From: Acidobacteriota bacterium
GTDB taxonomy: Bacteria; Acidobacteriota; Terriglobia; Acidiferrales; UBA7541
NCBI GenBank assembly: GCA_013289585.1
Contig: JABCZR010000022.1
Location: forward strand, 1-64,000
DNA length: 64,000 bases
Direction of reading: 5' to 3'
Shown here: one piece after another, positions 1-64,000 of the stretch
Layout of the letters: each line of letters begins with the position of its first letter
Position numbering within the stretch: the first letter of the stretch is position 1
The notes under the pieces: model-generated
Databases searched by the model: none
Told to the model about the DNA's origin: nothing
Seen by the model: the letters and a program-made list of their open reading frames with translations, nothing else
Position numbers and translations under genes: made by a program

Positions 1-26
1 GCACTCTGAAGGTAGTATCGGAGCCG

Positions 27-638
27 ATGTCAGCGCTCGCTCGCAATTCTGAGAGAGATGGTCGGACTCGGACAACGAACGAGAACTGCACCGCGAACGA
101 GTCTTGGACTCGAACTAAATACACGTACGATTCGTTCGGTAAGCAGACGGCGTCCACGGGCTCGCTGGTGAATCCGTTCCAGTACACGGCTCGTGAATCT
201 GACCCAGAAACCGGCCTATATTACTATCGCGCCAGATACTACGATCAGAACGTTGGGCGTTTCCTCACTGAAGATCCACTGCAATTCGTGGCCGGTGAGA
301 ATTTCTACGCATATGTTCATAACCAAGCTACTAATTTGACTGATCCGCGTGGACTACAGCAAGGTGAGCACCTTCTCTTCACGTGCACTTGCACTCGGGC
401 GATCGTGAAGCCGGTGCCGTCCAGGCCGAATAGCAAGATTCTCATTTGCGAGTACTTCTGTGATTGCATCGACGGAAAGTTCGTCGTTCTATTCAATAGG
501 ATTCGAAGGCTGAAGGGATGCAAGGATGCTCAGAGCTGTCCGTTCCAAATTGAGGGGACCGTCGATCCAGTGGCCGATAGCCCGATCTTGATCCCAGATC
601 CAGGAAAGACACCCGTGTTGGAGCCCCCGAAGAAGTGA
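27..638 (+). CDS. RHS-core fragment with variable Cys-rich C-terminal tip (module 1)
   Basis: This is the C-terminal end of an RHS/YD-repeat protein. The family core is recognisable from about residue 32 (YTYDSFGK) through GLYYYRARYYD, GRFLTEDP and FYAYVHN to the DPRG boundary near residue 108. Beyond it lies a roughly 95-residue tip rich in Cys (CTCT, CEYFCDC), of unknown activity. In the family the tip is usually the secreted toxin and the gene just downstream is its immunity partner. The first 30 or so residues are not RHS-like, so the core is truncated and joined to unrelated sequence. No convincing ribosome site precedes the start, and expression on its own is doubtful. A membrane-protein gene with a good ribosome site follows after about 70 bp. 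This fits a displaced tip cassette rather than a full RHS gene. Confidence 0.75.
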   Translation: MSALARNSERDGRTRTTNENCTANESWTRTKYTYDSFGKQTASTGSLVNPFQYTARESDPETGLYYYRARYYDQNVGRFLTEDPLQFVAGENFYAYVHNQATNLTDPRGLQQGEHLLFTCTCTRAIVKPVPSRPNSKILICEYFCDCIDGKFVVLFNRIRRLKGCKDAQSCPFQIEGTVDPVADSPILIPDPGKTPVLEPPKK

Positions 639-709
639 AAGAATGGGACCGAACAGACCGGTCAAGCATAGCCACGTCGAAGTCATTCGATGACCCAAGG
701 AGTTAAACC

Positions 710-1231
710 ATGTTGCTTTCCCCCAATTCGTTGGTCCTAAAGATTCTTGCTATTTGGAACGCATGTCGCGGCGCTTGGATGGCCTATATCGTCTTTCTAT
801 TGTCACGCGCTCTGGCACTGGCAGGAGATCCGGGGCCATATGGAGGCATCGGTGTCGATCGCATACTAATCCTCAAAATTGGCGCGATGCCCCCGAAGTT
901 ACTTGGTATTCTGGCGGGTTTTGACTTTGGGCGCGTAGGTGAGCTTGCAGTGGAGTTCGTGGCTGCTGTGCTGTACTTTACGGTTGCGATCGGGATGTGG
1001 CGGCGGATGAAAGGAATCAGACTTATAGCCGTTGGTCTTGGGCTCCTCGATTCTCTTTTGCTTGTGTTTTATCTTCGATTTGCCATCCCCTCGCCTATCC
1101 TTCCAGAGTTCCGCCCCTTGGCGCTTCTTTGTTGGTCAGTGTTCTTGGGTATATACAGCGTAAATACAATATTCTTACTGAGACCCAGCATTAAGGCATT
1201 TTTCATGGACAACGTAGCGTTGGCAGGCTGA
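710..1231 (+). CDS. multi-pass membrane protein, possible immunity partner of module 1
   Basis: A 173-residue hypothetical protein with several hydrophobic stretches: around residues 22-38 (MAYIVFLLSRALALAG), 82-95 (VEFVAAVLYFTVAI), 105-120 and 135-155. The start is well supported by AAGGAG seven bases upstream of the ATG. I recognise no family. It sits between two RHS tip fragments, so a role as the immunity protein for the preceding tip is inferred only from position; membrane-embedded immunity proteins are common for membrane-acting tips. Its TGA at 1229-1231 is immediately followed, in the same frame, by RHS-core sequence. The next module therefore seems to have been pasted directly onto the end of this gene. 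Confidence 0.55.
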   Translation: MLLSPNSLVLKILAIWNACRGAWMAYIVFLLSRALALAGDPGPYGGIGVDRILILKIGAMPPKLLGILAGFDFGRVGELAVEFVAAVLYFTVAIGMWRRMKGIRLIAVGLGLLDSLLLVFYLRFAIPSPILPEFRPLALLCWSVFLGIYSVNTIFLLRPSIKAFFMDNVALAG

Positions 1232-1264
1232 ATAGATGACAACAACGGGAACACGCAGACAAAG

Positions 1265-2275
1265 GTGGTTGGGTCGAACTCCACAAGCTATTCGTGGGAC
1301 TACGAGAACCGTCTCACCAGCGTTACGCTGCCTGGCTCGGGCGGCACGGTTAGCTTCAAATACGATCCCTTCGGCCGCCGCATCTACAAATCTTTCTCGG
1401 CAGGCACCACCAGCGTTTACGCTTACGACGGTGACAATTTGGTGGAAGAGACCAACGCGGCGGGAACAGTTGTGGCCCGGTATTCGCAGACGCAGAACAT
1501 TGATGAGCCGCTTGCCATGCTGCGCTCGGCGGCGACAAGCTACTACCATGCGGACGGCCTTGGCTCGGTTACATCCTTGAGCAACGCGGCCGGCTCGATC
1601 GCCAATACGTATACTTATGACTCCTTCGGCAAACTAACGGCTTCTACAGGGTCGCTAGTCAATTCGTTCCAGTACACGGCGCGCGAATCGGACACCGAAA
1701 CTGGCCTGTATTACTACCGCGCCAGATACTACGATGCAAATCCTGGGCGTTTCCTAACCGAAGACCTAATTCGATTCCGTGCGGGAAAAAACTTCTATTC
1801 TTACGTTCACAACCGCCCGTTGGATCTGCGCGATCCAAAAGGCTGGCTGGCTTGGGGCGGAGGCCTTACGGGTGGGGGAATGGGCGGCCTGTTTTGGTTC
1901 GGAGGAGGAGCCGAGGGTTCCCTTCTGGTAGTAGGCGATTCTCAGGGTAACAGTGGCCTACTGTGGTGCTCGGCTGGTGGCCTCGGAGCAGTAAATGGAG
2001 CGACAGTGAGCGGCCAATTCACGAGCGTAGTATGTCCCACATGCAACACCATCTGTGACATGGAAAATGGTTTTGTGCAAGTGCAGGGGTTCGCGGGCGT
2101 AGGAGCGACAGGAGCTGTGGGTGGAGGAGCTTCCATCGGCATGTCGAACGGAAGCGTCTTCGCTTCGGGTGGCGGCGGAGTAGGCGCTGGGGCCGGTCTC
2201 GTAGTAATGGGCGGCAGTTGCAAGTTGCTCTCAGGCGGGAAGAGTTGCAAGAACTGCCCGGCCACCCAAAAATGA
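1265..2275 (+). CDS. RHS-core fragment with Gly-rich C-terminal tip (module 2)
   Basis: A 336-residue ORF carrying a longer piece of RHS core: YSWDYENRLTSV, YDPFGRRIYKS, YYHADGLGSV, YTYDSFGK, GLYYYRARYYD and the terminal DLRDPKG boundary near residue 193. The remaining 140 or so residues are a Gly/Ala/Val-rich tip (GGGLTGGGMGGLFWFGGG, GVGATGAVGGGASIG) with several Cys near the end. The reading frame stays open upstream to 1232, directly after the stop of the previous gene, and that added stretch (DDNNGNTQTK) is also RHS-like. So the listed GTG is only the first possible start, with no obvious ribosome site. A Gly-rich hydrophobic tip paired with a downstream membrane protein would suit a membrane-acting effector; this is inference. 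Confidence 0.75.
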   Translation: MVGSNSTSYSWDYENRLTSVTLPGSGGTVSFKYDPFGRRIYKSFSAGTTSVYAYDGDNLVEETNAAGTVVARYSQTQNIDEPLAMLRSAATSYYHADGLGSVTSLSNAAGSIANTYTYDSFGKLTASTGSLVNSFQYTARESDTETGLYYYRARYYDANPGRFLTEDLIRFRAGKNFYSYVHNRPLDLRDPKGWLAWGGGLTGGGMGGLFWFGGGAEGSLLVVGDSQGNSGLLWCSAGGLGAVNGATVSGQFTSVVCPTCNTICDMENGFVQVQGFAGVGATGAVGGGASIGMSNGSVFASGGGGVGAGAGLVVMGGSCKLLSGGKSCKNCPATQK

Positions 2276-2289
2276 AGGAGTGATTAGGT

Positions 2290-2685
2290 ATGGACAAACA
2301 AGCGAATCGGAAGTTTTCCGATGGTATAGGAATTTTTGTGCGAGCCGGAACGGCGCTGGAGGCCTTGGTAGCATTCTTGATTGTCGTGCCGCTGACGCTA
2401 TGGTTTGCTTGGGTGCGACATTCGACGATGGCCGAACCAGTAGTCTTGACACTGTTTTGTCTGTCGTTCGCATGGGGAAACGTGGCCATGTTGAAATGGC
2501 AACGCAGCCTCCGTAATCTGGGTTGGAGTTCACCGGGCAAGCTTGCCTTTGGTCTGGGCCCACGCCCGGAGGATCCGGATGAATTGCGCCTTTGGCAGTG
2601 GGGAACGCACTTCCGTTATTCGTTTGTAGCAGTGCTACTGTGCATGTTTGCCTTCGGGATAATAAAATGGCTGAACGGTGGATAA
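2290..2685 (+). CDS. small three-helix membrane protein, possible immunity partner of module 2
   Basis: A 131-residue protein starting 14 bases after the RHS tip, with GAAGGAG positioned for the ATG at 2290. Three hydrophobic helices are visible at about residues 19-39 (ALVAFLIVVPLTLWFAWV), 45-66 (VVLTLFCLSFAWGN) and 108-128 (FVAVLLCMFAFGIIKWL), with a charged middle segment (RPEDPDELRLWQW). I do not recognise the family. Tight spacing after an RHS tip is the usual layout of toxin/immunity pairs, so it is the best candidate for the cognate immunity protein of the Gly-rich tip. That assignment rests on position and topology only. Confidence 0.55.
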   Translation: MDKQANRKFSDGIGIFVRAGTALEALVAFLIVVPLTLWFAWVRHSTMAEPVVLTLFCLSFAWGNVAMLKWQRSLRNLGWSSPGKLAFGLGPRPEDPDELRLWQWGTHFRYSFVAVLLCMFAFGIIKWLNGG

Positions 2686-2993
2686 GGCAACGGTCTGAAA
2701 GCCTGTTGCCAGGGCCGGGTAACGCCTCGCGCCGTAGAGCGCCGTGGAGCGCCAGAACAGCGGCGTCTTCGACGCCGGGAGGGGCATGACACGTCACCCC
2801 AAACGGGTGCCGTATGGCAACCTTGGTTGCTATTGGGGAACGTGCTGAAAATGCAGTGGCTTGCGACAAGGCGGGTGGCAGGCCCTTAGTTTCTAGGCAC
2901 TGACCGGGTGCCGGACCCTTTGGTTCGTAAGGGTCCGGGTTTAGAGTCAACTTCATGGAACAAGGCGAGAGATCCTGGCGAACGACGGATACT
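2686..2993. other. intergenic stretch where the two RHS arrays converge
   Basis: No gene is supported in these 308 bases. The rightward modules end here and the leftward ones end from the other side. The only structure I see is a perfect 10-bp hairpin at 2911-2938. Confidence 0.5.
2911..2938. terminator. perfect 10-bp hairpin, possible bidirectional terminator
   Basis: CCGGACCCTT at 2911-2920 pairs perfectly with AAGGGTCCGG at 2929-2938 across an 8-base loop. There is no T tract on either side, so it is not a textbook intrinsic terminator. Its place between convergent gene arrays makes transcription stopping, or a recombination site, plausible. Confidence 0.3.
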
Positions 2994-3347
2994 TCACATT
3001 TCAAACCCGAGTTCGTTTGCACGGGCGGAGAAGTCTGCAGCCTTTTTAGGATCCGGTTGTATATCAGGTAGCCCCGTTGTGTAAATGGTTGCCAAGTTCC
3101 GGCAGGCCAAACTGGACAGATGCTCCTCTCGAATATTCTGTTGAGCAACCTTAGAATAGAGTTCGATGGCTTTTTCCCCGTCAATAAGCACACCCCAGCC
3201 AAAATGATAAAGATTTGCCAGGTTGCACAGCGCCTTCGGATTGCCGGATTCAGCTAAGGGCATCAATAACTTTTGCGCCTCCAGATAGTTGCCTTTTTCT
3301 ATCATTTCAATAGCACGTTCTACCTCTGGAGTGTTAAAGCTTGCCAT
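2994..3347 (-). CDS. Sel1/TPR-like repeat protein
   Basis: A 117-residue soluble protein made of about three helical repeats of Sel1/TPR type: AIEMIEKGNYLEAQKLL, then the Sel1-like block NPKALCNLANLYHFGWGV with a following DGEKAIELYSKVA, then CRNLATIYTTG with PDPKKAADFSARA. GGAG lies a few bases before the ATG at 3347. Sel1 repeats act as protein-binding scaffolds. The gene follows the frameshifted RHS tip on the same strand, in the immunity slot of that module, and Sel1-type proteins do occur there. It could equally be an unrelated cargo gene. Confidence 0.65.
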   Translation of the reverse strand: MASFNTPEVERAIEMIEKGNYLEAQKLLMPLAESGNPKALCNLANLYHFGWGVLIDGEKAIELYSKVAQQNIREEHLSSLACRNLATIYTTGLPDIQPDPKKAADFSARANELGFEM

Positions 3348-3464
3348 GGTCGCTCCCTACTAGTGTTACGTCTCAAATGGTCCAGGTTTTCTTTGTGTCA
3401 TCCATATCGTAGTTGTTCGCGTGACCGGTGCGACGAATAGGGCAAATAATGGAAGCTCTAGGTC

Positions 3465-3980
3465 CTAGGTAGCGGGAATGGGACCGGGACCGCCCGCGAG
3501 AGCTGATATTATGAGCAGTATGATAATTATCAAAGGTATAGGATTGGGATTGGGCACCTTTTTCTTGCATGGTTCGTCGTTTCGGCAATCGGGGTGGATT
3601 TCCTCAGTATGCACAAGGCCGGTGATGGGATCAATGCTGGGGCAGGGCCTCAATACATGTTGAGGAAAAGTAACTATAGCTCCGTAACCTCGACATCTAT
3701 ACATGCATGTCATACATGCCCCCCCCCATGATACTGAGAACCCACGAAGCTGCAACCTGCTTTCCCAGTTGGAACGGTCGGCAGCTTCGGAGAATCAGGT
3801 GCTAATCCTGTAGGATCTGCCAAATTAGCTGAATTGTTTCTCACGTAACTATAAAAATTAATGTCAGCCCGGAAATCTATCGGGTCTTCGCTGAGGAATC
3901 TTCCAGTCTGAGGATCGTAGTATCTGGCGCGATAGTACGATGCCTGTAGATTTCTCGGCTCCGTCTCCGCCAGCCACCTG
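3465..3980 (-). pseudogene. RHS-core fragment and tip, out of frame at a 9-G run (module 3)
   Basis: Read on the minus strand, the RHS core is clear from about 3980: AETEPRNLQAS, YYRARYYDPQTGRFLSEDP, NFYSYVRNN, LADPTG. That frame enters a run of nine G (3727-3719) and stops at 3710. A second frame, open from about 3755 to 3465, carries the rest: a Cys-rich stretch (ACMTCMYRCRGYG), then a hydrophobic C-terminal helix (IPLIIIILLIISALAG). One extra G in the run would fuse core and tip into a single protein. The lesion may be a sequencing slip, a decayed gene or a phase-variable tract. The core start is not defined, and the 5' end closely resembles the start of the next module. Confidence 0.7.
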
Positions 3981-4014
3981 CCCTCAAGACTAACGGCAGT
4001 TAAGTGAGACAGGC

Positions 4015-4374
4015 TCAGCCACTCGGCAATCTTCGGCGGAGGTGGCTTAGTTGTAACGCGCCAACCAAAACACCAAGTAATCCGCCCAGCAAGCCACCTA
4101 CAACGCCGGCAACTGCCAGTTGGGCAGTAGAGACATAGGGTCTAGGCGCGGCGTAGACCACAACGCCGAAAAAAGGTCCCACCAACATTAGAGTCACCGC
4201 CCAATATACGACTAAACGTTTAGTCGGCATAGTCTGAGTGAAAATGGCCCCAAAGCCAGATCCTATGCACGCGCCCCAGATCAAGCCAATAATGAGCCCG
4301 ACCCTGCCCCCCGCATGCCCGCAAATGAAAACGCCGACAAGGCCAACTCCGATAGTCCAAAAGACTCTTTTCAT
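4015..4374 (-). CDS. membrane protein with Gly-rich helices, possible immunity partner of module 4
   Basis: A 119-residue protein if started at the ATG at 4374 (MKRVFWTIGVG); the frame is open further upstream to 4434. Nearly the whole chain is hydrophobic: VFWTIGVGLVGVFICGHAGG, VGLIIGLIWGACIGSGFGAIF, LVVYWAVTLMLVGPFFGVVVYA and AVAGVVGGLLGGLLGVLVGAL, giving about four membrane helices with GxxxG-like packing motifs. It ends in a basic tail (HLRRRLPSG). I recognise no family. It lies about 150 bp downstream of the RHS tip at 4531-5172, the slot normally taken by an immunity gene. A GGAG lies about 12 bases upstream, rather far for an ideal ribosome site. Confidence 0.5.
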   Translation of the reverse strand: MKRVFWTIGVGLVGVFICGHAGGRVGLIIGLIWGACIGSGFGAIFTQTMPTKRLVVYWAVTLMLVGPFFGVVVYAAPRPYVSTAQLAVAGVVGGLLGGLLGVLVGALQLSHLRRRLPSG

Positions 4375-4530
4375 AAATCCCACAACCTCCGAAATCGCCG
4401 AGCACCAAGAACAAAGAGTCGTATGCACCTTCACTTCAGAATCACTGGGGTACTCCGGTGTAATTCCGGTCCCTCGGAACAGTCCAAGTGAAATGCTCTC
4501 ACTGATCGCAATACCTCTTCGCTTGGAAAT

Positions 4531-5172
4531 TCAAAATTTCGAATGCGGCCAGGGCTCAGGAAGAGGATTCTGAGGTGCCGTCCAAGTCGTATCCCTCCAC
4601 GGATCGCAGTACACAATGGGATCATTCGGATCACTACTCCGGGCCTTTACGATTGTGTGAAAGCCGGCCCACCACGCGACCGCTGAGAAGTCCCAGTTGG
4701 CATCGAATGGTTTTATTGCGTTTCCGTTGTCCAAGCATCCTACAGCTCTATAAGCTTGGTCCTTACAGCCGATATACTTCGAACCTCTAATCAATCCGAT
4801 GAGCGATTGGTTAGAGTTTTGGTCATTAAGAGCTCCATTCATCATGCCGTCCCCCGGCCGTCGGACTCCGCCTTTTACCATATCTTGCACACACGAATGG
4901 CAGATCTGTCGAATTCGCTGAACATCCTGCGGACTCAGGCCTGCTGGATCCGCCATCTGAATAGGCCTGTTCAGAACATAGCTATAGAAATCTACGCCGC
5001 TAATAAATCCCAGAAGGTCTTCTGAGATGAACCTGCCAGTCGAGGCATCGTAGTATCTGGCGCGGTAGTAAGATGCCTGTGGATATCTCGGGACTGTCTC
5101 CGCTGGCCAGCAGAAAGCCTTTGAGGAAAGACAGGCCTTGCCCTGTGATGCATCCTGCTGAGTTATGGACAT
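4531..5172 (-). CDS. RHS-core fragment with a possible Cys/His tip (module 4)
   Basis: A 213-residue ORF. The RHS core runs from about residue 24 (AETVPRYPQAS) through YYRARYYD, GRFISED, DFYSYVLNRP to the MADPAG boundary near residue 78. The tip of about 135 residues has CHSC early, GCKDQAYRAVGC in the middle, and a WWAGFHTIVKA ... VYCDPW stretch near the end. A Cys on a helix followed later by a His on a strand and an Asp is reminiscent of papain-fold or NlpC-like hydrolase tips, but I cannot confirm this by eye. The 5' junction (AETxPRxxQAS) matches module 3, suggesting the two leftward modules arose by duplication. No good ribosome site was seen. Confidence 0.7.
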   Translation of the reverse strand: MSITQQDASQGKACLSSKAFCWPAETVPRYPQASYYRARYYDASTGRFISEDLLGFISGVDFYSYVLNRPIQMADPAGLSPQDVQRIRQICHSCVQDMVKGGVRRPGDGMMNGALNDQNSNQSLIGLIRGSKYIGCKDQAYRAVGCLDNGNAIKPFDANWDFSAVAWWAGFHTIVKARSSDPNDPIVYCDPWRDTTWTAPQNPLPEPWPHSKF

Positions 5173-5231
5173 CGTCGTTCTTATTGTACGATTTGGATGA
5201 ATGGCACGCTTAACACTAGAGGAGCGTGTGC

Positions 5232-6209
5232 CTAGTCAGGCTCTCCCGATTGAGTCTTATTCAAATCTTGTAAGATCTCGGTATCCACCGGTTGGGCGGA
5301 GTTTTTTGGCAGCTTTCTAGCCTGGTCGTTCTCTACGTCCAGCCGTGCGGCTGGGTGAGTGGTAGTGTGAACTTGCTTCAACATGCGGATCGAAACATGT
5401 GTGTAGATTTGCGTGGTGTCGAGCCGTACGTGTCCCAACATTGCCTGGATGTACCGAATGTCCGCGCCCCCCTCTAGCATCAACGTCGCCATGGTATGGC
5501 GGAAGATGTGACACGCGCCGCCCTTGCCGATTCCCGCAGACTTCACACACTGGCGAGCCAGCCAGCTCAGGTAATTCGGCGTGAATGCGGCACCATTCGA
5601 TGTGAGGAAAGTGACTCCACTGTCCGGCTTTAAAGCGATGTCGGGCCTCACGCTATCCAGATATACATTCAGCCAAGCCAAGGCCCGGTCACCGATCGGC
5701 ACCACGCGGTCTCTCTTGCCTTTTCCTTGGCGAACCGTTATAAGGCCGTGTTTTTGGTCCACATCGTAGAGTTTCAAATGTAGAAGCTCCATCCGGCGCA
5801 ATCCGCTGGAATAGAGAAGCTCAAGCATGGCGCGATCACGAATGCCCAGTGGCTCCCCAACATTGGGCTGACTCAGAACACGTTCAGCTTCATCTTTGTT
5901 CATCACGCTCGGTAGCTTGTATCCCACGCGCGGTAGCTCCAACTCCGCAGCCGGGTCTTTCGAAATATACTTTCGATGGTTCAACCACTTGAACCAAACC
6001 TTCAACGGTGCGAGCCGCGAATGCTGGCTGGCAACAGCCAACGGCTGTCCGTCTTTCTTTCGGTACTGGAACAAATATCTCTGATAACTCTCGAGAGAAG
6101 TTCGCGTAACTTGAGTCGGCCTGGCGGTTCGGCTTGCTCTACACCATTTCAGGAACATCTCCATGTGCACGCGGCGAACTCTCAGCGTGCTCTCGCTGTA
6201 GCCCTTCAC
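5232..6209 (-). CDS. tyrosine recombinase (phage integrase/XerC-D family)
   Basis: Site-specific recombinase with an N-terminal SAM-like core-binding domain (about residues 1-85) and a C-terminal catalytic domain. All catalytic positions are visible: Arg138 (GLRRMEL), Lys163 in the beta-hairpin (GKGKRDR), His234-x-x-Arg237 (HIFRHT), His260 (LGH) and the nucleophile Tyr269 (QIYTH). The listed start is a GTG inside a well-conserved frame; in-frame sequence (RGSPGRSLALLLDKYLQHLA) continues upstream, so the true N terminus is probably longer. It lies between the RHS modules and a split tRNA-Arg attachment site and is the obvious enzyme for moving this island. A chromosomal XerC/D role is less likely given the context. 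Confidence 0.9.
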   Translation of the reverse strand: MKGYSESTLRVRRVHMEMFLKWCRASRTARPTQVTRTSLESYQRYLFQYRKKDGQPLAVASQHSRLAPLKVWFKWLNHRKYISKDPAAELELPRVGYKLPSVMNKDEAERVLSQPNVGEPLGIRDRAMLELLYSSGLRRMELLHLKLYDVDQKHGLITVRQGKGKRDRVVPIGDRALAWLNVYLDSVRPDIALKPDSGVTFLTSNGAAFTPNYLSWLARQCVKSAGIGKGGACHIFRHTMATLMLEGGADIRYIQAMLGHVRLDTTQIYTHVSIRMLKQVHTTTHPAARLDVENDQARKLPKNSAQPVDTEILQDLNKTQSGEPD

Positions 6210-6610
6210 AGCAAGATGTTGAAGATATTTATCAAGAAGCAGAGCAAGAGATCTTCCGGGCGAGCCGCGTAGTTTTTCAACTATCAGCTTGTGAAGGAAA
6301 TTTGGGTCAGTCTTGTGAGCAATCTTTTTTTCACGATGCCCTCCTAGTAGTCATCTTGCCTCGGGAACAGCAATCTGGCCCCCGAGAAATTCTTGGCCAG
6401 GTGTTAACCGAAGCTTGTATGCCAAGTGGTAGTCGGCGCTAATGTTCGTCGCGGATCAAACCGACTGGCGCCATCTCTCATAAAGATGCGCGTCCGATAA
6501 GTTCCCGTTCTGAGAATTTCAAGAACGGCCACGCGTTCGTAAGTCTTTCTTTCTCCCAGCCTGCTTCGGCCGGGTCACCCTCAAAGAATGATATTCTTCA
6601 AGCGATCGCG
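6210..6610. other. region upstream of the integrase and of the pRiA4b-type gene
   Basis: The integrase-proximal part (to about 6335) continues the integrase frame on the minus strand without a standard start codon. On the minus strand, AGGAGG is followed five bases later by GTG and then a run of seven A, in a frame one base off the integrase. The rest appears non-coding; a 7-bp inverted repeat (CCGTTCT/AGAACGG) spans 6505-6528. Confidence 0.45.
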
Positions 6611-7228
6611 ATGGTGAGTCGAGCACATAAGCTGGCGAGGCCTACAGTTTTCCACGTGAAGGTGACTTTACTTGGGGTGCAGCCAGCTATTTGGAGATTA
6701 ATTCGAATCCTCGGAGATATTCATCTGCACGATTTCCATTCTGTTCTTCAGGAATTGATGCCGTGGGAGAAGCGGCATCTCCACAGATTCGTGATCGGAA
6801 ACGAACAATTTGGCGTCCTCAATGAGGACTTCGCTGACGATAAGATGCGCGATGAGTCTCGCGTCACTTTGGAGAGAGCCGCTCGAATAGCCAAAGGCCG
6901 ATTTAGGTATGAATACGATTTTGGAGATCGCTGGGACCATGACATCGTCATCGAGAAGGAATCGCCATGGGAGAAGGGAAATTGGATCCCAGTCTGTTTG
7001 GATGGGGCGCGTGCATGTCCGCCAGAGGATTGCGGCGGCCCTTCAGGATACGCAGATTTGCTTGAGGCGATGAACAATCCGGATAAAGAATTACAGTTGG
7101 AAATGAAACAATGGTTGAAGAGGCGACGGAAGGAGCCATTTGACCCGGAAAGATTTGATCAGGCTTTCACAAACAAAGTGCTCAAGTGGACCGCACAAGA
7201 TTTGCGCAGACACGCCTCCTCTCGATAG
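6611..7228 (+). CDS. plasmid pRiA4b ORF-3 family protein
   Basis: A 205-residue protein with the full signature of the pRiA4b ORF-3 family: VTLLGVQPAIWRLIRI near residue 20, LHDFHSVLQ, a HLHRFVIG strand, YEYDFGDRWDH around residue 98, and the conserved CLDGARACPPEDCGGPSGY block near residue 130. Members occur on plasmids, phages and islands as well as chromosomes, and their biochemical function is not established. The gene stands alone, transcribed towards the attachment site, and is probably island cargo. The conserved acidic and Cys residues in the PPEDCGG block are all present, so the gene appears intact. Confidence 0.88.
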   Translation: MVSRAHKLARPTVFHVKVTLLGVQPAIWRLIRILGDIHLHDFHSVLQELMPWEKRHLHRFVIGNEQFGVLNEDFADDKMRDESRVTLERAARIAKGRFRYEYDFGDRWDHDIVIEKESPWEKGNWIPVCLDGARACPPEDCGGPSGYADLLEAMNNPDKELQLEMKQWLKRRRKEPFDPERFDQAFTNKVLKWTAQDLRRHASSR

Positions 7229-7352
7229 GGAGAGTGCTCGGCGAAAGTTGGGTCCGAAATGGGTCCAATAAGCCCCGAAAACCACCTAAAACCAGGGTAC
7301 ATCAGGTACGCAGAGCCAAGACGAATCAACGAGATAGCAAACTAGAATCTAA

Positions 7353-7397
7353 CTACGAACCAGAAGGTCGGGAGTTCGAGTCCCCCCGGGCGCACCA
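7353..7397 (+). other. 3' half of tRNA-Arg(ACG): probable attachment-site duplicate
   Basis: The sequence runs from an anticodon loop CTACGAA (7353-7359; anticodon ACG) through the 3' anticodon stem, the T loop TTCGAGT (7375-7381) and the acceptor 3' strand CGGGCGC to ACCA ending at 7397. The matching 5' half (GCGCCCG acceptor and D arm) is absent, and upstream bases stop pairing exactly at the anticodon stem. Integrases of the tyrosine family commonly recombine within tRNA 3' halves, leaving such a fragment at one end of the island. The integrase lies about 1.1 kb away. The T stem has one A-C mismatch. The intact tRNA should be at the other, unseen end. Confidence 0.78.
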
Positions 7398-7507
7398 CTT
7401 TGCCGAAATTTTCTGCCTGCATTCCCCGCCGTAAATCCAGAGTGAGACCGTTGTTCGTGAACCTGCCGAATATTGGTGGCGGGGCGGACATTTCTAGTGA
7501 ACAATTC

Positions 7508-8380
7508 ATGGTTATGAGCGGATTTGCGGGACTGCGAGTTCTGGCGCTGGAGAGCCGCCGCGCTGCGGAATTATCCAAGTTGATCTCCACTTACGGTGGT
7601 CAGCCTGTCGTTGCGCCGTCTATGCGCGAAGTTCCATTGGAATCGAACAAAGAAGCGCTGGAATTTGCGGCCAGGCTTTTTGCCAACGAATTCGACATGG
7701 TCATTTTCTTGACCGGCGTCGGCTGCCGAGCGCTCTTGGCCGTTGTTGAGGCAGCTTATGGGCGGGACGATTACATCGCCGCGCTGCAACGCCTGAAGGT
7801 TGTGGCCCGCGGGCCGAAGCCGGTCGCTGCTCTCCGGGAAATGGGGATCACACCAGCCCTTATTGTTCCTGAGCCTAATACCTGGCGCGAACTATTGCAT
7901 ACGTTGGACGCAGCAGCAGAGGCCGCAGAAGGAATCCGCCTGAAGGGGGCACGAATCGCCGTGCAGGAATATGGGGTTTCCAATCCTGAATTATTGGACG
8001 GACTCATCGAACGAGGTGCTCGCGTCATTCGCGTGCCGGTCTACCAATGGGCGCTGCCGGAGGACCTGGCTCCGCTTCGCGCAGCTGTCCAGCAACTTGC
8101 AGAAGGGAACATCGATGTAGTGCTCTTTACCACGAGCGCACAGGCGGCGCATCTTTTTCAGGTCGCCGAAGAGATGAATCTCAAAGATGCAATGCGGTCA
8201 GGACTGAGCCACGCGATCGTCGCTTCGATCGGGCCAACGACATCGGAAGAACTATCGCGCCGAGGAATAAAACCCGATCTCGAGCCTTCACATCCGAAAA
8301 TGGGTTTTCTGGTAAAGGAAACTGCCGAGCGTGCGGCGGAGCTTTTACGCAGGAAACGGCAGGGAAGCGTCCCAGCTTGA
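7508..8380 (+). CDS. hemD: uroporphyrinogen-III synthase (HemD)
   Basis: Cyclises hydroxymethylbilane to uroporphyrinogen III, the branch point to haem and sirohaem, in the cytoplasm. The 290-residue protein has the two-lobed HemD pattern: LRVLALESRRAAELSKLISTYG at the start, MVIFLTGVGCRALL near residue 65, RGPKPVAALREMG, then lobe two with VIRVPVYQWALP, VVLFTTSAQAAHLF near residue 213 and the closing ASIGPTTSEELSRRGIKPD block, which is the family hallmark. I use the ATG at 7508 rather than the TTG at 7400, which would add 36 non-homologous residues overlapping the attachment site. It is the first chromosomal gene beyond the island, and converges with the methyltransferase remnant on the other strand. 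Confidence 0.9.
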   Translation: MVMSGFAGLRVLALESRRAAELSKLISTYGGQPVVAPSMREVPLESNKEALEFAARLFANEFDMVIFLTGVGCRALLAVVEAAYGRDDYIAALQRLKVVARGPKPVAALREMGITPALIVPEPNTWRELLHTLDAAAEAAEGIRLKGARIAVQEYGVSNPELLDGLIERGARVIRVPVYQWALPEDLAPLRAAVQQLAEGNIDVVLFTTSAQAAHLFQVAEEMNLKDAMRSGLSHAIVASIGPTTSEELSRRGIKPDLEPSHPKMGFLVKETAERAAELLRRKRQGSVPA

Positions 8381-8393
8381 AACGTCTAGTGGC

Positions 8394-8804
8394 TTAGCCC
8401 GACGAATTCTGTCCCGCGGCGGCCGCCATAGCCGCCCTGGCACTGGGAATAAGTTCAAAATCGACATCAGCTTGAGCGAGGGCTACCATCTCTTCGGCAA
8501 CCTGTTCGGGTTCAAGGTGGTCACCACTCTTCAGGCGCACTACCAATCGTCCTTCCCGGGCTGAATCGATCAGCAGAGCGTTCATTTTTTCCTGAGAAAA
8601 ACCGGCATGTTCGCAAAGCTTGTCCACGTTGCGCACTTGTGCCGAGGCTGAAACCAGATCGAGAATCTCCGGGGAGACTTGCTCGTCATGCAGGACAACC
8701 TCAGCTTCTTTAAGCAGCCTCACGGCTTCCGTAGTCAAAAGATGGGGATCGCCTATGCCGGCTCCCATTAAATAAATTTTCCCTCTCATTATCGGCGCAG
8801 TCAT
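8394..8804 (-). CDS. N-terminal half of a uroporphyrinogen-III C-methyltransferase (SUMT/CobA-like)
   Basis: The 136 residues match only the first half of the tetrapyrrole methylase fold: the GKIYLMGAGIGDPHLLT nucleotide-binding start, AVRLLKEAEVVLHDEQVSPEILDL, and a VVRLKSGDHLEPEQVAEEM stretch where full enzymes have a KGGDPFVFGRG-like motif. The chain then stops after FELIPSARAAMAAA, where intact enzymes of about 250 residues continue into the SAM- and substrate-binding C-terminal domain. The ATG at 8804 has AGGAG upstream and is preferred to the longer frame at 8852. It sits between hemD and a sirohaem-synthase domain, so a sirohaem role is implied. Catalysis alone looks doubtful because half the active site is missing. 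Confidence 0.7.
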   Translation of the reverse strand: MTAPIMRGKIYLMGAGIGDPHLLTTEAVRLLKEAEVVLHDEQVSPEILDLVSASAQVRNVDKLCEHAGFSQEKMNALLIDSAREGRLVVRLKSGDHLEPEQVAEEMVALAQADVDFELIPSARAAMAAAAGQNSSG

Positions 8805-9016
8805 GGGGTACTCCTGAGGCCTGGCATGAATCAAGGGCAACCGCTGCCACATCAGCTGGGGGCGCTTCGCCCTGCCTGACTTTAGGCCTAGAGGCTAACA
8901 CTCTGCGGGAATTCCGACTATGCGGAAGAACGCATTTCATGTATCGAAAATCTTGATTCTAGGCGGATGGAACGTATTGAATTAGCTTGGGTTAGGTGCA
9001 GCTCCTTGAGCGCACT

Positions 9017-9619
9017 TCAATTCTGGACGTTTCTCCGGAATGCCTCAAACGCCTCCTTGCTTGCAAGATCGTAAAGTCGGCGCTTCCGCTGTTCCGGATC
9101 CATCGGCGCAGAAAAAAGTCTGTCGCGGATTTCACCAAGGTGTTCAAGCCAAGCCGCGTACTCCGGTCCAAACTGTTCCGCGAGCTCTTTCCTCAATCGT
9201 TGCGCAAGAGATGGGCTTTGCCCGGCGGTTGAGATGGCGATTTGTAACGCGCCGCGCTGCACCACCGCCGGGTAATAAAAATCGCAGAGTGCCGGAACGT
9301 CGACAATGTTGCACAACACGCCGCGCCGCGTCGCTTCCTGGAAGATCTGTTCATGGAGCTCGGTCGAAGATGTCGCGGCGATTACCAGAAACATCCCGTC
9401 AAGATCCTCGGGACGAAAACGGCGCTGATGCCATTCGATCGAGTTCGAATCGGCCCAGGAGCGCACCGCTGGAGTTGCCTCGAGTGCTACAACACGTACG
9501 CGAGCTTCAGCGTCTACCAGGCTTGCCATCTTTGACTCGGCAATGTTCCCGGCGCCAACCACGAGACACGGCCGTCCCGCGAGCTTCAGAAACATCGGAA
9601 ATAGTCTGGTGTGACTCAT
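9017..9619 (-). CDS. precorrin-2 dehydrogenase/sirohydrochlorin ferrochelatase (Met8/CysG-N type)
   Basis: Oxidises precorrin-2 with NAD+ and, in the bifunctional enzymes, inserts iron to give sirohaem. The 200-residue protein shows the family layout: FPMFLKLAGRPCLVVGAGNIAESKMASLVDAEA (Rossmann motif GAGNIA), VIAATSSTELHEQIF, GVLCNIVDVPALCDFYYPAVVQRGALQIAISTAGQSPSLAQRLR, the highly conserved core around residues 95-135. The start at 9619 (MSHTRLFPMFL) fits the family; the upstream 29 residues of the frame do not. It lies about 210 bp from the truncated methyltransferase on the same strand and may share transcription with it, completing a local uroporphyrinogen-to-sirohaem set apart from the damaged middle step. 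Confidence 0.88.
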   Translation of the reverse strand: MSHTRLFPMFLKLAGRPCLVVGAGNIAESKMASLVDAEARVRVVALEATPAVRSWADSNSIEWHQRRFRPEDLDGMFLVIAATSSTELHEQIFQEATRRGVLCNIVDVPALCDFYYPAVVQRGALQIAISTAGQSPSLAQRLRKELAEQFGPEYAAWLEHLGEIRDRLFSAPMDPEQRKRRLYDLASKEAFEAFRRNVQN

Positions 9620-9720
9620 CTTTGCGCCCCAGCAAACTCTAGATTTCGCCGGCAAGACCCCGCATATATCTGAACTGCTTAGACGGTTTTGGTCAAGCCG
9701 AAGCACGTGACCTACTGTTT

Positions 9721-10515
9721 TCAGGACATTCGTTCGGGAGTAAGCAGCGCGGTCATCTCAAGGACTCGCCGGTAGTAGTCACGCTGCGTAAGTTGCGAAG
9801 CAGCCTGCTCGTCGACGATAAAGGTGACTTCCGGATGGAGCTGAAGCGCTGAGGCGGAAACCGCGGAGGCGATCGGGCCTTCAATGGATTTGGCGACCGC
9901 GGTTGCTTTAGCGGCGCCCGTCGCGAGCAAAATTATTTTCTTGGCTTCCAGGATCGTTCCGATGCCCATGGTGATGGCGCAACGGGGGCTCTCCTCGCTG
10001 GGCGCAAAAAACTTGGCATTGTCGTCGATCGTTTCCTGACTCAGCACTTTCAGCCGTGTGCGCGATCCGAGGCTGGAAGTCGGCTCATTAAAGCCGATGT
10101 GGCCGTTGCGGCCGATGCCCAGAATTTGAAGATCGATTCCTCCCGCCTTTCGAATGGCGTCTTCATAAGTGGCGCAGTATTGTTCGAAATTCCCTCGCAC
10201 GGTCCCATCCGGAATATGAATATTGCGGGGATCGACGTTGACGTGCTGAAAGAAATGCTCATGCATGAAATAATGAAAACTCTGCGGGTGCGTGGCAGCG
10301 AGGCCAAGATACTCGTCCAAATTGAAAGTTACTACCTGGGAGAAATCGAGTAATCCCTGTTTGTGAAATTGCACGAGATGTTTGTAGACGCCAGTCATGG
10401 TGCCGCCCGTCGCCAATCCAAGCGTCAATGCGGGTTTCTTGCGCACGGCGCCGGCGACGAGCTGTGCGGCCTCGCGGCTGATCTCTTCGTTGTCGCGCTT
10501 CAGGATGACCAGCAT
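9721..10515 (-). CDS. nagB: glucosamine-6-phosphate deaminase (NagB)
   Basis: Converts glucosamine 6-phosphate to fructose 6-phosphate and ammonium in amino-sugar catabolism. The 264-residue length is typical. Diagnostic motifs are GLATGGTMTGVYKHL (phosphate loop, with GGT instead of the usual GST), VVTFNLDEYLGL with the catalytic Asp, and LQILGIGRNGHIGFNEP with the active-site Asp/His region, then TSSLGSRTRLKVLSQETIDDNAKFF. GAGGA precedes the ATG at 10515. The next gene upstream on the same strand is a GntR/UTRA regulator only 74 bp away, so the two are likely one regulated unit for N-acetylglucosamine or chitin use. Confidence 0.93.
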   Translation of the reverse strand: MLVILKRDNEEISREAAQLVAGAVRKKPALTLGLATGGTMTGVYKHLVQFHKQGLLDFSQVVTFNLDEYLGLAATHPQSFHYFMHEHFFQHVNVDPRNIHIPDGTVRGNFEQYCATYEDAIRKAGGIDLQILGIGRNGHIGFNEPTSSLGSRTRLKVLSQETIDDNAKFFAPSEESPRCAITMGIGTILEAKKIILLATGAAKATAVAKSIEGPIASAVSASALQLHPEVTFIVDEQAASQLTQRDYYRRVLEMTALLTPERMS

Positions 10516-10589
10516 GCTTCGTCCTCACTGCATCTAGTGTTCGTTGGACCTGAAACAAAAGTATTGCTTAACCTGGTGGAAGATTCGCG

Positions 10590-11372
10590 CTAGCGGAATC
10601 GCCGAATGACCAGGTTGTGCCGATCAGAACGATAGAATCCCAGCACATACATGACAGCCTGGCCCTTGGTGGAATAAATCACCTGGCGGATGCGCAGAAG
10701 CGGATCGCGGCGCGGCACGTTGAGGAGTTCCGCGATCCGCGGATCCGCGGCTGTAGCGTCCACCTCTTCATCGGCATACCCCAGTTCCAGCTTGTAGTTG
10801 CGCTCGAGAATTCCGAACAACGACTCCCGTCCAAGGGGCGCTTCCAAGAGTCCTGGGAATTCTGTGGCGCTCAGATAGCAAGTTTCGAGGGCAAAAGCCT
10901 CGCTCGCAGCATGCCGCAGCCGTTCGAGTTTGATCACGCTGCTCGTGGGAGGCAGGGAAAGCCTCGCCGCCGCCTCCGGCTCGTTGTCGATCACTTTTGC
11001 GAAGAGCACCTTGGATGCTGCCGTGAGGCTGCGGCTAGCCATCTGTTCGGTGTAGCTCATCAGTTTATTAAAATGAATTTTCGGGGCCGCGACGAATGTC
11101 CCAATCCCGCGCCTGCGCTCCACAACCCCTTCGCGTTCGAGTGAGGCAAGGGCGTGGCGGGCAGTCATCAAGCTGACCTGATGAATCTTCGCCAAGTCGC
11201 GTTCCGATGCTACCGCATCGCCCGGGTGTAATTGGCCGGATTCGATGCGCTTTCGAATGCTGTTCTGGATTCTCTGGTACGCAGGCAGGCCGTTGCCGTT
11301 TTTGGCGGGTATTCTCTCCCGAGAATTGGCGCGCCGCTCCTTCTCAAGCGTTTTGGTAGGAACCGATTTCAT
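10590..11372 (-). CDS. GntR-family (HutC/UTRA) transcriptional regulator, NagR-like
   Basis: A 260-residue regulator with an N-terminal winged helix (LPAYQRIQNSIRKRIESGQLHPGDAVASERDLAKIHQVS..., about residues 28-95, ending GVVERRRGIGTFVA) and a C-terminal UTRA ligand domain from about residue 110 (SVIKLERLRHAASEAFALETCYL, then DPLLRIRQVIYSTKGQAVMYVLGFYRSD). NagR/YvoA-type members bind glucosamine-6-phosphate derivatives and repress amino-sugar genes. Position directly upstream of nagB supports that role here, by inference. A basic 25-residue N-terminal extension precedes the winged helix and may mean the true start is further in. Confidence 0.88.
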   Translation of the reverse strand: MKSVPTKTLEKERRANSRERIPAKNGNGLPAYQRIQNSIRKRIESGQLHPGDAVASERDLAKIHQVSLMTARHALASLEREGVVERRRGIGTFVAAPKIHFNKLMSYTEQMASRSLTAASKVLFAKVIDNEPEAAARLSLPPTSSVIKLERLRHAASEAFALETCYLSATEFPGLLEAPLGRESLFGILERNYKLELGYADEEVDATAADPRIAELLNVPRRDPLLRIRQVIYSTKGQAVMYVLGFYRSDRHNLVIRRFR

Positions 11373-11517
11373 AGCAAGAACGATATTCTATTCTAAGCTT
11401 TCGTCAAGGCTGGCGAGCGCCGCGTGCTTCTCCGGTCACCTCTACTGTTATAGAGCGGACCAGGGATGGTGCTATAGGGTGCTCCAGGTACTCTCGTTAT
11501 AAAACATGGATTCGGAG

Positions 11518-11550
11518 TTGACAACTTGAAAGTTGTGCTATATAGCTATA
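11518..11550 (+). promoter_or_regulatory. promoter with overlapping inverted repeats
   Basis: TTGACA at 11518-11523 is followed 15 bases later by TATATA (11539-11544) preceded by TGC, an extended -10 pattern. Two palindromes overlap it: ACAACTT-GA-AAGTTGT (11521-11536) and TATAGCTATA (11541-11550). The repeat between -35 and -10 is where a repressor would sit. It points towards the small gene at 11673; the divergent GntR regulator could be the one that binds, but this is inference. Confidence 0.45.
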
Positions 11551-11672
11551 AATATCGGGCCATATAGCTGGCGGAGTGCGCGGCACATGGCAGGCTTCCC
11601 GGGGTGGGCGGCTTGGAAGCAAGAGCAAGATCTTCCGAGCCAGACGGTATCCTTGAAGGAGAACGCATTACT

Positions 11673-12032
11673 ATGGAGTCTTCCAGGAAGACGGTCGGCG
11701 CTGGAATCAAAGCCAATAAAAGCAAGTGGTCCCGAACCATGCAGTCCTGCAGCTACTTAAACCTCGCCGGCCGCCTGGCTTCGGAAATGGTAAGAGCCCT
11801 GAAGTCAACGGAACCACGAGGGGTTGCTCCGTTCCAACTGGTGCTCATCGGCAATCACGGTGACGTGGTGTTTGATTGCCAAGTTGGGGAGGACTGGAAG
11901 GTCCAGCGCTGGGGCACCTTATCGCGGGTGCGGCGTTCGCATTTCCCGGCGACGGCGTTGCTCACTGACGGTTCATTGGTGACCCGCACATTCCTCATCG
12001 AACGCGATCCGCTTCTCGCACCCGCTGCCTGA
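11673..12032 (+). CDS. hypothetical protein
   Basis: A 119-residue protein of unknown family. It starts at an ATG preceded by AAGGAG about 11 bases upstream; the frame is open further back to 11604, but those residues look unconstrained. A basic N-terminal part (SSRKTVGAGIKANKSKWSR) leads into a short alpha/beta-looking region (FQLVLIGNHGDVVFDCQVGEDWKVQRWG), and the end is rich in Leu, Thr and Arg. No signal peptide or membrane segment is evident. It follows the promoter at 11518-11550 and converges with pcaD 35 bp downstream. No function can be proposed. Confidence 0.5.
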   Translation: MESSRKTVGAGIKANKSKWSRTMQSCSYLNLAGRLASEMVRALKSTEPRGVAPFQLVLIGNHGDVVFDCQVGEDWKVQRWGTLSRVRRSHFPATALLTDGSLVTRTFLIERDPLLAPAA

Positions 12033-12067
12033 TTCGCGCGTGACCCACCGCCGATTGGCCAGCCCCT

Positions 12068-12847
12068 TCACCCGTTCAGGAAGATACCGAGCCTGCTGGA
12101 AAAGTTCTCGCGGTCTTCCACGTTCGAAAGATGCGCGGCATTTAGCTCAGCATATTGCGCGCCGGCGATGTGGTCCGCAAGGAATTGTCCGTCCGTCGGG
12201 GTTGTGGCCGCATCATGAGTTCCTGAAATCACCAGAGTTGGGCAGCAAATGCCGTCAAGCTTTTCGCGGTAATCGAAGTCGCGGACTGCGGCACAGCACG
12301 ATGCATACCCCTCCGGGTCCGTTTCTTCGAGCATATGCTGTACCAGCGCGACGGCCGCAGGCTCGTTCATTCGAAAGCTAGGAGTAAACCAACGCTCGAG
12401 GACAGCAGCCGCCACTTTTTTCATCCCATCCTTCCGAACCATTTCGATTCGCGCGTTCCAGGACTCCGCAGTTCCGATCTTTGCGGCCGTGTTGGAGAGC
12501 ACCAGCTTGTCCAATCGCTCAGGAGCATTTGCTCCAAGCCCCATGCCAATCATCCCACCCATCGAGAGCCCGCAAAAGTGCACCCGGTCGAGTCTCAATG
12601 TATCGAGCAGACGGATCATGTCATTTCCCAGCTGCTCAATGGAGTAAATTCCTGGTGTGACGGAGCTTTGTCCATGGCCTCGCGTGTCGTACCGCAAAAT
12701 CCGGAATTTCTTCCGAGATTCCTCCGCCTGCGAATCCCACATGGAATAGTTCGTACCGAGCGAGTTTGAGAAGGCCAGGACCGGCGCGCTCGCTGGGCCT
12801 TCCAGGAGGTAATGAATTCGCGCACCATTCAGTTCGGCGAAAGGCAT
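12068..12847 (-). CDS. pcaD: 3-oxoadipate enol-lactonase (PcaD)
   Basis: An alpha/beta-hydrolase that opens beta-ketoadipate enol-lactone in the protocatechuate branch of aromatic degradation. The 259-residue protein has the nucleophile elbow GLSMGG (Ser about residue 94), the acid residue in ISGTHDAATTPTDG (about 212) and the His in NAAHLSNVEDRENF (about 239). The N-terminal YLLEGPASAPVLAFSNSLGTNYSMWD and RYDTRGHGQSSVTPG are typical of PcaD. The next gene on the same strand encodes the 3-oxoadipyl-CoA thiolase, so the last pathway steps are grouped. Other alpha/beta hydrolases are possible, but the local context favours PcaD. Confidence 0.87.
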   Translation of the reverse strand: MPFAELNGARIHYLLEGPASAPVLAFSNSLGTNYSMWDSQAEESRKKFRILRYDTRGHGQSSVTPGIYSIEQLGNDMIRLLDTLRLDRVHFCGLSMGGMIGMGLGANAPERLDKLVLSNTAAKIGTAESWNARIEMVRKDGMKKVAAAVLERWFTPSFRMNEPAAVALVQHMLEETDPEGYASCCAAVRDFDYREKLDGICCPTLVISGTHDAATTPTDGQFLADHIAGAQYAELNAAHLSNVEDRENFSSRLGIFLNG

Positions 12848-12941
12848 GGCCCGAGTTGACTCCGATTGAGTTTGTGCTCCGGATTTCCAGCGCGCCGAGC
12901 CGCGAAAGTAATCCGCGTCGCGACGGGAGACGACCCAGTTC

Positions 12942-14147
12942 CTAAACGCGCTCCAGGATTAGCGCAATTCCTTGGCCTACACCGATGCACATCGTGCCAA
13001 GCGCATATTTCCCCTTGGTCCGTTGCAATTGATACAGCGCGGTCGTTACCAGCCGAGCGCCGGTCGCCCCCAGGGGATGGCCCAGGGCAATCGCGCCGCC
13101 ATTGGGATTAACGTGCGGCGCGTCATCTGGAATCCCCAGTCCGCGCAATACCGCCAGTCCCTGCGATGCGAATGCTTCGTTCAATTCGATCACGTCCATT
13201 TGTGAAAGCGTCAAGCCGGCTCTAGCCAGCACTTTGTGAGTTGCCGGAACCGGCCCCATCCCCATAATCCGTGGAGCCACGCCCGCGGCCGCAGCGGCCA
13301 GGACGCGCGCTCTTGGCGTCAAACCATGGCGTTTTGCCGCCGCCTCCGAGGCCAGCAACAGCGCGCACGCGCCATCGTTAATCCCGGATGCGTTTCCCGC
13401 GGTGATGGTACCTTCCGGCTTAACCACTGGCTTCAATTTCGAGAGTCCCTCCAACGTGGTAGCCGGCCGAGGGTGCTCGTCTTCTGAGAAAAGAAGCGCA
13501 TCGCTCTTTTTCTGCGGAATAGGCACCGCAACGATTTCTTCTCTCAGCCGCCCGCTTCGCATTGCTTCCGCCGCACGCTGCTGGCTTCGCAATGCAAACG
13601 CATCCTGATCCTGGCGAGAGACGTGAAACTCTTCGGCGACGTTTTCACCGGTTTCCGGCATAGTCTCGACGCCATATTTAGCCTTCATCAGGGGATTGAT
13701 GAATCGCCACCCCATGGTGGTATCTTCCAATTTCATCGAGCGTGAATACTCACTGTCTGGCTTGCCCATCACAAAAGGCGCTCGCGACATACTCTCGACT
13801 CCGCCGGCAATCACCAGCTCGGCTTCACCGCACTTGATGGCGCGCGCGGCGGTTGCCACCGCGTCCATGCTGGATCCGCAGAGACGGTTCACCGTCGTGC
13901 CGGGCACCTCCTTGGGTAAACCGGCCAGCAGCAGCGCCATGCGGCCCACGTTGCGATTGTCTTCTCCCGCTTGGTTCGCGCAGCCGTAAATTACGTCGTC
14001 AACGGCGCCCCAGTCGATGCGCGCGTTGCGCTCCATCAGCGCCTTGATCGGAATCGCGGCCAGATCATCTGTTCGAATCGCCGCCAGCGTCCCGCCATAC
14101 CGGCCGATGGGCGTTCGAATGGCGTCGCAGATATACGCATTTTCCAT
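12942..14147 (-). CDS. pcaF: 3-oxoadipyl-CoA thiolase (PcaF)
   Basis: Cleaves beta-ketoadipyl-CoA to succinyl-CoA and acetyl-CoA. The 401-residue length is standard. Motifs in order: [16 protein letters not shown] at the start, [42 protein letters not shown] with the nucleophilic Cys near residue 90, [15 protein letters not shown], the NASGINDGA loop, the ELNEAFASQ motif near residue 320, [20 protein letters not shown] with the active His, and [14 protein letters not shown] with the second Cys. The [12 protein letters not shown] string is characteristic of the PcaF/PaaJ subfamily. It is transcribed just before pcaD with a 94-bp gap. A general acetyl-CoA acetyltransferase function is the main alternative. 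Confidence 0.9.
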
Positions 14148-14192
14148 GGTTGTCCTTCGAATCCCTCCACTATCTTATCTCATAGGGACAAA

Positions 14193-14227
14193 ACGCCCTG
14201 CGGGGTTGTTGCAGTTCGGCAGGGCGT
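14193..14227 (-). terminator. intrinsic terminator downstream of the lipoprotein gene
   Basis: On the minus strand ACGCCCTGC and GCAGGGCGT form a 9-bp stem over a 17-base loop, followed by TTTTG. It lies just after the stop of the lipoprotein gene ending at 14241, and before the pcaF start. Confidence 0.55.
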
Positions 14228-14240
14228 CCAGGATTCTTGG

Positions 14241-14930
14241 TTATTTCTGTTTGATCTCAACAGGCTGAAACAACTTGAAATTGAGTGTCGACTCCGAGCC
14301 CAAGGTAATGTCCCGGTTGCCTGTTAACCCGGCACCCCCGGCGCCCGCCGCAGCGCCGACCAAGCCACCGATGGCAGCGCCTTTGCCGCCGCCGACCAAA
14401 CCGCCGATCAGCGCTCCGCCGCCTGCGCCACCGCCAACCATGACCGCCGTGCGCTTGCCTTTGCCTTTGCTGGCCATGGTGGGAGCGGAAGTCTGGATCG
14501 CGTAGTCCTGGCCGTCCACGGTGACGCTGGTCAGCGCGAGTGCCAGCACAGCTCCGCCCTTGAACCGGCCCGCAGCCTTTGCATCATTAACGATTCCGTG
14601 GGCGCGCGCGTCCTTGGGAATAGCAACTTTCTCGTTCACGACCACGGGAGCCTGCACCGTGGCTGAAAATCTGTCCCCAGACTTCGTAGTCTTCGTGCTT
14701 AGCGTTTGATCCAGCACAACGGTCAGTACGGTGTCAGCGGGAACTACCAGCGGCTTGGGCTCGATGATCTTTTTGACCGCTGATTTCGCTGACTCCGCCA
14801 TCGAGGGAGAAGAATTTGCAGCAGAGTTCGCATCGGGGCTCGCTTGCTGATCGGCTGTCTTTCCGCAACCGGCCGTGAGTATTGCTGTGCAACAGAAAAA
14901 AGTCGTCAAAGATATAAGTCTGCGATTCAT
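14241..14930 (-). CDS. lipoprotein with VirB10-barrel-like domain and Gly-zipper tail
   Basis: A 229-residue lipoprotein. The start at 14930 (MNRRLISL) has GGAGG six bases upstream. A signal peptide ends in the lipobox LTAGC, so the mature protein should be lipid-anchored. After a low-complexity linker, a beta domain begins at [26 protein letters not shown] and continues [17 protein letters not shown], a pattern seen in TrbI/VirB10-like barrels. The C-terminal third is a glycine zipper ([24 protein letters not shown]) that could span or insert into a membrane. A related protein lies at 36992-38239. No enzymatic role is evident; an envelope-structural role is inferred. Confidence 0.65.
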
Positions 14931-15099
14931 GGGCATCCTCCGTCGGGCCGGATATTCTCCATATTTAAGCACACTCTTTCCCGGCCTGCTGCGGTGGCGT
15001 TCTTTCGGCAACCATTTTTTCTCATCTCCTTGACACACCACTGCGGTGAATCCAGATTGGATTCACCCCTTCCAAAATCTACGTGGTTTGTGTGGGCAC

Positions 15100-15782
15100 A
15101 TGCGCATTCTTGTCGCCGAAGATGACGCGCCGCTGGCGGATTTTCTCTGCCAGCACTGCAGCAGGAACAGTTTTCCGTACAAGTAGTTTCCGATGGAATC
15201 GCGGCCCAGCAACTGGCCTCCGATCAATCGTACGATCTTGTGCTTCTGGATTTGACTCTGCCGGGGGCCCAGGGACTGGATGTCTTGCGTGTTATTCGTT
15301 CCAAAAAGCCAGACTTGCCTGTCCTCATTGTGACCGGTGCCAACAAAGTCGAGGAGCGCGTCCGCGGCCTCGATGCCGGCGCGGATGATTACGTCGCCAA
15401 GCCCTTCGACTTCAGCGAACTCTCCGCGCGTATTCGCGCCGTCCTGCGCAGGGGCAGCCGCTCGCAGCGCGCCGTTCTGCAAATCGAGGATCTCCAACTC
15501 GACCGCATGGCCCACGCCGTCCGGCGAGGCGGCCACGAACTAGCGCTGAGTCCCAAGGAATTCGCTCTCCTCGAACTTCTCATGCGCAACGAAGGGCGGC
15601 CCGTTTCCCGCGCGGCAATCATCGCAGAAGTCTGGAAACTCAATCTGGACACCATGACCAACGTCGTCGACGTCTACATCAATTATCTTCGACGAAAAGT
15701 GGACTTCGGTTCGGATCGCACACTCATTCGAACCATTCGTGGCGTGGGCTATCAGATCGGCGGTTTGGCTAGATCGCTCTGA
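15100..15782 (+). pseudogene. OmpR/PhoB-family response regulator with a one-base frameshift
   Basis: From the ATG at 15100 the frame reads MRILVAEDDAPLADFLCQ and then hits a stop. The remainder continues in another frame: ALQQEQFSVQVVSDG, the phosphoacceptor region YDLVLLDLTLPG, LIVTGANK, KPFDFSEL, then a winged-helix DNA-binding domain (LALSPKEFALLELLMRN, VDVYINYLRRKVD, IRTIRGVGYQIG) ending at 15782. Restoring one base near 15150 gives a normal 227-residue regulator with the acidic pair, Asp, Thr and Lys all conserved. No histidine kinase gene is adjacent. The lesion is either a recent mutation or a base-calling error; everything downstream is well conserved, which favours the latter. Confidence 0.8.
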
Positions 15783-16115
15783 TTTGTGACAATTCGAACG
15801 ACTGAGCGAACTGCCGAACACCCTCGCAGTCTGAGTTCACCGTGACCCCATCAGTGTTCGGTTCCAAGTGCAGAACGGTGACCGAGTCTGTGTAGGCAAT
15901 GCCGCGAAAAGACACCTGTAACCCAAACATAATAAAAGGTTAACGAAATGGAACTTGCGCGGCAACCGAAAGCAGGAACCCACTCCTCAGCAACTTCTTT
16001 TCCACTTTGGGGTTCTACGCTACAGGAGTTATAAGAAGATAGCTCCGAGCAGCTGGAACGCGTATTCTGGTAACCGTAAGGCTGCCAGCGTCCAGGCCGC
16101 GGACAGAGGCCCATC
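15783..16115. other. upstream region of the first FecR-like gene
   Basis: No gene is supported in these 333 bases. They must carry the promoter of the secreted FecR-like gene that follows, but I see no clear -35/-10 pair or operator. Confidence 0.4.
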
Positions 16116-18251
16116 ATGAACAAGACGACATTGAATGGCACGAGGAAATTTGGGCTTTCGGCGTTGATTCGTAACGCCTCGCTTTTGTTGTCGGTGGCTG
16201 GTCTTCTTTTCTTGGTGGCTCCAAAAGCCCAAGCGGATGACGAGCAGCAGGATCCACCCACTCGCGTTGCGCGCATCAGTTATATCGACGGTACCGTCTC
16301 CATGCAGCCTGGAGGGGAAGGAGACTGGGGCAGCGCGGCCAAGAACCGTCCAGTGACCATCGGCGACAAGCTTTGGGCTGACAAAGATTCCCGTGCCGAA
16401 CTGCAGGCTGGCCAGGTAGCTATCCATCTTGGCAGCATGACCGCACTCTCGTTCTTGAATCTGGACGCTGGTATTACCCAAATGCGGCTCGCGGAAGGCA
16501 GCATCAATTTTCGCGTGCGAGCGCTGCAACAGGGCGAATTGTGCGAACTGGACACTCCTAACCTTGCTTTCACTGTCAAACAGGCAGGCGACTTTCGGGT
16601 CGACGTCAGTGAGAACGGCGATGCTACCCGCATCACTGTGATCGCTGGTGAAGGCGAAGTCACTGCGGGCACCAAGACGTATCCGGTTCGGGCCGGCGAG
16701 CAAGCGGAATTCACCGGTACAGACAATATCCAGTCCAACTTTCAGCCTGCCCCGGCACCCGACGGCCTGGACCGCTGGGCCGCAGAGCGCGACGCCAAGG
16801 AAGACAATTCCGTTTCCGCCAAATACGTTTCGCGTGACATGGATGGCTACAGTGACTTGGACCAGAACGGTAGCTGGAATCAGGAACCCGACTACGGAAA
16901 TGTTTGGTATCCCAATGCGGTAGACCCCGGGTGGGCTCCCTATAGTTACGGATACTGGAATTGGGTCGGCCCCTGGGGCTGGACGTGGGTTGATTATTCA
17001 CCCTGGGGTTTTGCTCCTTACCATTACGGTCGCTGGGCTTATATCGGCAGCAGATGGGGCTGGTGCCCAGGTCCCTACTATGGCCGCCCGATTTATGGAC
17101 CTGCTTTTGTCGGCTTCGTGGGCGGCGGATTTGGATTTGGTATTGGAGTTGGCTGGTTCCCGCTGGGTTTCGGCGAACCGTATCGTCCTTGGTATCATGC
17201 TAGCAACCGCTACGTCACCAACGTCAACATTCACAACACCACGATTCACAACGTGAATGTCATCAACAACTCTCATGGCTTTAACTACGCCTACGCGCAC
17301 AACACCAACGCTGTGACGGCAACCTCTCGGAACACCTTTGTTAACGGCCAGGCGGTTAATCGCGGCGCTGCCCACCTCACGGAAGCTTCCTTGAAGGGCG
17401 CGCAAGTCAGCAACAGCGCTTCGTTCACGCCGAATAGGCAAAGCTATATCGGCGCAGCCAACGCCGGTGGACACGTATCTCGCCCGCCGACGAATGTGCA
17501 AAATCGCCCTGTGATGGCCCGCACAACTCCAGCGGGTGCGGCCTCCCATTTGCCGGTCCATACCTTGAATACCACCGCGCTCACGACAGGCCGCACCGGC
17601 AATTCTCCCGGAACGAGCGCTGGAAGCAATAACACGATGAATTCACGCCAGCGCGAACTTTCGCAGAGCCGTCCGGCCTCAACGATGTCGGGCAACGCTC
17701 GCACAACGACCGGTGGAGCAAACAACGCGCCACAGCAACGCTCGACCAACGGATCCACTGCGCGCGTTTGGGCCGCCCAGGGCAATACTACGGATCATGG
17801 CAATGCGCCCGCGGGCTTCGGCAGTTCAGATCGCCCATCGAATGGCTCTTCACAAACGGCGCAAGTCAACCGCTCCGACCGTCCGCCTTGGGCTGGTTCA
17901 TCGCAACCTGGCGTAAACGCGTCAACAGGCGGCAATCGCTCCTATTCGCCGCCGCAGCGGACGTCACCGTCTTACAACAACGGCGGCAATTCACCGCAAC
18001 AGCGCGCGTATAACCCCCCACCCGCGCGATCCTCCCCGGCGCCAAGGACTTACTCTCCTCCGAGCCGCAGCTATCCGGCTCCCTCGCGTTCCAATAGTGG
18101 GCCGAGCCGAGGTTCCAGCGGCGGTGGCAGTCCTCACGGCGGTGGTGGAGGTGGAGCTTCGCACGGCGGTGGTGGCGGGGGTGCTCCTCACGGCGGCGGT
18201 GGAGGCGGTGCTTCTCATGGCGGCGGAGGCGGCTCTCACGGCCACCGTTAA
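16116..18251 (+). CDS. secreted FecR-domain/DUF6600-type protein, Gly-His-rich tail
   Basis: A 711-residue exported protein. A signal peptide (residues 1-40, cleaved near PKAQA) leads to a FecR-like domain: RVARISYIDGTVSMQPGGEGDW, NRPVTIGDKLW, ELQAGQVAIHLGSMTALSFLNLD, LDTPNLAFTVKQAGDFRVDVSENGD, GEGEVTAGTKTYPVRAGEQ. A Trp/Tyr-rich DUF6600-type section follows (DPGWAPYSYGYWNWVGPWGWTWVDYSPWGFAPYHYGRW). The last 300 residues are low complexity, rich in Asn/Ser/Pro, ending in five GGGGGASHGG-like repeats. FecR domains outside iron signalling are common in acidobacteria with no known function. The next gene is a close paralogue. The His-Gly tail might bind metal; that is inference only. Confidence 0.8.
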   Translation: MNKTTLNGTRKFGLSALIRNASLLLSVAGLLFLVAPKAQADDEQQDPPTRVARISYIDGTVSMQPGGEGDWGSAAKNRPVTIGDKLWADKDSRAELQAGQVAIHLGSMTALSFLNLDAGITQMRLAEGSINFRVRALQQGELCELDTPNLAFTVKQAGDFRVDVSENGDATRITVIAGEGEVTAGTKTYPVRAGEQAEFTGTDNIQSNFQPAPAPDGLDRWAAERDAKEDNSVSAKYVSRDMDGYSDLDQNGSWNQEPDYGNVWYPNAVDPGWAPYSYGYWNWVGPWGWTWVDYSPWGFAPYHYGRWAYIGSRWGWCPGPYYGRPIYGPAFVGFVGGGFGFGIGVGWFPLGFGEPYRPWYHASNRYVTNVNIHNTTIHNVNVINNSHGFNYAYAHNTNAVTATSRNTFVNGQAVNRGAAHLTEASLKGAQVSNSASFTPNRQSYIGAANAGGHVSRPPTNVQNRPVMARTTPAGAASHLPVHTLNTTALTTGRTGNSPGTSAGSNNTMNSRQRELSQSRPASTMSGNARTTTGGANNAPQQRSTNGSTARVWAAQGNTTDHGNAPAGFGSSDRPSNGSSQTAQVNRSDRPPWAGSSQPGVNASTGGNRSYSPPQRTSPSYNNGGNSPQQRAYNPPPARSSPAPRTYSPPSRSYPAPSRSNSGPSRGSSGGGSPHGGGGGGASHGGGGGGAPHGGGGGGASHGGGGGSHGHR

Positions 18252-18267
18252 TCGCCTTTGGCGGCAG

Positions 18268-18308
18268 GCGAGCCCGTCCGGATGACCTGGACGGGCTTGC
18301 TTTATTTA
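18268..18308 (+). terminator. strong intrinsic terminator
   Basis: Stem at 18268-18279 pairs with 18289-18300 (12 bp including one G-T pair; core AGCCCGTCC/GGACGGGCT) over a 9-base loop, followed by TTTATTTATTT. It closes the first FecR-like gene, so the second paralogue must have its own promoter in the 340 bases downstream. Confidence 0.85.
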
Positions 18309-18650
18309 TTTCGGCGGACAATTTGCATTTCCATTGTTAATCTTGAATCCAGTGCCTGGGAATCTCTCGCGCCTTATTCTCGATCCTTCAGAGTTCCGCC
18401 CCCCGTTCGCTGCTAATGCAAAGTCCTTGCCACCGCACACAAAGAAACTCTTTCTGCGCAGGGGTGTTAAATAAATCAGAGCGTTCTATTCCAGGCATTT
18501 CCTGTTTCGACATGCAGAAATAGCCTGATAGAGGCACGGCTGAGGCAGGATGTTACTGTTCCAAATAGGACGTTCGTTGCATACAACGGAATGCTAGTCT
18601 GCGATGCAAAGGCATATGCACCGCTTTCGGTTCAGGAGAGAAAATCCGCT

Positions 18651-20819
18651 ATGAGAAAATACGCTCGGAAATTTGTGGGCCTGCTCGCCATCGCGCTCGC
18701 GGTGAGTTTTCTCGCACCACAGCGCGCCGCCGCCGATGATGATGACCCTCCGAGCCGCGTCGCGCGGCTTGCTTTCACCCGTGGCGCGGTGTCCTTCGAA
18801 CCCGCGGGCACGGAAGACTGGGTTTCCGCCGTCGTGAATCGCCCCATGACCACCGGCGATAAACTCTGGAACGACACCGATGCGCGCTCCGAATTGAATA
18901 TCGGATCCGCGGTTATCCGCCTGGGAAGCACCACGGGTTTTTCGTTCCTGAATTTGACCGACAATATCACTCAGATCCGCGTTACCGAAGGCACGCTGAA
19001 CATCCGCGTCCGGAGTCTTGGTGACGATGAAACTTTTGAAGTAGATACACCCAACCTGGCCTTTTCCATCCTGCGCACCGGAAACTACAAGATCAGCGTA
19101 AACGAAGCCGGCGATACCACCGTGGTCGTGGTCCGCGATGGCCAAGGCGAAGTCACCGGCGGCGGCTCGGCCTACACCGTTCATCCGGGTGAGGCCGGCA
19201 CCTTCATCGGCACCGATCAGCTCGACGCCGACGTCCAGAGCTACGGCGGCGACGACGAAGATTTTGACGATTGGTGCGCCGAGCGTGACCACCGCATTGA
19301 TCATTCCGTTTCTGCAAAATATGTTTCGACCGACGCCATCGGCTATGAAGACCTCGACGATTACGGAGGCTGGCGGCCAGTGCCGGAATACGGCACGGTC
19401 TGGTTTCCGCACGTTTCTGTGGTCGGTTGGGCTCCCTATCACTACGGTCATTGGGCCTACATCGCGCCATGGGGTTACACGTGGGTGGATGATGCGCCTT
19501 GGGGCTTCGCTCCCTTTCACTACGGCCGCTGGATAACTGTCGGTGGAGTTTGGGGCTGGGTGCCGTGCGCGCCTCGGCCAGTCGCCGTTGTAGGCGTCGC
19601 CTATGTGCGTCCAGTCTATGCGCCTGCGCTGGTCGCCTGGGTTGGCGGGCCGCATTTTGCTGTCGGAATTGGCGTCGGAGGCGGTTTTGCTGCCGGCGTC
19701 AGCGTCGGCTGGTTCCCCTTGGGACCGCGCGAAGTCTACGTGCCGTCTTATCCGGTGAGCCGCACTTACGTGAACAACGTAAACGTTTCAAACACCACGG
19801 TGAACACCACCGTCGTCAACAACTATTACAACACCACGGTCATCAACAAGACCACCAACGTTACCAACAACAATGTGACCGTGAACAACCAGCATTACAT
19901 GAACCAGAGCGTCCCCGGCGCAGTCGCGGCCACGACTCCACAAGCATTTACGTCCGCGCAATCCGTTTCCAAGAATAGCGTTTCTGTAAACGCGAGGGAA
20001 ATTGCCACCGCACCCGTTGCGGCTACGACTCCAGCGGTCGCGCCCTCCAGACAGGCTGTCTTGGGCTCAGGAGCACAGGCAGCTAAGCAGCCGCCCGCGG
20101 CGTTGCAGGGCCGCGCCGTGGTGGCGAAGACCGCTCCGCCGCCGCCTCCAGTGCCGTTCGCGAAACGCCAGGAAGCTATCCAGGCGAATGGCGGGAGACC
20201 ACTTTCGACGTCACAGGTGCAGCAGATCCAGCCGCAAGCTGCCCAGGTGCATCCGAATGTGAAGATCGCTCCTCCGGCGAAACCGGCTACGCCGCAAAAC
20301 GCGCAGGCCAATAAAACCGTCGGTCAGCCCCAAACCGGCAATTCGAATCGTCCCGGCGCGCCCAATAACGCCGCTCAACCGGTGCAAGGCGTCAAGCCGG
20401 TGAATGCACCCGCTAATAATGTCAACCCCAATGCCAACCCGAACGCCAACCAAAAGGCGTACGGCGACCGTCCGCCTACCGCGCGGCCCGCGAATTCGAA
20501 CGCCCCCGCCAACCCACAGCTCGATCAGAAACATCAGCAAGAATTGCAGCAACTCCATCAGCAACAGGATCAGGAGCGCCAGAAGGTCGAGCAACAACAG
20601 CAGAAGGATCGCTTGAACGCACAGAAAAGCGCCGACGAAGCAAAACAGCAGCAATTGAATCAGAAGCATCAGCAGCAATTGGACCAGCTCGAGCAGAAAC
20701 ACAATCAGGAACAGCAGCAACTCCAGCAAAAGCAGCAGCAGGAGCACCAGAAAGAAAAGCCGGCCAGCAAACCGGCGAAGCCCGCTAAAGATGCAAAGGA
20801 CGAAAAACCTCACAAGTAA
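18651..20819 (+). CDS. secreted FecR-domain/DUF6600-type protein, Gln-rich coiled-coil tail
   Basis: A 722-residue paralogue of the preceding gene. The start at 18651 (MRKYARKFVGLLAIAL) begins a clean signal peptide cleaved near RAAA; the upstream 20 residues of the frame are not signal-like. The FecR part aligns closely (RVARLAFTRGAVSFEP, GDKLWNDTDARSELNIGSAVIRLGS, VDTPNLAFSILRTGNYKISVNEAGD) and so does the aromatic section (VVGWAPYHYGHWAYIAPWGYTWVDDAPWGFAPFHYGRW). The tail differs: an Asn/Thr-rich stretch, then an Ala/Pro region, then about 110 residues of Gln/Lys/His coiled coil (HQQELQQLHQQQDQERQKVE). The shared head and unrelated tails suggest tail replacement after duplication. The function is unknown. 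Confidence 0.8.
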   Translation: MRKYARKFVGLLAIALAVSFLAPQRAAADDDDPPSRVARLAFTRGAVSFEPAGTEDWVSAVVNRPMTTGDKLWNDTDARSELNIGSAVIRLGSTTGFSFLNLTDNITQIRVTEGTLNIRVRSLGDDETFEVDTPNLAFSILRTGNYKISVNEAGDTTVVVVRDGQGEVTGGGSAYTVHPGEAGTFIGTDQLDADVQSYGGDDEDFDDWCAERDHRIDHSVSAKYVSTDAIGYEDLDDYGGWRPVPEYGTVWFPHVSVVGWAPYHYGHWAYIAPWGYTWVDDAPWGFAPFHYGRWITVGGVWGWVPCAPRPVAVVGVAYVRPVYAPALVAWVGGPHFAVGIGVGGGFAAGVSVGWFPLGPREVYVPSYPVSRTYVNNVNVSNTTVNTTVVNNYYNTTVINKTTNVTNNNVTVNNQHYMNQSVPGAVAATTPQAFTSAQSVSKNSVSVNAREIATAPVAATTPAVAPSRQAVLGSGAQAAKQPPAALQGRAVVAKTAPPPPPVPFAKRQEAIQANGGRPLSTSQVQQIQPQAAQVHPNVKIAPPAKPATPQNAQANKTVGQPQTGNSNRPGAPNNAAQPVQGVKPVNAPANNVNPNANPNANQKAYGDRPPTARPANSNAPANPQLDQKHQQELQQLHQQQDQERQKVEQQQQKDRLNAQKSADEAKQQQLNQKHQQQLDQLEQKHNQEQQQLQQKQQQEHQKEKPASKPAKPAKDAKDEKPHK

Positions 20820-20844
20820 TCGTTCTTCTCAACATGGCATCACG

Positions 20845-20886
20845 GCGGCGCACCTGTTCCGATTCAGGTGCGCCGCTGATTTTTTA
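20845..20886 (+). terminator. strong intrinsic terminator
   Basis: GCGGCGCACCTG (20845-20856) pairs perfectly with CAGGTGCGCCGC (20865-20876) across an 8-base loop, followed by TGATTTTTT. It separates the FecR-like pair from the F420 genes. Confidence 0.88.
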
Positions 20887-20950
20887 GCATGCCGGAATCT
20901 TCGTTGGTGAAAGGTTCTGTCGTGTCGAGTAAGATTCCTTCTTCGCGTTC

Positions 20951-21751
20951 ATGGCGAAGAAATCGAAATCCCGCCGTTCTCTTGCAAAGGACATTCCTGC
21001 GGCTTCGGAATTGCGGCTTTTTTCAATTCCTGGACTTCCGGAGATTCGCTACGGCGATGATCTTGCCAAGCTGGTTACGGGCGCTGCGCGGCGAGCTGCC
21101 ACGCCATTCGAAGACGGCGATATCCTGGTCATCGCGCAGAAAATTGTCTCCAAGTCGGAAGGCGCCCTGGTGCGACTTGCGGGCGTTAAGCCTTCACCGA
21201 AAGCGCTCGCCCTCGCTGCGCGGCTGAAAAAAGATCCTCGCGCAATCGAAATCGTTTTGCGCGAATCGCGGCGTATTGTCCGCAGCGATCATGTGCTCAT
21301 CACCGAAACCCGGCACGGCTTCGTCTGCGCCAACGCGGGCGTCGATCATTCGAATGTGCGCGGCAAGGATGTCGTTACGCTGCTCCCGAAAAATCCTGAT
21401 CGCTCCGCGAAAAAAATCGCCGGCGCTCTTCGCAAGCGCACAGGCAAGCGCATTGCCGTCATTATCAGCGATACCTTTGGGCGCCCCTGGCGACTGGGGC
21501 TAACGGAAGTAGCCATCGGCGCCGCGGGCGTGCCCGTCCTGGCTGACCTGCGCGGCACGCTGGATCGTCACGGCAAACTCTTGACCGCCACAATTCTCGC
21601 CGTTGCCGATGAACTCGCCGCCGCTGCGGGGCTTCTCATGGACAAATCCAAAGGTTCACCGGTCGTGCTCATTCGAGGCTACCGCTACAAACCTTGCCAC
21701 GAACCGGCGGCCAGCATCATCCGCCCGCCCGCGGAGGATCTCTTCCGCTGA
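20951..21751 (+). CDS. cofE: coenzyme F420-0:L-glutamate ligase (CofE)
   Basis: Adds glutamates to F420-0 with GTP. The 266-residue protein covers a single CofE domain: LRLFSIPGLPEIRYGDDLAKLV, DGDILVIAQKIVSKSEGALVRLAGVKPS, RESRRIVRSDHVLITETRHGFVCANAGVDHSNV (the highly conserved metal/GTP region, about residues 105-137), VIISDTFGRPWRLGLTEVAIGAAGVPVLADLRG and DELAAAAGLLMDKSKGSPVVLIRGY. There is no fused FMN-reductase domain as in mycobacterial FbiB. It starts the block cofE-cofG-cofD, all on the same strand with short gaps, consistent with one operon for F420 synthesis. Confidence 0.93.
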   Translation: MAKKSKSRRSLAKDIPAASELRLFSIPGLPEIRYGDDLAKLVTGAARRAATPFEDGDILVIAQKIVSKSEGALVRLAGVKPSPKALALAARLKKDPRAIEIVLRESRRIVRSDHVLITETRHGFVCANAGVDHSNVRGKDVVTLLPKNPDRSAKKIAGALRKRTGKRIAVIISDTFGRPWRLGLTEVAIGAAGVPVLADLRGTLDRHGKLLTATILAVADELAAAAGLLMDKSKGSPVVLIRGYRYKPCHEPAASIIRPPAEDLFR

Positions 21752-21823
21752 TCTGCCCGGTGCCGTCTGTGTTCTACGTGACCTCTGTGATAAATTCTTC
21801 ATGGAATTCGTGGCAAGTTATTT

Positions 21824-23041
21824 GTGAAAGTACATCTTTCAGAATCGGGCTCGGCTCCTTCTTCGAACCCTCGCATCGAAGATATCCTCAGCGGCGCTCG
21901 AGAAGGGCTCGTCATCGATCGCCCTAGCGCGTTGCTACTCGCTGAGCAAGCGCCCCTGATGGACCTGCTGAACGCCGCCACCGAAATTCGCGCCCGCGGC
22001 AAGGGAACTGTCATCACCTTTTCGAAGAAAGTTTTTATTCCGCTGACCACCCTGTGCCGTAACTACTGCAGCTACTGCACTTTTCGAAAAGATCCCGGAC
22101 AGCCTGGCGCGCACTTCATGACGCCCGACGAAGTTCTCGCGCTCGCCGAACAAGGCCGCCGCGCCGGCTGCAAGGAAGCGCTCTTCAGCCTGGGCGACCA
22201 GCCCGAACGCATTTTTCCGGAGGCACGCGAATTTCTTCGCAAACAAGGTTTTGCCCGCACGCTCGACTATCTTGCGGCCATGTCAGAGCTGGTTCTGGAA
22301 AAGACCGGGCTGCTGCCGCACTCCAATCCCGGCGTCATGGACCGCCCCGCTCTTGAGCGCCTGAAGGATTCGAACGCCAGCGTCGGCCTCATGCTCGAGA
22401 ACGTAAGTCCGCGACTGATGCGCGATGGCTTGCCACACGCTAACGCTCCCGACAAAGTGCCCGCGCTCCGGCTGCGCACCATGGAGGAAGCAGGGAAGCT
22501 TTCCATCGCGTTCACCACCGGAATTCTTATCGGTATCGGCGAAACCATGGAAGAGCGCATGGTCTCACTTTTCGCCATTCGAACGCTTCACGAAAAGTAC
22601 GGCCACATTCAGGAAGTCATCATCCAGAATTTTCGCGCCAAACCCGAAATTCCCATGGCCACGCATCCTGAGCCTTCGCTTGAAGACATGCTCCGCACCA
22701 TTGCACTCGCCCGCCTCATCCTCGGCCCACAAGTGAACCTCCAGGCTCCTCCCAATCTCAGCTACAACGAGTTTCCTCGATTGCTCGACGCCGGCATCAA
22801 CGATTGGGGAGGTATCTCGCCGGTCACCCGGGATTTCATCAATCCCGAAGCCGCCTGGCCGCAAATTTCCCGCCTCCAGTCGGAAACCGAATCGCGCGGC
22901 TTCACTTTGCGCGAACGCCTGGCGATCTATCCCGAGTTTGCCGGACGTGAAGGATTTCTTTCTCCGTGCGTTCGCAGCCGTATCGAGGCCATCTCCGATG
23001 CGGGCGGATATCCGCGTAGCGACGGTCTCGCTGGCATCTGA
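21824..23041 (+). CDS. cofG: 7,8-didemethyl-8-hydroxy-5-deazariboflavin synthase subunit CofG
   Basis: Radical-SAM enzyme that, with CofH, builds the deazaflavin FO from a tyrosine-derived adduct. The 405-residue protein has the SAM cluster motif CRNYCSYC (Cys-x3-Cys-x2-Cys, about residue 78), then TFRKDPG, AGCKEALFSLGDQPE, LLPHSNPGVM, VSPRLM and the C-terminal APPNLSYNEFPRLLDAGINDWGGISPVT typical of CofG. The start codon is GTG at 21824. The partner CofH is not in this window and is not fused to it, unlike actinobacterial FbiC. Spacing of 72 bp from cofE and 8 bp to cofD supports a shared transcript. Confidence 0.93.
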   Translation: MKVHLSESGSAPSSNPRIEDILSGAREGLVIDRPSALLLAEQAPLMDLLNAATEIRARGKGTVITFSKKVFIPLTTLCRNYCSYCTFRKDPGQPGAHFMTPDEVLALAEQGRRAGCKEALFSLGDQPERIFPEAREFLRKQGFARTLDYLAAMSELVLEKTGLLPHSNPGVMDRPALERLKDSNASVGLMLENVSPRLMRDGLPHANAPDKVPALRLRTMEEAGKLSIAFTTGILIGIGETMEERMVSLFAIRTLHEKYGHIQEVIIQNFRAKPEIPMATHPEPSLEDMLRTIALARLILGPQVNLQAPPNLSYNEFPRLLDAGINDWGGISPVTRDFINPEAAWPQISRLQSETESRGFTLRERLAIYPEFAGREGFLSPCVRSRIEAISDAGGYPRSDGLAGI

Positions 23042-23049
23042 TCTTCATT

Positions 23050-24000
23050 ATGTCGCCATGCAAAAAGCTCAAAATCACAGCGCTCGCCGGCGGGGTCGGT
23101 GCCTCAAAACTTCTCCTCGGCCTCTATGAAGTCATGGACCCGCGCGACCTGACCATCATCGTCAACACGGGCGACGACATCACGCTCCACGGGCTGAAAA
23201 TCTCACCCGACCTGGACATTGTCACCTACACCCTGGCGGGAATTGTCGATACGAAGAAAGGCTGGGGATTTCGCGGCGAATCGTTTCACGCCCTAAAACG
23301 CCTCGCCGTTTATGGCCGCGCGAATTGGTTTAATCTCGGCGATCGCGATCTCGCCACCCACATCCACCGCACCGCCATGCTCGCCGAAGGGAAATCGTTG
23401 TCGCAGGCCGCCGACTCCATTCGAACGGCCCTCGGAGTGAAGTCCCTTATTCTTCCGATGTCCGACGACGCCGTCCCGACCATCATCGATTCGAATGAGG
23501 GTCCGCTGCATTTTCAGGAATACCTCGTCAAACGCCGCACGGAACCCGTCGTCCGCGCCATTCGCTTCGACGGCGTCGAATCCGCGCGTCCAGCTCCCGG
23601 CGTTCTCGAAGCGATCGCCGCCGCCGACCGCATCATCATCTGCCCCAGCAATCCGCTGATCAGCATCGGCCCCATTCTCGCTGTCTCAGGAGTCCGCGAC
23701 CAATTACGCGCTCACAAAGAAAAGGTTTTTGCCGTCTGCCCTATCGTCGGCGGAAAATCCCTCAAAGGCCCGTCCGACAAAATGCTCACCCAGCTCGGTC
23801 ACAAGTCGACCGCCCTCGGCGTCGCCAAACTCTACGCCGACTTCACCGGCACCTTCATCATCGATCCCGTCGACAAATCCCAATCCGCCGCCATCGCCGC
23901 GCTCGGCATGAAAGTGGCCATCATCCCAACGGTGATGAAGACCCTCGCGCAGAAGCGCAAACTCGCCCGCGCCATTCTGTCATCCTCCTTTCCCTTCTAG
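23050..24000 (+). CDS. cofD: 2-phospho-L-lactate (or phosphoenolpyruvate) transferase CofD
   Basis: Joins a guanylylated three-carbon acid to FO to make F420-0 or dehydro-F420-0. The 316-residue protein opens with ITALAGGVGASKLLLGLYEVM, followed by IIVNTGDDITLHGLKISPDLDIVTYTLAG (FO- and GDP-binding segment, about residues 38-66), GWGFRGESF, WFNLGDRDLATHIHRT, ILPMSDDAVPTII, ICPSNPLISIGPILAV and PIVGGKSLKGPSDKML. All family landmarks are present. It starts 8 bp after cofG. The substrate (lactyl phosphate versus phosphoenolpyruvate) cannot be read from the sequence by eye. Confidence 0.93.
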   Translation: MSPCKKLKITALAGGVGASKLLLGLYEVMDPRDLTIIVNTGDDITLHGLKISPDLDIVTYTLAGIVDTKKGWGFRGESFHALKRLAVYGRANWFNLGDRDLATHIHRTAMLAEGKSLSQAADSIRTALGVKSLILPMSDDAVPTIIDSNEGPLHFQEYLVKRRTEPVVRAIRFDGVESARPAPGVLEAIAAADRIIICPSNPLISIGPILAVSGVRDQLRAHKEKVFAVCPIVGGKSLKGPSDKMLTQLGHKSTALGVAKLYADFTGTFIIDPVDKSQSAAIAALGMKVAIIPTVMKTLAQKRKLARAILSSSFPF

Positions 24001-24025
24001 GGGTAATCCTGGCAAGTATGTTTGT

Positions 24026-24578
24026 TTAATGTTGCGGTTTGGGAGGCGTTTCGGGTGTAGCTTGAGCTTTACTTCCCGTAGATGGTTTTTCTAGTTGCCA
24101 GCAGTCCACCATTTTCCCAAGAGAATTACTGAACTCCTTGAGTGTCAATTCCCTCGTGGGCACAGCTGGAATTTCGCCGTTAGCGTTTATCACTGCCCCC
24201 CTTAAATCCCCGGTGGATAGCTACGTATCGGTTCCCCAAAAGTCCTTCAGACGTCACAGTAGCAACCGAGTCACTTCGAATCGCGTCCTGATAGCGCTTA
24301 CTAATCCGCAAAACCAATTGAATCCTTCGTTCGGGGCTCGCCGAGCCTTCTGCAAGCTTTATGGCAACCACGGACCCAATCGGAAGTCCATCAAGTGTTA
24401 CTTTCGCCCCTACGCCCAAGCCGGACACTTCCGAAACGTAAGCAACCAATTTATACTTTGGAGTGAAAATACCTGAAGCCCACAAAGACGCAGAGATCCA
24501 AACCAGGACACCAGCGGCCAGAGCAATTCCCACGATTCTTAACGTTTTATCTGAAATGCAAATTGTAATTTCGGCCAT
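24026..24578 (-). pseudogene. MCE/MlaD-family substrate-binding protein, frameshifted at a 6-G run
   Basis: The N-terminal part (MAEITICISDKTLRIVGIALAAGVLVW..., start 24578) has a single membrane anchor and an MCE core: KYKLVAYVSEVSGLGVGAKVTLDGLPIGSVVAIKL, then TVTSEGLLGNRYVAIHRGFKG. It stops early at 24180. In the next frame the family continuation appears: AVINANGEIPAVPTRELTLKEF, ending at 24026. Removing one G from the run at 24194-24199 joins them into about 183 residues, the length of E. coli MlaD. MCE proteins bring lipids to ABC transporters in the envelope; no such transporter genes are adjacent. A base-calling slip is as likely as decay. Confidence 0.7.
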
Positions 24579-24664
24579 CGCTAGATTACTTATGCATACT
24601 TTTATCTTCAAAAACCCATCAAGGCAAGCGCCAATAAATCGGCCTCAGCGCGCAAGACAGTTCT

Positions 24665-25342
24665 TCATTTCAAGGGAAGCCCGGTGAATCGAATGCCCGT
24701 GCCATGAACTCTGTAACGCATATTCAGCCCGATCAGTAGCGCCGTCAGCGACTCCACAATCCGTGCGTTCTCCAGTTTTCCGCCGTTCACTGCGCGCGCA
24801 CCCGGAATCTTGCCCACCAGTTCGGATGCCACTTGCTTGGCCTTCTCGTCGTCGCTACATACGAGGACGTCACACTCCACTGCCCCATCCCCAGCCAGTA
24901 ACTCCGCACTGAGATTGTGCAACGCTGCCGCAAGGCTTATGCCGGCTGGGAGAAATTCCTTCGTCTGCTCCGCCGCGGAGCCTTGCCACACGCCCAGCAT
25001 CCGGGTCGCCGCGCCACCCACCGTGGCTGCAAGAGGCACCGTCGTATCAATCACAATCGTTCCAGGCTTCCAAACGCTTTTAAGTTGCTTGAGCAACGCC
25101 GCCGCACCGGAGAAGGGAACCGTTAAAACCGCAACATCACACGCTGCAGCCGCGGACGCATTGTCCATCCCCTCGATCTGCGTGGGCTCTCCCATACGTT
25201 CGCGAATCTGCTTCGCCGTTTCTTGTGCGCGCGCCGAATCGCGTGAACCAATCAGCACATGCTCGCCGGCCCGCGCCCAGCGATTTGCCAGCCCAGAGCC
25301 TTCCGCTCCCGTCCCACCTAGAATCCCGATCTTTCGCGCCAT
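24665..25342 (-). CDS. npdG: F420H2:NADP oxidoreductase (NpdG/Fno)
   Basis: Transfers hydride between NADPH and F420, linking the deazaflavin pool made by the neighbouring cof genes to NADPH. The 225-residue protein has the dinucleotide-binding start IGILGGTGAEGSGLANRWARAGEHVLIGSRDSARAQ, then VAVLTVPFSGAAALLKQL, GTIVIDTTVPL, the LPAGISLAAALHNLSAELL block and CDVLVCSDDEKAKQV. SRD after the second strand is consistent with NADP(H) preference. The ATG at 25342 is chosen because the upstream 14 residues of the frame precede the Rossmann fold without similarity. It is divergent from the flavin-reductase-like gene, whose start is about 100 bp away. Confidence 0.9.
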   Translation of the reverse strand: MARKIGILGGTGAEGSGLANRWARAGEHVLIGSRDSARAQETAKQIRERMGEPTQIEGMDNASAAAACDVAVLTVPFSGAAALLKQLKSVWKPGTIVIDTTVPLAATVGGAATRMLGVWQGSAAEQTKEFLPAGISLAAALHNLSAELLAGDGAVECDVLVCSDDEKAKQVASELVGKIPGARAVNGGKLENARIVESLTALLIGLNMRYRVHGTGIRFTGLPLK

Positions 25343-25437
25343 AATGGTTCGCTCCGTTGATTCTTCTTCACGCGACTGGCTCATCCATTCTCAAGATTCC
25401 CGTCAATCCGTCCCGCTTCGCTTTCCCGCCACCCAGT

Positions 25438-25965
25438 ATGGTATCTTCAAAAATTCCAAAGATGACCACTCCTCCACCCACTGCTCTGGAATTTCGCAAA
25501 GCCCTCGGCCAATTTCCCACCGGCGTAACCGTGGTCACCGTCGAGCGCGAGCCCGGTCTCGTGCACGGCATGACCGCCAACTCCTTTACTTCCGTCTCGC
25601 TCCATCCCATGCTGATTGCGATCTGCGTGGACCACCGGGCCAAATTGCTTCCCTTGCTGCAGAAGAAAAAGCGTTTTGGCGTCAGCGTCTTGAAAGATAC
25701 GCAGGAAGCCATCTCCGAGTACTTCGCCAAGCGAGAGCAAAGCGCCGAAGCCGAGCAGCGCCTCGCCATTCGCTATCACTGGACGCCCGGCGGCATTCCT
25801 GTTCTCGAAGGCGCGATCCTCCACCTCACCTGCAATCTTGTGGATTCGCACATTGCCGGCGATCACACGGTTTTTATCGGGGAAGTGGAAACCGCCGCGG
25901 TTCACGATGGCGAACCCCTGCTTTTCTTCCGCGGCGAATATCGCGCCCTAGCCGGCAATCACTGA
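25438..25965 (+). CDS. flavin reductase-like (FMN-binding split barrel) protein
   Basis: A protein of 167-175 residues of the flavin-reductase-like family: FRKALGQFPTGVTVVTVEREPGLVHGMTANSFTSVSLHPMLIAICVD (FMN-binding segment), FGVSVLKDTQEAISEYFAKR, VLEGAILHLTCNLVDSHIAGDHTVFIGEVE and PLLFFRGEYRAL. Such proteins supply reduced FMN to monooxygenases or act as small oxidoreductases. ATG codons at 25438 and 25462 are both possible, with only a weak ribosome site for either. Its divergent placement next to the F420 reductase is suggestive, but the split-barrel family with known F420 users is different, so FMN is the safer cofactor. Confidence 0.83.
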   Translation: MVSSKIPKMTTPPPTALEFRKALGQFPTGVTVVTVEREPGLVHGMTANSFTSVSLHPMLIAICVDHRAKLLPLLQKKKRFGVSVLKDTQEAISEYFAKREQSAEAEQRLAIRYHWTPGGIPVLEGAILHLTCNLVDSHIAGDHTVFIGEVETAAVHDGEPLLFFRGEYRALAGNH

Positions 25966-25993
25966 TCACTGATCGCTGATCTCTACGCACTCT

Positions 25994-26734
25994 CTAATGC
26001 AGCCCGCCCAGCGGATCTCTCTTCACTCCGTACTCCGCGCCCCACCTGTCGGTCATCTCCCCACGAATCTCCCATAGCTCCGGGAAAAACTTTTGCCGCA
26101 TGCCATCTTCGAGAATCTCCACTGGCCGGCCCTTCAGCGATTTCGCGGCGAATCCAATCGTGCGATGGATCAGTTGCATGTGCTCGAACCGGAATTTCTG
26201 AAACAGCTCGTCGAACTCCGCAAGCGCCTCGGCTACCACGTAGGCGTCGCCGTGCGCATATTCCGAGTCATAAATCTTCTCTACCGTGAGCCCATGTTTG
26301 TCCAGATAGTGTTCCTTGAACGAATTCCAGATCGGCTGGTACATCTTCAGCAGCACGCGAAAGCCCGGCGACTCCTGCCCGCTTCCGTTGCCGAGACGCT
26401 TTCGAATCTCCTGGTACTCTTTCGGAGACATCGTCTCCAGCAGCGCGATCTGCTCGATCATCATCTTCTGCGTGATATGGACGCGCCGGAACAGGGTGAT
26501 CACCCGGTTGGTATTTTCCTGCTGCAGGTAATCGTCAATATCCAGAAGCGTGTAAGCGATCAGTTTCATCCACAACTCTTCAATCTGATGGACTAGTTGA
26601 AACTGCAACTCGTCCCTATTGCACAGCTCTTCATACTTGCTCTGGCAGGAAAGGAGCGCCTTGGTGTTCAGATACAATTCGTAGTCCAGCGTGCCTTCGC
26701 CGCTCATCATTTCGTAAAACTGTTCACGATTCAC
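25994..26734 (-). CDS. tryptophan 2,3-dioxygenase family protein
   Basis: A 246-residue all-helical protein matching the haem tryptophan dioxygenase family: LDYELYLNTKALLSCQSKY, FQLVHQIEELWMKLIAYTLLDID, LLETMSPKEYQEIRKRLGNGSGQESPGFRVL, and FRFEHMQLIHRTIGFAAKSLKG, where the His of RFEHM is the likely proximal haem ligand. The family's usual C-terminal GTGGSSG-type substrate loop after RTIGF is not visible, and the protein is shorter than typical enzymes, so substrate and activity are uncertain. The start is GTG with GAGAGAA upstream. It converges with the flavin-reductase-like gene and has no kynurenine-pathway neighbours here. Confidence 0.75.
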   Translation of the reverse strand: MNREQFYEMMSGEGTLDYELYLNTKALLSCQSKYEELCNRDELQFQLVHQIEELWMKLIAYTLLDIDDYLQQENTNRVITLFRRVHITQKMMIEQIALLETMSPKEYQEIRKRLGNGSGQESPGFRVLLKMYQPIWNSFKEHYLDKHGLTVEKIYDSEYAHGDAYVVAEALAEFDELFQKFRFEHMQLIHRTIGFAAKSLKGRPVEILEDGMRQKFFPELWEIRGEMTDRWGAEYGVKRDPLGGLH

Positions 26735-26844
26735 AGATTCTCTCCGTTCCTGAACTGCCGCGCTTTTAGCTCATGTCCGCAGGGCGCTTGTCGGGACCGT
26801 CTTCTTAGGCAGGCCCCCCACTTCGCACTCGTAAAAATTCTCGC

Positions 26845-28764
26845 TTAGCTCGCCGGCCGATTGCTGTAAACGGCCTTTTCTCCCGAGCGTGCCACTTCGT
26901 AATACGGTGCCGCCAATGGTTTCAGCTTGTCGACGCTCTTGGCATTTCGTGCAATAAAAAAGATCCTCCCCGGGCCAAGCCAGAGCTTCGCGAATGAAGC
27001 GTCATCCTCAAACACCGGCGGCGAATCGGGAAACAGCGAGCCGAACCACAAATCGTTATATCGCCCGTTGAGCATGTGGAGCTGCACTCCGGTATAAAAA
27101 TTAATACTGGAAGCCGCCGAATAGGCCCCGTCTACAATGATCATGTCCCCAGGCCGATATTCCTTCTCGATCGCCACCGCGAGCGGCTTCGAACCGAGCA
27201 CCGGCGAAAACGTTGTCAGCGCAACATGGACAGCATAAAAGAGCACCACCATCATCGTGGCCAGCGCGATGTTCGAGCGCAGCGGCGAACCACGCTTCCG
27301 GAAAAACCACGAGAAAAAAGTCCCTGTCAGAAAAGCGATTCCCGTAGCGACCAGAGGCCATCGAAACGCGCCCATTGCTCTTCCGGTAAGGTCAAAAAGA
27401 TGCCCCATCGAGAGTTTGTACATCCCCGGCGCTTTCTGCAGCAGGTTGCCGAAGTCCGTGTCGGCCGGCGCCGCCGGCGTAACCACGAGAATAAACATCG
27501 CCACAATAAACGCGATGATGCCAATCACCATGAGGCCAGCCGACATCCGCAACCCGCTGCGCCGCAGCGTGCTCCCGATCGGCGAAGCTTCCTCATGGCT
27601 GAGCCACGTGCCACACAGCACGGCTAGCGCGGGCAGCACAGGAAGTACGTAATATTCCTGCCTGGTCGAAAAACTGAAAAAGACCAGAACGAACAGAGTC
27701 CACACCGCCATCAGAAGGGCCGCACGTGGTTCGATTTCAAGACGCTCGCGCCAGCTGCTGACTCGCCCGGGCACTTGCCCCAGGCCCTTCAGCACAAAAA
27801 AGGTCCAAGGGAAAAGCCACACCAGCACCAGGCCCCAAAACACCAAAAACGGAACTTTGTCGTAGTCCCTTGGGATCCGCATGTTCAGATACCGATAGAT
27901 CTGGTCGTTGATGAAGAAAAACCAGAAAAACCCTTTGGCTTCTCCTCGCGGGGGATTTCGAATCGTCGCCAGCACATGCCACGGAGCCGCCACTACCAAA
28001 AACACCAGCGTCGTGGAAACAAGCCGCATGCGCAGCAGATGCCGAAGGTTTCGCGTGATGAGCAGGTACGCGCCCAGGATCGCCACGGGGAACACCACCC
28101 CGATCAATCCTTTGGTCAGTACATTCAAGGCGGTTGCGACGCCGATGGACCAGCAAACCCATCGCGAAGGCTGGGCCTGGTCGAGGCTTTTCAGGAACAG
28201 AAGCATGGTAATCGTCAGCCAGAAACAAACCATGATGTCGGGAATCAGAAACCGTGTGTAGATGTACGGCCCAATAGCGGTCCCGATTGCCAGAGCCGAA
28301 AAGAATCCCGCCTTCTCGCCCGCAATCTCCCGCGTGAGCCAGAAAACCGCGAGAAAAGTGAATAACGCAAAAAGTGTCAGGGGCAAACGCACCGAAAACT
28401 CGTTGATGCCAAAAATCTTGTAGACACCCGCGATGATCCAGTAGGGCAGAGGCGCTTTCTCCAGGTAACGCACGCCATTCACATACATGGTCACAAAATC
28501 GTGCCGCGACAACATCTCGCGGGCGATTTCTGCGTGTTCGGAGTCCACATCGTCCATCATCGGCGGCGACGCCAGCCCGGGAATGTAGATCAAGCCCCAA
28601 AAGAGAAAGATAGCGGCAAGGTAGGAAAGAGTTCGCGGGCGCGCGCCCGAAGAAGGCCCAGCAGGAGATGACGCTCTATCTGCTCCCGGTGCGGTCGAAG
28701 AATTGGTGTCGTTGCGCGTACTCGTGCCGTTGCTGGTGATGCTGGCGTCGGAAGGATTCGTCAT
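26845..28764 (-). CDS. GT39-like membrane glycosyltransferase (ArnT/PMT superfamily)
   Basis: A 639-residue polytopic membrane enzyme of the superfamily that transfers sugars from polyprenyl-phosphate donors. After a 45-residue Ser/Thr-rich cytoplasmic tail comes the first helix (LSYLAAIFLFWGLIYIPG), then the loop motif PPMMDDVDSEHAEIAREML with the acidic catalytic residues, MYVNGVRYLEKAPLPYWIIA, and about ten further helices. The C-terminal 110 residues form a periplasmic domain (PGDMIIVDGAYSAASSINFYTG). It follows the GT2 and HpnK genes on the same strand with gaps of about 20 bp, an arrangement suited to making and transferring a polyprenyl-linked sugar. The acceptor is unknown. Confidence 0.87.
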   Translation of the reverse strand: MTNPSDASITSNGTSTRNDTNSSTAPGADRASSPAGPSSGARPRTLSYLAAIFLFWGLIYIPGLASPPMMDDVDSEHAEIAREMLSRHDFVTMYVNGVRYLEKAPLPYWIIAGVYKIFGINEFSVRLPLTLFALFTFLAVFWLTREIAGEKAGFFSALAIGTAIGPYIYTRFLIPDIMVCFWLTITMLLFLKSLDQAQPSRWVCWSIGVATALNVLTKGLIGVVFPVAILGAYLLITRNLRHLLRMRLVSTTLVFLVVAAPWHVLATIRNPPRGEAKGFFWFFFINDQIYRYLNMRIPRDYDKVPFLVFWGLVLVWLFPWTFFVLKGLGQVPGRVSSWRERLEIEPRAALLMAVWTLFVLVFFSFSTRQEYYVLPVLPALAVLCGTWLSHEEASPIGSTLRRSGLRMSAGLMVIGIIAFIVAMFILVVTPAAPADTDFGNLLQKAPGMYKLSMGHLFDLTGRAMGAFRWPLVATGIAFLTGTFFSWFFRKRGSPLRSNIALATMMVVLFYAVHVALTTFSPVLGSKPLAVAIEKEYRPGDMIIVDGAYSAASSINFYTGVQLHMLNGRYNDLWFGSLFPDSPPVFEDDASFAKLWLGPGRIFFIARNAKSVDKLKPLAAPYYEVARSGEKAVYSNRPAS

Positions 28765-28788
28765 TTGAACTGTGAGCTTGTGTGTCCG

Positions 28789-29811
28789 CTAACGGTCGGA
28801 AGAACCGGATGGCCGCGACTGCTCTGCTGCCCCGCCCAGCTCCTTGCGATGGCTTTTCACTTCGCGCAGCGAGTAAATCGGCTTGTTCTGTGATTCGTAG
28901 TAAGTACGGGCGCTGATCTCACCAAGCAATCCCATGGACACAAATTGAATGCCGCTGACGAACATGGCGATGGACAGGAGCAGCAGCGGACCATGCTCGG
29001 TCATCATATCCGTATGGTGCAAGAGTTTATCGATGCCCAGGAAAGTAGCGATCGCAAAGCCGATTCCTGCCCCGGCCAATCCCAGCAATCCGAAAAACTG
29101 CAGCGGCCGCGTCGAATAATCCAGCAGGAATTTTACGATCACCAGATCCAACAGCACGCGAATCGTTCTTCCAATTCCATAATTCGATTTGCCATTCTTC
29201 CGGCTGATATTCGAAATCGGCACTTCGGCGATCTGCGCGCCCGCGGAGCTCGCTAAAGCGGGGATGAACCGGTGCAGTTCGCCATACAACTGAATTTCCT
29301 GGATGATTTCCCGGCGGTAGGCCTTGAACGTCGTCCCAAAATCGTGCAGATCAATTCCAGAAAGCTTGGCCATCATCCAATTCGCCACGCGGCTGGGAAA
29401 CTGCCGCATCAGCCAGTGATCGCTCCGCTGCACACGCCAACCGCTCACCAAGTCGTATCCTTCTTCGATTTTCTCCAGAAAGCGCGGAATCTCTTCGGGA
29501 TCGTGCTGCAGGTCTCCGTCCATCGAAATAATCACGTCGCCGCGCGCAAAATCAAACCCCGCCTTCAATGCCGCCGTCTGCCCAAAATTCCTGCGTAGCC
29601 GCACCAGGTTGACGCGCCCATCGTGCTCGAAAATCTCAGAAAGCACCTTGAACGAATCGTCCTTGCTTCCATCGTCAATGAAAACCAGTTCGAACGGCTC
29701 GCCAATCGAGTCCATCACTTCGGTCAGTTTCATGTAGAGAGATGGGATGTTTTCCTGTTCGTTGAAGAACGGAACGACGATCGAGTACCGGACAGGCGAA
29801 TCACTTGCCAT
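28789..29811 (-). CDS. GT2 polyprenyl-phosphate glycosyltransferase (DPM1/ArnC-like)
   Basis: A 340-residue enzyme with a cytoplasmic GT2 domain and two C-terminal membrane helices. Motifs: YSIVVPFFNEQENIPSLY at the start, LVFIDDGSKDDSF, LRRNFGQTAALKAGFDFARGDVIISMDGDLQHDPEEIP (DxD-type metal site at DGD) and a YDLVSGWR strand; helices at FFGLLGLAGAGIGFAIATFLG and LLLLSIAMFVSGIQFVSMGLLGEI. It probably charges polyprenyl phosphate with a sugar used by the downstream GT39 enzyme. The ATG at 29811 is used; the frame upstream to 29997 is non-homologous and overlaps the 5' gene. It lies 20 bp after the HpnK-type deacetylase. Confidence 0.9.
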   Translation of the reverse strand: MASDSPVRYSIVVPFFNEQENIPSLYMKLTEVMDSIGEPFELVFIDDGSKDDSFKVLSEIFEHDGRVNLVRLRRNFGQTAALKAGFDFARGDVIISMDGDLQHDPEEIPRFLEKIEEGYDLVSGWRVQRSDHWLMRQFPSRVANWMMAKLSGIDLHDFGTTFKAYRREIIQEIQLYGELHRFIPALASSAGAQIAEVPISNISRKNGKSNYGIGRTIRVLLDLVIVKFLLDYSTRPLQFFGLLGLAGAGIGFAIATFLGIDKLLHHTDMMTEHGPLLLLSIAMFVSGIQFVSMGLLGEISARTYYESQNKPIYSLREVKSHRKELGGAAEQSRPSGSSDR

Positions 29812-29831
29812 TTTTATCAGAGTGGCCTTCT

Positions 29832-30740
29832 TTAAGCTTCCTGGGCGACGAAGCCATATTCTATCAGGCGAATCCCCTGTGATGCGACAAGATTTCGAAT
29901 TTCCGTGTCCGTCAGGATCTCCAGCTCCGTCTGCCGCGAATCCTGCAGCCGCGTCGCCGTTTTCTGTAGCGCCGCATCCGCGTATCCGGGGTGGCACATC
30001 AATTCCGTCGTGCCTATCGGCAGGCTCTTCAGGAATTGCGTTATGCCTTCTCGCGTCAATTCGCCGGTCTGCGCAATCCCGCAGAAATAATCCGCCGTCG
30101 CAATCCCCGCGCGCGCGGCTTGCTTCCGCGCATCCCGCGCCAGCAGCTTCAATCCCCGCGCTTGTACGCCCTGTTTCATCACCACACCGGTTCGATGCTT
30201 TTCCCCGGCCGATAGCGCCGCCCGCAGGCTCGATGCCTCCAGCGAAACCCGGATCGCCCCGATCCCGTACCGCTTCGCCAGCCGCAGCGCGATCTCAAAC
30301 AATCCCGGCAGCATGTGCACATGCTTGTGTCCGTCCAGATGCGTCGGCTCAATCCCCGCGTCACGCGCCTTCTCAATCTGCGCTTCCCACTCTACCTCCA
30401 CTTCACGCAGCACCAGCCCCCGGCGAGCGCGCCGCAGCAACAAGCTCTGCGGGCCGCCCGCGAACAAGCCTTCGTCATTCAAGAGGCTTGTCACCGTCTC
30501 TCGGTCCGCCACCGGCGCTCCGTCGCTCAAGTTCAAGTGAACCCCCACTCCCAGCCCACGCGCCGCCCTCGCCTCATTTACGCCGTCCGCAAACGCCGCC
30601 CCATTTGCCAGCAGGGAAGTGCTGGTCACGATGCCGTTGCGAAACGCCTCCACGATCCCGCGGTTCACTCCCGGCGTCCAGCAAAGGTCGTCCGCATTCA
30701 CGATCAGATTCTTCACACCCTGTCCCGCACTCGCTTTCAC
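29832..30740 (-). CDS. ChbG/HpnK-family (YdjC-like) carbohydrate deacetylase
   Basis: A 302-residue metal-dependent deacetylase-type enzyme. Key features: LIVNADDLCWTPGVNRGI (metal-binding Asp pair; typical members have NADDFG), GLGVGVHLNLSDG with a metal His near residue 68, and PTHLDGHKHVHMLPGLFEI near residue 131 carrying the second His pair, then LMCHPGYAD. HpnK-named members accompany hopanoid genes, ChbG acts on chitooligosaccharides. Here it starts a three-gene unit with a GT2 and a GT39 enzyme, so a role in trimming a polyprenyl-linked amino sugar is plausible by context. The start is GTG at 30740. Confidence 0.87.
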   Translation of the reverse strand: MKASAGQGVKNLIVNADDLCWTPGVNRGIVEAFRNGIVTSTSLLANGAAFADGVNEARAARGLGVGVHLNLSDGAPVADRETVTSLLNDEGLFAGGPQSLLLRRARRGLVLREVEVEWEAQIEKARDAGIEPTHLDGHKHVHMLPGLFEIALRLAKRYGIGAIRVSLEASSLRAALSAGEKHRTGVVMKQGVQARGLKLLARDARKQAARAGIATADYFCGIAQTGELTREGITQFLKSLPIGTTELMCHPGYADAALQKTATRLQDSRQTELEILTDTEIRNLVASQGIRLIEYGFVAQEA

Positions 30741-30835
30741 CTGTCCCTTCGTACAGCTACTCTTTCGCGCGCACCCGCTTTGGTACCATTGACCGTTTTT
30801 CCTCTCAACTCTAGCATGGCCTTCTAGAGGGAAAC

Positions 30836-31180
30836 ATGTCGCTAAAGCTGCGCGAAAGCAAGACGGTCAGCGCTCATTACCGCGAGAAGCGTCGCGGCCG
30901 CCGCATGAATTCCCGCGTTCCTGTGCGTCTCGAGTGGGACGATGAGTCCGGCAAGCGCATCGTGGTCGAAGCCCACACCCGGATCGTCAATCCCTACGGC
31001 TGCATGGTCGTTCTCCAGCAATCTCTCAATCTGGAGCACCGCCTGGCCCTTTCCAATCTCGCTACGCAGTCCAGCAACGCTGCCGTGATCGTCTGGAAGG
31101 GCAATGCGCGCCCCGACGGCTGGGAATACGGCGTCGAGCTTGTCGCGCCAGAGATGGATTTTTGGGGATTGGAACTGTGA
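30836..31180 (+). CDS. PilZ-domain protein
   Basis: A 114-residue single-domain protein of PilZ type, the fold that binds cyclic di-GMP. The N-terminal arginine motif is represented by RRGRRMNSRVPVRLEW; the second motif, usually D/NxSxxG, is degenerate here (RIVNPYGCMVVL), so nucleotide binding may be weak or lost. A C-terminal strand GWEYGVELVAPEMDFWGLEL fits the barrel. The stop overlaps the GTG start of a second PilZ gene (GTGA), so the pair is translated together. No cyclase or phosphodiesterase gene is visible in the window. Confidence 0.75.
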   Translation: MSLKLRESKTVSAHYREKRRGRRMNSRVPVRLEWDDESGKRIVVEAHTRIVNPYGCMVVLQQSLNLEHRLALSNLATQSSNAAVIVWKGNARPDGWEYGVELVAPEMDFWGLEL

Positions 31181-31581
31181 AAAGCCTTTCAAATCCGAAC
31201 GTGAAACCCTCGGCCTACGCGAAGCCCGGGGAAACGCCTGGCGTCCGTCCCGCGCTCAATCGGCAGCCCACCGCCGAGGAACGCCGCCGCGCCCAGCGCG
31301 TCCTGCTGCGCATGCGCATCCTCGCTCACGTTACCGGTAAAGCCGAAGCCGTCGAAGGCTTCACCCACACCGTCAGCGCCACCGGCGCCATGATCATTCT
31401 TCCCGAGGGCTTTGCCCAGGGCACCAAGTTCATCCTCGAAAATCCCAAGACCCAACAAAAGGTCGAAGTCAACGTCGTCCGCCCTTCCCAGCTCAACCAG
31501 GAAGGCGCCCTCATGCCCATCGAATTCCTCTCTCCGGCCCCCCAGTTTTGGAACATTTTCTTTCCACCTAACGTCAACTGA
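31177..31581 (+). CDS. PilZ-domain protein
   Basis: A 134-residue protein beginning at a GTG overlapping the previous stop. After a 30-residue disordered lead, the PilZ-like domain starts at ERRRAQRVLLRMRILAHV (arginine motif) and continues HTVSATGAMIILPEGFAQGTKFILEN, with SATGA standing where NxSxxG is expected. Both degenerate motifs resemble those of its partner, suggesting the pair diverged together. The start listed here is preferred to an upstream TTG because it forms the overlapping GTGA junction. It likely acts with the preceding protein as a heterodimer or receptor pair; that is inference. Confidence 0.72.
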   Translation: MKSLSNPNVKPSAYAKPGETPGVRPALNRQPTAEERRRAQRVLLRMRILAHVTGKAEAVEGFTHTVSATGAMIILPEGFAQGTKFILENPKTQQKVEVNVVRPSQLNQEGALMPIEFLSPAPQFWNIFFPPNVN

Positions 31582-31753
31582 CGCATCCGACGAGCGCGCG
31601 TCATCCCGAGCGCAGAGGGATATGCTTCTCTCTTCTCTTTGCCCACGTAGGGGCACGATATGGCGGCAGTTGGGTGCCGGAAGAAAAGACATCATGCCCT
31701 CTTCTCAGTGCTGTCTCTGTGTCCTCAGCGCTTCTGCGTTAGATTCTCGTTTC

Positions 31754-31789
31754 CAAAAAAAGAGCGGCCCCGAAAACTTCGGGGCCGCT
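31754..31789 (-). terminator. strong intrinsic terminator for the large secreted protein gene
   Basis: On the minus strand a perfect 12-bp stem (AGCGGCCCCGAA with TTCGGGGCCGCT at 31763-31774/31778-31789, loop of three bases) is followed by a run of seven T. It lies just beyond the stop at 31812. Confidence 0.9.
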
Positions 31790-31811
31790 GTGCCGGTTGA
31801 GCCGGATTGTA

Positions 31812-34800
31812 TTAGTTGATGGTGACGTTAATCGGCGACGCTGCTGGAGTCGCAGCCGGATTTGTCATGATAGACATTTGTACGGGCCCTCCCGTTACAG
31901 TTACGTTTAGCACGCCGCTCTGTGACGCTTGCGTGGTCGAATCGCCAAGGTAATGCGCACTGATCGAGTGTGTTCCCACAGGCAAAGCATTACTGATTGA
32001 CGTCGACCCGTTGGTCACGGAGACGGGCGTGCCCAGCGCCGTCGAACCGTCAAAGAGTTGCACCTGCCCATTTGCGCCCACCGAAGCCGTTACGGAGATC
32101 GCAAACGCGATGTTCGTCCCGCTTGGTACCTTTGTGCTCGCCACGGATACCTTTGTGGTCGTCGCAACTGGCCCGCCACCTCCGCCGCTTCCGCCGCCGC
32201 AACCAAGCGCAAAGCTCAGCACGCACACCAGGCCAAGCCCCAGGGCCGCGCGGTACCGCTTTCGTCCGGGAACAAAGAGCAACAGCATCGCCGCCAGCCC
32301 CGCGCCGGCACTCAGCATCCACCAGCCCTTGCCGCGGTTGGACGGAACGATGCCCGCCGCATAGAGGGTACGCTCAGCCGGTGCAGAGGAAGCTGACAAC
32401 GACGATGAAGGCCCTGTCACGCTCATCGTCAGCGGCATGCTGATGGGTGCAGGATTGGTGCCCGTGGGAATCGTGATGGTCAGCGGCGTACAGCTGACAC
32501 CGGCCACGGCAACTCCCCCTGTAGCTGGGCAGGTAACCGTCACTTGCTGTGCCGTATTGAATGTGCCGCTCGGCGTCACTTTAATTGTGGAAGTGCTGCT
32601 ACTCCCAGCAGTGACCGTCACGGCTGTACTAGTGATGGAAAATGTACCCGTATTTGCGGCAGTCACCGTGAAGGTGACACCGTTGCTGGCTACACCACCC
32701 ACCGTCACAATTACAGGTCCAGTCGTTGCGCCAGTGGGCACCGGCACGACGAGGCTCGTCGCGCTCCAGCTTGTCGGTGTTCCGGCTGTCCCATTAAACG
32801 TGACCGTGCTCGTTCCCTGGGTTGCGCCAAAGTTCGTGCCCGTGATCGTAACTGGCGTTCCCACCTGTCCCGAAGCCGGGTTCAAGCTCGTGATCGTCGG
32901 CGCCGGATTGCTTGCCCCGGCGAAAGTGAAGTTCAAAATGGTTTCGCCGCCAAGTGCGATCGGATTCGGATCAGCTGGCCCGAAGGAGCTGACCATGATG
33001 AAGTAGGTCGTCCCCGCAGTTACAGGAAGATTTTGCAATTGAGATTGCGTAACGACGCCCGAGACGATGTCGTCGTTACAGGCGAACGCTGTCAAGCTGC
33101 TAGAGGACCCCGTCCAAATCGAGAGTACGCTGTCGTAGCTGCTCCCAATCGTGTCCACATCCGTAATTGTTCCGTTGGATGCCGGCGTGAACTTATACCA
33201 AATCGTGTTGGATGTCCCTGTCGTGAAACCAATCTGAACATTTTGGGCGCAGGACGGGATGGGATCACTCGTTTGCATCGTCGCGCCCGAACTATCGCGT
33301 GTGTCAGTAAACGTGTTTGTGGTGATGTTGATCGCATTCGCAAAGTTGTCGTTAATCGGTGCTGGAGCCACCACGACAAACGTTGGTAAGGTCACCGTTT
33401 GAGTCGTAACGGTGGTGCCGCCGCCGGGCGGAGGGTTCTGCACACCCACGGAATTCGTGCTCCCAAAGTTGGCCATGAAGCTCGCTGGAATTGTCGCTGT
33501 GAGTTGTGTCGAACTTACGAAAGTGGTCGGAATCGCCGTTCCGCCCACATCAGGGTTCATCAGAACTGTCGCATTAGAAGAAAATCCTGTGCCCGTTACG
33601 GTAATTAACGTCGCAGGCGAATTTACCGGTTTGCTCGTCGGACTCACGGACGTAATCGTCGGGGCCGCCCCAAGCACCGTGAAGGTAAGCGCGTTGCTCG
33701 TCCCTGCCCCCGTCGTCACCGTGATTTGCGGCGTTCCTCCTCCGCCTGTCAGGGAAGTCGCGATCGTCGCGGTCAATTGCGTGTCCGTGCCGCCACCTTG
33801 GGTCACGCCAGTTGTCAGACCATTCCACTTGACCGTTCCGCCAGCTAGCCCGTTCCCATTGACCGTCAATACAAACGGCGCAAGTATGCCGGCGGGCACG
33901 GAAACCCGCCCAAGCGAAGAAATGTGCGGCCCCGGAAACGTGAAATTGTTCAGCACAATGTCCCACGCGCCACGGCCATGCGTGGCCGCGCGCAGGGTGC
34001 GCGACGCATGGTGCAGTTTCAGCGAAAGCACCGCCGAGCGTGGCAATCCCATGCTAAGTGGAGACCAGGTGCACGTGGTTGTGCATGTCCCTTGATAAAC
34101 TCCTATGTCCGTCGCCGCGTACAAGGTTCCGGCGATATCCGGGTCAATCACCACATCATTCACCGGTGAATTTGGCAGGTCGCTCGCGGCCGGCGTAGCG
34201 CAGTTCAGCACCGTGCAGCTGACGTCTTTCCAGGTCGCTCCCCCATCCGTGGTCTTGAAGAGATGGCCCAGTACATCTGAAGCAAAGGCGAATCCAGAGA
34301 ACGCCGCGTACGCTGTCTTGCCCGTTGCATCCGCGCCGTCGACTGCAATCGCGGAAACTTGACGTAACGGCAGGCTCGCCTGTCCGGTTACCGCAGCGAA
34401 AGTGCCAGCTCCAGGCGTCACGTTGGTGGCCACGAAAATCTGACCTGTATCCGCTCCGGCATACACCACCTTGGGGTTACCCGGTGCAACAACGAGGGCC
34501 GTCAGTTCATCCTGGTTCGCCCCGTTCACGAGGTCGCCGGAAATAGCCGTCCACGCGTTCCCAGTGTCCACAGATTGATAGACTTTCGTCGAACCGGCGT
34601 AGACGACGTTCGCCGTGCTCGGGTCGGTTACAAACGGCGGCACAAAACTCGAGTTGTCATTCAGATTAATTCCGTTGACCGCCGTGAGAAAAGTGTTCGG
34701 CGCTCCGTTCTGCGTCGAAACCGCCAGATTGAGTCCGTTGCAGGCCACGTAAACCGTGCTCGGGACCACGTTGTCGATTGCTGTCCCCGTACCATCGCCG

Positions 34801-36650
34801 CAGATACCATTGTCAATCCAGGCCAATCCTGGCGGACCCTCATAGATTTGGCTTCCGTTGTCCTGCGCTCCCGCAAAGGCCACCGCTTGCGAAGAAGGAT
34901 GGATGGATAGCGCTGGATAAAACTGCGTCAGCGTCAGTGGTGTGTTGTTCAAATTCGTCCAGGACACGGAGGCTGCTTCCGCGTCGTCGGTGCGCCAGAT
35001 TCCGCCGTCATTGCCCAAGTACATGCGTATTTTGCCGCTCGCCAACTTGATGAAAGCCATCGCGTGGTTGTCCACGTGGGGCAATCCGGGTATTCCTGTG
35101 ACAGCGGGGATCACCGAAGTCCAAGTCGCTCCTGTATTTGCGGTACGCTGCACCCAGAGCGGTCCAGTATTCGTGCTCACGGCAGAGCCGCCAAAAAAGG
35201 CATGCGCGCCGCCGTTTGGATCCACTTTCACTACGTTGTCGTACCAGCATTGCGCCTGGCAAATATCGGGCGCAGTCGTCTGGGTCCAGCTTGTTCCACC
35301 GTTGGTGGTTACCCAAACGCCAAGGTTTGGCTCCGACTGGTTGGTGCCATCGGCGATAGACGCGTAAACCGTATTGTCCGTGGCGAACAGTGGCGAGATG
35401 CCCAGATCGATCCGGCCCATCGTACTCTCGGTTGGCAAACCGGTCGCGAGCGCCGTAAATGTCAGCGCACAACTATTTGCGTTCGTTGACTTATAAATTC
35501 CATTCTTCCCCGTCGTGCTGCCAAAGGGATTTCCAAGCGCTGCAAACGCCACCGTCGGTGAGGCGAAGCCCACAAAGGTAGACATTTCTCCGGATGCCGA
35601 GGCCACCAGACTCCAGTTGGCGCCGCTGTCGCTCGAGCAATAAACGCCTTCGGTGGGTCCCTCGGCGAACTGCGTTTGGGCTCCGACAAGCACCATCGCG
35701 GGATTCGTTGGGTTTACCGCAATGTAGCTGATGCGTGTTCCGCCCAATGTAAAAAAACCAAATGGAGTTGCGTTGCTGTACGGGCCGATGAACGGGCAAG
35801 TCGCGCTACCTGTTGTGCAGGTTTGCGTCCACGTCAGTCCTCCGTTCGCGGACTTCAGCACTCCTGCGCCATAGTAAATATCGAATCCAATCGAAGCCTG
35901 CTCTCCTGTCCCCGCGTAGACGGTGGCGGGACTCGACGGCGCGAACGCGATGGAGCCCATGGCGAGAGATGGATCCTGATCGCCTTCTGCTGTCCACGAC
36001 GCTCCTGCGTCAGTCGAGCGCCATATTCCGCCCAACGCCCCTCCGATGAGCAGCGTATTTCCTGTCGCGTCGGTCGGATCAATCGCAATCGTCGTGATGC
36101 GCCCCGTCACTGGGCTGAAGAATCCTCCCGCCGTAGGAGTAGGCCCAATTGAAGACCACGTGTTCGTCACGGGAGTTGTGAACGGCGTCACCGCCGTCGA
36201 CCGTGGGGCCACTTCCGCAAAAGAACCGTCCGGGTGCCGCACCAGCCTGCCCTCTGCCTCCAACCGGCGTTGCATGTGCTCGAGTGCCTTCGCTCTAACT
36301 CCCGCGGGAATGCGGCCGTTCGCGGAACTGCGCTGTTTGTAAAACCATTCGTCACGCTTGCGAATTGCATTGGGGCCGTCTTTGTCGACCTTCGTCGCTT
36401 TAGCGGGGTCTTTCTCTTTTTCCTGCCCGTCTGCGTCCGTATCCGACGCTTTCTCGAAGTCCGCATCCGCTTCCGCGGAAGATGGTTCAGGCGCCTGCCT
36501 CTTGGCGGCAGGGAATTTCGCCGCGGGCGCGGCCTTCTTGTCAGCCGGTGGTTTCCCTTGTGCCGAAGCCTGAGGGCTCAAGCATGAAAGTGTGAATAGC
36601 GCCGCAAGGAAGAGAAGGGTCTTGCAAATAACAGCAGTGCTGAATTTCAT
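31812..36650 (-). CDS. large secreted beta-propeller (sortilin/BNR-like) protein with IPT and Ig-like domains
   Basis: A 1612-residue exported protein starting at 36650 (MKFSTAVICKTLLFLAALF, signal peptide cleaved near ASAQG). Order: charged linker; a propeller of repeated blocks such as GGIWRSTDAGASWT, GVLKSANGGLTWTQ, GVYCSSDSGANWS, VWVTTNGGTSWTQ and LFKTTDGGATWKDV (about residues 140-850, Asp-box/VPS10 style); two or three IPT/TIG domains (ITSVSPTSKPVNSPATLITVTGTGF; ITSLNPASGQVGTPVTITGTNFG); a pre-peptidase-like domain between them; then a membrane helix, a SFALGCGGGSGGGGG stretch and a final Ig-like domain (GQVQLFDGSTALGTP). Probably a surface adhesin or binding protein; the substrate is unknown. 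Confidence 0.8.
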   Translation of the reverse strand: MKFSTAVICKTLLFLAALFTLSCLSPQASAQGKPPADKKAAPAAKFPAAKRQAPEPSSAEADADFEKASDTDADGQEKEKDPAKATKVDKDGPNAIRKRDEWFYKQRSSANGRIPAGVRAKALEHMQRRLEAEGRLVRHPDGSFAEVAPRSTAVTPFTTPVTNTWSSIGPTPTAGGFFSPVTGRITTIAIDPTDATGNTLLIGGALGGIWRSTDAGASWTAEGDQDPSLAMGSIAFAPSSPATVYAGTGEQASIGFDIYYGAGVLKSANGGLTWTQTCTTGSATCPFIGPYSNATPFGFFTLGGTRISYIAVNPTNPAMVLVGAQTQFAEGPTEGVYCSSDSGANWSLVASASGEMSTFVGFASPTVAFAALGNPFGSTTGKNGIYKSTNANSCALTFTALATGLPTESTMGRIDLGISPLFATDNTVYASIADGTNQSEPNLGVWVTTNGGTSWTQTTAPDICQAQCWYDNVVKVDPNGGAHAFFGGSAVSTNTGPLWVQRTANTGATWTSVIPAVTGIPGLPHVDNHAMAFIKLASGKIRMYLGNDGGIWRTDDAEAASVSWTNLNNTPLTLTQFYPALSIHPSSQAVAFAGAQDNGSQIYEGPPGLAWIDNGICGDGTGTAIDNVVPSTVYVACNGLNLAVSTQNGAPNTFLTAVNGINLNDNSSFVPPFVTDPSTANVVYAGSTKVYQSVDTGNAWTAISGDLVNGANQDELTALVVAPGNPKVVYAGADTGQIFVATNVTPGAGTFAAVTGQASLPLRQVSAIAVDGADATGKTAYAAFSGFAFASDVLGHLFKTTDGGATWKDVSCTVLNCATPAASDLPNSPVNDVVIDPDIAGTLYAATDIGVYQGTCTTTCTWSPLSMGLPRSAVLSLKLHHASRTLRAATHGRGAWDIVLNNFTFPGPHISSLGRVSVPAGILAPFVLTVNGNGLAGGTVKWNGLTTGVTQGGGTDTQLTATIATSLTGGGGTPQITVTTGAGTSNALTFTVLGAAPTITSVSPTSKPVNSPATLITVTGTGFSSNATVLMNPDVGGTAIPTTFVSSTQLTATIPASFMANFGSTNSVGVQNPPPGGGTTVTTQTVTLPTFVVVAPAPINDNFANAINITTNTFTDTRDSSGATMQTSDPIPSCAQNVQIGFTTGTSNTIWYKFTPASNGTITDVDTIGSSYDSVLSIWTGSSSSLTAFACNDDIVSGVVTQSQLQNLPVTAGTTYFIMVSSFGPADPNPIALGGETILNFTFAGASNPAPTITSLNPASGQVGTPVTITGTNFGATQGTSTVTFNGTAGTPTSWSATSLVVPVPTGATTGPVIVTVGGVASNGVTFTVTAANTGTFSITSTAVTVTAGSSSTSTIKVTPSGTFNTAQQVTVTCPATGGVAVAGVSCTPLTITIPTGTNPAPISMPLTMSVTGPSSSLSASSAPAERTLYAAGIVPSNRGKGWWMLSAGAGLAAMLLLFVPGRKRYRAALGLGLVCVLSFALGCGGGSGGGGGPVATTTKVSVASTKVPSGTNIAFAISVTASVGANGQVQLFDGSTALGTPVSVTNGSTSISNALPVGTHSISAHYLGDSTTQASQSGVLNVTVTGGPVQMSIMTNPAATPAASPINVTIN

Positions 36651-36991
36651 AGTCCGCCCACGCCACCGACTGGATTTGACTCCCGGCAATCGTGTGCGGT
36701 CGGAGGGCGCCCGCCATTCGCACGGAGGGAGATCTTCTGCGAATGGTTTTTCCCGGGCAAGGGCAAGGACCGTAAACGGTTCACCGTAAAAACGCCTAGA
36801 GGTTAGCACAAGAGATAACTTTTCAGGGAGCCTATCGCATGCGGACACTGACGCCCACCCACATCCCGCGCACACACCCTGTTAGAAGTTTCAGACCGTC
36901 ACCGTGCCGTTTTTATTCCAGGCAGAAAGAATGATTCCTTGGCTGCCTTCAGCCGAAAGCGCATTTCTGCCCGCGCAGCGCGCCGCAACGA
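36651..36991. other. intergenic region between two minus-strand secreted-protein genes
   Basis: I see no supported gene in these 341 bases. An 8-bp inverted repeat (GGCAGAAA at 36921-36928 with TTTCTGCC at 36964-36971) encloses a second imperfect palindrome around 36944-36960, forming a possible cruciform downstream of the upstream gene's stop. The promoter of the large secreted protein should lie between there and 36650. Confidence 0.4.
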
Positions 36992-38239
36992 TTACCGATG
37001 GTATCCGTATCGGCCGTAATACCCACCGCGATACCCGCCATAATACCCGCCGTAGTATCTCGGCCCCCATCCATAGAAACCAACCGCAACACCCGGGTAC
37101 AGGTAGCCCGGATAGCCATAACCCGGATAAGCGTAGCAAGGCGCATATGGCCCGCATGGGTAACCCGGATACCCGCCCGCTGGCGGCGGTCCGCGGCGGA
37201 CCATTCTCCCGCCCTCAAAGTCTTCCTGGGAAACAGGGAAGAAAGCTTGCTGACTCTTCGTGGTGTCAATTTTCACCGGATCCACTAGCCGGAAGCTCAG
37301 CGGCGTCTCTGGAGGCAGAACCGTTGGGTGTCCGCGCGTCAGCAAGACCGTTGCGATTCCCGCTACTGCGCCGGCTCCAGCGCCGATCGCCGCGCCCACT
37401 CCCCATCCCACCGCCGCGCCGATCCCTGCTCCTACTGCCGTCGTAGTCGCAATCGTCCCTGCGTCCTGCCCGTGCGATGTGCCGGCCGAACCCTTCCACA
37501 GTTCCGTCAGCACCGGAACTTGCTGGCCATCCACTGCCGTCACGTCCGTTATCTCAACTCCCAATCTCGAAACGCCGGTTACTTTCCCCGCGCGCACCGC
37601 TTCTTTGACCACGCCCGACACCACCTGCCCGCGCCGCGCCACCACCCAACCGTTCACCACGATTGGTTTTTCGAGCGTGCCCGTGAACGGGTCCCCTACC
37701 TTACTTTTGTCGCTGGAGAGGTAACTGTCGGTCCGAATGAAAACGATCGTGCCTGGAGGGACGGTCAAAGTTGCCGGCACCGGCTGCGCATACTGTGCCG
37801 CTTGAGCGGGAAGAGCTCCTTGGTCGCCTTGCCCACCTGGCCCGCCTTGGGGAGGATAGGGGTAATTTTGACCCAGTCGTTGGCCCTGGCTACCCTGAGA
37901 TGGATACGGCGCGTTCTGACCCGGCCCACTCGGACCCGCTGGTCCACTCTGCATCTGCCGGTCCTGCGCGTATGGTGGCTTGCCCGCGTCTTGCGAGGGG
38001 TAAACTGGCCGGGGCATCGGGGCGGCTTGTGTCCTGTCCTGCGCCTGCTGCCCCTGCTGTTGATCCTGTTGCTGCCCCTGGCTTTGCCCCTGCTGCTGCT
38101 CTTGTCCCGCCTGCGCGACGCCGCTCATGCAAAACGCCAATGCCAATGCTACTGTTCCGCGCCAAATCGAGCCTCCCTTCGAGGCCCTTGTAAACCCACT
38201 CTCTCTGGAATTCCTAGCGATTCTCGACTGATTGACCAT
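36992..38239 (-). CDS. secreted Gln/Pro-rich protein with VirB10-barrel-like domain
   Basis: A 415-residue exported protein. Start taken at the ATG 38239 (MVNQSRIARNS), followed by a signal segment (WRGTVALALAFCMSGVAQAG). Residues 45-160 are Gln/Pro/Gly-rich. The folded domain starts at ATLTVPPGTIVFIRTDSYLSSDKSKVGDPFTGTLEKPIVVNGWVV and continues GQVVSGVVKEAVRAGKVTGVSRLGVEITDV, the same pattern as the lipoprotein at 14241-14930. A glycine-zipper stretch (VGAGIGAAVGWGVGAAIGAGAGAVAGI) follows, then a Tyr/Gly-rich C terminus (YYGGYYGGYRGGYYGRYGYHR). Likely an envelope protein; the precise role is unknown. Confidence 0.65.
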   Translation of the reverse strand: MVNQSRIARNSRESGFTRASKGGSIWRGTVALALAFCMSGVAQAGQEQQQGQSQGQQQDQQQGQQAQDRTQAAPMPRPVYPSQDAGKPPYAQDRQMQSGPAGPSGPGQNAPYPSQGSQGQRLGQNYPYPPQGGPGGQGDQGALPAQAAQYAQPVPATLTVPPGTIVFIRTDSYLSSDKSKVGDPFTGTLEKPIVVNGWVVARRGQVVSGVVKEAVRAGKVTGVSRLGVEITDVTAVDGQQVPVLTELWKGSAGTSHGQDAGTIATTTAVGAGIGAAVGWGVGAAIGAGAGAVAGIATVLLTRGHPTVLPPETPLSFRLVDPVKIDTTKSQQAFFPVSQEDFEGGRMVRRGPPPAGGYPGYPCGPYAPCYAYPGYGYPGYLYPGVAVGFYGWGPRYYGGYYGGYRGGYYGRYGYHR

Positions 38240-38580
38240 GTTCTCAATCTCCCTCGACCTGGGTTCCTTCAGCTCCTGCAACCCTTCAGATCCTCTAATC
38301 CTCACCCTTCGCTTAACCCCTTTGGATGGCAACCCTTCTATCACAGGATGCCCGTCTTATAACGCTCCGTTCTGCGCGCAAAACCTGCCATACGTTCAAA
38401 CACCAGTCCGCCAAATAAGTTTCCCTCCTTGGCCCAAGTTCTTCTTAGCGAACACGAAGAGGCGGTGGAGCGCCCGGTTTCCAGAGTGTGCCGCTCTACC
38501 GACTATCCTGCGGCTAACTTCCCACAGATGATAGAGTAACCCCGCATCTTCGACGAAAGTTTGTACCGGGAAGGGATTCG
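38240..38580. other. divergent intergenic region
   Basis: This 341-base gap separates a minus-strand secreted protein from a plus-strand mini-gene and must hold both promoters; I cannot fix either. On the minus strand around 38470-38505 there is a tRNA D-arm-like string (GTCGGTAGAGC), but the arms needed for a tRNA do not pair. Confidence 0.35.
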
Positions 38581-38742
38581 ATGAAATTCAGCGCCTATCT
38601 AGCTCTGTTTATGGTTTTGCTTTTGCTCTGGGCCGAAGGATTCCTGGTTTACCATGTTGCGAGTCTGCTGATTCACCTGCTATTAGTCGCCGCAGTGATC
38701 TCTTTGATCGTCCATGTTGTTCGCGGCCGGTCCAGGAAATAA
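38581..38742 (+). CDS. lmo0937-like mini membrane protein
   Basis: A 53-residue protein, too short for most gene callers, starting at an ATG with GGGAAGGGATT just upstream. Two hydrophobic helices (AYLALFMVLLLLWAEGFL and ASLLIHLLLVAAVISLIVHVV) are followed by a basic RGRSRK tail. The pattern matches the short two-helix lmo0937/DUF5670-type family found in many bacteria, where the gene is often stress-induced but has no known function. It stands alone, convergent with a zinc-ribbon membrane protein gene. Expected topology is both termini in the cytoplasm. Confidence 0.7.
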   Translation: MKFSAYLALFMVLLLLWAEGFLVYHVASLLIHLLLVAAVISLIVHVVRGRSRK

Positions 38743-38770
38743 GCCAGCGCGGTGGGCCAGCTCTTCAATT

Positions 38771-39343
38771 TTACGAGGAAGTTCGCACCGAATTCAATTG
38801 CCCGCGACCGCGCGAAATGACCTCATATTCCCGCGCCGAACTCTCTGGCAGCAGCACCCAAAGCGTGTAGATCCCCAGCGCCGTCCCGAACGGCATCCGC
38901 AGCAGTGCCAAAAAACTCACCACGATTCCCAGCGTACGAGCCCACGGTTGCCGTTCGAACAGGCCCCACGCCAGCAGCAGGTGCGCCGCTCCCAGCACGC
39001 CCATCAAGATTCCCGCGGTATAGATACCGCCCCAGATGAGCGAGTCCAATCCCCATCGTCCAAACGGCCACCCGTTGGTGCCACCCCACTCACGCATAAA
39101 CGGAAAAAATAGCCGCCCAGCTACCAGGATCCAGCAGACTTCCACTAGCCGGAGGATGCCATTCGCCGCCCACAACCCAGCCACAAGCTGAATATGCCGC
39201 TGAACGCGCGCTTCTGACGGCACGGCCCTTGCCACGACTGTCCCAGCCGGTCCCACGACCGGCCCCGGCGTCAACGCCTTGCCACACACGCTACAAAACT
39301 GGGAGCCCGCGCTTAGTGAGGAGCCACAACGGTCGCAGTACAT
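38771..39343 (-). CDS. zinc-ribbon membrane protein
   Basis: A 190-residue protein. It begins with a zinc ribbon MYCDRCGSSLSAGSQFCSVCG (two CxxC pairs), followed by a short linker and four hydrophobic helices: HIQLVAGLWAANGILRLVEV, GLDSLIWGGIYTAGILMGVLG, LGAAHLLLAWGLF and LGIVVSFLALLRMPFGTALGIYTLWVLL. Similar proteins with a leading ribbon and several helices are common in acidobacteria without assigned function. The ribbon probably faces the cytoplasm and mediates protein contacts. GGTGA precedes the ATG. Confidence 0.7.
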   Translation of the reverse strand: MYCDRCGSSLSAGSQFCSVCGKALTPGPVVGPAGTVVARAVPSEARVQRHIQLVAGLWAANGILRLVEVCWILVAGRLFFPFMREWGGTNGWPFGRWGLDSLIWGGIYTAGILMGVLGAAHLLLAWGLFERQPWARTLGIVVSFLALLRMPFGTALGIYTLWVLLPESSAREYEVISRGRGQLNSVRTSS

Positions 39344-39465
39344 GGTTCACCCCCACCATAGAATACGTGGTCCACGGCGAAATGTTTCCGGTCAGTTGCT
39401 CACCGAGGAGTGGCCCCAGCTGGCCCCTTCGTTTCATTGATTCACGCGAAGCACGGCGAAGTGAG

Positions 39466-40494
39466 TCAGAGCGCCTGGTTTAAGGAGTTTGTCTCGACGC
39501 GCACGCGGAACGCCGCGCGGTGCCGGCCTCCCGGTTCCAAGAGCCTCAGCCCGCTGCCGCTCGCCAGGGCATTCGTCGGCGCCGTCATCGGCTCAAGCGC
39601 GATGTAATCCTTATCCCTCGGCGCGTAGATTTGTGCATTCGAATAGCCCTCAAGAAACTGAACGATAATCTTTCTGCCCGCTCCCGCGACAGAGAACGCG
39701 GCCTGTTCTTCCAGCAGCGCAAAGCCATCATCGAACCCAAGCTCGCCCAAAAGTCCACTGTATCCGTCGTACGACTCTCCCGCGCCGGTCGGAATCCCGC
39801 GAGAATCCGCCAAAAGTTTCCGCATCGCGGGAATCTCTACTTGCCAATTCGCCCGCGCGAGCTTTGGAAGGGTGAAGTAAGGATGAAACCCGAAGCTTAT
39901 CGGCACAGGGCCCTCCGCACTGGCGATGAGCGTTGTTTCCACGGTTAAGCCGTCGGCCTGTACGCTTGCCCGCATTTCCACGCGATGACGGAACGGGAAC
40001 AAAGCGAGCAACTCACTGCGGCCCCACTCGAGTCTTGCCACCAATACGTCCTGTTTGGCGTCAATGACTTCCCAACTCAGCAAAGCCCATGGGACTCCGT
40101 GTATCGGCAATCCACGCGCGTCAAAGTGTAAAAGTGGCGACCCCGCGTCCAGCTCAACTTTTTTTCCGGCCGCAGAATAGCTCAGTCCTGCAAGCCGGTT
40201 CGCCCAAGGATGCAAAAACGGTATTCCCGCTGTACTTCCTTGGGCCGCAACACTATCCAGGTTTTCCACTCGCCCCAAAATCTCCAGGCCCCGATGCCGC
40301 AGCGAAGCGCACAGCATCCCATGGGCTGGCAGAAATACCGCGGCAAGGTCGCCTGCCACCAGCGAACGAGTAGAGGAAGAGTTCAGCAAGTTCGAGTCTC
40401 CGGCTTGTTCATTTCCATCACTGGCGGTCACATTTCTCCCTCTGCTCGCGAGTTCCTTGCGGCCAATCCTACTTGGAGTCTTATACCTATGCAT
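39466..40494 (-). CDS. aldose 1-epimerase family protein
   Basis: A 342-residue protein of the galactose-mutarotase fold, which interconverts alpha and beta anomers of aldoses. Motifs: FLPAHGMLCASLRHRGLEIL, GIPFLHPWANRLAG (with the Asn-Arg pair), LPIHGVPWALLSWEV with a conserved His, VPISFGFHPYFTLPK with the second, catalytic-type His, and YIALEPMTAPTNAL with the catalytic Glu. The first 40 residues look unstructured and the true start may be downstream of 40494. The gene is monocistronic. Which sugar it acts on is not evident; hexose-6-phosphate epimerases form a related group. Confidence 0.82.
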   Translation of the reverse strand: MHRYKTPSRIGRKELASRGRNVTASDGNEQAGDSNLLNSSSTRSLVAGDLAAVFLPAHGMLCASLRHRGLEILGRVENLDSVAAQGSTAGIPFLHPWANRLAGLSYSAAGKKVELDAGSPLLHFDARGLPIHGVPWALLSWEVIDAKQDVLVARLEWGRSELLALFPFRHRVEMRASVQADGLTVETTLIASAEGPVPISFGFHPYFTLPKLARANWQVEIPAMRKLLADSRGIPTGAGESYDGYSGLLGELGFDDGFALLEEQAAFSVAGAGRKIIVQFLEGYSNAQIYAPRDKDYIALEPMTAPTNALASGSGLRLLEPGGRHRAAFRVRVETNSLNQAL

Positions 40495-40668
40495 TGCAGC
40501 TGGTGTCCGGACCCTCCCACAACACTGTCAGACTTTACAGGGGGCCAAGAGAGCTGACACCGTGCCGCTAGCAGTTCTTGATTCTACGTGCAGATGAGGA
40601 TTTCTCCTTGTGTCCAAAAGGGAACAGAATCCTACGCAACGCGCACTTACGCTTTATTTTGGCTGGTT

Positions 40669-41052
40669 ATGAACCCTCAGATCCCCCATTCAAGAAGGTT
40701 TAGCTCGCGTGTTCATTCGCTAGCGGACGTCTTCGTGTGCTGGGGCGCGTATGGATATGACGATACTTCGCGAGTTCGGGATCTTAGCTCCAGCGGCATG
40801 TTTCTTCTGACGCTGGAGTCCAAGCCTGTCGGCTCGATCACTAGACTTCATTTTCTCGTGGAAGAAGGACAGATCCGCGCCGAAGCGATTGTCCGCCATG
40901 TAAAGCCAGGTTGCGGACTCGGGATGGAATTTACAACCGTGCTCGAGGAAGATCGCCAACGACTCGCCGGCTTGATGAAAAGGCTTCGCGAATTCGGCTT
41001 CATGTCGAAGTTCGAAACCGGTGAACACGGCCAGGAAGCACATCCCTCATGA
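40669..41052 (+). CDS. PilZ-domain protein
   Basis: A 127-residue protein with both cyclic-di-GMP motifs well kept: SRRFSSRVHSLADVFV (RxxxR) at the start and VRDLSSSGMFLLT (DxSxxG) about 28 residues later, then IVRHVKPGCGLGMEFTTV, the closing strand of the barrel. Unlike the pair at 30836-31581, this one should bind nucleotide. The ATG at 40669 is chosen over the upstream frame start. Its stop overlaps the ATG of the next gene (ATGA), so the PilZ protein and that lipoprotein are translationally coupled, hinting that the lipoprotein is part of its output pathway. Confidence 0.85.
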   Translation: MNPQIPHSRRFSSRVHSLADVFVCWGAYGYDDTSRVRDLSSSGMFLLTLESKPVGSITRLHFLVEEGQIRAEAIVRHVKPGCGLGMEFTTVLEEDRQRLAGLMKRLREFGFMSKFETGEHGQEAHPS

Positions 41053-41708
41053 CGCCGGAAAAGAGAATTCAGGTCCCCCGGCAAATCAGGTTTGGACCCC
41101 TGAACCAAATTCTCCGCTTTGGCGGCTTGGCAATCTTCGCTCTGCTTTGCGTCGCCTGCAATGGTACCAACTATGGCGTGCTGCAGCCGAATCCCGAAGA
41201 TCTCTGCAAATGCCTGCCACTTGAGCCGGACGTTCTTGATTTCCGGCATACCGCTAAACACGTCTCGATACCCGTGATTGCCGCACAGGAAATCGGGGTG
41301 GATACCATTCTCAGTTGGACGCAAGATGACATCGTCCTCCCCGAAGCACCTCGAACCGGGCGGGAACTTCAGGTTTTCCACGTGGCCACCGCGTTCCTGC
41401 AGGAAGCCAGCGTTAACGGCGCAGACTGCGATGTGCACTTCGAGATTTCTATGACCGCGGACAAAAACGCATCCAGGGTAATTGTGGAAACTCCCGTGGA
41501 CAGTCAGTTCTGCAGCGCGCGCCAGAACGCGCAAACCCAGCTCTCCAAGCATGGCTTTAAGCTCGACTCACAAACTGGAGGAGAACTCCCCCAGGCCTTG
41601 CCGGTAGAGGTTCTCGGTATGGCCTTCCAGGATTTCGATCACGCCCGCGGCTCCGCTCAGGTGGCCACAAACTGGGAACTTCATCCAGCGATCGTCACCA
41701 TCCCCTGA
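41049..41708 (+). CDS. hypothetical lipoprotein coupled to a PilZ gene
   Basis: A 219-residue protein with an N-terminal positively charged segment, a hydrophobic helix (LAIFALLCVAC) and a lipobox-like VAC-N, so probably lipid-anchored. The mature part has an alternating strand pattern (KHVSIPVIAAQEIGVDTILSW, FHVATAFLQEASVNGADCDVHFEISM, ASRVIVETPVDSQFCSARQNAQTQL) and four to five Cys. I recognise no family. It overlaps the end of the PilZ gene by four bases. No other partner is visible downstream, and its role is unknown. Confidence 0.6.
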   Translation: MTPEKRIQVPRQIRFGPLNQILRFGGLAIFALLCVACNGTNYGVLQPNPEDLCKCLPLEPDVLDFRHTAKHVSIPVIAAQEIGVDTILSWTQDDIVLPEAPRTGRELQVFHVATAFLQEASVNGADCDVHFEISMTADKNASRVIVETPVDSQFCSARQNAQTQLSKHGFKLDSQTGGELPQALPVEVLGMAFQDFDHARGSAQVATNWELHPAIVTIP

Positions 41709-41971
41709 AGATACTTACCGAAGCGTTGCTTGCTAATATGTCAGATGGAATTGTCGGCACATGGCCTTGCGGCGTTGAGTCCTAACACTCTACTCTCAAA
41801 CCGAATGGGCCAAAGTGAAGCGGGGCTCGACAAGCGTCGTATCCCGTGATGCGCCCAGCCAGCAGCTTGCCAGGCAGCGATCTCACGCTCAAAACGCTTT
41901 GCCCGTTGCGGAAATTAATTTTCAGTCACGTCGTTTGTCGTATACTCTTTTTGCCGCCCTCGGGAGGGACT

Positions 41972-42952
41972 ATGCCACGGTTCTTCCGCGCCCTTCGCCT
42001 GTTTTCCGTTCTCATGTTTGCTTCGGCCATTCACCTGCGCGCACAGGATATGGCACTTCGCGTCGAAGCAGTTCGCCTTTTGGAGCGTTCTAATGCCGTT
42101 AGCCGTTCAACCCATATTCTGCCCAACCGCAAACTGGACGTGACTTTTCGCGCGTATACGCCCGACGGCGTTGCCAAGGACGGCACCTACAACGTCATTT
42201 ACGCCATCGATAGCGAGCGCTACGAAACGCATTTCGGAGACTACAACGCCATCAGTATTCATTTACCCGACAAGATTGTGCAGAGCGAATTCGTCCCTCC
42301 GCCGATCGAAGCCTTGGAAGTTCACTGGCTGACTCCGTTGGTCAACGGGCGATTCGATGAGTCCGACACGATTACTTCCATCACCCCAGCGACGCTTTTT
42401 GGCCGCCGCGCCAAATGCATTCAATTCGAAACTGTGAAAGGGAGATCCCAGCAATCCAACGAAATCTGCCTCGACGAGGAACTCGGCGCCATCGTCCGCT
42501 GGCATCTGGGAGAAGATCTCATCGAGAACACTGATTATTTCTCGTTTGAAGGCGTTTTGTTTCCTGCCCACATGCGCCACTACGTCAACGGCACTTTGCG
42601 CATGGAACTCGATCAGAAGTTCACCATTATGGAAGCTCCGATCGACTGGGCCGCCCTGACACCGCCGAATGCCCGCACCATTCTCCCTTGTACCCAATAT
42701 CGCCGCCCCATCCTTCAGTCCGCTCCACAACCGCCCTCAGCAGGCCCAGGGCCGTGGTATGACGTCCAGGTCCATGGCTCCATCGGATCAGATGGGCATG
42801 TCCATAACCCAACACCCATGACCGCCGGAAAGCCCGACCTCGAGAAACAGGCGGTTCAGATTGTCTCGACTTGGATCTATTCACCCCCCACTTGCGACGG
42901 AAAACCGACTTCCGTAAGCGCAGACTTCATCGTCCACTTCCCACCGCAATAA
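41972..42952 (+). CDS. secreted protein with TonB-C-like domain
   Basis: A 326-residue protein starting at the ATG at 41972, with GGAGG upstream; the long frame before it is discarded. A signal peptide (RALRLFSVLMFASAIHLRAQ) is followed by a beta-rich domain (LDVTFRAYTPDGVAKDGTYNVIYAIDSERYETHF, FGRRAKCIQFETVKGRSQQSNEICLDEELGAIVRW) and a C-terminal TonB-C-like domain: YDVQVHGSIGSDGHVHNPTPM ... LEKQAVQIVSTWIYSPPTCDGKPTSV. Free secreted TonB-C-like domains are frequent in acidobacteria and do not imply TonB energy transfer. It stands alone, and no function is assigned. Confidence 0.7.
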   Translation: MPRFFRALRLFSVLMFASAIHLRAQDMALRVEAVRLLERSNAVSRSTHILPNRKLDVTFRAYTPDGVAKDGTYNVIYAIDSERYETHFGDYNAISIHLPDKIVQSEFVPPPIEALEVHWLTPLVNGRFDESDTITSITPATLFGRRAKCIQFETVKGRSQQSNEICLDEELGAIVRWHLGEDLIENTDYFSFEGVLFPAHMRHYVNGTLRMELDQKFTIMEAPIDWAALTPPNARTILPCTQYRRPILQSAPQPPSAGPGPWYDVQVHGSIGSDGHVHNPTPMTAGKPDLEKQAVQIVSTWIYSPPTCDGKPTSVSADFIVHFPPQ

Positions 42953-43124
42953 CTGTGCCAGCAGTTCTCACGGCTCTTGTACGATTCGCGCAGACCTCGC
43001 TTATCTCTCAATGAAAGTTATAACCGTCGAAGTACTGCATTGCTGGCAACAGGTCAGGCGGGACGAAGTTGAAGGCTCGTATTTTGATTGACTGTGCTAA
43101 GTCCGCTCGGCGGGTACAATCACG

Positions 43125-43763
43125 TCACTGTGCCGCAGGCTTGGGTGGGTGTTTGGCCCGTTCCTCTCGCTTTTCTTCGATCTCTTTTTTCGACGGCGGA
43201 TAACTCTCAAAACCTTTCGAGATCTGTCCCAACACTTTGCCCCAAATACTATCGTCATCGGTGATTTTCTGTTCCACGTACAAGCGCCACGCCAGGTCCT
43301 TGCGCTTCAAATCGATCAGGTCGATGACTAGAGTTGCGTCCAGACGGGTTTCCGCCGACATCAGGTCGTAGGTATAGGCCCAATAGCTGCCCGTGAACAA
43401 TCCGAATCCGCCCCAAGCTCCTGCAGCCGCGGAAACCATCTGGGATTGGCTGTTGGCCCAATACCTCACCACCAGGTCGGGCTGCTGATCGGGCTTTACT
43501 TCCCTTAGTCCGCGCGCGATCAACGCCTGCGCCACCCCTGCATGCACACGGTCGCTGATGAGATTTGGATCCAGCTGCCGGAACTCCAGCGTATTCGCGC
43601 CGCCGACATACGCAAATGTCTTGTACTTCGAAAAATCCAGGCTGGGATCAAAATCCACATTCATCTTCCCCGTCGCCAGCGGCGCCAGGATCAGCGTCAA
43701 AACGAACAGACAAATAGCTGCAGCTAGTCTGCTGACTCGCGAACGCTTCTTGCTCTCCTGCAT
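43125..43763 (-). CDS. DUF4136-type exported protein
   Basis: A 212-residue protein starting at 43763 (MQESKKRSRVSRLAAAICLFV), where a signal peptide begins; the frame extends upstream to 43835. The DUF4136 pattern is clear: MNVDFDPSLDFSKYKTFAYVGG, LDPNLISDRVHAGVAQALIARGLREVKPDQQPDLVVRYW, RLDATLVIDLIDLKRKDLAWRLYVEQKI and KGFESYPPSKKE. These small envelope proteins, often lipoproteins, have no known activity; no lipobox Cys is evident here. The C terminus is Lys/Pro-rich. The gene is alone on this strand. Confidence 0.8.
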   Translation of the reverse strand: MQESKKRSRVSRLAAAICLFVLTLILAPLATGKMNVDFDPSLDFSKYKTFAYVGGANTLEFRQLDPNLISDRVHAGVAQALIARGLREVKPDQQPDLVVRYWANSQSQMVSAAAGAWGGFGLFTGSYWAYTYDLMSAETRLDATLVIDLIDLKRKDLAWRLYVEQKITDDDSIWGKVLGQISKGFESYPPSKKEIEEKREERAKHPPKPAAQ

Positions 43764-44120
43764 TTGGTTCACCAGCTCCTTCGTAAGAGCCACCTGCAAT
43801 CTGTCTATCGCCATGCGAGCGATTCTACACCACATGCCTGGTCTTAGCCCGATGCTACGGTCGCATTCCTTCTTGCGAAAACCCTGGCGCCGGACCCGCG
43901 CGTTTTGAATCGACGAATTTGACGAGTTCTATGGCAACGAAACTAGCGCAAGTTGCTGTGTCTCCAACCCGACATTTCTCCTACTCCCACGGGCAAATGG
44001 ACTTCAGGCCCGATTATGATGCGTGAATTCCTGATACGGAATCGCCGTCTTAATCTACAATTCCCATAGCGCGACGAACCGTGAGCCACAGGCGCTACAC
44101 GAAACAGATGGGTGAGCAAA

Positions 44121-44381
44121 ATGAAGATCGAAATCGTTCACTGTCCTACTTGACAGAACAACAAAGCCAAGGTCACGAGTCTCGTGGCCCTCATCAAGCA
44201 GCGCCTGGATGTTGACGCTGTCATTACGCCTGGTAAGACCGGCCAGTTCGAGGTGATTGCGGACGGCGAGAGGATTGCGGAGCGCGGCGGGAACTGGTTC
44301 ACGCGGAGCTTTGGCGCCGGGTATCCCGATCTCGATAGCGTGCTCAAACTGCTTGAGAAACACCGTCGTCCCCAAGGATAA
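44121..44381 (+). CDS. SelW/Rdx-family selenoprotein (in-frame UGA read as selenocysteine)
   Basis: Read through one UGA at 44151-44153, an 86-residue thioredoxin-fold protein appears: MKIEIVHCPTU, then KAKVTSLVALIKQRLDVDAVITPGKTGQFEVIADGERIAERGG, GAGYPDLDSVLKLLEKH. The Cys8-x-x-Sec11 motif, the GxFEVxxDGE strand and the length all match the SelW/SelT/Rdx family, where the second redox residue is Cys or Sec. An ATG with GGTGAG upstream gives the start. A hairpin 17-36 bases after the UGA has bacterial SECIS geometry. A conventional gene caller would report only a 65-residue piece from 44184. The family is thought to be redox-active with a thiol or glutathione partner; selA/B/C/D are not in this window. 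Confidence 0.78.
44171..44189 (+). promoter_or_regulatory. candidate bacterial SECIS hairpin
   Basis: GGTCACGA (44171-44178) pairs with TCGTGGCC (44182-44189; one G-T pair) around an apical GTC. The loop lies 25 bases after the UGA, inside the 16-37 base window known for bacterial SelB-dependent hairpins, and has a G-U at its tip, as in the E. coli fdhF element. Confidence 0.6.
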
Positions 44382-44396
44382 GAAAGAAGAGCTTCA

Positions 44397-45032
44397 CTAA
44401 GCCTCGCCCCCATGCCCGTCCGCGGAATCTTCATCTTTCTGGCGTTCCAGCGCGTCCCAATACACCTCACCCAGCTTCAGCAAATCCGTAACCGCCAGCT
44501 CTCCGGCGTCACTTCTGAAAATCGTCAGCCTCTCAGCACGCAGCAGGAGCTCATGATAAGTTGTGTAATTGAAAAGCCCCACGATGCGCAAAGCCACAGA
44601 TCCGTCCGCTCCCCTTGCCAGAGTCGCATCCGAAATATCAATCACCTGTTTGTGGTCGGTCGTAACCGCTTTTTCCAGATCGCCCCAGCTCACCGATTCT
44701 TCCCGCCACTTCGTCTGGTACGCCGCTACCAGCCGCGATTCTTCCTCTTTGGATGTTCCCGACGGCACAGCGAACGCTCCCGGCCAAACGGAATACTTCA
44801 GCACACGCGCGGACTGCACGCCCTCCAGCCGGAACAGAAATTGCATGTCCAGCGGCAGTTCATAGAAAATCCGCAAATGCTCGATTTCCAGATTCAGCGT
44901 AACGGTGCGGTGCAAAAGATTGGATTGAATGGCGATGATTTGTGCGTCATGCAGCCCCGCCCACAACGACACGCCCGAAATCCCCGGCGGAAGATTGGCC
45001 CAGTCCACGATCCAGCTTTGCTCGTCAGGCAT
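44397..45032 (-). CDS. hypothetical protein
   Basis: A 211-residue cytoplasmic protein with no signal peptide or membrane helix; AAGGTGAG precedes the ATG at 45032. The first half looks beta-rich (LWAGLHDAQIIAIQSNLLHRTVTLNLEIEHLRIFYELP, FLFRLEGVQSARVLKYSVWPGAF), and the second half is mixed (EERWREESVSWGDLEK-like region, then VALRIVGLFNYTTYHELLLRAERLTIFRSDAGEL). I do not recognise a family. It is convergent with the selenoprotein gene and divergent from the small gene at 45143. No function can be suggested. Confidence 0.6.
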   Translation of the reverse strand: MPDEQSWIVDWANLPPGISGVSLWAGLHDAQIIAIQSNLLHRTVTLNLEIEHLRIFYELPLDMQFLFRLEGVQSARVLKYSVWPGAFAVPSGTSKEEESRLVAAYQTKWREESVSWGDLEKAVTTDHKQVIDISDATLARGADGSVALRIVGLFNYTTYHELLLRAERLTIFRSDAGELAVTDLLKLGEVYWDALERQKDEDSADGHGGEA

Positions 45033-45142
45033 GCCTCACCTTCCTCAAGCGGACTCGCGAGCAGGAGTATAGCCCGCGCCCCGTCAAATCGAAACGCATT
45101 GTATAATCCTGCCTCCACCCCATCCACCTGAGGAGATGCACC

Positions 45143-45394
45143 ATGGCCGAGCCAACCTACGAAGAGCTGAAAGCAAAACTCGCGGAAATGGAAAAAGCGA
45201 CCGGCGGACGCCGCGGCGGCTCGCTGGAATTTCGCGTCGGCGAAAAAGGCGGCGTCAGCGTCTACGGCCTCGGCCGTTTTCCCGTCACGCTCTACTACGA
45301 ACAATGGATCCGCTTGCTGGAAGCCACGCCCCAGCTCCGCGAATTCCTAGAATCCAATAAGGCCGATGGCAAGCTCAAGCTGAAAGAAAAATAG
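45143..45394 (+). CDS. conserved small hypothetical protein
   Basis: An 83-residue protein with a good ribosome site (GAGGAGATG) before the ATG. A short N-terminal helix (PTYEELKAKLAEMEKA) is followed by a compact segment LEFRVGEKGGVSVYGLGRFPVTLYYEQWIRLLEATPQLREFLE and a Lys-rich end. The VSVYGLGRFPVTLY core is conserved in small uncharacterised proteins of several phyla, as I recall, but no activity is known. It is followed closely by a lipoprotein gene on the same strand. Confidence 0.65.
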   Translation: MAEPTYEELKAKLAEMEKATGGRRGGSLEFRVGEKGGVSVYGLGRFPVTLYYEQWIRLLEATPQLREFLESNKADGKLKLKEK

Positions 45395-45457
45395 ACGCTC
45401 CACGCGATGCATTTCGGAAGTGCTATTCTTACGCAGTCCCCGGAAGTGAGGCCCCCG

Positions 45458-46249
45458 ATGCAACCCCCGACCACAAGGCAAGCCCCATGCCGCGTGATTC
45501 GAATCATTTTTCCCGCGGCGCTTCTCCTCTGCGCAACCCTCTCCGGCTGTAACAATTCCTGCTACAGCGGCTTCTGGAACGGCAACGGCAGCGGCGTCGC
45601 CGTTGGCAACACTTCTTGCCCGCTCACGCCGGCCACCGGCAACGTCACTGTGCAAATGGGCGCCGCATCCGTCTCCTCCGTCTCCGCCGCATCCACATCT
45701 TCCGCCGTCTTCGCGTCAGTGCCATCGCCTCGCGAAATCCAACATATCTACATCACTCTTCGTGCCATCGACGCCCGCGCAAGCAGCGCCGCGGACGACG
45801 CTGCATCCGGTTGGCAGCAACTCGCTCCGGCTTTCGCAGCGCATCCTGCACAAGTGGATCTCTTGGCGCTGAGCGCCGAATATATTCCGGCGACAATCCC
45901 CGCAGAAGAATACCGCCAGCTTCGCCTGCTGCTGATGGCTCAACACCCATCCTCGGATGAAGCAATCCCGGAGCGCAACGCCTGCGGCAATGTGGGGTGG
46001 AACTGTGTCGTTTTCGCCGACGGCTCGGTGCGGCCGCTGGAATTTGGCGGCGCAGCTCCAGAAGTGAAAATAACGCCTCAGAGTGCTGAGAATTTGTTCC
46101 GCGTTCTTCCCGATGAAAGCGTTCGGCTTTCGATCCAGTTCGATGCCAGGTCTTCCTCATTTTTTTCGCCGAATACTCCGGACAACATGGAGGCGAGCGC
46201 CGCGCTTCAGATGGTTCCGGTCTTCAGAGTTGTCGTTTTGACGCCTTAG
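45458..46249 (+). CDS. DUF4382-like lipoprotein
   Basis: A 263-residue lipoprotein starting at the ATG 45458. The hydrophobic core IFPAALLLCATLSGC is a lipoprotein signal with lipobox LSGC. After a Ser/Ala-rich linker, the sequence IQHIYITLRAIDARA ... GWQQLAPAFAAHPAQVDLLALSAEYIPATIPAEEYRQLRLLLM follows the DUF4382 pattern (a beta sandwich seen in surface lipoproteins). Later strands end at MVPVFRVVVLTP. It converges with and overlaps the dehydratase gene by four bases. An envelope role is inferred; nothing more specific is visible. Confidence 0.65.
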   Translation: MQPPTTRQAPCRVIRIIFPAALLLCATLSGCNNSCYSGFWNGNGSGVAVGNTSCPLTPATGNVTVQMGAASVSSVSAASTSSAVFASVPSPREIQHIYITLRAIDARASSAADDAASGWQQLAPAFAAHPAQVDLLALSAEYIPATIPAEEYRQLRLLLMAQHPSSDEAIPERNACGNVGWNCVVFADGSVRPLEFGGAAPEVKITPQSAENLFRVLPDESVRLSIQFDARSSSFFSPNTPDNMEASAALQMVPVFRVVVLTP

Positions 46250-47259
46250 CGAATCCAGGGAAGGGAAGAAAGATCGACGTTTCCGCCAGAGAGAATCACG
46301 CCGAGTTTGGGAGCGCCCCCGTCGGGGCGATTCATGAAATTCAGCGATGAGACTATGCTGGGCTTCAGCAGCGGCGCAACGGCCACCGCGCTCGATGGTT
46401 CAATAATGATTTTCATGCGCTCCCAGATCAGGCGCGCAGTAGAAATAATTTCTTCTTCGCTGACGAGCAGAATGCTCTCGACATTTTTGCGCAGAATGGC
46501 GAAAGTGCGCGGAGCGAGCGAAGCGCGAAGGCCGTCCGCGATGGTGTCGCTCGATTCGAGCGATTGCAGCGTGCCGGTAGTCAACGAGCGGTGAGCGTCG
46601 TCGGCGCGCTCGGGTTCGCACCCAAAGATTCGAACGTCTGTTCGAATGCCCTTGGCGCCAAGACAAGTCCCACTCAGCAGACCGCCGCCGCTGACCGGAG
46701 CAAAAACGGCATTCAGATCGCCAACTTCCTCTAGTAGTTCTTTTGCGGCCGTGGCCTGCCCGGCGATGATGCGGTCATCGTCATAAGGATGAATCAGATA
46801 GGCACCGGTCTCCGCCTGAACACGCGCAGCAACTTCAGCTCGCGAAGACATTTTTGGTTCGCAAAAAGTAATGCGTCCGCCGTAGGCTTCGATCGCGCGC
46901 GCTTTCACGGCAGGCGCGTTCTTCGGCATCACAATATACGCGGGCACGCCTCGCCATGCCGCCGCGCGCGCCACGGCTGCGCCGTGGTTTCCGCTGGAAA
47001 GTGTGACGAAGCCGTGGCCGGCTTCTGCGTTCGAAAGAGAAAAGATGGCGTTGGTTGCGCCGCGAATCTTGAAGGAACCAGTCTTTTGAAAATTGTCACA
47101 CTTGAAGTAGACCCGGGCGCCCGTCATCGCATCGATTGATGCGGAAGTCAGCACAGGAGTGCGGTGAATGCGCGGCGCGATGCGCGCGTGGGCTTCGAGG
47201 ATTGTTTTCCAACTTGGCGGTTGGAAGGAGCTGTTCTCGACCTGTGGGGCTGTGCTCAT
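46246..47259 (-). CDS. threonine/serine dehydratase family (PLP) enzyme
   Basis: A 337-residue fold-type II PLP enzyme. Motifs: PRIHRTPVLTSASID, VYFKCDNFQKTGSFKIRGATNAI with the PLP lysine near residue 61, FVTLSSGNHGAAVARAAAWRGVPAYIVMP (the SSGNHG phosphate-side loop), FAPVSGGGLLSGTCLGAKG (the Gly-rich phosphate loop near residue 185) and LGVILSGGNVDL at the end. The size and motifs fit catabolic threonine/serine dehydratase or serine racemase; biosynthetic IlvA would carry an added regulatory domain, absent here. Deamination of Thr or Ser to a 2-oxoacid is the expected reaction. It is monocistronic. Confidence 0.88.
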   Translation of the reverse strand: MSTAPQVENSSFQPPSWKTILEAHARIAPRIHRTPVLTSASIDAMTGARVYFKCDNFQKTGSFKIRGATNAIFSLSNAEAGHGFVTLSSGNHGAAVARAAAWRGVPAYIVMPKNAPAVKARAIEAYGGRITFCEPKMSSRAEVAARVQAETGAYLIHPYDDDRIIAGQATAAKELLEEVGDLNAVFAPVSGGGLLSGTCLGAKGIRTDVRIFGCEPERADDAHRSLTTGTLQSLESSDTIADGLRASLAPRTFAILRKNVESILLVSEEEIISTARLIWERMKIIIEPSSAVAVAPLLKPSIVSSLNFMNRPDGGAPKLGVILSGGNVDLSSLPWIR

Positions 47260-47580
47260 GGGACCAGGTTTGGTTCGGAATGCTTGAACTAGTGTTCTTG
47301 TTTAGCGCGTTTTTTGTCCTTTCGAAAGAGGCAATATAGCATGCGGAAGCGTGAGTCGTCAGGGGTGATACAGCGGTCAGAATGGAATGGCGAAGCCATG
47401 CGCAGCAGGAAAAGCGGCAGCTACGCTGTCGCACTCCAAAAGGGAGACGGGTACTGGTATCAATTGGCCATCCAGGCTTTGGTACTTGACCGCGTTGGTG
47501 GCTCTGTTAGGCTGCAAGCACCCTCCCCTTTGTCGAGAGAGAGTCCGCAAGCGACTTTTCTCTGAACGCTGGGAGTCAAA
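47260..47580. other. intergenic region upstream of a PilZ gene
   Basis: This 321-base gap holds no convincing gene. An 83-codon frame at 47314-47565 has no ribosome site or family resemblance. It should contain the promoters of the divergent dehydratase and PilZ genes. Confidence 0.4.
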
Positions 47581-47928
47581 ATGAAGCCTGCCGAACGCCG
47601 CCAATTAACGCGCTTCAGTCTTCGCACCCCGCTGCGCTTCCGTGCGATGGGAGTAAGTTCGGACAAGACGGAGCACTTTACCGAAGCTTTGAATGTTTCG
47701 CGGGGGGGCTTTTTCTTCGCGTCGTCGGCACCGCTGCAGGTGGGAATGCCAATCGAGGCCACACTTCGAATGCCGGCGGAAGTGACCGGGAATGAGTCGC
47801 AGGAGATGAGGTGCACGGCGCGGGTAGTACACGTTCGAAACGAGCCTTACGGCGACGGGCGGATTGGGTTTGGGGCGGAGATTGAGAAGTTCCAGGCGGT
47901 TCCGGCCACGGAACGCTGGGTGAGTTGA
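47581..47928 (+). CDS. PilZ-domain protein
   Basis: A 115-residue stand-alone PilZ protein with both canonical motifs: AERRQLTRFSLRTPLRFRAMG (RxxxR) and ALNVSRGGFFFAS (NxSxxG) spaced as in nucleotide-binding members; GRIGFGAEIEKF is the closing barrel strand. GGGAGT lies before the ATG. It should bind cyclic di-GMP and probably acts by contacting a partner protein. It is the fourth PilZ gene in the window, and like the others it has no neighbouring cyclase. Confidence 0.87.
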   Translation: MKPAERRQLTRFSLRTPLRFRAMGVSSDKTEHFTEALNVSRGGFFFASSAPLQVGMPIEATLRMPAEVTGNESQEMRCTARVVHVRNEPYGDGRIGFGAEIEKFQAVPATERWVS

Positions 47929-48077
47929 AAAGAAGTGATCAGAGATCAGTTAAAACAAACTGAAAATCAGTCCGCCTTCGAAAAGTGCCACGTGCTTTCA
48001 CGCTTGTTCTTCGCAATGCTTCCGAGAAGTGCGGCCAGAATACGTTCACTTGATCGGCTGTACAGGCCGCATCCGCG

Positions 48078-50378
48078 TCAGGGTTTGGCGGGTGGGACGG
48101 TGAAAGTGATTTTGGCGCTGCCGACGTTTTCGAAGCGGTCGTAGGCGCGCACGGCAATCGTGTGTTCTCCCGGTACAAGCCCGTTGATCGAAAATCCGTA
48201 GCCTTCCTCCGACGCATCGCTGATGCTGCCAATCGGGGAAACAAGGGTCCAATCGCCACCATCGATGCTGTACTGGGCGCGCTCGATGCTGGTCCCCGAG
48301 TCACGCGCGGTGAACTGAACCATTGACACTCCTGCCTTCAAACCGTCGATGACGGGAGGGGTGTTATCGATTTCGAAGCGTTCGCTTTCGCGTTCGGTTT
48401 TTAGGGCGAGGTCTGGCGGATTCGAAAGGGCGTCGGTGGCGACAATTTTCAGGTAGTAGGCGCCGTCGGGCAGTGTGGTGCTATCCCAGGAATAGAATTT
48501 CTGGTCGAGATTGTTCTTCAAAAGTTTCCAGTCGTGTTCGTTTTCGCCGTGATAGTAGACGGTGTAGCGCAACTCGTCGTCGTTGTCGTCGTGCGCGCTC
48601 CATAGGACGGATTGATAGCCTTTTTGCAGGGTGCCTTGCGGCGGCACTTCGAATTTGGCCGGTGTTCCGCTCTGGGCAATGATCACGCCGGTGGGATTCG
48701 CTGATGGAGGCATTTTGAGAGTTACCGCAGTTGGCTGACCTACGGAGATGTTCAACTGGCTCTGCACGCGCACGCCAGGATCCTGGAGCGCGATACCGTC
48801 AATCACAGGTGCGACGTTGTGAGGGAGGTAGGCGAGGCTGACCCAGTCAATGCCGTCGCCTGGCCGGCCGTCGTGAATGATGGCTTTCCATTGGGCGAAA
48901 CGAGCGGGCGGCGCTTCCATGGCGGCGCCGGATTTCGTGTACGGGCCGAACCACAGGGACCATTCTTTGCCGGGATCTTCGGTGTTGCCGCTACGCACGA
49001 AAAACTCGAGGCGGGGCTCATTCGAATGAGCGGCAGATTTTACGCCATCGGCAGGCGGCGGTCCCCACCATTCGAGCCGTCCCCACTGCGAAAAAAGTTG
49101 AGAATCAAAGGAGCGGGATTCGTAAGTTCCCTCGGCTGCGTATTCGGGACCGACAGAAAAAACCTTTCCCGGGTTCGCGGTGCACAAGAAAGCTTTTCCG
49201 GCAGAGTTGCGCGCGATGCCGGTAATTTGTGCGGAGCCGGCTTTCGCGAGCTGCGCGAAAACGCCGCGGCGGTCGATGGCGAGGAGAGCTCCACTATTAC
49301 CTGTTCCAGCGAGAAGGCGGCCATCGGAGGCAAGCCCCAGCGCATAGACGACATCTTCGCGTGAAGTCCAAAGTTCTTCGGGAACGCCCTCGGCGCTGAG
49401 CCGATAGATGCTGCTGGAGAGGAGCGGAGGAAAAGGAGCAAAGGAAGTCAGCTGCTGCGCCTGCCCACCAGTGATCACACCACCCGTGTTAATGGTCGCG
49501 GTCCCCTGCGGGCCGGTGATGACGGTCGTTGGGGCGGCGCCAGTGTTGCGCTGTTTTTCACCGATGGCCGCGGCGTAGATAACGCCTTCGGAGGAGACGG
49601 CGAGAGCAGTGACTTCGCGCTTGGAAGTTTCGTACAGGACAAAACCCTCAGCGGCGGATTTTCCTGAAGCGCGGCTGATGCGAAGGATGCGGCCGCTGGG
49701 TTCGGTGCCGGCCAGAAGATTGCCTTTGTTGTCGAAAGCGAGAACGCGAATATGGGCTTCATCGCTGGAATAGAAAAGTTCGCCCTTGCCGTCGGGAGTT
49801 ACAGCGAAGACCTGGCCTTTGTCACCGGTGGCGACGTAAAGGGTGCCGTCCATGCTGAAGCCGAGATCCCAGATATATTTTGATTTGGGATCGAAGAAGA
49901 CGGATTTTTCGCCGCTTGCAGAAACTTTGTAAACCTTCCCATCTGGAGAAGTGCCGACATAGAGCGTGCCCTTCGAATCAAAGGCGATGGCCTGCGCGGA
50001 GAGATCCGTGGAATCAAAGACCACGGATGGTTTGCCGTTGGAATCGAAGCGAAACACTTTTGCTGGTGAGCCGCCTGCGGCATAGAGCGTGCCTTTGGAG
50101 TCGAGGCGGACTGACCAGAGGTAGGAAGCATCGGCATCGGCGAGCAGAGTGAATTTAGGAGCGAGCTCGAGACGGCCGTCGCTGCGGACGGCGACACCGT
50201 GCGCAGTGCCTTTCAGGAATTCTTCGTAAGTGGATTGCCGCCAGCGGCGGACGTGATCGGCGAGAAGAGGTAACGAAGCAATGGAACAAAGAAGTAAGGA
50301 AAAAACAACAGCTTGGAGAAAGTGGTGGGTGCTGACACTGCCTTGATGTTTCTGAAAGCTGTGCATGGAAATTTTCAC
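48078..50378 (-). CDS. exported beta-propeller protein with Ig-like C terminus
   Basis: A 766-residue protein with a signal segment (HHFLQAVVFSLLLCSIASLPLLADH). Repeated blades follow: LWSVRLDSKGTLYAAGGSPAKVFRFD, AIAFDSKGTLYVGTSPDGKVYKV, LGFSMDGTLYVATGDKGQVFAV, LAFDNKGNLLAGTEPSGRILRI and ALGLASDGRLLAGTGNSGALLAI (about residues 60-400, a YVTN/SMP-30-like propeller). The rest contains beta-sandwich domains: GYQSVLWSAHDDNDDELRYTVYYHGENE and a closing VPGEHTIAVRAYDRFENVGSAKITF. The GTG start overlaps the stop of the S55-peptidase gene (GTGA), so the two are coupled. A surface or periplasmic sensing or binding role is likely but unproven. Confidence 0.75.
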   Translation of the reverse strand: MKISMHSFQKHQGSVSTHHFLQAVVFSLLLCSIASLPLLADHVRRWRQSTYEEFLKGTAHGVAVRSDGRLELAPKFTLLADADASYLWSVRLDSKGTLYAAGGSPAKVFRFDSNGKPSVVFDSTDLSAQAIAFDSKGTLYVGTSPDGKVYKVSASGEKSVFFDPKSKYIWDLGFSMDGTLYVATGDKGQVFAVTPDGKGELFYSSDEAHIRVLAFDNKGNLLAGTEPSGRILRISRASGKSAAEGFVLYETSKREVTALAVSSEGVIYAAAIGEKQRNTGAAPTTVITGPQGTATINTGGVITGGQAQQLTSFAPFPPLLSSSIYRLSAEGVPEELWTSREDVVYALGLASDGRLLAGTGNSGALLAIDRRGVFAQLAKAGSAQITGIARNSAGKAFLCTANPGKVFSVGPEYAAEGTYESRSFDSQLFSQWGRLEWWGPPPADGVKSAAHSNEPRLEFFVRSGNTEDPGKEWSLWFGPYTKSGAAMEAPPARFAQWKAIIHDGRPGDGIDWVSLAYLPHNVAPVIDGIALQDPGVRVQSQLNISVGQPTAVTLKMPPSANPTGVIIAQSGTPAKFEVPPQGTLQKGYQSVLWSAHDDNDDELRYTVYYHGENEHDWKLLKNNLDQKFYSWDSTTLPDGAYYLKIVATDALSNPPDLALKTERESERFEIDNTPPVIDGLKAGVSMVQFTARDSGTSIERAQYSIDGGDWTLVSPIGSISDASEEGYGFSINGLVPGEHTIAVRAYDRFENVGSAKITFTVPPAKP

Positions 50379-52183
50379 CGGATTTGGAGATTCAAAGATA
50401 TGACGCCGGTTACGGGGCCTCCCAATGGGATGGAGGATTCGCCTGCCAAGGATTCGCGCAGAACTTGGACACTTCCGGGAGTTGGGCGGCCGTCGACGAC
50501 GTTGATTTCAGAGAGCGGAACGTTGGGAAGTTCCTTGTCATCCCAAAGCAAAGTGGGTGAAGGCGCGAAGAGGCCCACGTAGAGGCGGTCGTTGCGGCGC
50601 TCGCGATTGAGAAGAGCGATGAGCTGATCGAGGCCGGCTGGCCCGCCGCCGGCGCCGGAAAAGGAAAAACCGCGAGAGGCTCGATTGAGGAGATCGCCGT
50701 CGCAGACGAGTACACGAAGATTGGATCCCCGCGCGATCTGTTCGGGAACGCGCACGGTGGTCTCTTCCACGCGCGCAACGCCGCGGTAGGGGCGAAGAAG
50801 AACGCGGACACGAAGAGTCTCGCCAGGAGCGGCTTCGCCTTTTTCAAGCCAGGCGCTCTCAATCGTGAACGACTTGCGGCCGGGAACGGATTCAACGCGG
50901 AGCGAGATGCGCTCCACTTTTGCCGGCTCGAAGGTATTGTTGTAGAGACGCATGAAAACATTTTGCATGGTGAGGGCGATTGGCAGGCCGTCGGGAGAGA
51001 GGAAATCCCCTGGAGCAAAAGTGTTTTCCATCTGCACGGGCGCGTGACCCTGCAGTCGAATTTCGCCGGAAAGGTGGAGCGTGGTGCCTTCGCCATAGAG
51101 GGAGTTCTGGGTGAGGCCACTGAAAGTGGTGATGGCCACAAGAAGGGGTGTGAGCTTGGGATGATTGACGATTTCGAAGTGAAGTGTTTTTGTGCCGCCT
51201 GCGGTCTGCAGAGTCAGATCCAGCGGAACCATGGAAGGAGAAGCGCCGAGCTTACCAGTGACGGCGGTGAGATGGTCGCCGGTGATCGTGCCGATGGAGC
51301 CGCCGACATTGACGATTTTGGTGGAAGCGAGCTCGGAGGAAAGTGTCGTGACAACGCGGCTACGCGCCATGGGAAGTTGCACGTCGCCGAGGCTCAAGAA
51401 AGGATGGCCGCAGAGATAGACGCGATCTGCGCGCACCGCGGTTACGGTGCAGGAGGCGTTGATGGATGCGTCGCCCTGAACGAGAACCATCCCGGCCATA
51501 TCTCCTGCGGCAAGATGCGCATCTTCGGCGCGGGGCGAGGCGGTGCCGCCCTGCGCGGCCACCATGCCATAGCTTTGCAACTGGCCGGCGAACTGCTGAA
51601 TGGCTGCAGGCTGAAAGCCGGAGAAGACGAGAGGCGTTTCAATGGGCTGGAGCGTTGAGCCCAAAGGCAAGCCGGTGTTTGTGACGGATGCGCTTGGCAA
51701 CGAAAGTTGCTGGTTGCTGGCTTGCGCCGGAGCGCTCTGGGTGGGCGGGTTCAGGATGGATTCGATGGGCGTGACGCCTGCGATGGGCTCTTTGGTGAAG
51801 ATGCCGAGTTTTAGTGACAAGGCGCCGGCGAGTTTGCCGTCGAGATAGACGGGGCTTCCGCTCATTCCGGCAACGACCCCGGTGTGCTCGACCTTGGGAC
51901 CCTTCAACTGGACGAGAATGATGGATTGCTTGGGGCCGAAAAAATTATCGAGGACGCCCAGAACTTCGAGGTCGAACTTTTCAACCTGGTCGCCAGCGAA
52001 GATAGTGTAGGCATAGCCCTGCATTCCCGCACGAACCTGGCTGAGGGGAAGGATTTCGTTGGATTCCTGCGCGATGGCGAAGCCGGGCACGAGGCCGTGA
52101 AAGGCCAAGAGCACCAAGAGCACCAAGAGCGCCAAGGCAACAGAGCGGCGGGAAGTTGACGGGTGAGGCAGGGCCGTAAGCAT
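50375..52183 (-). CDS. SpoIVB/S55-family peptidase-like exported protein
   Basis: A 602-residue protein, start taken at 52183 (MLTALPHPSTSRRSVALALLVLLVLLAFHG) where a Leu-rich signal peptide begins; its LVLLVLL part is encoded by short tandem repeats. The S55 core follows: NEILPLSQVRAGMQGYAYTIFAGDQVEKFDLEVLGVLDNFFG, then VVAGMSGSPVYLDGKLAGALS with the probable catalytic Ser in GMSGSP near residue 100, and later CTVTAVRADRVYLCGHPFLSLGDVQLPMARSRVV with a GHPF motif. Downstream, beta domains lead to the C terminus. SpoIVB cleaves a sporulation checkpoint protein in Bacillus; acidobacterial relatives have no known target. It is coupled to the propeller gene. Confidence 0.8.
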   Translation of the reverse strand: MLTALPHPSTSRRSVALALLVLLVLLAFHGLVPGFAIAQESNEILPLSQVRAGMQGYAYTIFAGDQVEKFDLEVLGVLDNFFGPKQSIILVQLKGPKVEHTGVVAGMSGSPVYLDGKLAGALSLKLGIFTKEPIAGVTPIESILNPPTQSAPAQASNQQLSLPSASVTNTGLPLGSTLQPIETPLVFSGFQPAAIQQFAGQLQSYGMVAAQGGTASPRAEDAHLAAGDMAGMVLVQGDASINASCTVTAVRADRVYLCGHPFLSLGDVQLPMARSRVVTTLSSELASTKIVNVGGSIGTITGDHLTAVTGKLGASPSMVPLDLTLQTAGGTKTLHFEIVNHPKLTPLLVAITTFSGLTQNSLYGEGTTLHLSGEIRLQGHAPVQMENTFAPGDFLSPDGLPIALTMQNVFMRLYNNTFEPAKVERISLRVESVPGRKSFTIESAWLEKGEAAPGETLRVRVLLRPYRGVARVEETTVRVPEQIARGSNLRVLVCDGDLLNRASRGFSFSGAGGGPAGLDQLIALLNRERRNDRLYVGLFAPSPTLLWDDKELPNVPLSEINVVDGRPTPGSVQVLRESLAGESSIPLGGPVTGVISLNLQIR

Positions 52184-52422
52184 GAATCGGTAATGATACG
52201 CGGCGGGGTACGGGGAAGCAATCAAACGAGCGGAGGCGAAGGAATAGGAGAAACAGTCTGGACGTACTAGGCCCGCAATTCTCAATGGCCCCATCCGTAT
52301 CATGGGGCATCCGGGCTGTCGCGCGAGATTCCCGTCGCGCGACGCAACAGTGTAAACTTCCAGCATCGGGAACTATCGATAGCAAAGCTTGAATTTTCCA
52401 CGGCGGTGAGGAGCTGGCAACC

Positions 52423-53613
52423 ATGGCAGACACTATTCCTCTAGGGCAACCCCTACAAGCGCGGTTCAGCGAACGCACAGCCGCAAGCGTGGAATCTATT
52501 CCGTGGCCAATCTGGTGCGTCATTGCAGGAATTTTTTCCAGCATGGTTGGCGGGCATTGGGACATTTCCTGGCACATGTCAATCGGACGGGACACCTTCT
52601 GGACGCCGGCGCATATCCTGATCCAGTTGAATGGTGTGCTGGTGGGGATTGCGTGCGGCTACATGATTCTGGCGACGACATTTGGCGGAGATGCTGCGGC
52701 CCAAGAGGCCTCCGTAAAGATCTGGGGATTTCGCGGGCCCCTGGGCGCGTTCATCGCGACGTGGGGCTGCGTGGCTATGCTGACGTCGGCGCCGTTCGAT
52801 AACTGGTGGCACAACGCGTACGGGCTGGACGTAAAGATTATGAGCCCGCCGCACGTGCTGCTGTCGCTCGGATCGTTTGCGATCAAAGTGGGAGCGCTGG
52901 CGTTAATGGCGGGGTTGATGAGCCGCGCGAGCGAAGGCGTGCGGCAAACGTTGGGGTGGCTCTTCGTATTTGTGGGCGCGGATTGCGTTGTGCAGATGGG
53001 AACGATGCTGACGGATGCGACGTGGCCTGTGAACTTGCATAGCGCGGCTTGTTACCTGGCAATCGCTATTGGGTTTCCTCCGATGCTGATCGGCACGTCT
53101 TGGGGATTGGGGCGGCGATGGGCTTGCACCATGATCGCGGCAACCTACATGGCCATCCAACTGGCGTTCGAATGGATCCTGCCCCTGTTTCCCGCGCAAC
53201 CGAAGCTGGGGCCGGTCTACCAAAACATTACTCATCTGGTTCCGCTGCACTTCCCGCTGTTGCTGATTGTGCCCGCAATCGTGCTGGATCTGCTGTGGAA
53301 CAAGAGGGAGCAGTGGGGAAGATGGAAGCTGGCCGCGGTCTCGGGGCCGTTGTTCGTATTGAGTTTTCTTGCGGCGGAATGGCCGTTTGCGAATTTCCTG
53401 ATGTCCCCGGGGGCGCGGAACTGGGTCTTCGGCATGGGTTATTTTGCGTATTTTGATCCCGCAGGGGTTCTCTACGACCCTTATAAGTTTCACATCGCAG
53501 AGCCAACGGCCTTTGGGTTTTGGAAAGTGATCGCCGAGGCGCTGGTGATTTCCATTATTACGGCCCGGCTGGGATTCTCGTGGGGGGACTGGATGCGGCG
53601 GATGAAGCGATGA
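52423..53613 (+). CDS. polytopic membrane protein of a His/Met-rich gene trio
   Basis: A 396-residue membrane protein with GAGGAG before the ATG and about ten hydrophobic helices. Conserved-looking His sit near helix ends: MVGGHWDISWHMSIGRDTFWTPAHILIQL (residues 43-70), WWHNAYGLDVKIMSPPHVLLSL and ITHLVPLHFPLLLIV. Paired His in membrane helices recall haem or copper ligands, but no known oxidase motif is complete. I cannot name the family. The stop overlaps the start of the next gene (ATGA), a His/Met-rich protein, and a third Met/His-rich gene lies beyond on the other strand. Confidence 0.65.
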   Translation: MADTIPLGQPLQARFSERTAASVESIPWPIWCVIAGIFSSMVGGHWDISWHMSIGRDTFWTPAHILIQLNGVLVGIACGYMILATTFGGDAAAQEASVKIWGFRGPLGAFIATWGCVAMLTSAPFDNWWHNAYGLDVKIMSPPHVLLSLGSFAIKVGALALMAGLMSRASEGVRQTLGWLFVFVGADCVVQMGTMLTDATWPVNLHSAACYLAIAIGFPPMLIGTSWGLGRRWACTMIAATYMAIQLAFEWILPLFPAQPKLGPVYQNITHLVPLHFPLLLIVPAIVLDLLWNKREQWGRWKLAAVSGPLFVLSFLAAEWPFANFLMSPGARNWVFGMGYFAYFDPAGVLYDPYKFHIAEPTAFGFWKVIAEALVISIITARLGFSWGDWMRRMKR

Positions 53614-55130
53614 AGGCGCTGCGGCCCCGCGCGCGCTATTCCATTACAGTTCTGGTGCTTGTGCTCGCAGGCGCGCTGTCCCTGAGCGCGCACGTCGGCA
53701 GTTCGGATGTCTATTGCGAGGGTGACGCGGGACCGTACCATCTTTTTGTGACCGTCCGAGTGCCTCAGGTGATCCCCGGCGTGGCGGCGATCCAGATTCG
53801 TGCCGCCGGCAACGACGTTCGAACGATGGAGATCGTTCCGATGCGGTTGAGCGGTGCGGGGTCCAAACTCCTTCCTACTCCCGACGTGGCCGAACGATCC
53901 AAGGAAGATCCGCAGTTTTTCACCGGCAACCTTTGGCTGATGGAAGATGGCGCGCTGAAGGTTCGCGTGACGGTGGATGGCGCAAAAGGCAAAGGAGAGC
54001 TCTCGGTCCCGGTGCCCGCGTTTGCGCGGCGCACCCTGAAAATGGAAAAACCGCTCGGGGGATTGCTGGCTTTCCTGATGATGTTCCTGGCGATCGGGAT
54101 CATTTTTATCGCGGGAGCTGCGGTGCGAGAAGGCAATCTAAAACCGGGTGAGACGCCGGCGCCTGTGCGCGTGCGGCGTGCCCGCGTGGTGATGGCGATT
54201 ACGGCGATTGTGGTGGCGGGTATTTTGTATTTGGGAAGAGCGTGGTGGGGCGCGGAAGCCGGCAACTACGAGCGCGGCGTGAATTTTTATAAGCCGCCGA
54301 GTGCGGAGACGCAGTTGGAAGACGGAAATCGGCTGGTGATTCGGGCGAAGGGACAGGATGCGCAGTGGTCCAAGAGCGTGAAAATGGTGGATGTGATTCC
54401 AGACCACAATCATTTGATGCACCTGTTTTTGATCAGCGCGCCGGGATTGGAAAAGATGTGGCATTTGCATCCGCAGCGCACGGCGGATGGCGCGTTCGCG
54501 GAGGATTTGCCGAGCATGCCGGCGGGGAGGTACGAAGTTTTTGCGGACATCGTGGATAAGCACGGGTTTCCGTGGACGCTGGTAGGAAACGTGGAGTTGC
54601 CGCAGATTCAGGGTAAGGCGCTGGCGGGAGATGATTCGTCCTGGAGCAGCAGTGGAATCGCCGCGATGGCGGGAGATTCGAACGTCTCGCAGCTTGCCGA
54701 TGGCGGACGCATAGTGTGGGAGCGTGGGAACGGGTCGTTGAAGGCCAATACGCCAATGAATTTCAAGTTTAGCGTGCAAGACAAGGACGGGAAGCCGGCG
54801 CAGGATATGGAACCGTACATGGGGATGGCGGGGCACGCGGAGTTTGTGAGCAAGGACATGAGCATTTTTGCGCACGTGCATCCGGCGGGCTCGGTTTCGA
54901 TGGCGGCGATGGAGTTGGCGCGAACGGCGCATACGGGCGAAGCAGGGGAACTGCAAGTTGGCGTTATGGCGATGGGCATGCCAATGGCAATGCCGACGCC
55001 GGGCAGTTCAGTCCCTGCGGAGGTCAGCTTTCCGTACGGTTTCCCGCGCGCGGGGGATTACAGGATTTTTGTGCAGATCAAACGCGGGGGAGTCATTGAG
55101 ACGGGAGTGTTCGACGCGCGCGTGGAGTGA
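53610..55130 (+). CDS. membrane-anchored His/Met-rich beta-domain protein (YtkA-like segments)
   Basis: A 506-residue protein, translationally coupled to the gene before it. It has a signal segment (YSITVLVLVLAGALSLSAHVG), a periplasmic beta domain (CEGDAGPYHLFVTVRVPQVIPGVAAIQI), two membrane helices (LGGLLAFLMMFLAIGIIFIAGAA and VVMAITAIVVAGILYLGR), then two beta-sandwich regions: HNHLMHLFLISAPGLEKMWHLHPQRT with PAGRYEVFADIVDKHGFPWTLVGNVELP (YtkA-like), and MAGHAEFVSKDMSIFAHVHPAGSVSM. The His and Met clusters (HNHLMH, WHLHP, HVHP, MGMPMAMP) suggest copper or another soft metal. The proposed metal role is inference. Confidence 0.65.
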   Translation: MKALRPRARYSITVLVLVLAGALSLSAHVGSSDVYCEGDAGPYHLFVTVRVPQVIPGVAAIQIRAAGNDVRTMEIVPMRLSGAGSKLLPTPDVAERSKEDPQFFTGNLWLMEDGALKVRVTVDGAKGKGELSVPVPAFARRTLKMEKPLGGLLAFLMMFLAIGIIFIAGAAVREGNLKPGETPAPVRVRRARVVMAITAIVVAGILYLGRAWWGAEAGNYERGVNFYKPPSAETQLEDGNRLVIRAKGQDAQWSKSVKMVDVIPDHNHLMHLFLISAPGLEKMWHLHPQRTADGAFAEDLPSMPAGRYEVFADIVDKHGFPWTLVGNVELPQIQGKALAGDDSSWSSSGIAAMAGDSNVSQLADGGRIVWERGNGSLKANTPMNFKFSVQDKDGKPAQDMEPYMGMAGHAEFVSKDMSIFAHVHPAGSVSMAAMELARTAHTGEAGELQVGVMAMGMPMAMPTPGSSVPAEVSFPYGFPRAGDYRIFVQIKRGGVIETGVFDARVE

Positions 55131-55232
55131 GCTGGTCTCTTACCGCAGCGGATTCGAATCGGATATGAAGTTCACCGCCTAATTTAACCAGCGAAATCAA
55201 AAACGCTTGCGCTTTGATCGATTGAAGAAGAA

Positions 55233-56069
55233 TCAATCCATGTGGTGGTGCATCGCGAAGATCTGGTCGAGAGAGTCTTCATACGGGTAGACGTGGACCA
55301 TCCAGCCAAAGATGACGGGATGGAAGCGGCCGCTGGCGGCGTCGCAGGCTTCCTCCGTGGCGATGGAACCTTTCAGGCCGAATTTAGTCATGTCCGCTTT
55401 GCCTAGCTGGCCTCTTGGCGGCATGCAGAGGTTGGTGTGCAAGTGCCACATAGCAATGCTGAGCGGGACGCGGGCGTTAAGCTGCTCTTCCGTGGCGCGC
55501 TTGGGCATGGTGTACATGGCGCCGACGAGTTCGTAGCCGCCGGGAGTCTTCTTGTAGAGCAGGGAAGTCGGGCGCGAGGCATCGAAGGAAAAAGCTTCCA
55601 GGAAGCCGTTGTAATAACTTGTGAAATGATATTCGGGCTGCGGGATATTGGGCAGGAAGATTTTGTAGCCCTCGTTTAAGGCTACGTGGTAGTCCTTGTA
55701 TTTTTCCAGGCCGGCGCGAAGCTGCGCCACGACTTCTTTTGCGCGCGCGGTGTCTTCGGCCGTCGCCGTGCGCATCGCGGTCATGTGCATGTGCAGGTTG
55801 TGCGCGTCCATGCGCCCGGGCGTCATGTCGTGAACCGCGCGGGCTTCGTTGGCTTTGGCGTCGTCCATGTCCATTCCGGGCATTTTGCTGTGGTCCATGG
55901 CCGGTGATTCCTGAGATTGCGAGCTGGAAGATTGCTGTGAGCCTTGCGATTGCGGCGCGGGGGCGCGATGGCCGGGAATGGCGGCGAGCAGGACGCTAAC
56001 GAGAAAAAGTGCGCCGAACAGAATGCCGGCTTTGGTGGCTAGATGGATAAAAGTGCTGCGCGCGGACAT
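55233..56069 (-). CDS. exported Met/His-rich protein, possible metal binder
   Basis: A 278-residue exported protein. The ATG at 56069 (MSARSTFIHLATKAG) has GAGGAGATTC upstream; a signal peptide follows. Next comes a Ser/Gln linker, then MDHSKMPGMDMDD, the kind of Met/His stretch seen in copper carriers, and NLHMHMTAM. The folded part contains NIPQPEYHFTSYYNGFLEAFSFDASRPTSLLYKK, VPLSIAMWHLHTNLCMPPRG, GRFHPVIFGWMVHVYPYE and ends in MHHHMD. At least a dozen His are conserved-looking and paired with Trp, Tyr or Met. No named family. It is convergent with the 53610-55130 gene, whose protein has similar WHLH/HVHP motifs. Confidence 0.6.
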   Translation of the reverse strand: MSARSTFIHLATKAGILFGALFLVSVLLAAIPGHRAPAPQSQGSQQSSSSQSQESPAMDHSKMPGMDMDDAKANEARAVHDMTPGRMDAHNLHMHMTAMRTATAEDTARAKEVVAQLRAGLEKYKDYHVALNEGYKIFLPNIPQPEYHFTSYYNGFLEAFSFDASRPTSLLYKKTPGGYELVGAMYTMPKRATEEQLNARVPLSIAMWHLHTNLCMPPRGQLGKADMTKFGLKGSIATEEACDAASGRFHPVIFGWMVHVYPYEDSLDQIFAMHHHMD

Positions 56070-56268
56070 GAAGAATCTCCTCAATCAATAATACGTATTC
56101 CGATGCCCTGAGATTTCGAGGCGTGGTACAGGTGGTTCCCTGCAAAAAACTGGCCGATGGAACAGGGAGAAGGAGAAGGTATGGAAGGGGTTCGAAAAGG
56201 AAGCTAAGGCGGAGATCGGAGCACAGAGGCCACGGAGAAAGCTGGAAGCGGCATGGTAAAATCGGCGC

Positions 56269-57579
56269 GTGAAAAAAGAGACCGTTCAACCTGCGAAGTA
56301 CCTGACCGGTGGGCTGGAGCTGCCGGGAGACAAGTCCATATCGCACCGTTACGCGATGCTGGCAGGGCTGGCCGAAGGCACGAGCGAGCTGCGTCATTTT
56401 TCGGCGGCGGCGGATTGCCATAGCACGCTGGATTGTATGCGTGCGCTAGGCGCCGAAGTAAAGATCGACAAGGATACGGTGCAGGTCACAGGGAGCGGTG
56501 TGCGAGGGTTGAAGAGCAGTTGGCGTGCGCTGGATGCGGGGAATTCGGGAACGACCATGCGGCTCCTGGCGGGAATATTGGCCGGTCAAGCGTTTACGTC
56601 GAAGCTGACCGGTGACGAGTCGCTGCAGAAGCGGCCCATGGGGCGGGTGATCGGGCCGCTTCGAGAGATGGGCGCGGACATTCGCGGCCGCGAGGATAAC
56701 TTTGCGCCGCTGGAGATACGCGGGTCCCGGCTGAAAGCCATGCACTACATGATGCCGATGGCCAGCGCGCAGGTGAAGTCGGCGGTGCTGCTGGCCGGAT
56801 TGTTCGCCGACGGCGTGACCAGCGTGACGGAACCGGCCGGGACGCGAGATCACACGGAGCTCGCGCTGGAGGAATTTGGCGCGCAAATTGAGAAAGACGG
56901 CCGCACCGTCCGGATTCATGGCCTAGGCAGCGGAAACGGAAGCGGCAAGTTAATTGCCAAGCCCCTGGATGTGCCCGGCGATTTGTCGTCGGCTGTTTTT
57001 TTTATTGCGGCGGCATCAGTGCTCCCGGATTCGAATCTCCTGATCCACAACGTGGGATTGAACCCGACGCGCACGGCCATTCTGGATTTGTTTGCCTCGA
57101 TGGGAGCATCGATTCAGATGCTGGGACTGAAGAGCTCCCAGGGAGAGCTGGTGGGCGATTTGTCGGTGAAAGGCAGTTCCTTGAAAGGCGGCGCGATTGC
57201 GGGCCGGCAGATTCCGTTGTTGATCGACGAGTTGCCGATGCTCGCCGCGCTCGGACCGTACACCGAGGAGGGAATTGAGATTCGCGACGCGGCGGAATTG
57301 CGCGTCAAAGAAAGCGACCGGATTGCAGCGCTGGCGGAAAATTTGCGCCGTATGGGCGCCACGGTGGAAGAGCGGCCGGATGGATTGAAAGTCGCGGGCC
57401 GGCGCGCGGGAAAATTGCGCGGAGCAGAAATCGAGCCGCGCGGAGATCACCGGATAGCCATGGCGTTTGCGGTGGCGGCCCTGGGGGCGGAGGGAAATAC
57501 CGTCATCCGGAATTCGGATTGCGCAGGCGTCTCCTTCCCAAAATTCTTCGAAGAACTGAACCGGATGGCCGACCGGTAG
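56269..57579 (+). CDS. aroA: 3-phosphoshikimate 1-carboxyvinyltransferase (EPSP synthase)
   Basis: Transfers the enolpyruvyl group of PEP to shikimate 3-phosphate in chorismate synthesis, in the cytoplasm. The 436-residue length is normal. Motifs: LPGDKSISHRYAMLAGLAEG at the start (PEP/S3P site), LDAGNSGTTMRLLAGILAGQ near residue 89 (the variable loop that separates enzyme classes), GDESLQKRPMGRVIGPLREMGADI, ASAQVKSAVLLAGLFADG, DVPGDLSSAVFFIAAA, IDELPMLAAL with the catalytic Asp, LRVKESDRIAALAENLRRMG and GDHRIAMAFAVAAL. The start is GTG at 56269. It is not grouped with other aromatic genes here. Confidence 0.95.
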   Translation: MKKETVQPAKYLTGGLELPGDKSISHRYAMLAGLAEGTSELRHFSAAADCHSTLDCMRALGAEVKIDKDTVQVTGSGVRGLKSSWRALDAGNSGTTMRLLAGILAGQAFTSKLTGDESLQKRPMGRVIGPLREMGADIRGREDNFAPLEIRGSRLKAMHYMMPMASAQVKSAVLLAGLFADGVTSVTEPAGTRDHTELALEEFGAQIEKDGRTVRIHGLGSGNGSGKLIAKPLDVPGDLSSAVFFIAAASVLPDSNLLIHNVGLNPTRTAILDLFASMGASIQMLGLKSSQGELVGDLSVKGSSLKGGAIAGRQIPLLIDELPMLAALGPYTEEGIEIRDAAELRVKESDRIAALAENLRRMGATVEERPDGLKVAGRRAGKLRGAEIEPRGDHRIAMAFAVAALGAEGNTVIRNSDCAGVSFPKFFEELNRMADR

Positions 57580-57723
57580 CAGAATTCCCGCCGTCGTTTT
57601 GCGGCAATGACATTGCTTGGCAAACGCGTTCCGGAAGCATATACTCCCCGCTCATCCCACAACCGACGTTTGAGCTTCTTCTAGCCCCGAGATGTCAGCC
57701 ACCGGTTGTTCCATGGAGCGCCA

Positions 57724-57999
57724 ATGATCTCCGACGAGTTCGTTCAGAAAGAAATCCTGCGGCTTGCGGGAAATGGCCACAAATCGGCGTGCATCAGTAC
57801 GCGGAGGATTTCGGCGTTCTACAATGTGCCGGAGCGCCGAATCCGGAAGCAGCTTACGCTGCTCGCCGAGCAGAAGAAGATTCGATTGACTGGCTGGAAG
57901 GGAAGCGCGTTGTGCCCGTACAGCGACTGGGCGAACTCGGAAGATTTTGTGAATTCGCAAGCGGATGGCGGGCATTTCCACGTGGACCTTCTGGACTGA
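57724..57999 (+). CDS. small hypothetical, possible winged-helix-like protein
   Basis: A 91-residue protein with GGAG six bases before the ATG at 57724. It is predicted to be mostly helical: EFVQKEILRLAGNGHK, TRRISAFYNVPERRIRKQLTLLAEQKKIRLTGWKG, with a turn and short strand (KIRLTGW) after the putative recognition helix, a shape resembling a winged helix. The C-terminal third (ADGGHFHVDLLD) is polar. The family is not recognised and DNA binding is only a suggestion. It follows aroA by about 145 bp and converges with the DUF4097-type gene. Confidence 0.55.
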   Translation: MISDEFVQKEILRLAGNGHKSACISTRRISAFYNVPERRIRKQLTLLAEQKKIRLTGWKGSALCPYSDWANSEDFVNSQADGGHFHVDLLD

Positions 58000-58065
58000 G
58001 CCCCGCTTCGCAACCTTTTCTAATAATTTGCAACGAGCAGGAGTCCGACGCCCATCGTGAAGCGC

Positions 58066-59487
58066 TTAGGTTTTGGGCGCCTTTGGTGGCCGCGGGGGAG
58101 CAGGTAGAACCGGCGGGGCCGGCATATCGGAGCTCGTCCGGCGCAACGAGATGGAGCCATAGCTGGTTTTCAAAGAGATTTTGGGCCCGCGGCCGCTCCC
58201 GTATTTTCCTTCCAGGTGAGAATCGGCGTTCTCCGTCGAAGTCTTCTTCAGGGAATCCGCCGAAAATTCTGAATTGATGTCGCCGGAGTGGCAATCGGCA
58301 ACAATGTCGAAGCTGGAAGATCCAGGAAGGCTCAGATTGATTCCAGCGGAAGCGTTGGTGATTTCGACGTCTTCTTTCGGCGGCGTGGAGAAGCGCACCT
58401 CCACGTTTCCATCGCGATTATCAATCTTTACTTTGCCGCCGATGTTCTCGGCAGAGATGTCGTAACGATTTGTGCGCAAGGTCAGGCTGCCGGGCGCGTC
58501 GCTGATTTCGAGATTGCCGGAGCTCGTTTCCAGATGGCCGGTGAGCTGAGTAAGAGTGAGATCCGTCCGCTGGGAGACGAAGCGCACGCCCTTGGCTACT
58601 TTATCCGCGGTGATGGGTCCAAAGAATTCGCCGTCGAGAGTCAGCCCGCCCGTTGCGGTGGTTACCGTCACTTCGCCGCCGTGCCCGGCAATTTTCACGT
58701 TGCCCTTGGTGTCGGAGACCTTGACGTCGCCTTTGCGCGTATCAATCGACACATCGGCCGAGGTGTTGCGCACTTCAATGTCTCCCGTGCCGCTGATGAT
58801 GGTGACGGGAGTAGCCATATCGGAGACGGTGATGTCGCCCCTTTCATTGCGAATCGTAAGCAAAGATTTTTTGGGAACGGAGACTTCGAGATCAAAGCTC
58901 AGACGTGAATCGCCAGTACCGGCCCCCGAAGGCTGGATTTCATAGCCATCGCCGTTCTGCACGATTTCGATGGAAGCGCGATCGGCAAGCTTCTGGGCGT
59001 CGTTTTCGTTCCAGGCCTTGGCGTTCTTCTTGCCGGAGACGCGAATCTCAGGTTCCTCAGAAGAATGCACGCTGATGTCGCCGCGGGTATTCCGGATGGT
59101 GATCCGCGCGTCGGTAGGAACGCTTTTGGGCGCGGCTTCAAGGGGGAAATCAAACTTGTCGCCAATCCCACTGCTCCAGTTGCCGCCCGGCAGATGTTCC
59201 TTGCCGTAATCGACGGCCACGACGACGCCGAGAAGAGAGAGAAGCCCTAGAACGAGAAGCACTTCACCGGCGGTCACGCGCGAAGAGCCTGGATCGCCGG
59301 AACGGCTGGCGACTGTTCGCTCGTAGAGCTTGATGGCACCCCAGAAGATGAGCAGGAGCGGCCACCAACGATGCAGGAATTGGCCGATGCTATAGCCGCC
59401 ATAATTGTGGAGGAGCAACAGCACTCCGACGCAGATCAGCGCCAGGCCGGGAAAAAGGGAACTGCGGCGCGAGTAGTCTCTGGCCAT
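58066..59487 (-). CDS. DUF5668/DUF4097-type envelope protein
   Basis: A 473-residue membrane-anchored protein, last gene of an ECF sigma operon. The N terminus carries a DUF5668-like helical pair (FPGLALICVGVLLLLHNYGG, WWPLLLIFWGAIKLYER) and a third helix (EVLLVLGLLSLLGVVVAVDYG). From about residue 125 a DUF4097-style parallel beta repeat follows: ITIRNTRGDISVHSSEE, LTIRNERGDITVSDMATPVTIISGTGDIEVRNTSADVSIDTRKGDVKVSD, LETSSGNLEISDAPG, VKIDNRDGNVEV. The end is Pro-rich. Such proteins are linked to cell-envelope stress responses; the molecular role is unknown. It starts 6 bp after the preceding gene. Confidence 0.8.
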   Translation of the reverse strand: MARDYSRRSSLFPGLALICVGVLLLLHNYGGYSIGQFLHRWWPLLLIFWGAIKLYERTVASRSGDPGSSRVTAGEVLLVLGLLSLLGVVVAVDYGKEHLPGGNWSSGIGDKFDFPLEAAPKSVPTDARITIRNTRGDISVHSSEEPEIRVSGKKNAKAWNENDAQKLADRASIEIVQNGDGYEIQPSGAGTGDSRLSFDLEVSVPKKSLLTIRNERGDITVSDMATPVTIISGTGDIEVRNTSADVSIDTRKGDVKVSDTKGNVKIAGHGGEVTVTTATGGLTLDGEFFGPITADKVAKGVRFVSQRTDLTLTQLTGHLETSSGNLEISDAPGSLTLRTNRYDISAENIGGKVKIDNRDGNVEVRFSTPPKEDVEITNASAGINLSLPGSSSFDIVADCHSGDINSEFSADSLKKTSTENADSHLEGKYGSGRGPKISLKTSYGSISLRRTSSDMPAPPVLPAPPRPPKAPKT

Positions 59488-59493
59488 AAGGAT

Positions 59494-59796
59494 TTATTGC
59501 CCCTGACCCTGGCCAGGCAACGGATTCGGCGGCGGATTTTGAACGGCGCTAGGCGTACCCGGTGGCGGGACGGGAGCGTAGGCATCGCTCACGTGCCCGT
59601 CCATGGGCGCCAGGGCGGAAGCCAGACTCACGAGGCCAATCACGATAAGGATGACCGGGAAGGTATTTTCGAACGAAAAGTAGCCGCCACGCGTTTGGGC
59701 GAGCAGGAAGAGCACGCCGACCGTGATAAGAATGGCAGGCCCCATCAGGCTGCGAATAGTGCAGCGGCGGCAGGGGCAACGGAAACGATCACTCAT
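59494..59796 (-). CDS. small DUF5668-like membrane protein
   Basis: A 100-residue protein in the ECF operon. A Cys/Arg-rich start (MSDRFRCPCRRCTIRS) is followed by a DUF5668-like two-helix unit (LMGPAILITVGVLFLLAQTRGG, FPVILIVIGLVSLASAL) and a Pro/Gln-rich tail. The same helical pair occurs at the start of the next protein and at the end of the previous one, so three copies lie in one operon. They may assemble with one another; this is inference. The function is unknown. Confidence 0.72.
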   Translation of the reverse strand: MSDRFRCPCRRCTIRSLMGPAILITVGVLFLLAQTRGGYFSFENTFPVILIVIGLVSLASALAPMDGHVSDAYAPVPPPGTPSAVQNPPPNPLPGQGQGQ

Positions 59797-59824
59797 CGAA
59801 GTTCATCCTCCAAAACGCCACGGC

Positions 59825-60478
59825 CTAGGAGCGGTTGCCGAGGCGGTTACGAAATAACATCAGGCCGACGCCGATCAGAATCAGCGGCCACAGGAAACGC
59901 TCGACGCGATGAAAAGAAAACCAGTCGAAATTGTTCAAGAGGAAAAGAATTCCAAGTCCGATCAATAGAATCGGGCCAACGGGGCGATTCCTGGTCCACG
60001 AATCCAGAGCATCGGATGGATTTTCCCCAAGATTCTTGGCTTTGGCGACGCGCATGGCGTCTATCGCCATGTAGAAGCAGAACCCGATAGAGGCAAGAAT
60101 CAGGATCACCATGAGACCCGTATCAATATCACTGCTGGCGCCGACGATCAGTGCTACGAAAACGACGACGTGGATCAAAGCTTTGTTGTATTCGCCGTTG
60201 TAGACCGCGCCGAGGCCGGGGCATAGACCAAGAAGGAAAGCGACGCCCGGGTTGTGTTGTGAGCGCGGGGGAAGGGGCGGCGGCAGAATCGCAGGTGCGG
60301 ATGCCGGAGTGCCGGGTGCGGCAGCGGGAACTGCGCCCGGAATACCCATGATGGTGGCTAGGCAATCTTCGCAATAGAGAACGTCGCGCACGGGGCGCGT
60401 GCAAGCAGCGCACATGGCCTTGCCACAGTTGCGACAGTAACCGACAGCGTCCACTTCAGAATGGACGGCACACTTCAT
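59825..60478 (-). CDS. B-box zinc-finger membrane protein with DUF5668-like end
   Basis: A 217-residue protein. The N terminus is a B-box-like zinc finger: MKCAVHSEVDAVGYCRNCGKAMCAACTRPV and VLYCEDCLATI, with the expected Cys/His spacing. After a Pro/Ala-rich linker come hydrophobic helices (VAFLLGLCPGLGAVYNGEYNKALIHVVVFVALIVGA; LMVILILASIGFCFYMAIDAM) and a C-terminal DUF5668-like pair (PVGPILLIGLGILFLLNNFDW, FLWPLILIGVGLMLFRNR). The ATG overlaps the anti-sigma gene's stop (ATGA). The zinc finger could bind the anti-sigma factor or another regulator; that is not demonstrated. Confidence 0.78.
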   Translation of the reverse strand: MKCAVHSEVDAVGYCRNCGKAMCAACTRPVRDVLYCEDCLATIMGIPGAVPAAAPGTPASAPAILPPPLPPRSQHNPGVAFLLGLCPGLGAVYNGEYNKALIHVVVFVALIVGASSDIDTGLMVILILASIGFCFYMAIDAMRVAKAKNLGENPSDALDSWTRNRPVGPILLIGLGILFLLNNFDWFSFHRVERFLWPLILIGVGLMLFRNRLGNRS

Positions 60479-61158
60479 CGAATTCTCCTCTCACCAAATG
60501 AGCCGCTTAGAACGGGGAATTCCGCGGCAAGAAGTTCAAGATTGCGCTGAACGCCGTCGGCGCGATTCTGTTGCCGGGGCGAAGCGGGGTCAGTCCTATC
60601 GGTTTGGCCCGGCTGTTTGCCCGGAGCAGATTGCGGGATCGTGCTCTCGGGGGTAGTCGGAATTTCGTTGTCCTGGCGCAGGCGCGATTGAATTTCGTAA
60701 ACCACGCGGAGGTCGCCGACAAATTTCGTGGTTCGCGCATAGACCAGATGAACCTGGTTATCGGCCTTGTGATAAATGGTCGCCGGTGCGAGGTCCGCAA
60801 GCTTCGGTTTCCGCAGGGAGAACCCGAAAGCCCACAGGACGACAAAGAGCGTAGCCGCCACGGAGACCGCGCTGTACACAAAACGCGGCGATTGGAGATT
60901 GCGCAGCCAGCGCTTGGCGTTGCGCCAGCTCTGCGGCCCGAGCGTGGCGGTCAGGATGGAATTGACGAGTTGCGGAGAAGGCTCGACCGGCTCCAGTTTG
61001 TGCAGGGTGCCCAGGACATTCGAAACGCTGGCGACCAGCGGGGTGCAGCGCTCGCACGTATTTACGTGGAGATCGAAAGCGGTTTGCTCGGCGGGCTGGA
61101 GGAGTCCGTCGAAGTAATCGCTCAGGCGCTCTTCGGTTTGTTCGCAAGTCCAGTTCAT
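60475..61158 (-). CDS. anti-sigma factor with zf-HC2 domain
   Basis: A 227-residue membrane-anchored anti-sigma factor. The zinc-binding anti-sigma domain is at the start: CEQTEERLSDYFDGLLQPAEQTAFDLHVNTCERCTPL, with the HxxxCxxC signature near residue 37-44. A single membrane helix (FVYSAVSVAATLFVVLWAFGFSL, about residues 90-112) separates it from a roughly 115-residue periplasmic region rich in Gln, Thr and Pro. The start is placed at the ATG 61158; a GTG nine bases upstream is possible. It lies directly downstream of the ECF sigma gene, its expected target. Confidence 0.88.
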   Translation of the reverse strand: MNWTCEQTEERLSDYFDGLLQPAEQTAFDLHVNTCERCTPLVASVSNVLGTLHKLEPVEPSPQLVNSILTATLGPQSWRNAKRWLRNLQSPRFVYSAVSVAATLFVVLWAFGFSLRKPKLADLAPATIYHKADNQVHLVYARTTKFVGDLRVVYEIQSRLRQDNEIPTTPESTIPQSAPGKQPGQTDRTDPASPRQQNRADGVQRNLELLAAEFPVLSGSFGERRIR

Positions 61159-61195
61159 GCCATGCACCGCGCTCGCTTCGAAATCACGAATCCGT

Positions 61196-61765
61196 TCATG
61201 ACGGCCGCACTCCCATTTGCTGCAGGACGCGAGCCAGTTCGATACGTCCGCGATTGATTCTCGATTTCACAGTTCCTTCCGGCACAGCCAATACTGTTTG
61301 GATCTCCGCGTAGTCCAGTTGCTGCAAGTCGCGCAAAATCACCGCTTCGCGCAGTTCTGGCGAAAGCCGCCTGAGCGCCGATTGCACCTGGCCGCTCAAC
61401 TCGCCAAGAAGTGCTTGCTCATCTGGGCGCCGCGCGGAGGAGGCCTTGTTTTCCACCGCAGGCATGGCGTCGTCGAGGGAATCGGTAATGCGGTCCCTCT
61501 TGGTTCTACGATAATGGTCAATCAACAGGTTGCGCGTCACGCTAGTCATCCAAGTTGCGAAACCGCCATGGGCAGAGCGATAACTCGCCAGTGTGCGGTA
61601 AACCCGGAGGAAGACATCCTGCGACAGGTCCTCGGATTCCGTGCGGTTTCCGGTAAACCTGTAGCAAATGTTAAAGATGCGGCGCGAATGGCGACGCACA
61701 AGTTCCTCCCAGGCCGACCCGTCGCCCTGGAGGCATTGCTGGACCAGTTGGGTATCCTGCTCCAA
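61196..61765 (-). CDS. ECF (RpoE-type) RNA polymerase sigma factor
   Basis: A 189-residue ECF sigma factor. Region 2 runs from about residue 15 to 85: WEELVRRHSRRIFNICYRFTGNRTESEDLSQDVFLRVYRTLASYR with FATWMTSVTRNLLIDHYRRTKRDR. Region 4 spans about residues 125-180: SALRRLSPELREAVILRDLQQLDYAEIQTVLAVPEGTVKSRINRGRIELARVL, with the helix-turn-helix at YAEIQTVLAVPEGTVKSRINRG. The start is a TTG at 61765. It leads an operon with an anti-sigma factor, a B-box protein and two DUF5668/DUF4097 proteins. It probably activates its own operon. Confidence 0.92.
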   Translation of the reverse strand: MEQDTQLVQQCLQGDGSAWEELVRRHSRRIFNICYRFTGNRTESEDLSQDVFLRVYRTLASYRSAHGGFATWMTSVTRNLLIDHYRRTKRDRITDSLDDAMPAVENKASSARRPDEQALLGELSGQVQSALRRLSPELREAVILRDLQQLDYAEIQTVLAVPEGTVKSRINRGRIELARVLQQMGVRPS

Positions 61766-62128
61766 CGTATCTTCAGCCTCTTAACCTGCCACGGTGCAAG
61801 GCGTGTCTGCGAGCCGGCCCCTCTCTCAAAGAGCCGCCTGGCAGTCCATCTCGGCCTGCCAACTATGGAACGTAAACTGCTAGCAAAATGTTCCCCTTGG
61901 ATTCTGGCCTTACTGCCGACCGTTCTGCTGGGCATCTTACTCACCGCAAGGCCCGGACACAAGCCATCCACGGCCTTGGCCCTTCGCCTCCCTCAAGCCA
62001 CCCTTGCAGCACCCTCTAAGTCGTTGAAATCTCTGAAAATTATGGATGATTCATCGCGTACGTGTGTTTAGTCAGCGACTTGTCCCGCGCGAGAACTCGT
62101 GCGTAGATGGGAATGCCGGGAGGCATCT
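61766..62128. other. divergent regulatory region between the ECF operon and the DUF362 gene
   Basis: These 363 bases contain the candidate ECF promoter for the minus-strand operon and the leader of the plus-strand gene. A 68-codon frame at 61865-62071 starts with a hydrophobic, signal-like segment, but I see no ribosome site or family and do not call it. Confidence 0.4.
61869..61894 (-). promoter_or_regulatory. candidate ECF-type autoregulatory promoter
   Basis: On the minus strand GGAAC (61894-61890) is followed after 17 bases by CGTT (61872-61869), close to the GGAAC-N16/17-CGTC pattern of ECF promoters. It lies about 100 bases upstream of the sigma-factor start. The match is suggestive rather than strong. 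Confidence 0.4.
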
Positions 62129-64000
62129 GTGGGATTGATCTACGACCAATTCACCAGGGAGCTGGCGGGCTGGCAGGAGAAATACGTCGGTCGCCCGCGC
62201 GAGGAGCTCCTTGGCCTCTGCCTGATGGCCCTGGAACGCGAAGAGCTCGTCACTGTCGGCTATCGCGAGGAGTTGATGACGAAACGGCTCGGCGGCATGC
62301 CCTTGAGCGATCCCGTGCGCGAGCTGATCAGCCACGCACTCATCTGGGCGTGGCGCGACGAGGAGATGCACACGATTTATATTCGCGGCGCCTTGCTCAA
62401 GCTGGGCAGTCCGCTCTTGCGCGTGAAAACATTTAGGCAACAGTTCGGCGGCATGCTTGGCGGCTGGGCGGGCTCCGTCCGGCAGCACGTCCCCTGGAAG
62501 CACGCGCCGATTGCGCGTGCGGCGGCGACTGCGGTCACTTGGATGGGTACGGTCACCGGAAAAGTTTCGGAGGATATTCGCAAGTACCTGAACTACGGTC
62601 CCTTTCGGGATTTTTGCGAATTCAATGTAGACGCGGAGAAAACCGCGAGTCTCTGTTACGAGCGGATGATTGCCCTGGCGCAACTAACGCCCGAGCTGGG
62701 ACGCGAACTTGCCGACGATTTTGTGCGCGTATGCGAAGACGAAAAAAGGCACGCGCGGATTTTCGAGATCCTCGCTGAATCGCTCGACGACCAGAACCGC
62801 CTGGCCCCAGGTGAGACGGACGAAACTCTGGCAGCGAAAATCGCCGACGTTGGCGAATATTTTTTGCCTCGAAGTCTGCGGCGGAAGATTGTGACACAGA
62901 ACAAGATTGGCAGCGGAGGGCGCGTTTGGGTACATTCCGGGGAACCCCAGGAAGAGAAGTGCGGCGTATTTCGCCGGCTGCTCGACCAATCTGGTCTTGC
63001 ACAAAAACTGGAAGAGCGCGCCGCGCAGTTAGGAAAGCGCGCCGAGGAACTGCGCGTGGTGATCAAGCCCTCGTTCATGCTTGGATACCACACCAAAGAC
63101 CGCTCGATTATCACCGACGCTGAACTCCTCCGCGAACTGGCCGCGTTCTTGCGCGAGCGCGGTTACAGCCGGGCGGTCCTCATGGAATCGGCAAACATTT
63201 ACGACCAGTTCTTTGCCAAACGGGGTGTCCCGGAGGTCGCGGCTTACTTCGGCATGAGCGAAACGGGGCTCGAGATCGTCGACGCTTCGAAAGACCAGGT
63301 GCCGCATAGCTATTTTCGCGGCATGGCGCAGAACACGATTTCGCAAAGCTGGAGAGAAGCCGATTTCAGGATTTCCTTTGGCAAGATGCGCAGCCATCCC
63401 GTCGAGATGGCCTATTTAACCATCGGGAATTTGGAATGGATGGGCGGCCGGTGCGACGAATTTTTGTTTGTGGAACGCCAGGCGCATCGTGAAACGGCTC
63501 TGATGACGCTCCTCGATGCGTTTCCCCCGGATTTTGCTTTGCTCGATGCCTACGATGAAGCTTCTGACGGATTAGTCGGGATCATGGGATGTCCGCGTCC
63601 AAAATCGCCTAGAAGGATTTATGCCAGCGAAGATGCGTTAGCGTTGGACCTGGTGGCCGCGCGGCACATGGGCGTGCGCGAGCCAAATCGCTGCATTATT
63701 CTGCGCGCGGCTTGCCACTGGTTTGGCGATCCCAGCGGCCGCATCGAGGTCATCGGCACAGACCAGCCGTTGCGCGAGTGGCGTGGGCCATACGACACGG
63801 AATTCTCCACGCTCCTCAGTTTCCTTGCCTATCCAGTTTACGTTTTCGGAAGTGGGCGCGGCTCTTTGTTTGTTCCGGAGATGGACGAGAAGGCGTTTCC
63901 GCCACTCCAACGCGAGACGTTTGCTCGGCGAATTCTGCGCCGCGGTCTCCGACGTTTGCTCGGGCTCCATTTTCCGAATAGACCCGATGCGCCACCTGAG
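62129..64000 (+). CDS. ferritin-like/DUF362 fusion protein, cut by the window edge
   Basis: An open frame of 624 codons continues past the last base. The GTG at 62129 is chosen because GGGAGG sits six bases upstream; the frame opens at 62072. Residues 1-220 resemble a four-helix diiron domain: LEREELVTVGYREEL with a later AWRDEEMHTIYI, and EKTASLCYERM with FVRVCEDEKRHARIFEIL, two E...ExxH pairs. From about residue 315 a DUF362-like domain follows: LRVVIKPSFMLGYHTKDRSIITDAELLRELAAFLRERGY, RISFGKMRSHP, IGNLEWMGGR, ASEDALALDLVAARHMG. DUF362 proteins are linked to iron-sulphur or quinone-type chemistry, without a settled role. The fusion hints at an iron or redox function. Confidence 0.75.
   Translation, partial: MGLIYDQFTRELAGWQEKYVGRPREELLGLCLMALEREELVTVGYREELMTKRLGGMPLSDPVRELISHALIWAWRDEEMHTIYIRGALLKLGSPLLRVKTFRQQFGGMLGGWAGSVRQHVPWKHAPIARAAATAVTWMGTVTGKVSEDIRKYLNYGPFRDFCEFNVDAEKTASLCYERMIALAQLTPELGRELADDFVRVCEDEKRHARIFEILAESLDDQNRLAPGETDETLAAKIADVGEYFLPRSLRRKIVTQNKIGSGGRVWVHSGEPQEEKCGVFRRLLDQSGLAQKLEERAAQLGKRAEELRVVIKPSFMLGYHTKDRSIITDAELLRELAAFLRERGYSRAVLMESANIYDQFFAKRGVPEVAAYFGMSETGLEIVDASKDQVPHSYFRGMAQNTISQSWREADFRISFGKMRSHPVEMAYLTIGNLEWMGGRCDEFLFVERQAHRETALMTLLDAFPPDFALLDAYDEASDGLVGIMGCPRPKSPRRIYASEDALALDLVAARHMGVREPNRCIILRAACHWFGDPSGRIEVIGTDQPLREWRGPYDTEFSTLLSFLAYPVYVFGSGRGSLFVPEMDEKAFPPLQRETFARRILRRGLRRLLGLHFPNRPDAPPE

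Follow-up and report, generated by a model that had tools for sequence, protein, structure and literature searches.

A divergent selW-like gene from an Acidobacteriota genome with an in-frame UGA that is very probably decoded as selenocysteine

Introduction

A reading frame at positions 44121–44381 of a 64,000-nucleotide stretch of Acidobacteriota DNA (the window, contig JABCZR010000022.1) is interrupted by a single in-frame TGA, and the question raised by this locus is whether the triplet ends translation or is read as selenocysteine (Sec). A first-pass annotation of the window, made from the sequence, had proposed an unannotated selenoprotein of the SelW/Rdx type. We consider it highly probable that a small selenoprotein of the SelW/Rdx type, with a thioredoxin fold, is encoded in full at this locus and that UGA codon 11 would be decoded as Sec. 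The argument for this reading is carried by comparative evidence and not by the hairpin downstream of the UGA alone.

Bacterial SelW-like selenoproteins with a CxxU motif have been described from the Sargasso Sea, from GOS data and from sequenced genomes (PMC1088965, PMC2398784, PMC1794560), and they appear as a standard bacterial selenoprotein family in the cited parts of several papers (PMC1088965, PMC1794560, PMC2398784, PMC9312934, PMC13188914). For Acidobacteria, four selenoproteins belonging to three families were given in 2006 (PMC1794560, in the section cited), and a test set from 2025 is described as including one acidobacterium with three known selenoprotein genes (PMC12013277).

Results and Discussion

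The selW-like Gene and Its Redox Motif

The features assigned to the locus are as follows.

44121–44381, plus strand: selW-like coding sequence, 86 aa and stop, with Sec proposed at codon 11 (UGA) (translation, PF10262, homologues, coding test)
44142–44153, plus strand: redox motif C-P-T-U, codons 8–11 (translation; conserved among the 13 genes compared)
44151–44153, plus strand: UGA codon, candidate for selenocysteine (translation, homologue comparison)
44110–44116, plus strand: putative weak purine-rich Shine-Dalgarno-like stretch GGGTGAG, 5′ of the ATG (read from the sequence)
44171–44189, plus strand: candidate bacterial SECIS hairpin, 8-bp stem 44171–44178/44182–44189 and GUC loop 44179–44181 (folding, covariation, synonymous divergence, published rules)

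Translation of 44121–44381 with TGA as U gave MKIEIVHCPTUQNNKAKV...RRPQG*, a product of 86 residues with a single TGA, at codon 11, which bears out the earlier placing of the in-frame UGA at the CxxU site. The nearest upstream in-frame stop was found at 44082, and strong similarity to relatives starts at the ATG at 44121. Under the standard code a short ORF of 65 aa with a GTG start is left at 44184–44381, and this truncated frame had also been predicted. Cys8 and Pro9 were present in all 13 genes compared and UGA in 12 of them. A scan of 43850–44500 for promoters and terminators found none.

Protein Family and Predicted Fold

With C in place of U, the protein matched PF10262 (Rdx) over residues 2–79 (E = 1.1e-4; 22.8 bits vs. 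a cut-off of 22.6), in agreement with the claim that the sequence flanking the UGA matches SelW/Rdx in one frame. With the stop left in, as in the genome search, the score was 15.4 bits and thus below the cut-off. Pfam Rdx was matched by all eight members of the A5 alignment with E-values of 0.01 or less, the best being 4.6e-6. For the NCBI model TIGR02174 (SelT/SelW/SelH), the window protein scored 17.9 bits, under the cut-off of 34.2; two SelW-like genes of the class, L048 and L051, exceeded this cut-off. Because of this low TIGR02174 score, annotation that treats UGA as a stop may lose such genes.

An AlphaFold2 model built from eight sequences (pLDDT 79.5, pTM 0.68) showed the order strand, helix, three strands, short helix and last helix, with the CxxU loop preceding the first helix. 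C8-P-T-U11 lies between the model strand 3–7 and the helix 12–29, i.e., in the placement of a CxxC/CxxU motif. Foldseek comparison with PDB at E ≤ 0.001 gave 21 matches, all of them chains of six bacterial entries (2oka, 2obk, 3dex, 2ojl, 2p0g, and 2fa8) with VIA Z values of 11.3–12.0. According to the entry titles, 2p0g and 2fa8 are SelW-related and 2obk is a putative Se-binding protein; 2oka, 2obk, 3dex, and 2ojl presumably also belong to the SelW-type structures. The remaining rows listed showed Z ≤ 8.3 (MIEN1 8.3, thioredoxin 8.0, mouse SelW 7.9, and mainly thioredoxins down to 6.5), and Z values at 8.3 and below say little beyond a thioredoxin-like arrangement. Searching PDB chains by profile and by sequence retrieved no SelW. 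Only weak hits were obtained in this way, to glycoside hydrolases and some other chains; they were judged to be due to chance, and the fold comparison was used instead. The predicted fold is a SelW-like thioredoxin fold, and by a narrow sequence margin together with this modeled fold the window gene is placed in the SelW/Rdx family PF10262.

Homologues and Coding Constraint

Of 95 genomes of the order searched at the protein level, five contained the gene, namely the genome carrying the window and four of the same genus; codon 11 was TGA in four of these and GGA (glycine) in one. A scan of genome contigs gave eight loci, consisting of seven with TGA and the same glycine gene. The relatives from named records (8/8 loci) all came from MAGs, with Acidobacteria, Terriglobia, Acidobacteriaceae or Acidobacteriota in the record title. 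When 399 genomes of the class were searched with a profile, 16 matches were obtained, distributed over 15 genomes. In 14 of the matches, the matched stretch contained exactly one TGA, located at the CxxU site, and was otherwise free of stops. The remaining two were the glycine gene and L050, which was dropped as a chance match covering only positions 35–70. Six of the 14 are more distant SelW CxxU genes from five other genomes of the class (L045, L046, L047, L048, L049, and L051), two of the six being in G111; the four of the six that were scanned against PF10262 (L045, L048, L049, and L051) gave E-values from 1.6e-6 to 1.2e-21.

Alignment of homologues at position 11, proposed earlier as a check on the selenoprotein reading, showed UGA in 12 close genes, glycine in one and Cys in none. 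Neither the order, the genome-contig nor the class search gave a match with a Cys form at codon 11. This agrees with PMC1794560, where Cys homologues of SelW-like proteins are said to be very few among bacteria that use Sec.

Coding constraint was calculated over codons 1–82 of 12 genes, i.e., the window gene and 11 close TGA relatives, all of which share ancestry and the named ones of which are all MAGs. The TGA at codon 11 was the sole stop within these codons in every sequence. Overall pN/pS was 0.25, with 0.11 for codons 2–10, 0.37 for codons 12–16 and 0.24 for codons 24–82. For the hairpin codons 17–23 the ratio was 1.44 (pS 0.107, pN 0.154), synonymous change being suppressed there. The other two sense frames showed ratios of 1.46 and 1.86, and the three antisense frames 1.18, 0.35, and 2.75, of which the frame with 0.35 contained one to four stops in every sequence. 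As the peptide before the UGA is conserved, the only sensible reading is that translation passes through the UGA.

The Candidate SECIS Hairpin

The stem begins 17 nt after the UGA, and the distance from the UGA to the loop is exactly 25 nt. According to the rules given in the cited part of PMC13188914, a bacterial SECIS (bSECIS) has a loop of 3–9 nt, a stem of 4–16 bp, a G at one of the first two positions of the loop, a distance of 16–37 nt from the UGA and an MFE ≤ −7.5. The window hairpin agrees with every one of these rules (3 nt, 8 bp, GUC, 25 nt, −11.5 kcal/mol), and the first-pass description of an 8-bp hairpin with a GUC tip, its loop 25 nt past the UGA and inside the bacterial range, was thus confirmed. 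The 25-nt core folds with an MFE of −11.5 kcal/mol (z −4.4), and in a 63-nt context the fold was no better than that of shuffled sequences (z 0.30). When G-T pairs were allowed and a loop of 3–9, a G among the first two loop bases and a spacing of 16–37 were required, stems of at least 8 pairs were found to follow 63 of the 1737 TGA triplets on both strands of the window, the selW-like UGA included. Since so many TGA triplets carry a stem as long, the hairpin by itself is weak evidence, and on these counts, together with the z-value in the 63-nt context, it was rejected as stand-alone proof. Rfam gave 0 matches at the gathering threshold over the window, a result that is uninformative for this hairpin.

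Comparison among relatives added to this. Across the 12 UGA genes, 95.8% of the cells were paired, and compensatory changes were found at three of the eight pairs; the figures for smaller sets were 96.9% (eight genes) and 94.4% (these eight and the glycine gene). When the partner was slid, 26–51% were paired, a control that favors a structure read from those very sequences. A shuffle control with the 12 sequences was moderate: of 500 shuffles, 32 reached the percentage paired, 11 the covariation score and 132 the number of pair types. Core folds (25 nt) ranged from −7.5 to −14.1 kcal/mol in the 12 UGA genes and reached −5.8 in the glycine gene. Synonymous divergence in the 12 genes was 0.107 for codons 17–23 vs. 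0.515 for codons 24–82, and codons 17–23 had the lowest pS of 65 seven-codon windows, tied with the one starting one codon earlier. A count with eight genes, taking codons 16–23 as the hairpin, showed the same trend (pS 0.201, rank 3 of 64, behind two overlapping windows).

Selenocysteine Machinery of the Genome

The genome carrying the window (4.73 Mb in 32 contigs, 97% complete, with the window on contig C22) was found to contain selA (E = 6.9e-172), selB (E = 2.2e-108), and selD (E = 1.7e-105), all over the curated cut-offs. Besides, it contains a tRNA-Sec (65.6 bits, over the cut-off) that is called SeC(tca) by ARAGORN. A Sec system in this organism had been implied by the first-pass annotation, for which the absence of selA, selB or selC would have counted against the selenoprotein; all were looked for and are present.

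A formate dehydrogenase alpha-like gene on contig C26 (L052:1375–3174) also contains an in-frame TGA, at L052:1954, within NQARVUHGP. TIGR01553 was its best model (776.9 bits, E = 2.6e-233), the score being slightly under a cut-off of 814.2 that applies to the whole protein, as 600 codons were read. We take ARVUHGP to be the usual Sec site of the formate dehydrogenase family, and the gene is likely a second selenoprotein gene of this genome. A stem-loop with an AGTT loop was seen downstream of its TGA. Contigs C23 and C26 of the same genome both start with elongation-factor-like stretches of identical score (L013:5–346 and L014:5–346), perhaps a duplicated tuf gene that breaks the assembly.

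Within the order, 83 of 95 genomes contained selB at E ≤ 1e-60 (80 of them with a score over the cut-off), and 79 of 95 contained an RNA over the tRNA-Sec cut-off. Among 14 control genomes, five were over the tRNA-Sec cut-off and only two had selB over its own cut-off, and the tRNA-Sec model was also matched by other tRNAs; for both reasons the 79 genomes are an upper count. The order appears to be broadly Sec-competent.

Proposed Decoding and Alternative Readings

In the proposed decoding, the ribosome would arrive at the UGA at codon 11, and SelB with Sec-tRNA(Sec) would bind the stem-loop that starts 17 nt past it and has its loop at 25 nt. Insertion of selenocysteine would then complete the C-P-T-U redox motif, and the protein would probably act as a thiol/selenol oxidoreductase via a selenenylsulfide between Cys and Sec at the N-terminal end of the first helix. 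Both the redox role and the decoding of the UGA are proposed because of the family and the Sec machinery.

A true stop at the UGA would make the locus a pseudogene or leave the short frame 44184–44381 as the only part translated, and such a frame with its GTG start is indeed present, in a gene that is sporadic in the order (5/95 genomes). This is very improbable in view of the strong purifying selection on codons 2–10, the UGA at one position in 12 of 12 genes that are otherwise open over codons 1–82, and the low divergence of synonymous sites in the hairpin; moreover, a product of the short frame would be without the Cys, and in the model it would lose the first strand and roughly half of the first helix. 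The opposite strand contains another frame, 44055–44375 (106 aa), of which the SelW frame could be the shadow, and this frame (antisense 0) is open over the 82 codons in 11 of the 12 homologues. Its pN/pS of 1.18, compared with 0.25 for the SelW frame, makes it a negligible candidate for the real gene, and the family and fold matches were found for the sense frame, which is the strand whose protein was searched.

Translation through the UGA might also insert another amino acid, by a near-cognate tRNA or a reassigned code, as the glycine at codon 11 of one relative could suggest. We consider this extremely improbable in a genome with complete Sec machinery and a formate dehydrogenase gene that also has an in-frame UGA. 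The conserved hairpin satisfies the rules for a bacterial SECIS, and CxxU is listed as the Sec motif of this family in the cited parts of PMC9312934 and PMC13188914, which argues for Sec at this position as well.

The Glycine-Containing Relative

In G036 (L028/L035:3001–3264, JAJPIE010000047.1) the frame is kept, with a GTG start and GGA at codon 11. Two of the eight hairpin pairs are broken and the fold is weaker. Compared with the other genes, its pN/pS for codons 24–82 was 0.40 vs. 0.26 among eight TGA genes, and no match to Pfam Rdx was found at E ≤ 0.01. Its genome retains selB and tRNA-Sec. The synonymous divergence of the hairpin codons from those of the other genes is still low (0.119), so that any loss would be recent, which counts against simple decay. 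Judged from these comparisons, the relative looks like a case in which Sec was lost by one base change and the hairpin weakened afterward, and the GGA may also be a sequencing error. The glycine-substituted relative offers a natural case for studying selenocysteine loss.

Relationships, Neighborhood, and Mobility

In a tree of the 13 genes, none of the 10 inner branches was starred, and the best fork joined the window gene and L030 (94/91). The window protein showed 87% identity to L030 and 89% to L031, vs. 64 and 63% to G031 and G036 of the same genus; these protein identities suggest transfer of the selW-like gene between lineages. When six neighboring proteins of the window were compared with 12 relative loci (flanks of up to 3 kb), none matched at E ≤ 1e-3, and an all-against-all comparison of flanking frames (≥90 aa, E ≤ 1e-8) showed shared flanks only in L031, L039, and L042. 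The neighborhood thus gives no operon clue to function. The neighbors in the window include DUF4136 and DUF4382 proteins (43125–43835, minus strand, and 45407–46249, plus strand), neither of which was found near the gene in these 12 loci, within flanks of up to 3 kb. Among viral contigs, 129 stretches fitted a pattern and none was confirmed, and plasmids gave no match at E ≤ 1e-3; thus, these searches showed no sign of carriage by phages or plasmids.

A wider picture is possible, if rather doubtful: the close genes might form a distinct acidobacterial SelW subfamily that is nearly always Sec-dependent, is patchy and set in unrelated gene contexts, and moves between Sec-decoding lineages. The glycine relative would then represent a one-base exit from Sec that bypasses Cys, giving either a redox-disabled SelW with another role or a gene that is being lost.

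Comparison with Known SelW-like Proteins

The gene adds a well-supported selenoprotein to Acidobacteriota and reveals a SelW branch that NCBI's curated model scores under its cut-off. The decoding mechanism itself is textbook and the family is already known from bacteria and animals, while the gene is easily overlooked. SelW selenoprotein genes of Epsilonproteobacteria have been reported as wholly missed by genome annotation (PMC4607533, in the part cited), and the window gene is a further, probable SelW selenoprotein gene, from another phylum.

The fold resembles that of mouse selenoprotein W (PDB 2npb; Foldseek TM 0.58, E = 1.1e-3, VIA Z 7.9), at 18–21% identity and with 2npb ranked no higher than the thioredoxin 6mos (Z 8.0). 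Mouse selenoprotein W also carries CxxU. In contrast to eukaryotic selenoprotein W, the hairpin of the window gene lies within the reading frame; the eukaryotic SECIS is described as sitting in the 3′ UTR (PMC1088965).

The closest likeness is to the bacterial SelW-like selenoproteins (PF10262), with which the window gene shares the CxxU in the same place, the predicted thioredoxin-like fold and the candidate in-frame bacterial SECIS. It differs from typical SelW-like proteins in being under the TIGR02174 cut-off, i.e., in belonging to a divergent branch, and from L045, L048, L049, and L051 of other genomes of the class, which score higher with Pfam Rdx. A GGNxxTRxxGAGxP stretch is shared within its close clade, unlike in other SelW-like proteins. 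The window gene is thus a new, divergent member of the established bacterial SelW-like CxxU family.
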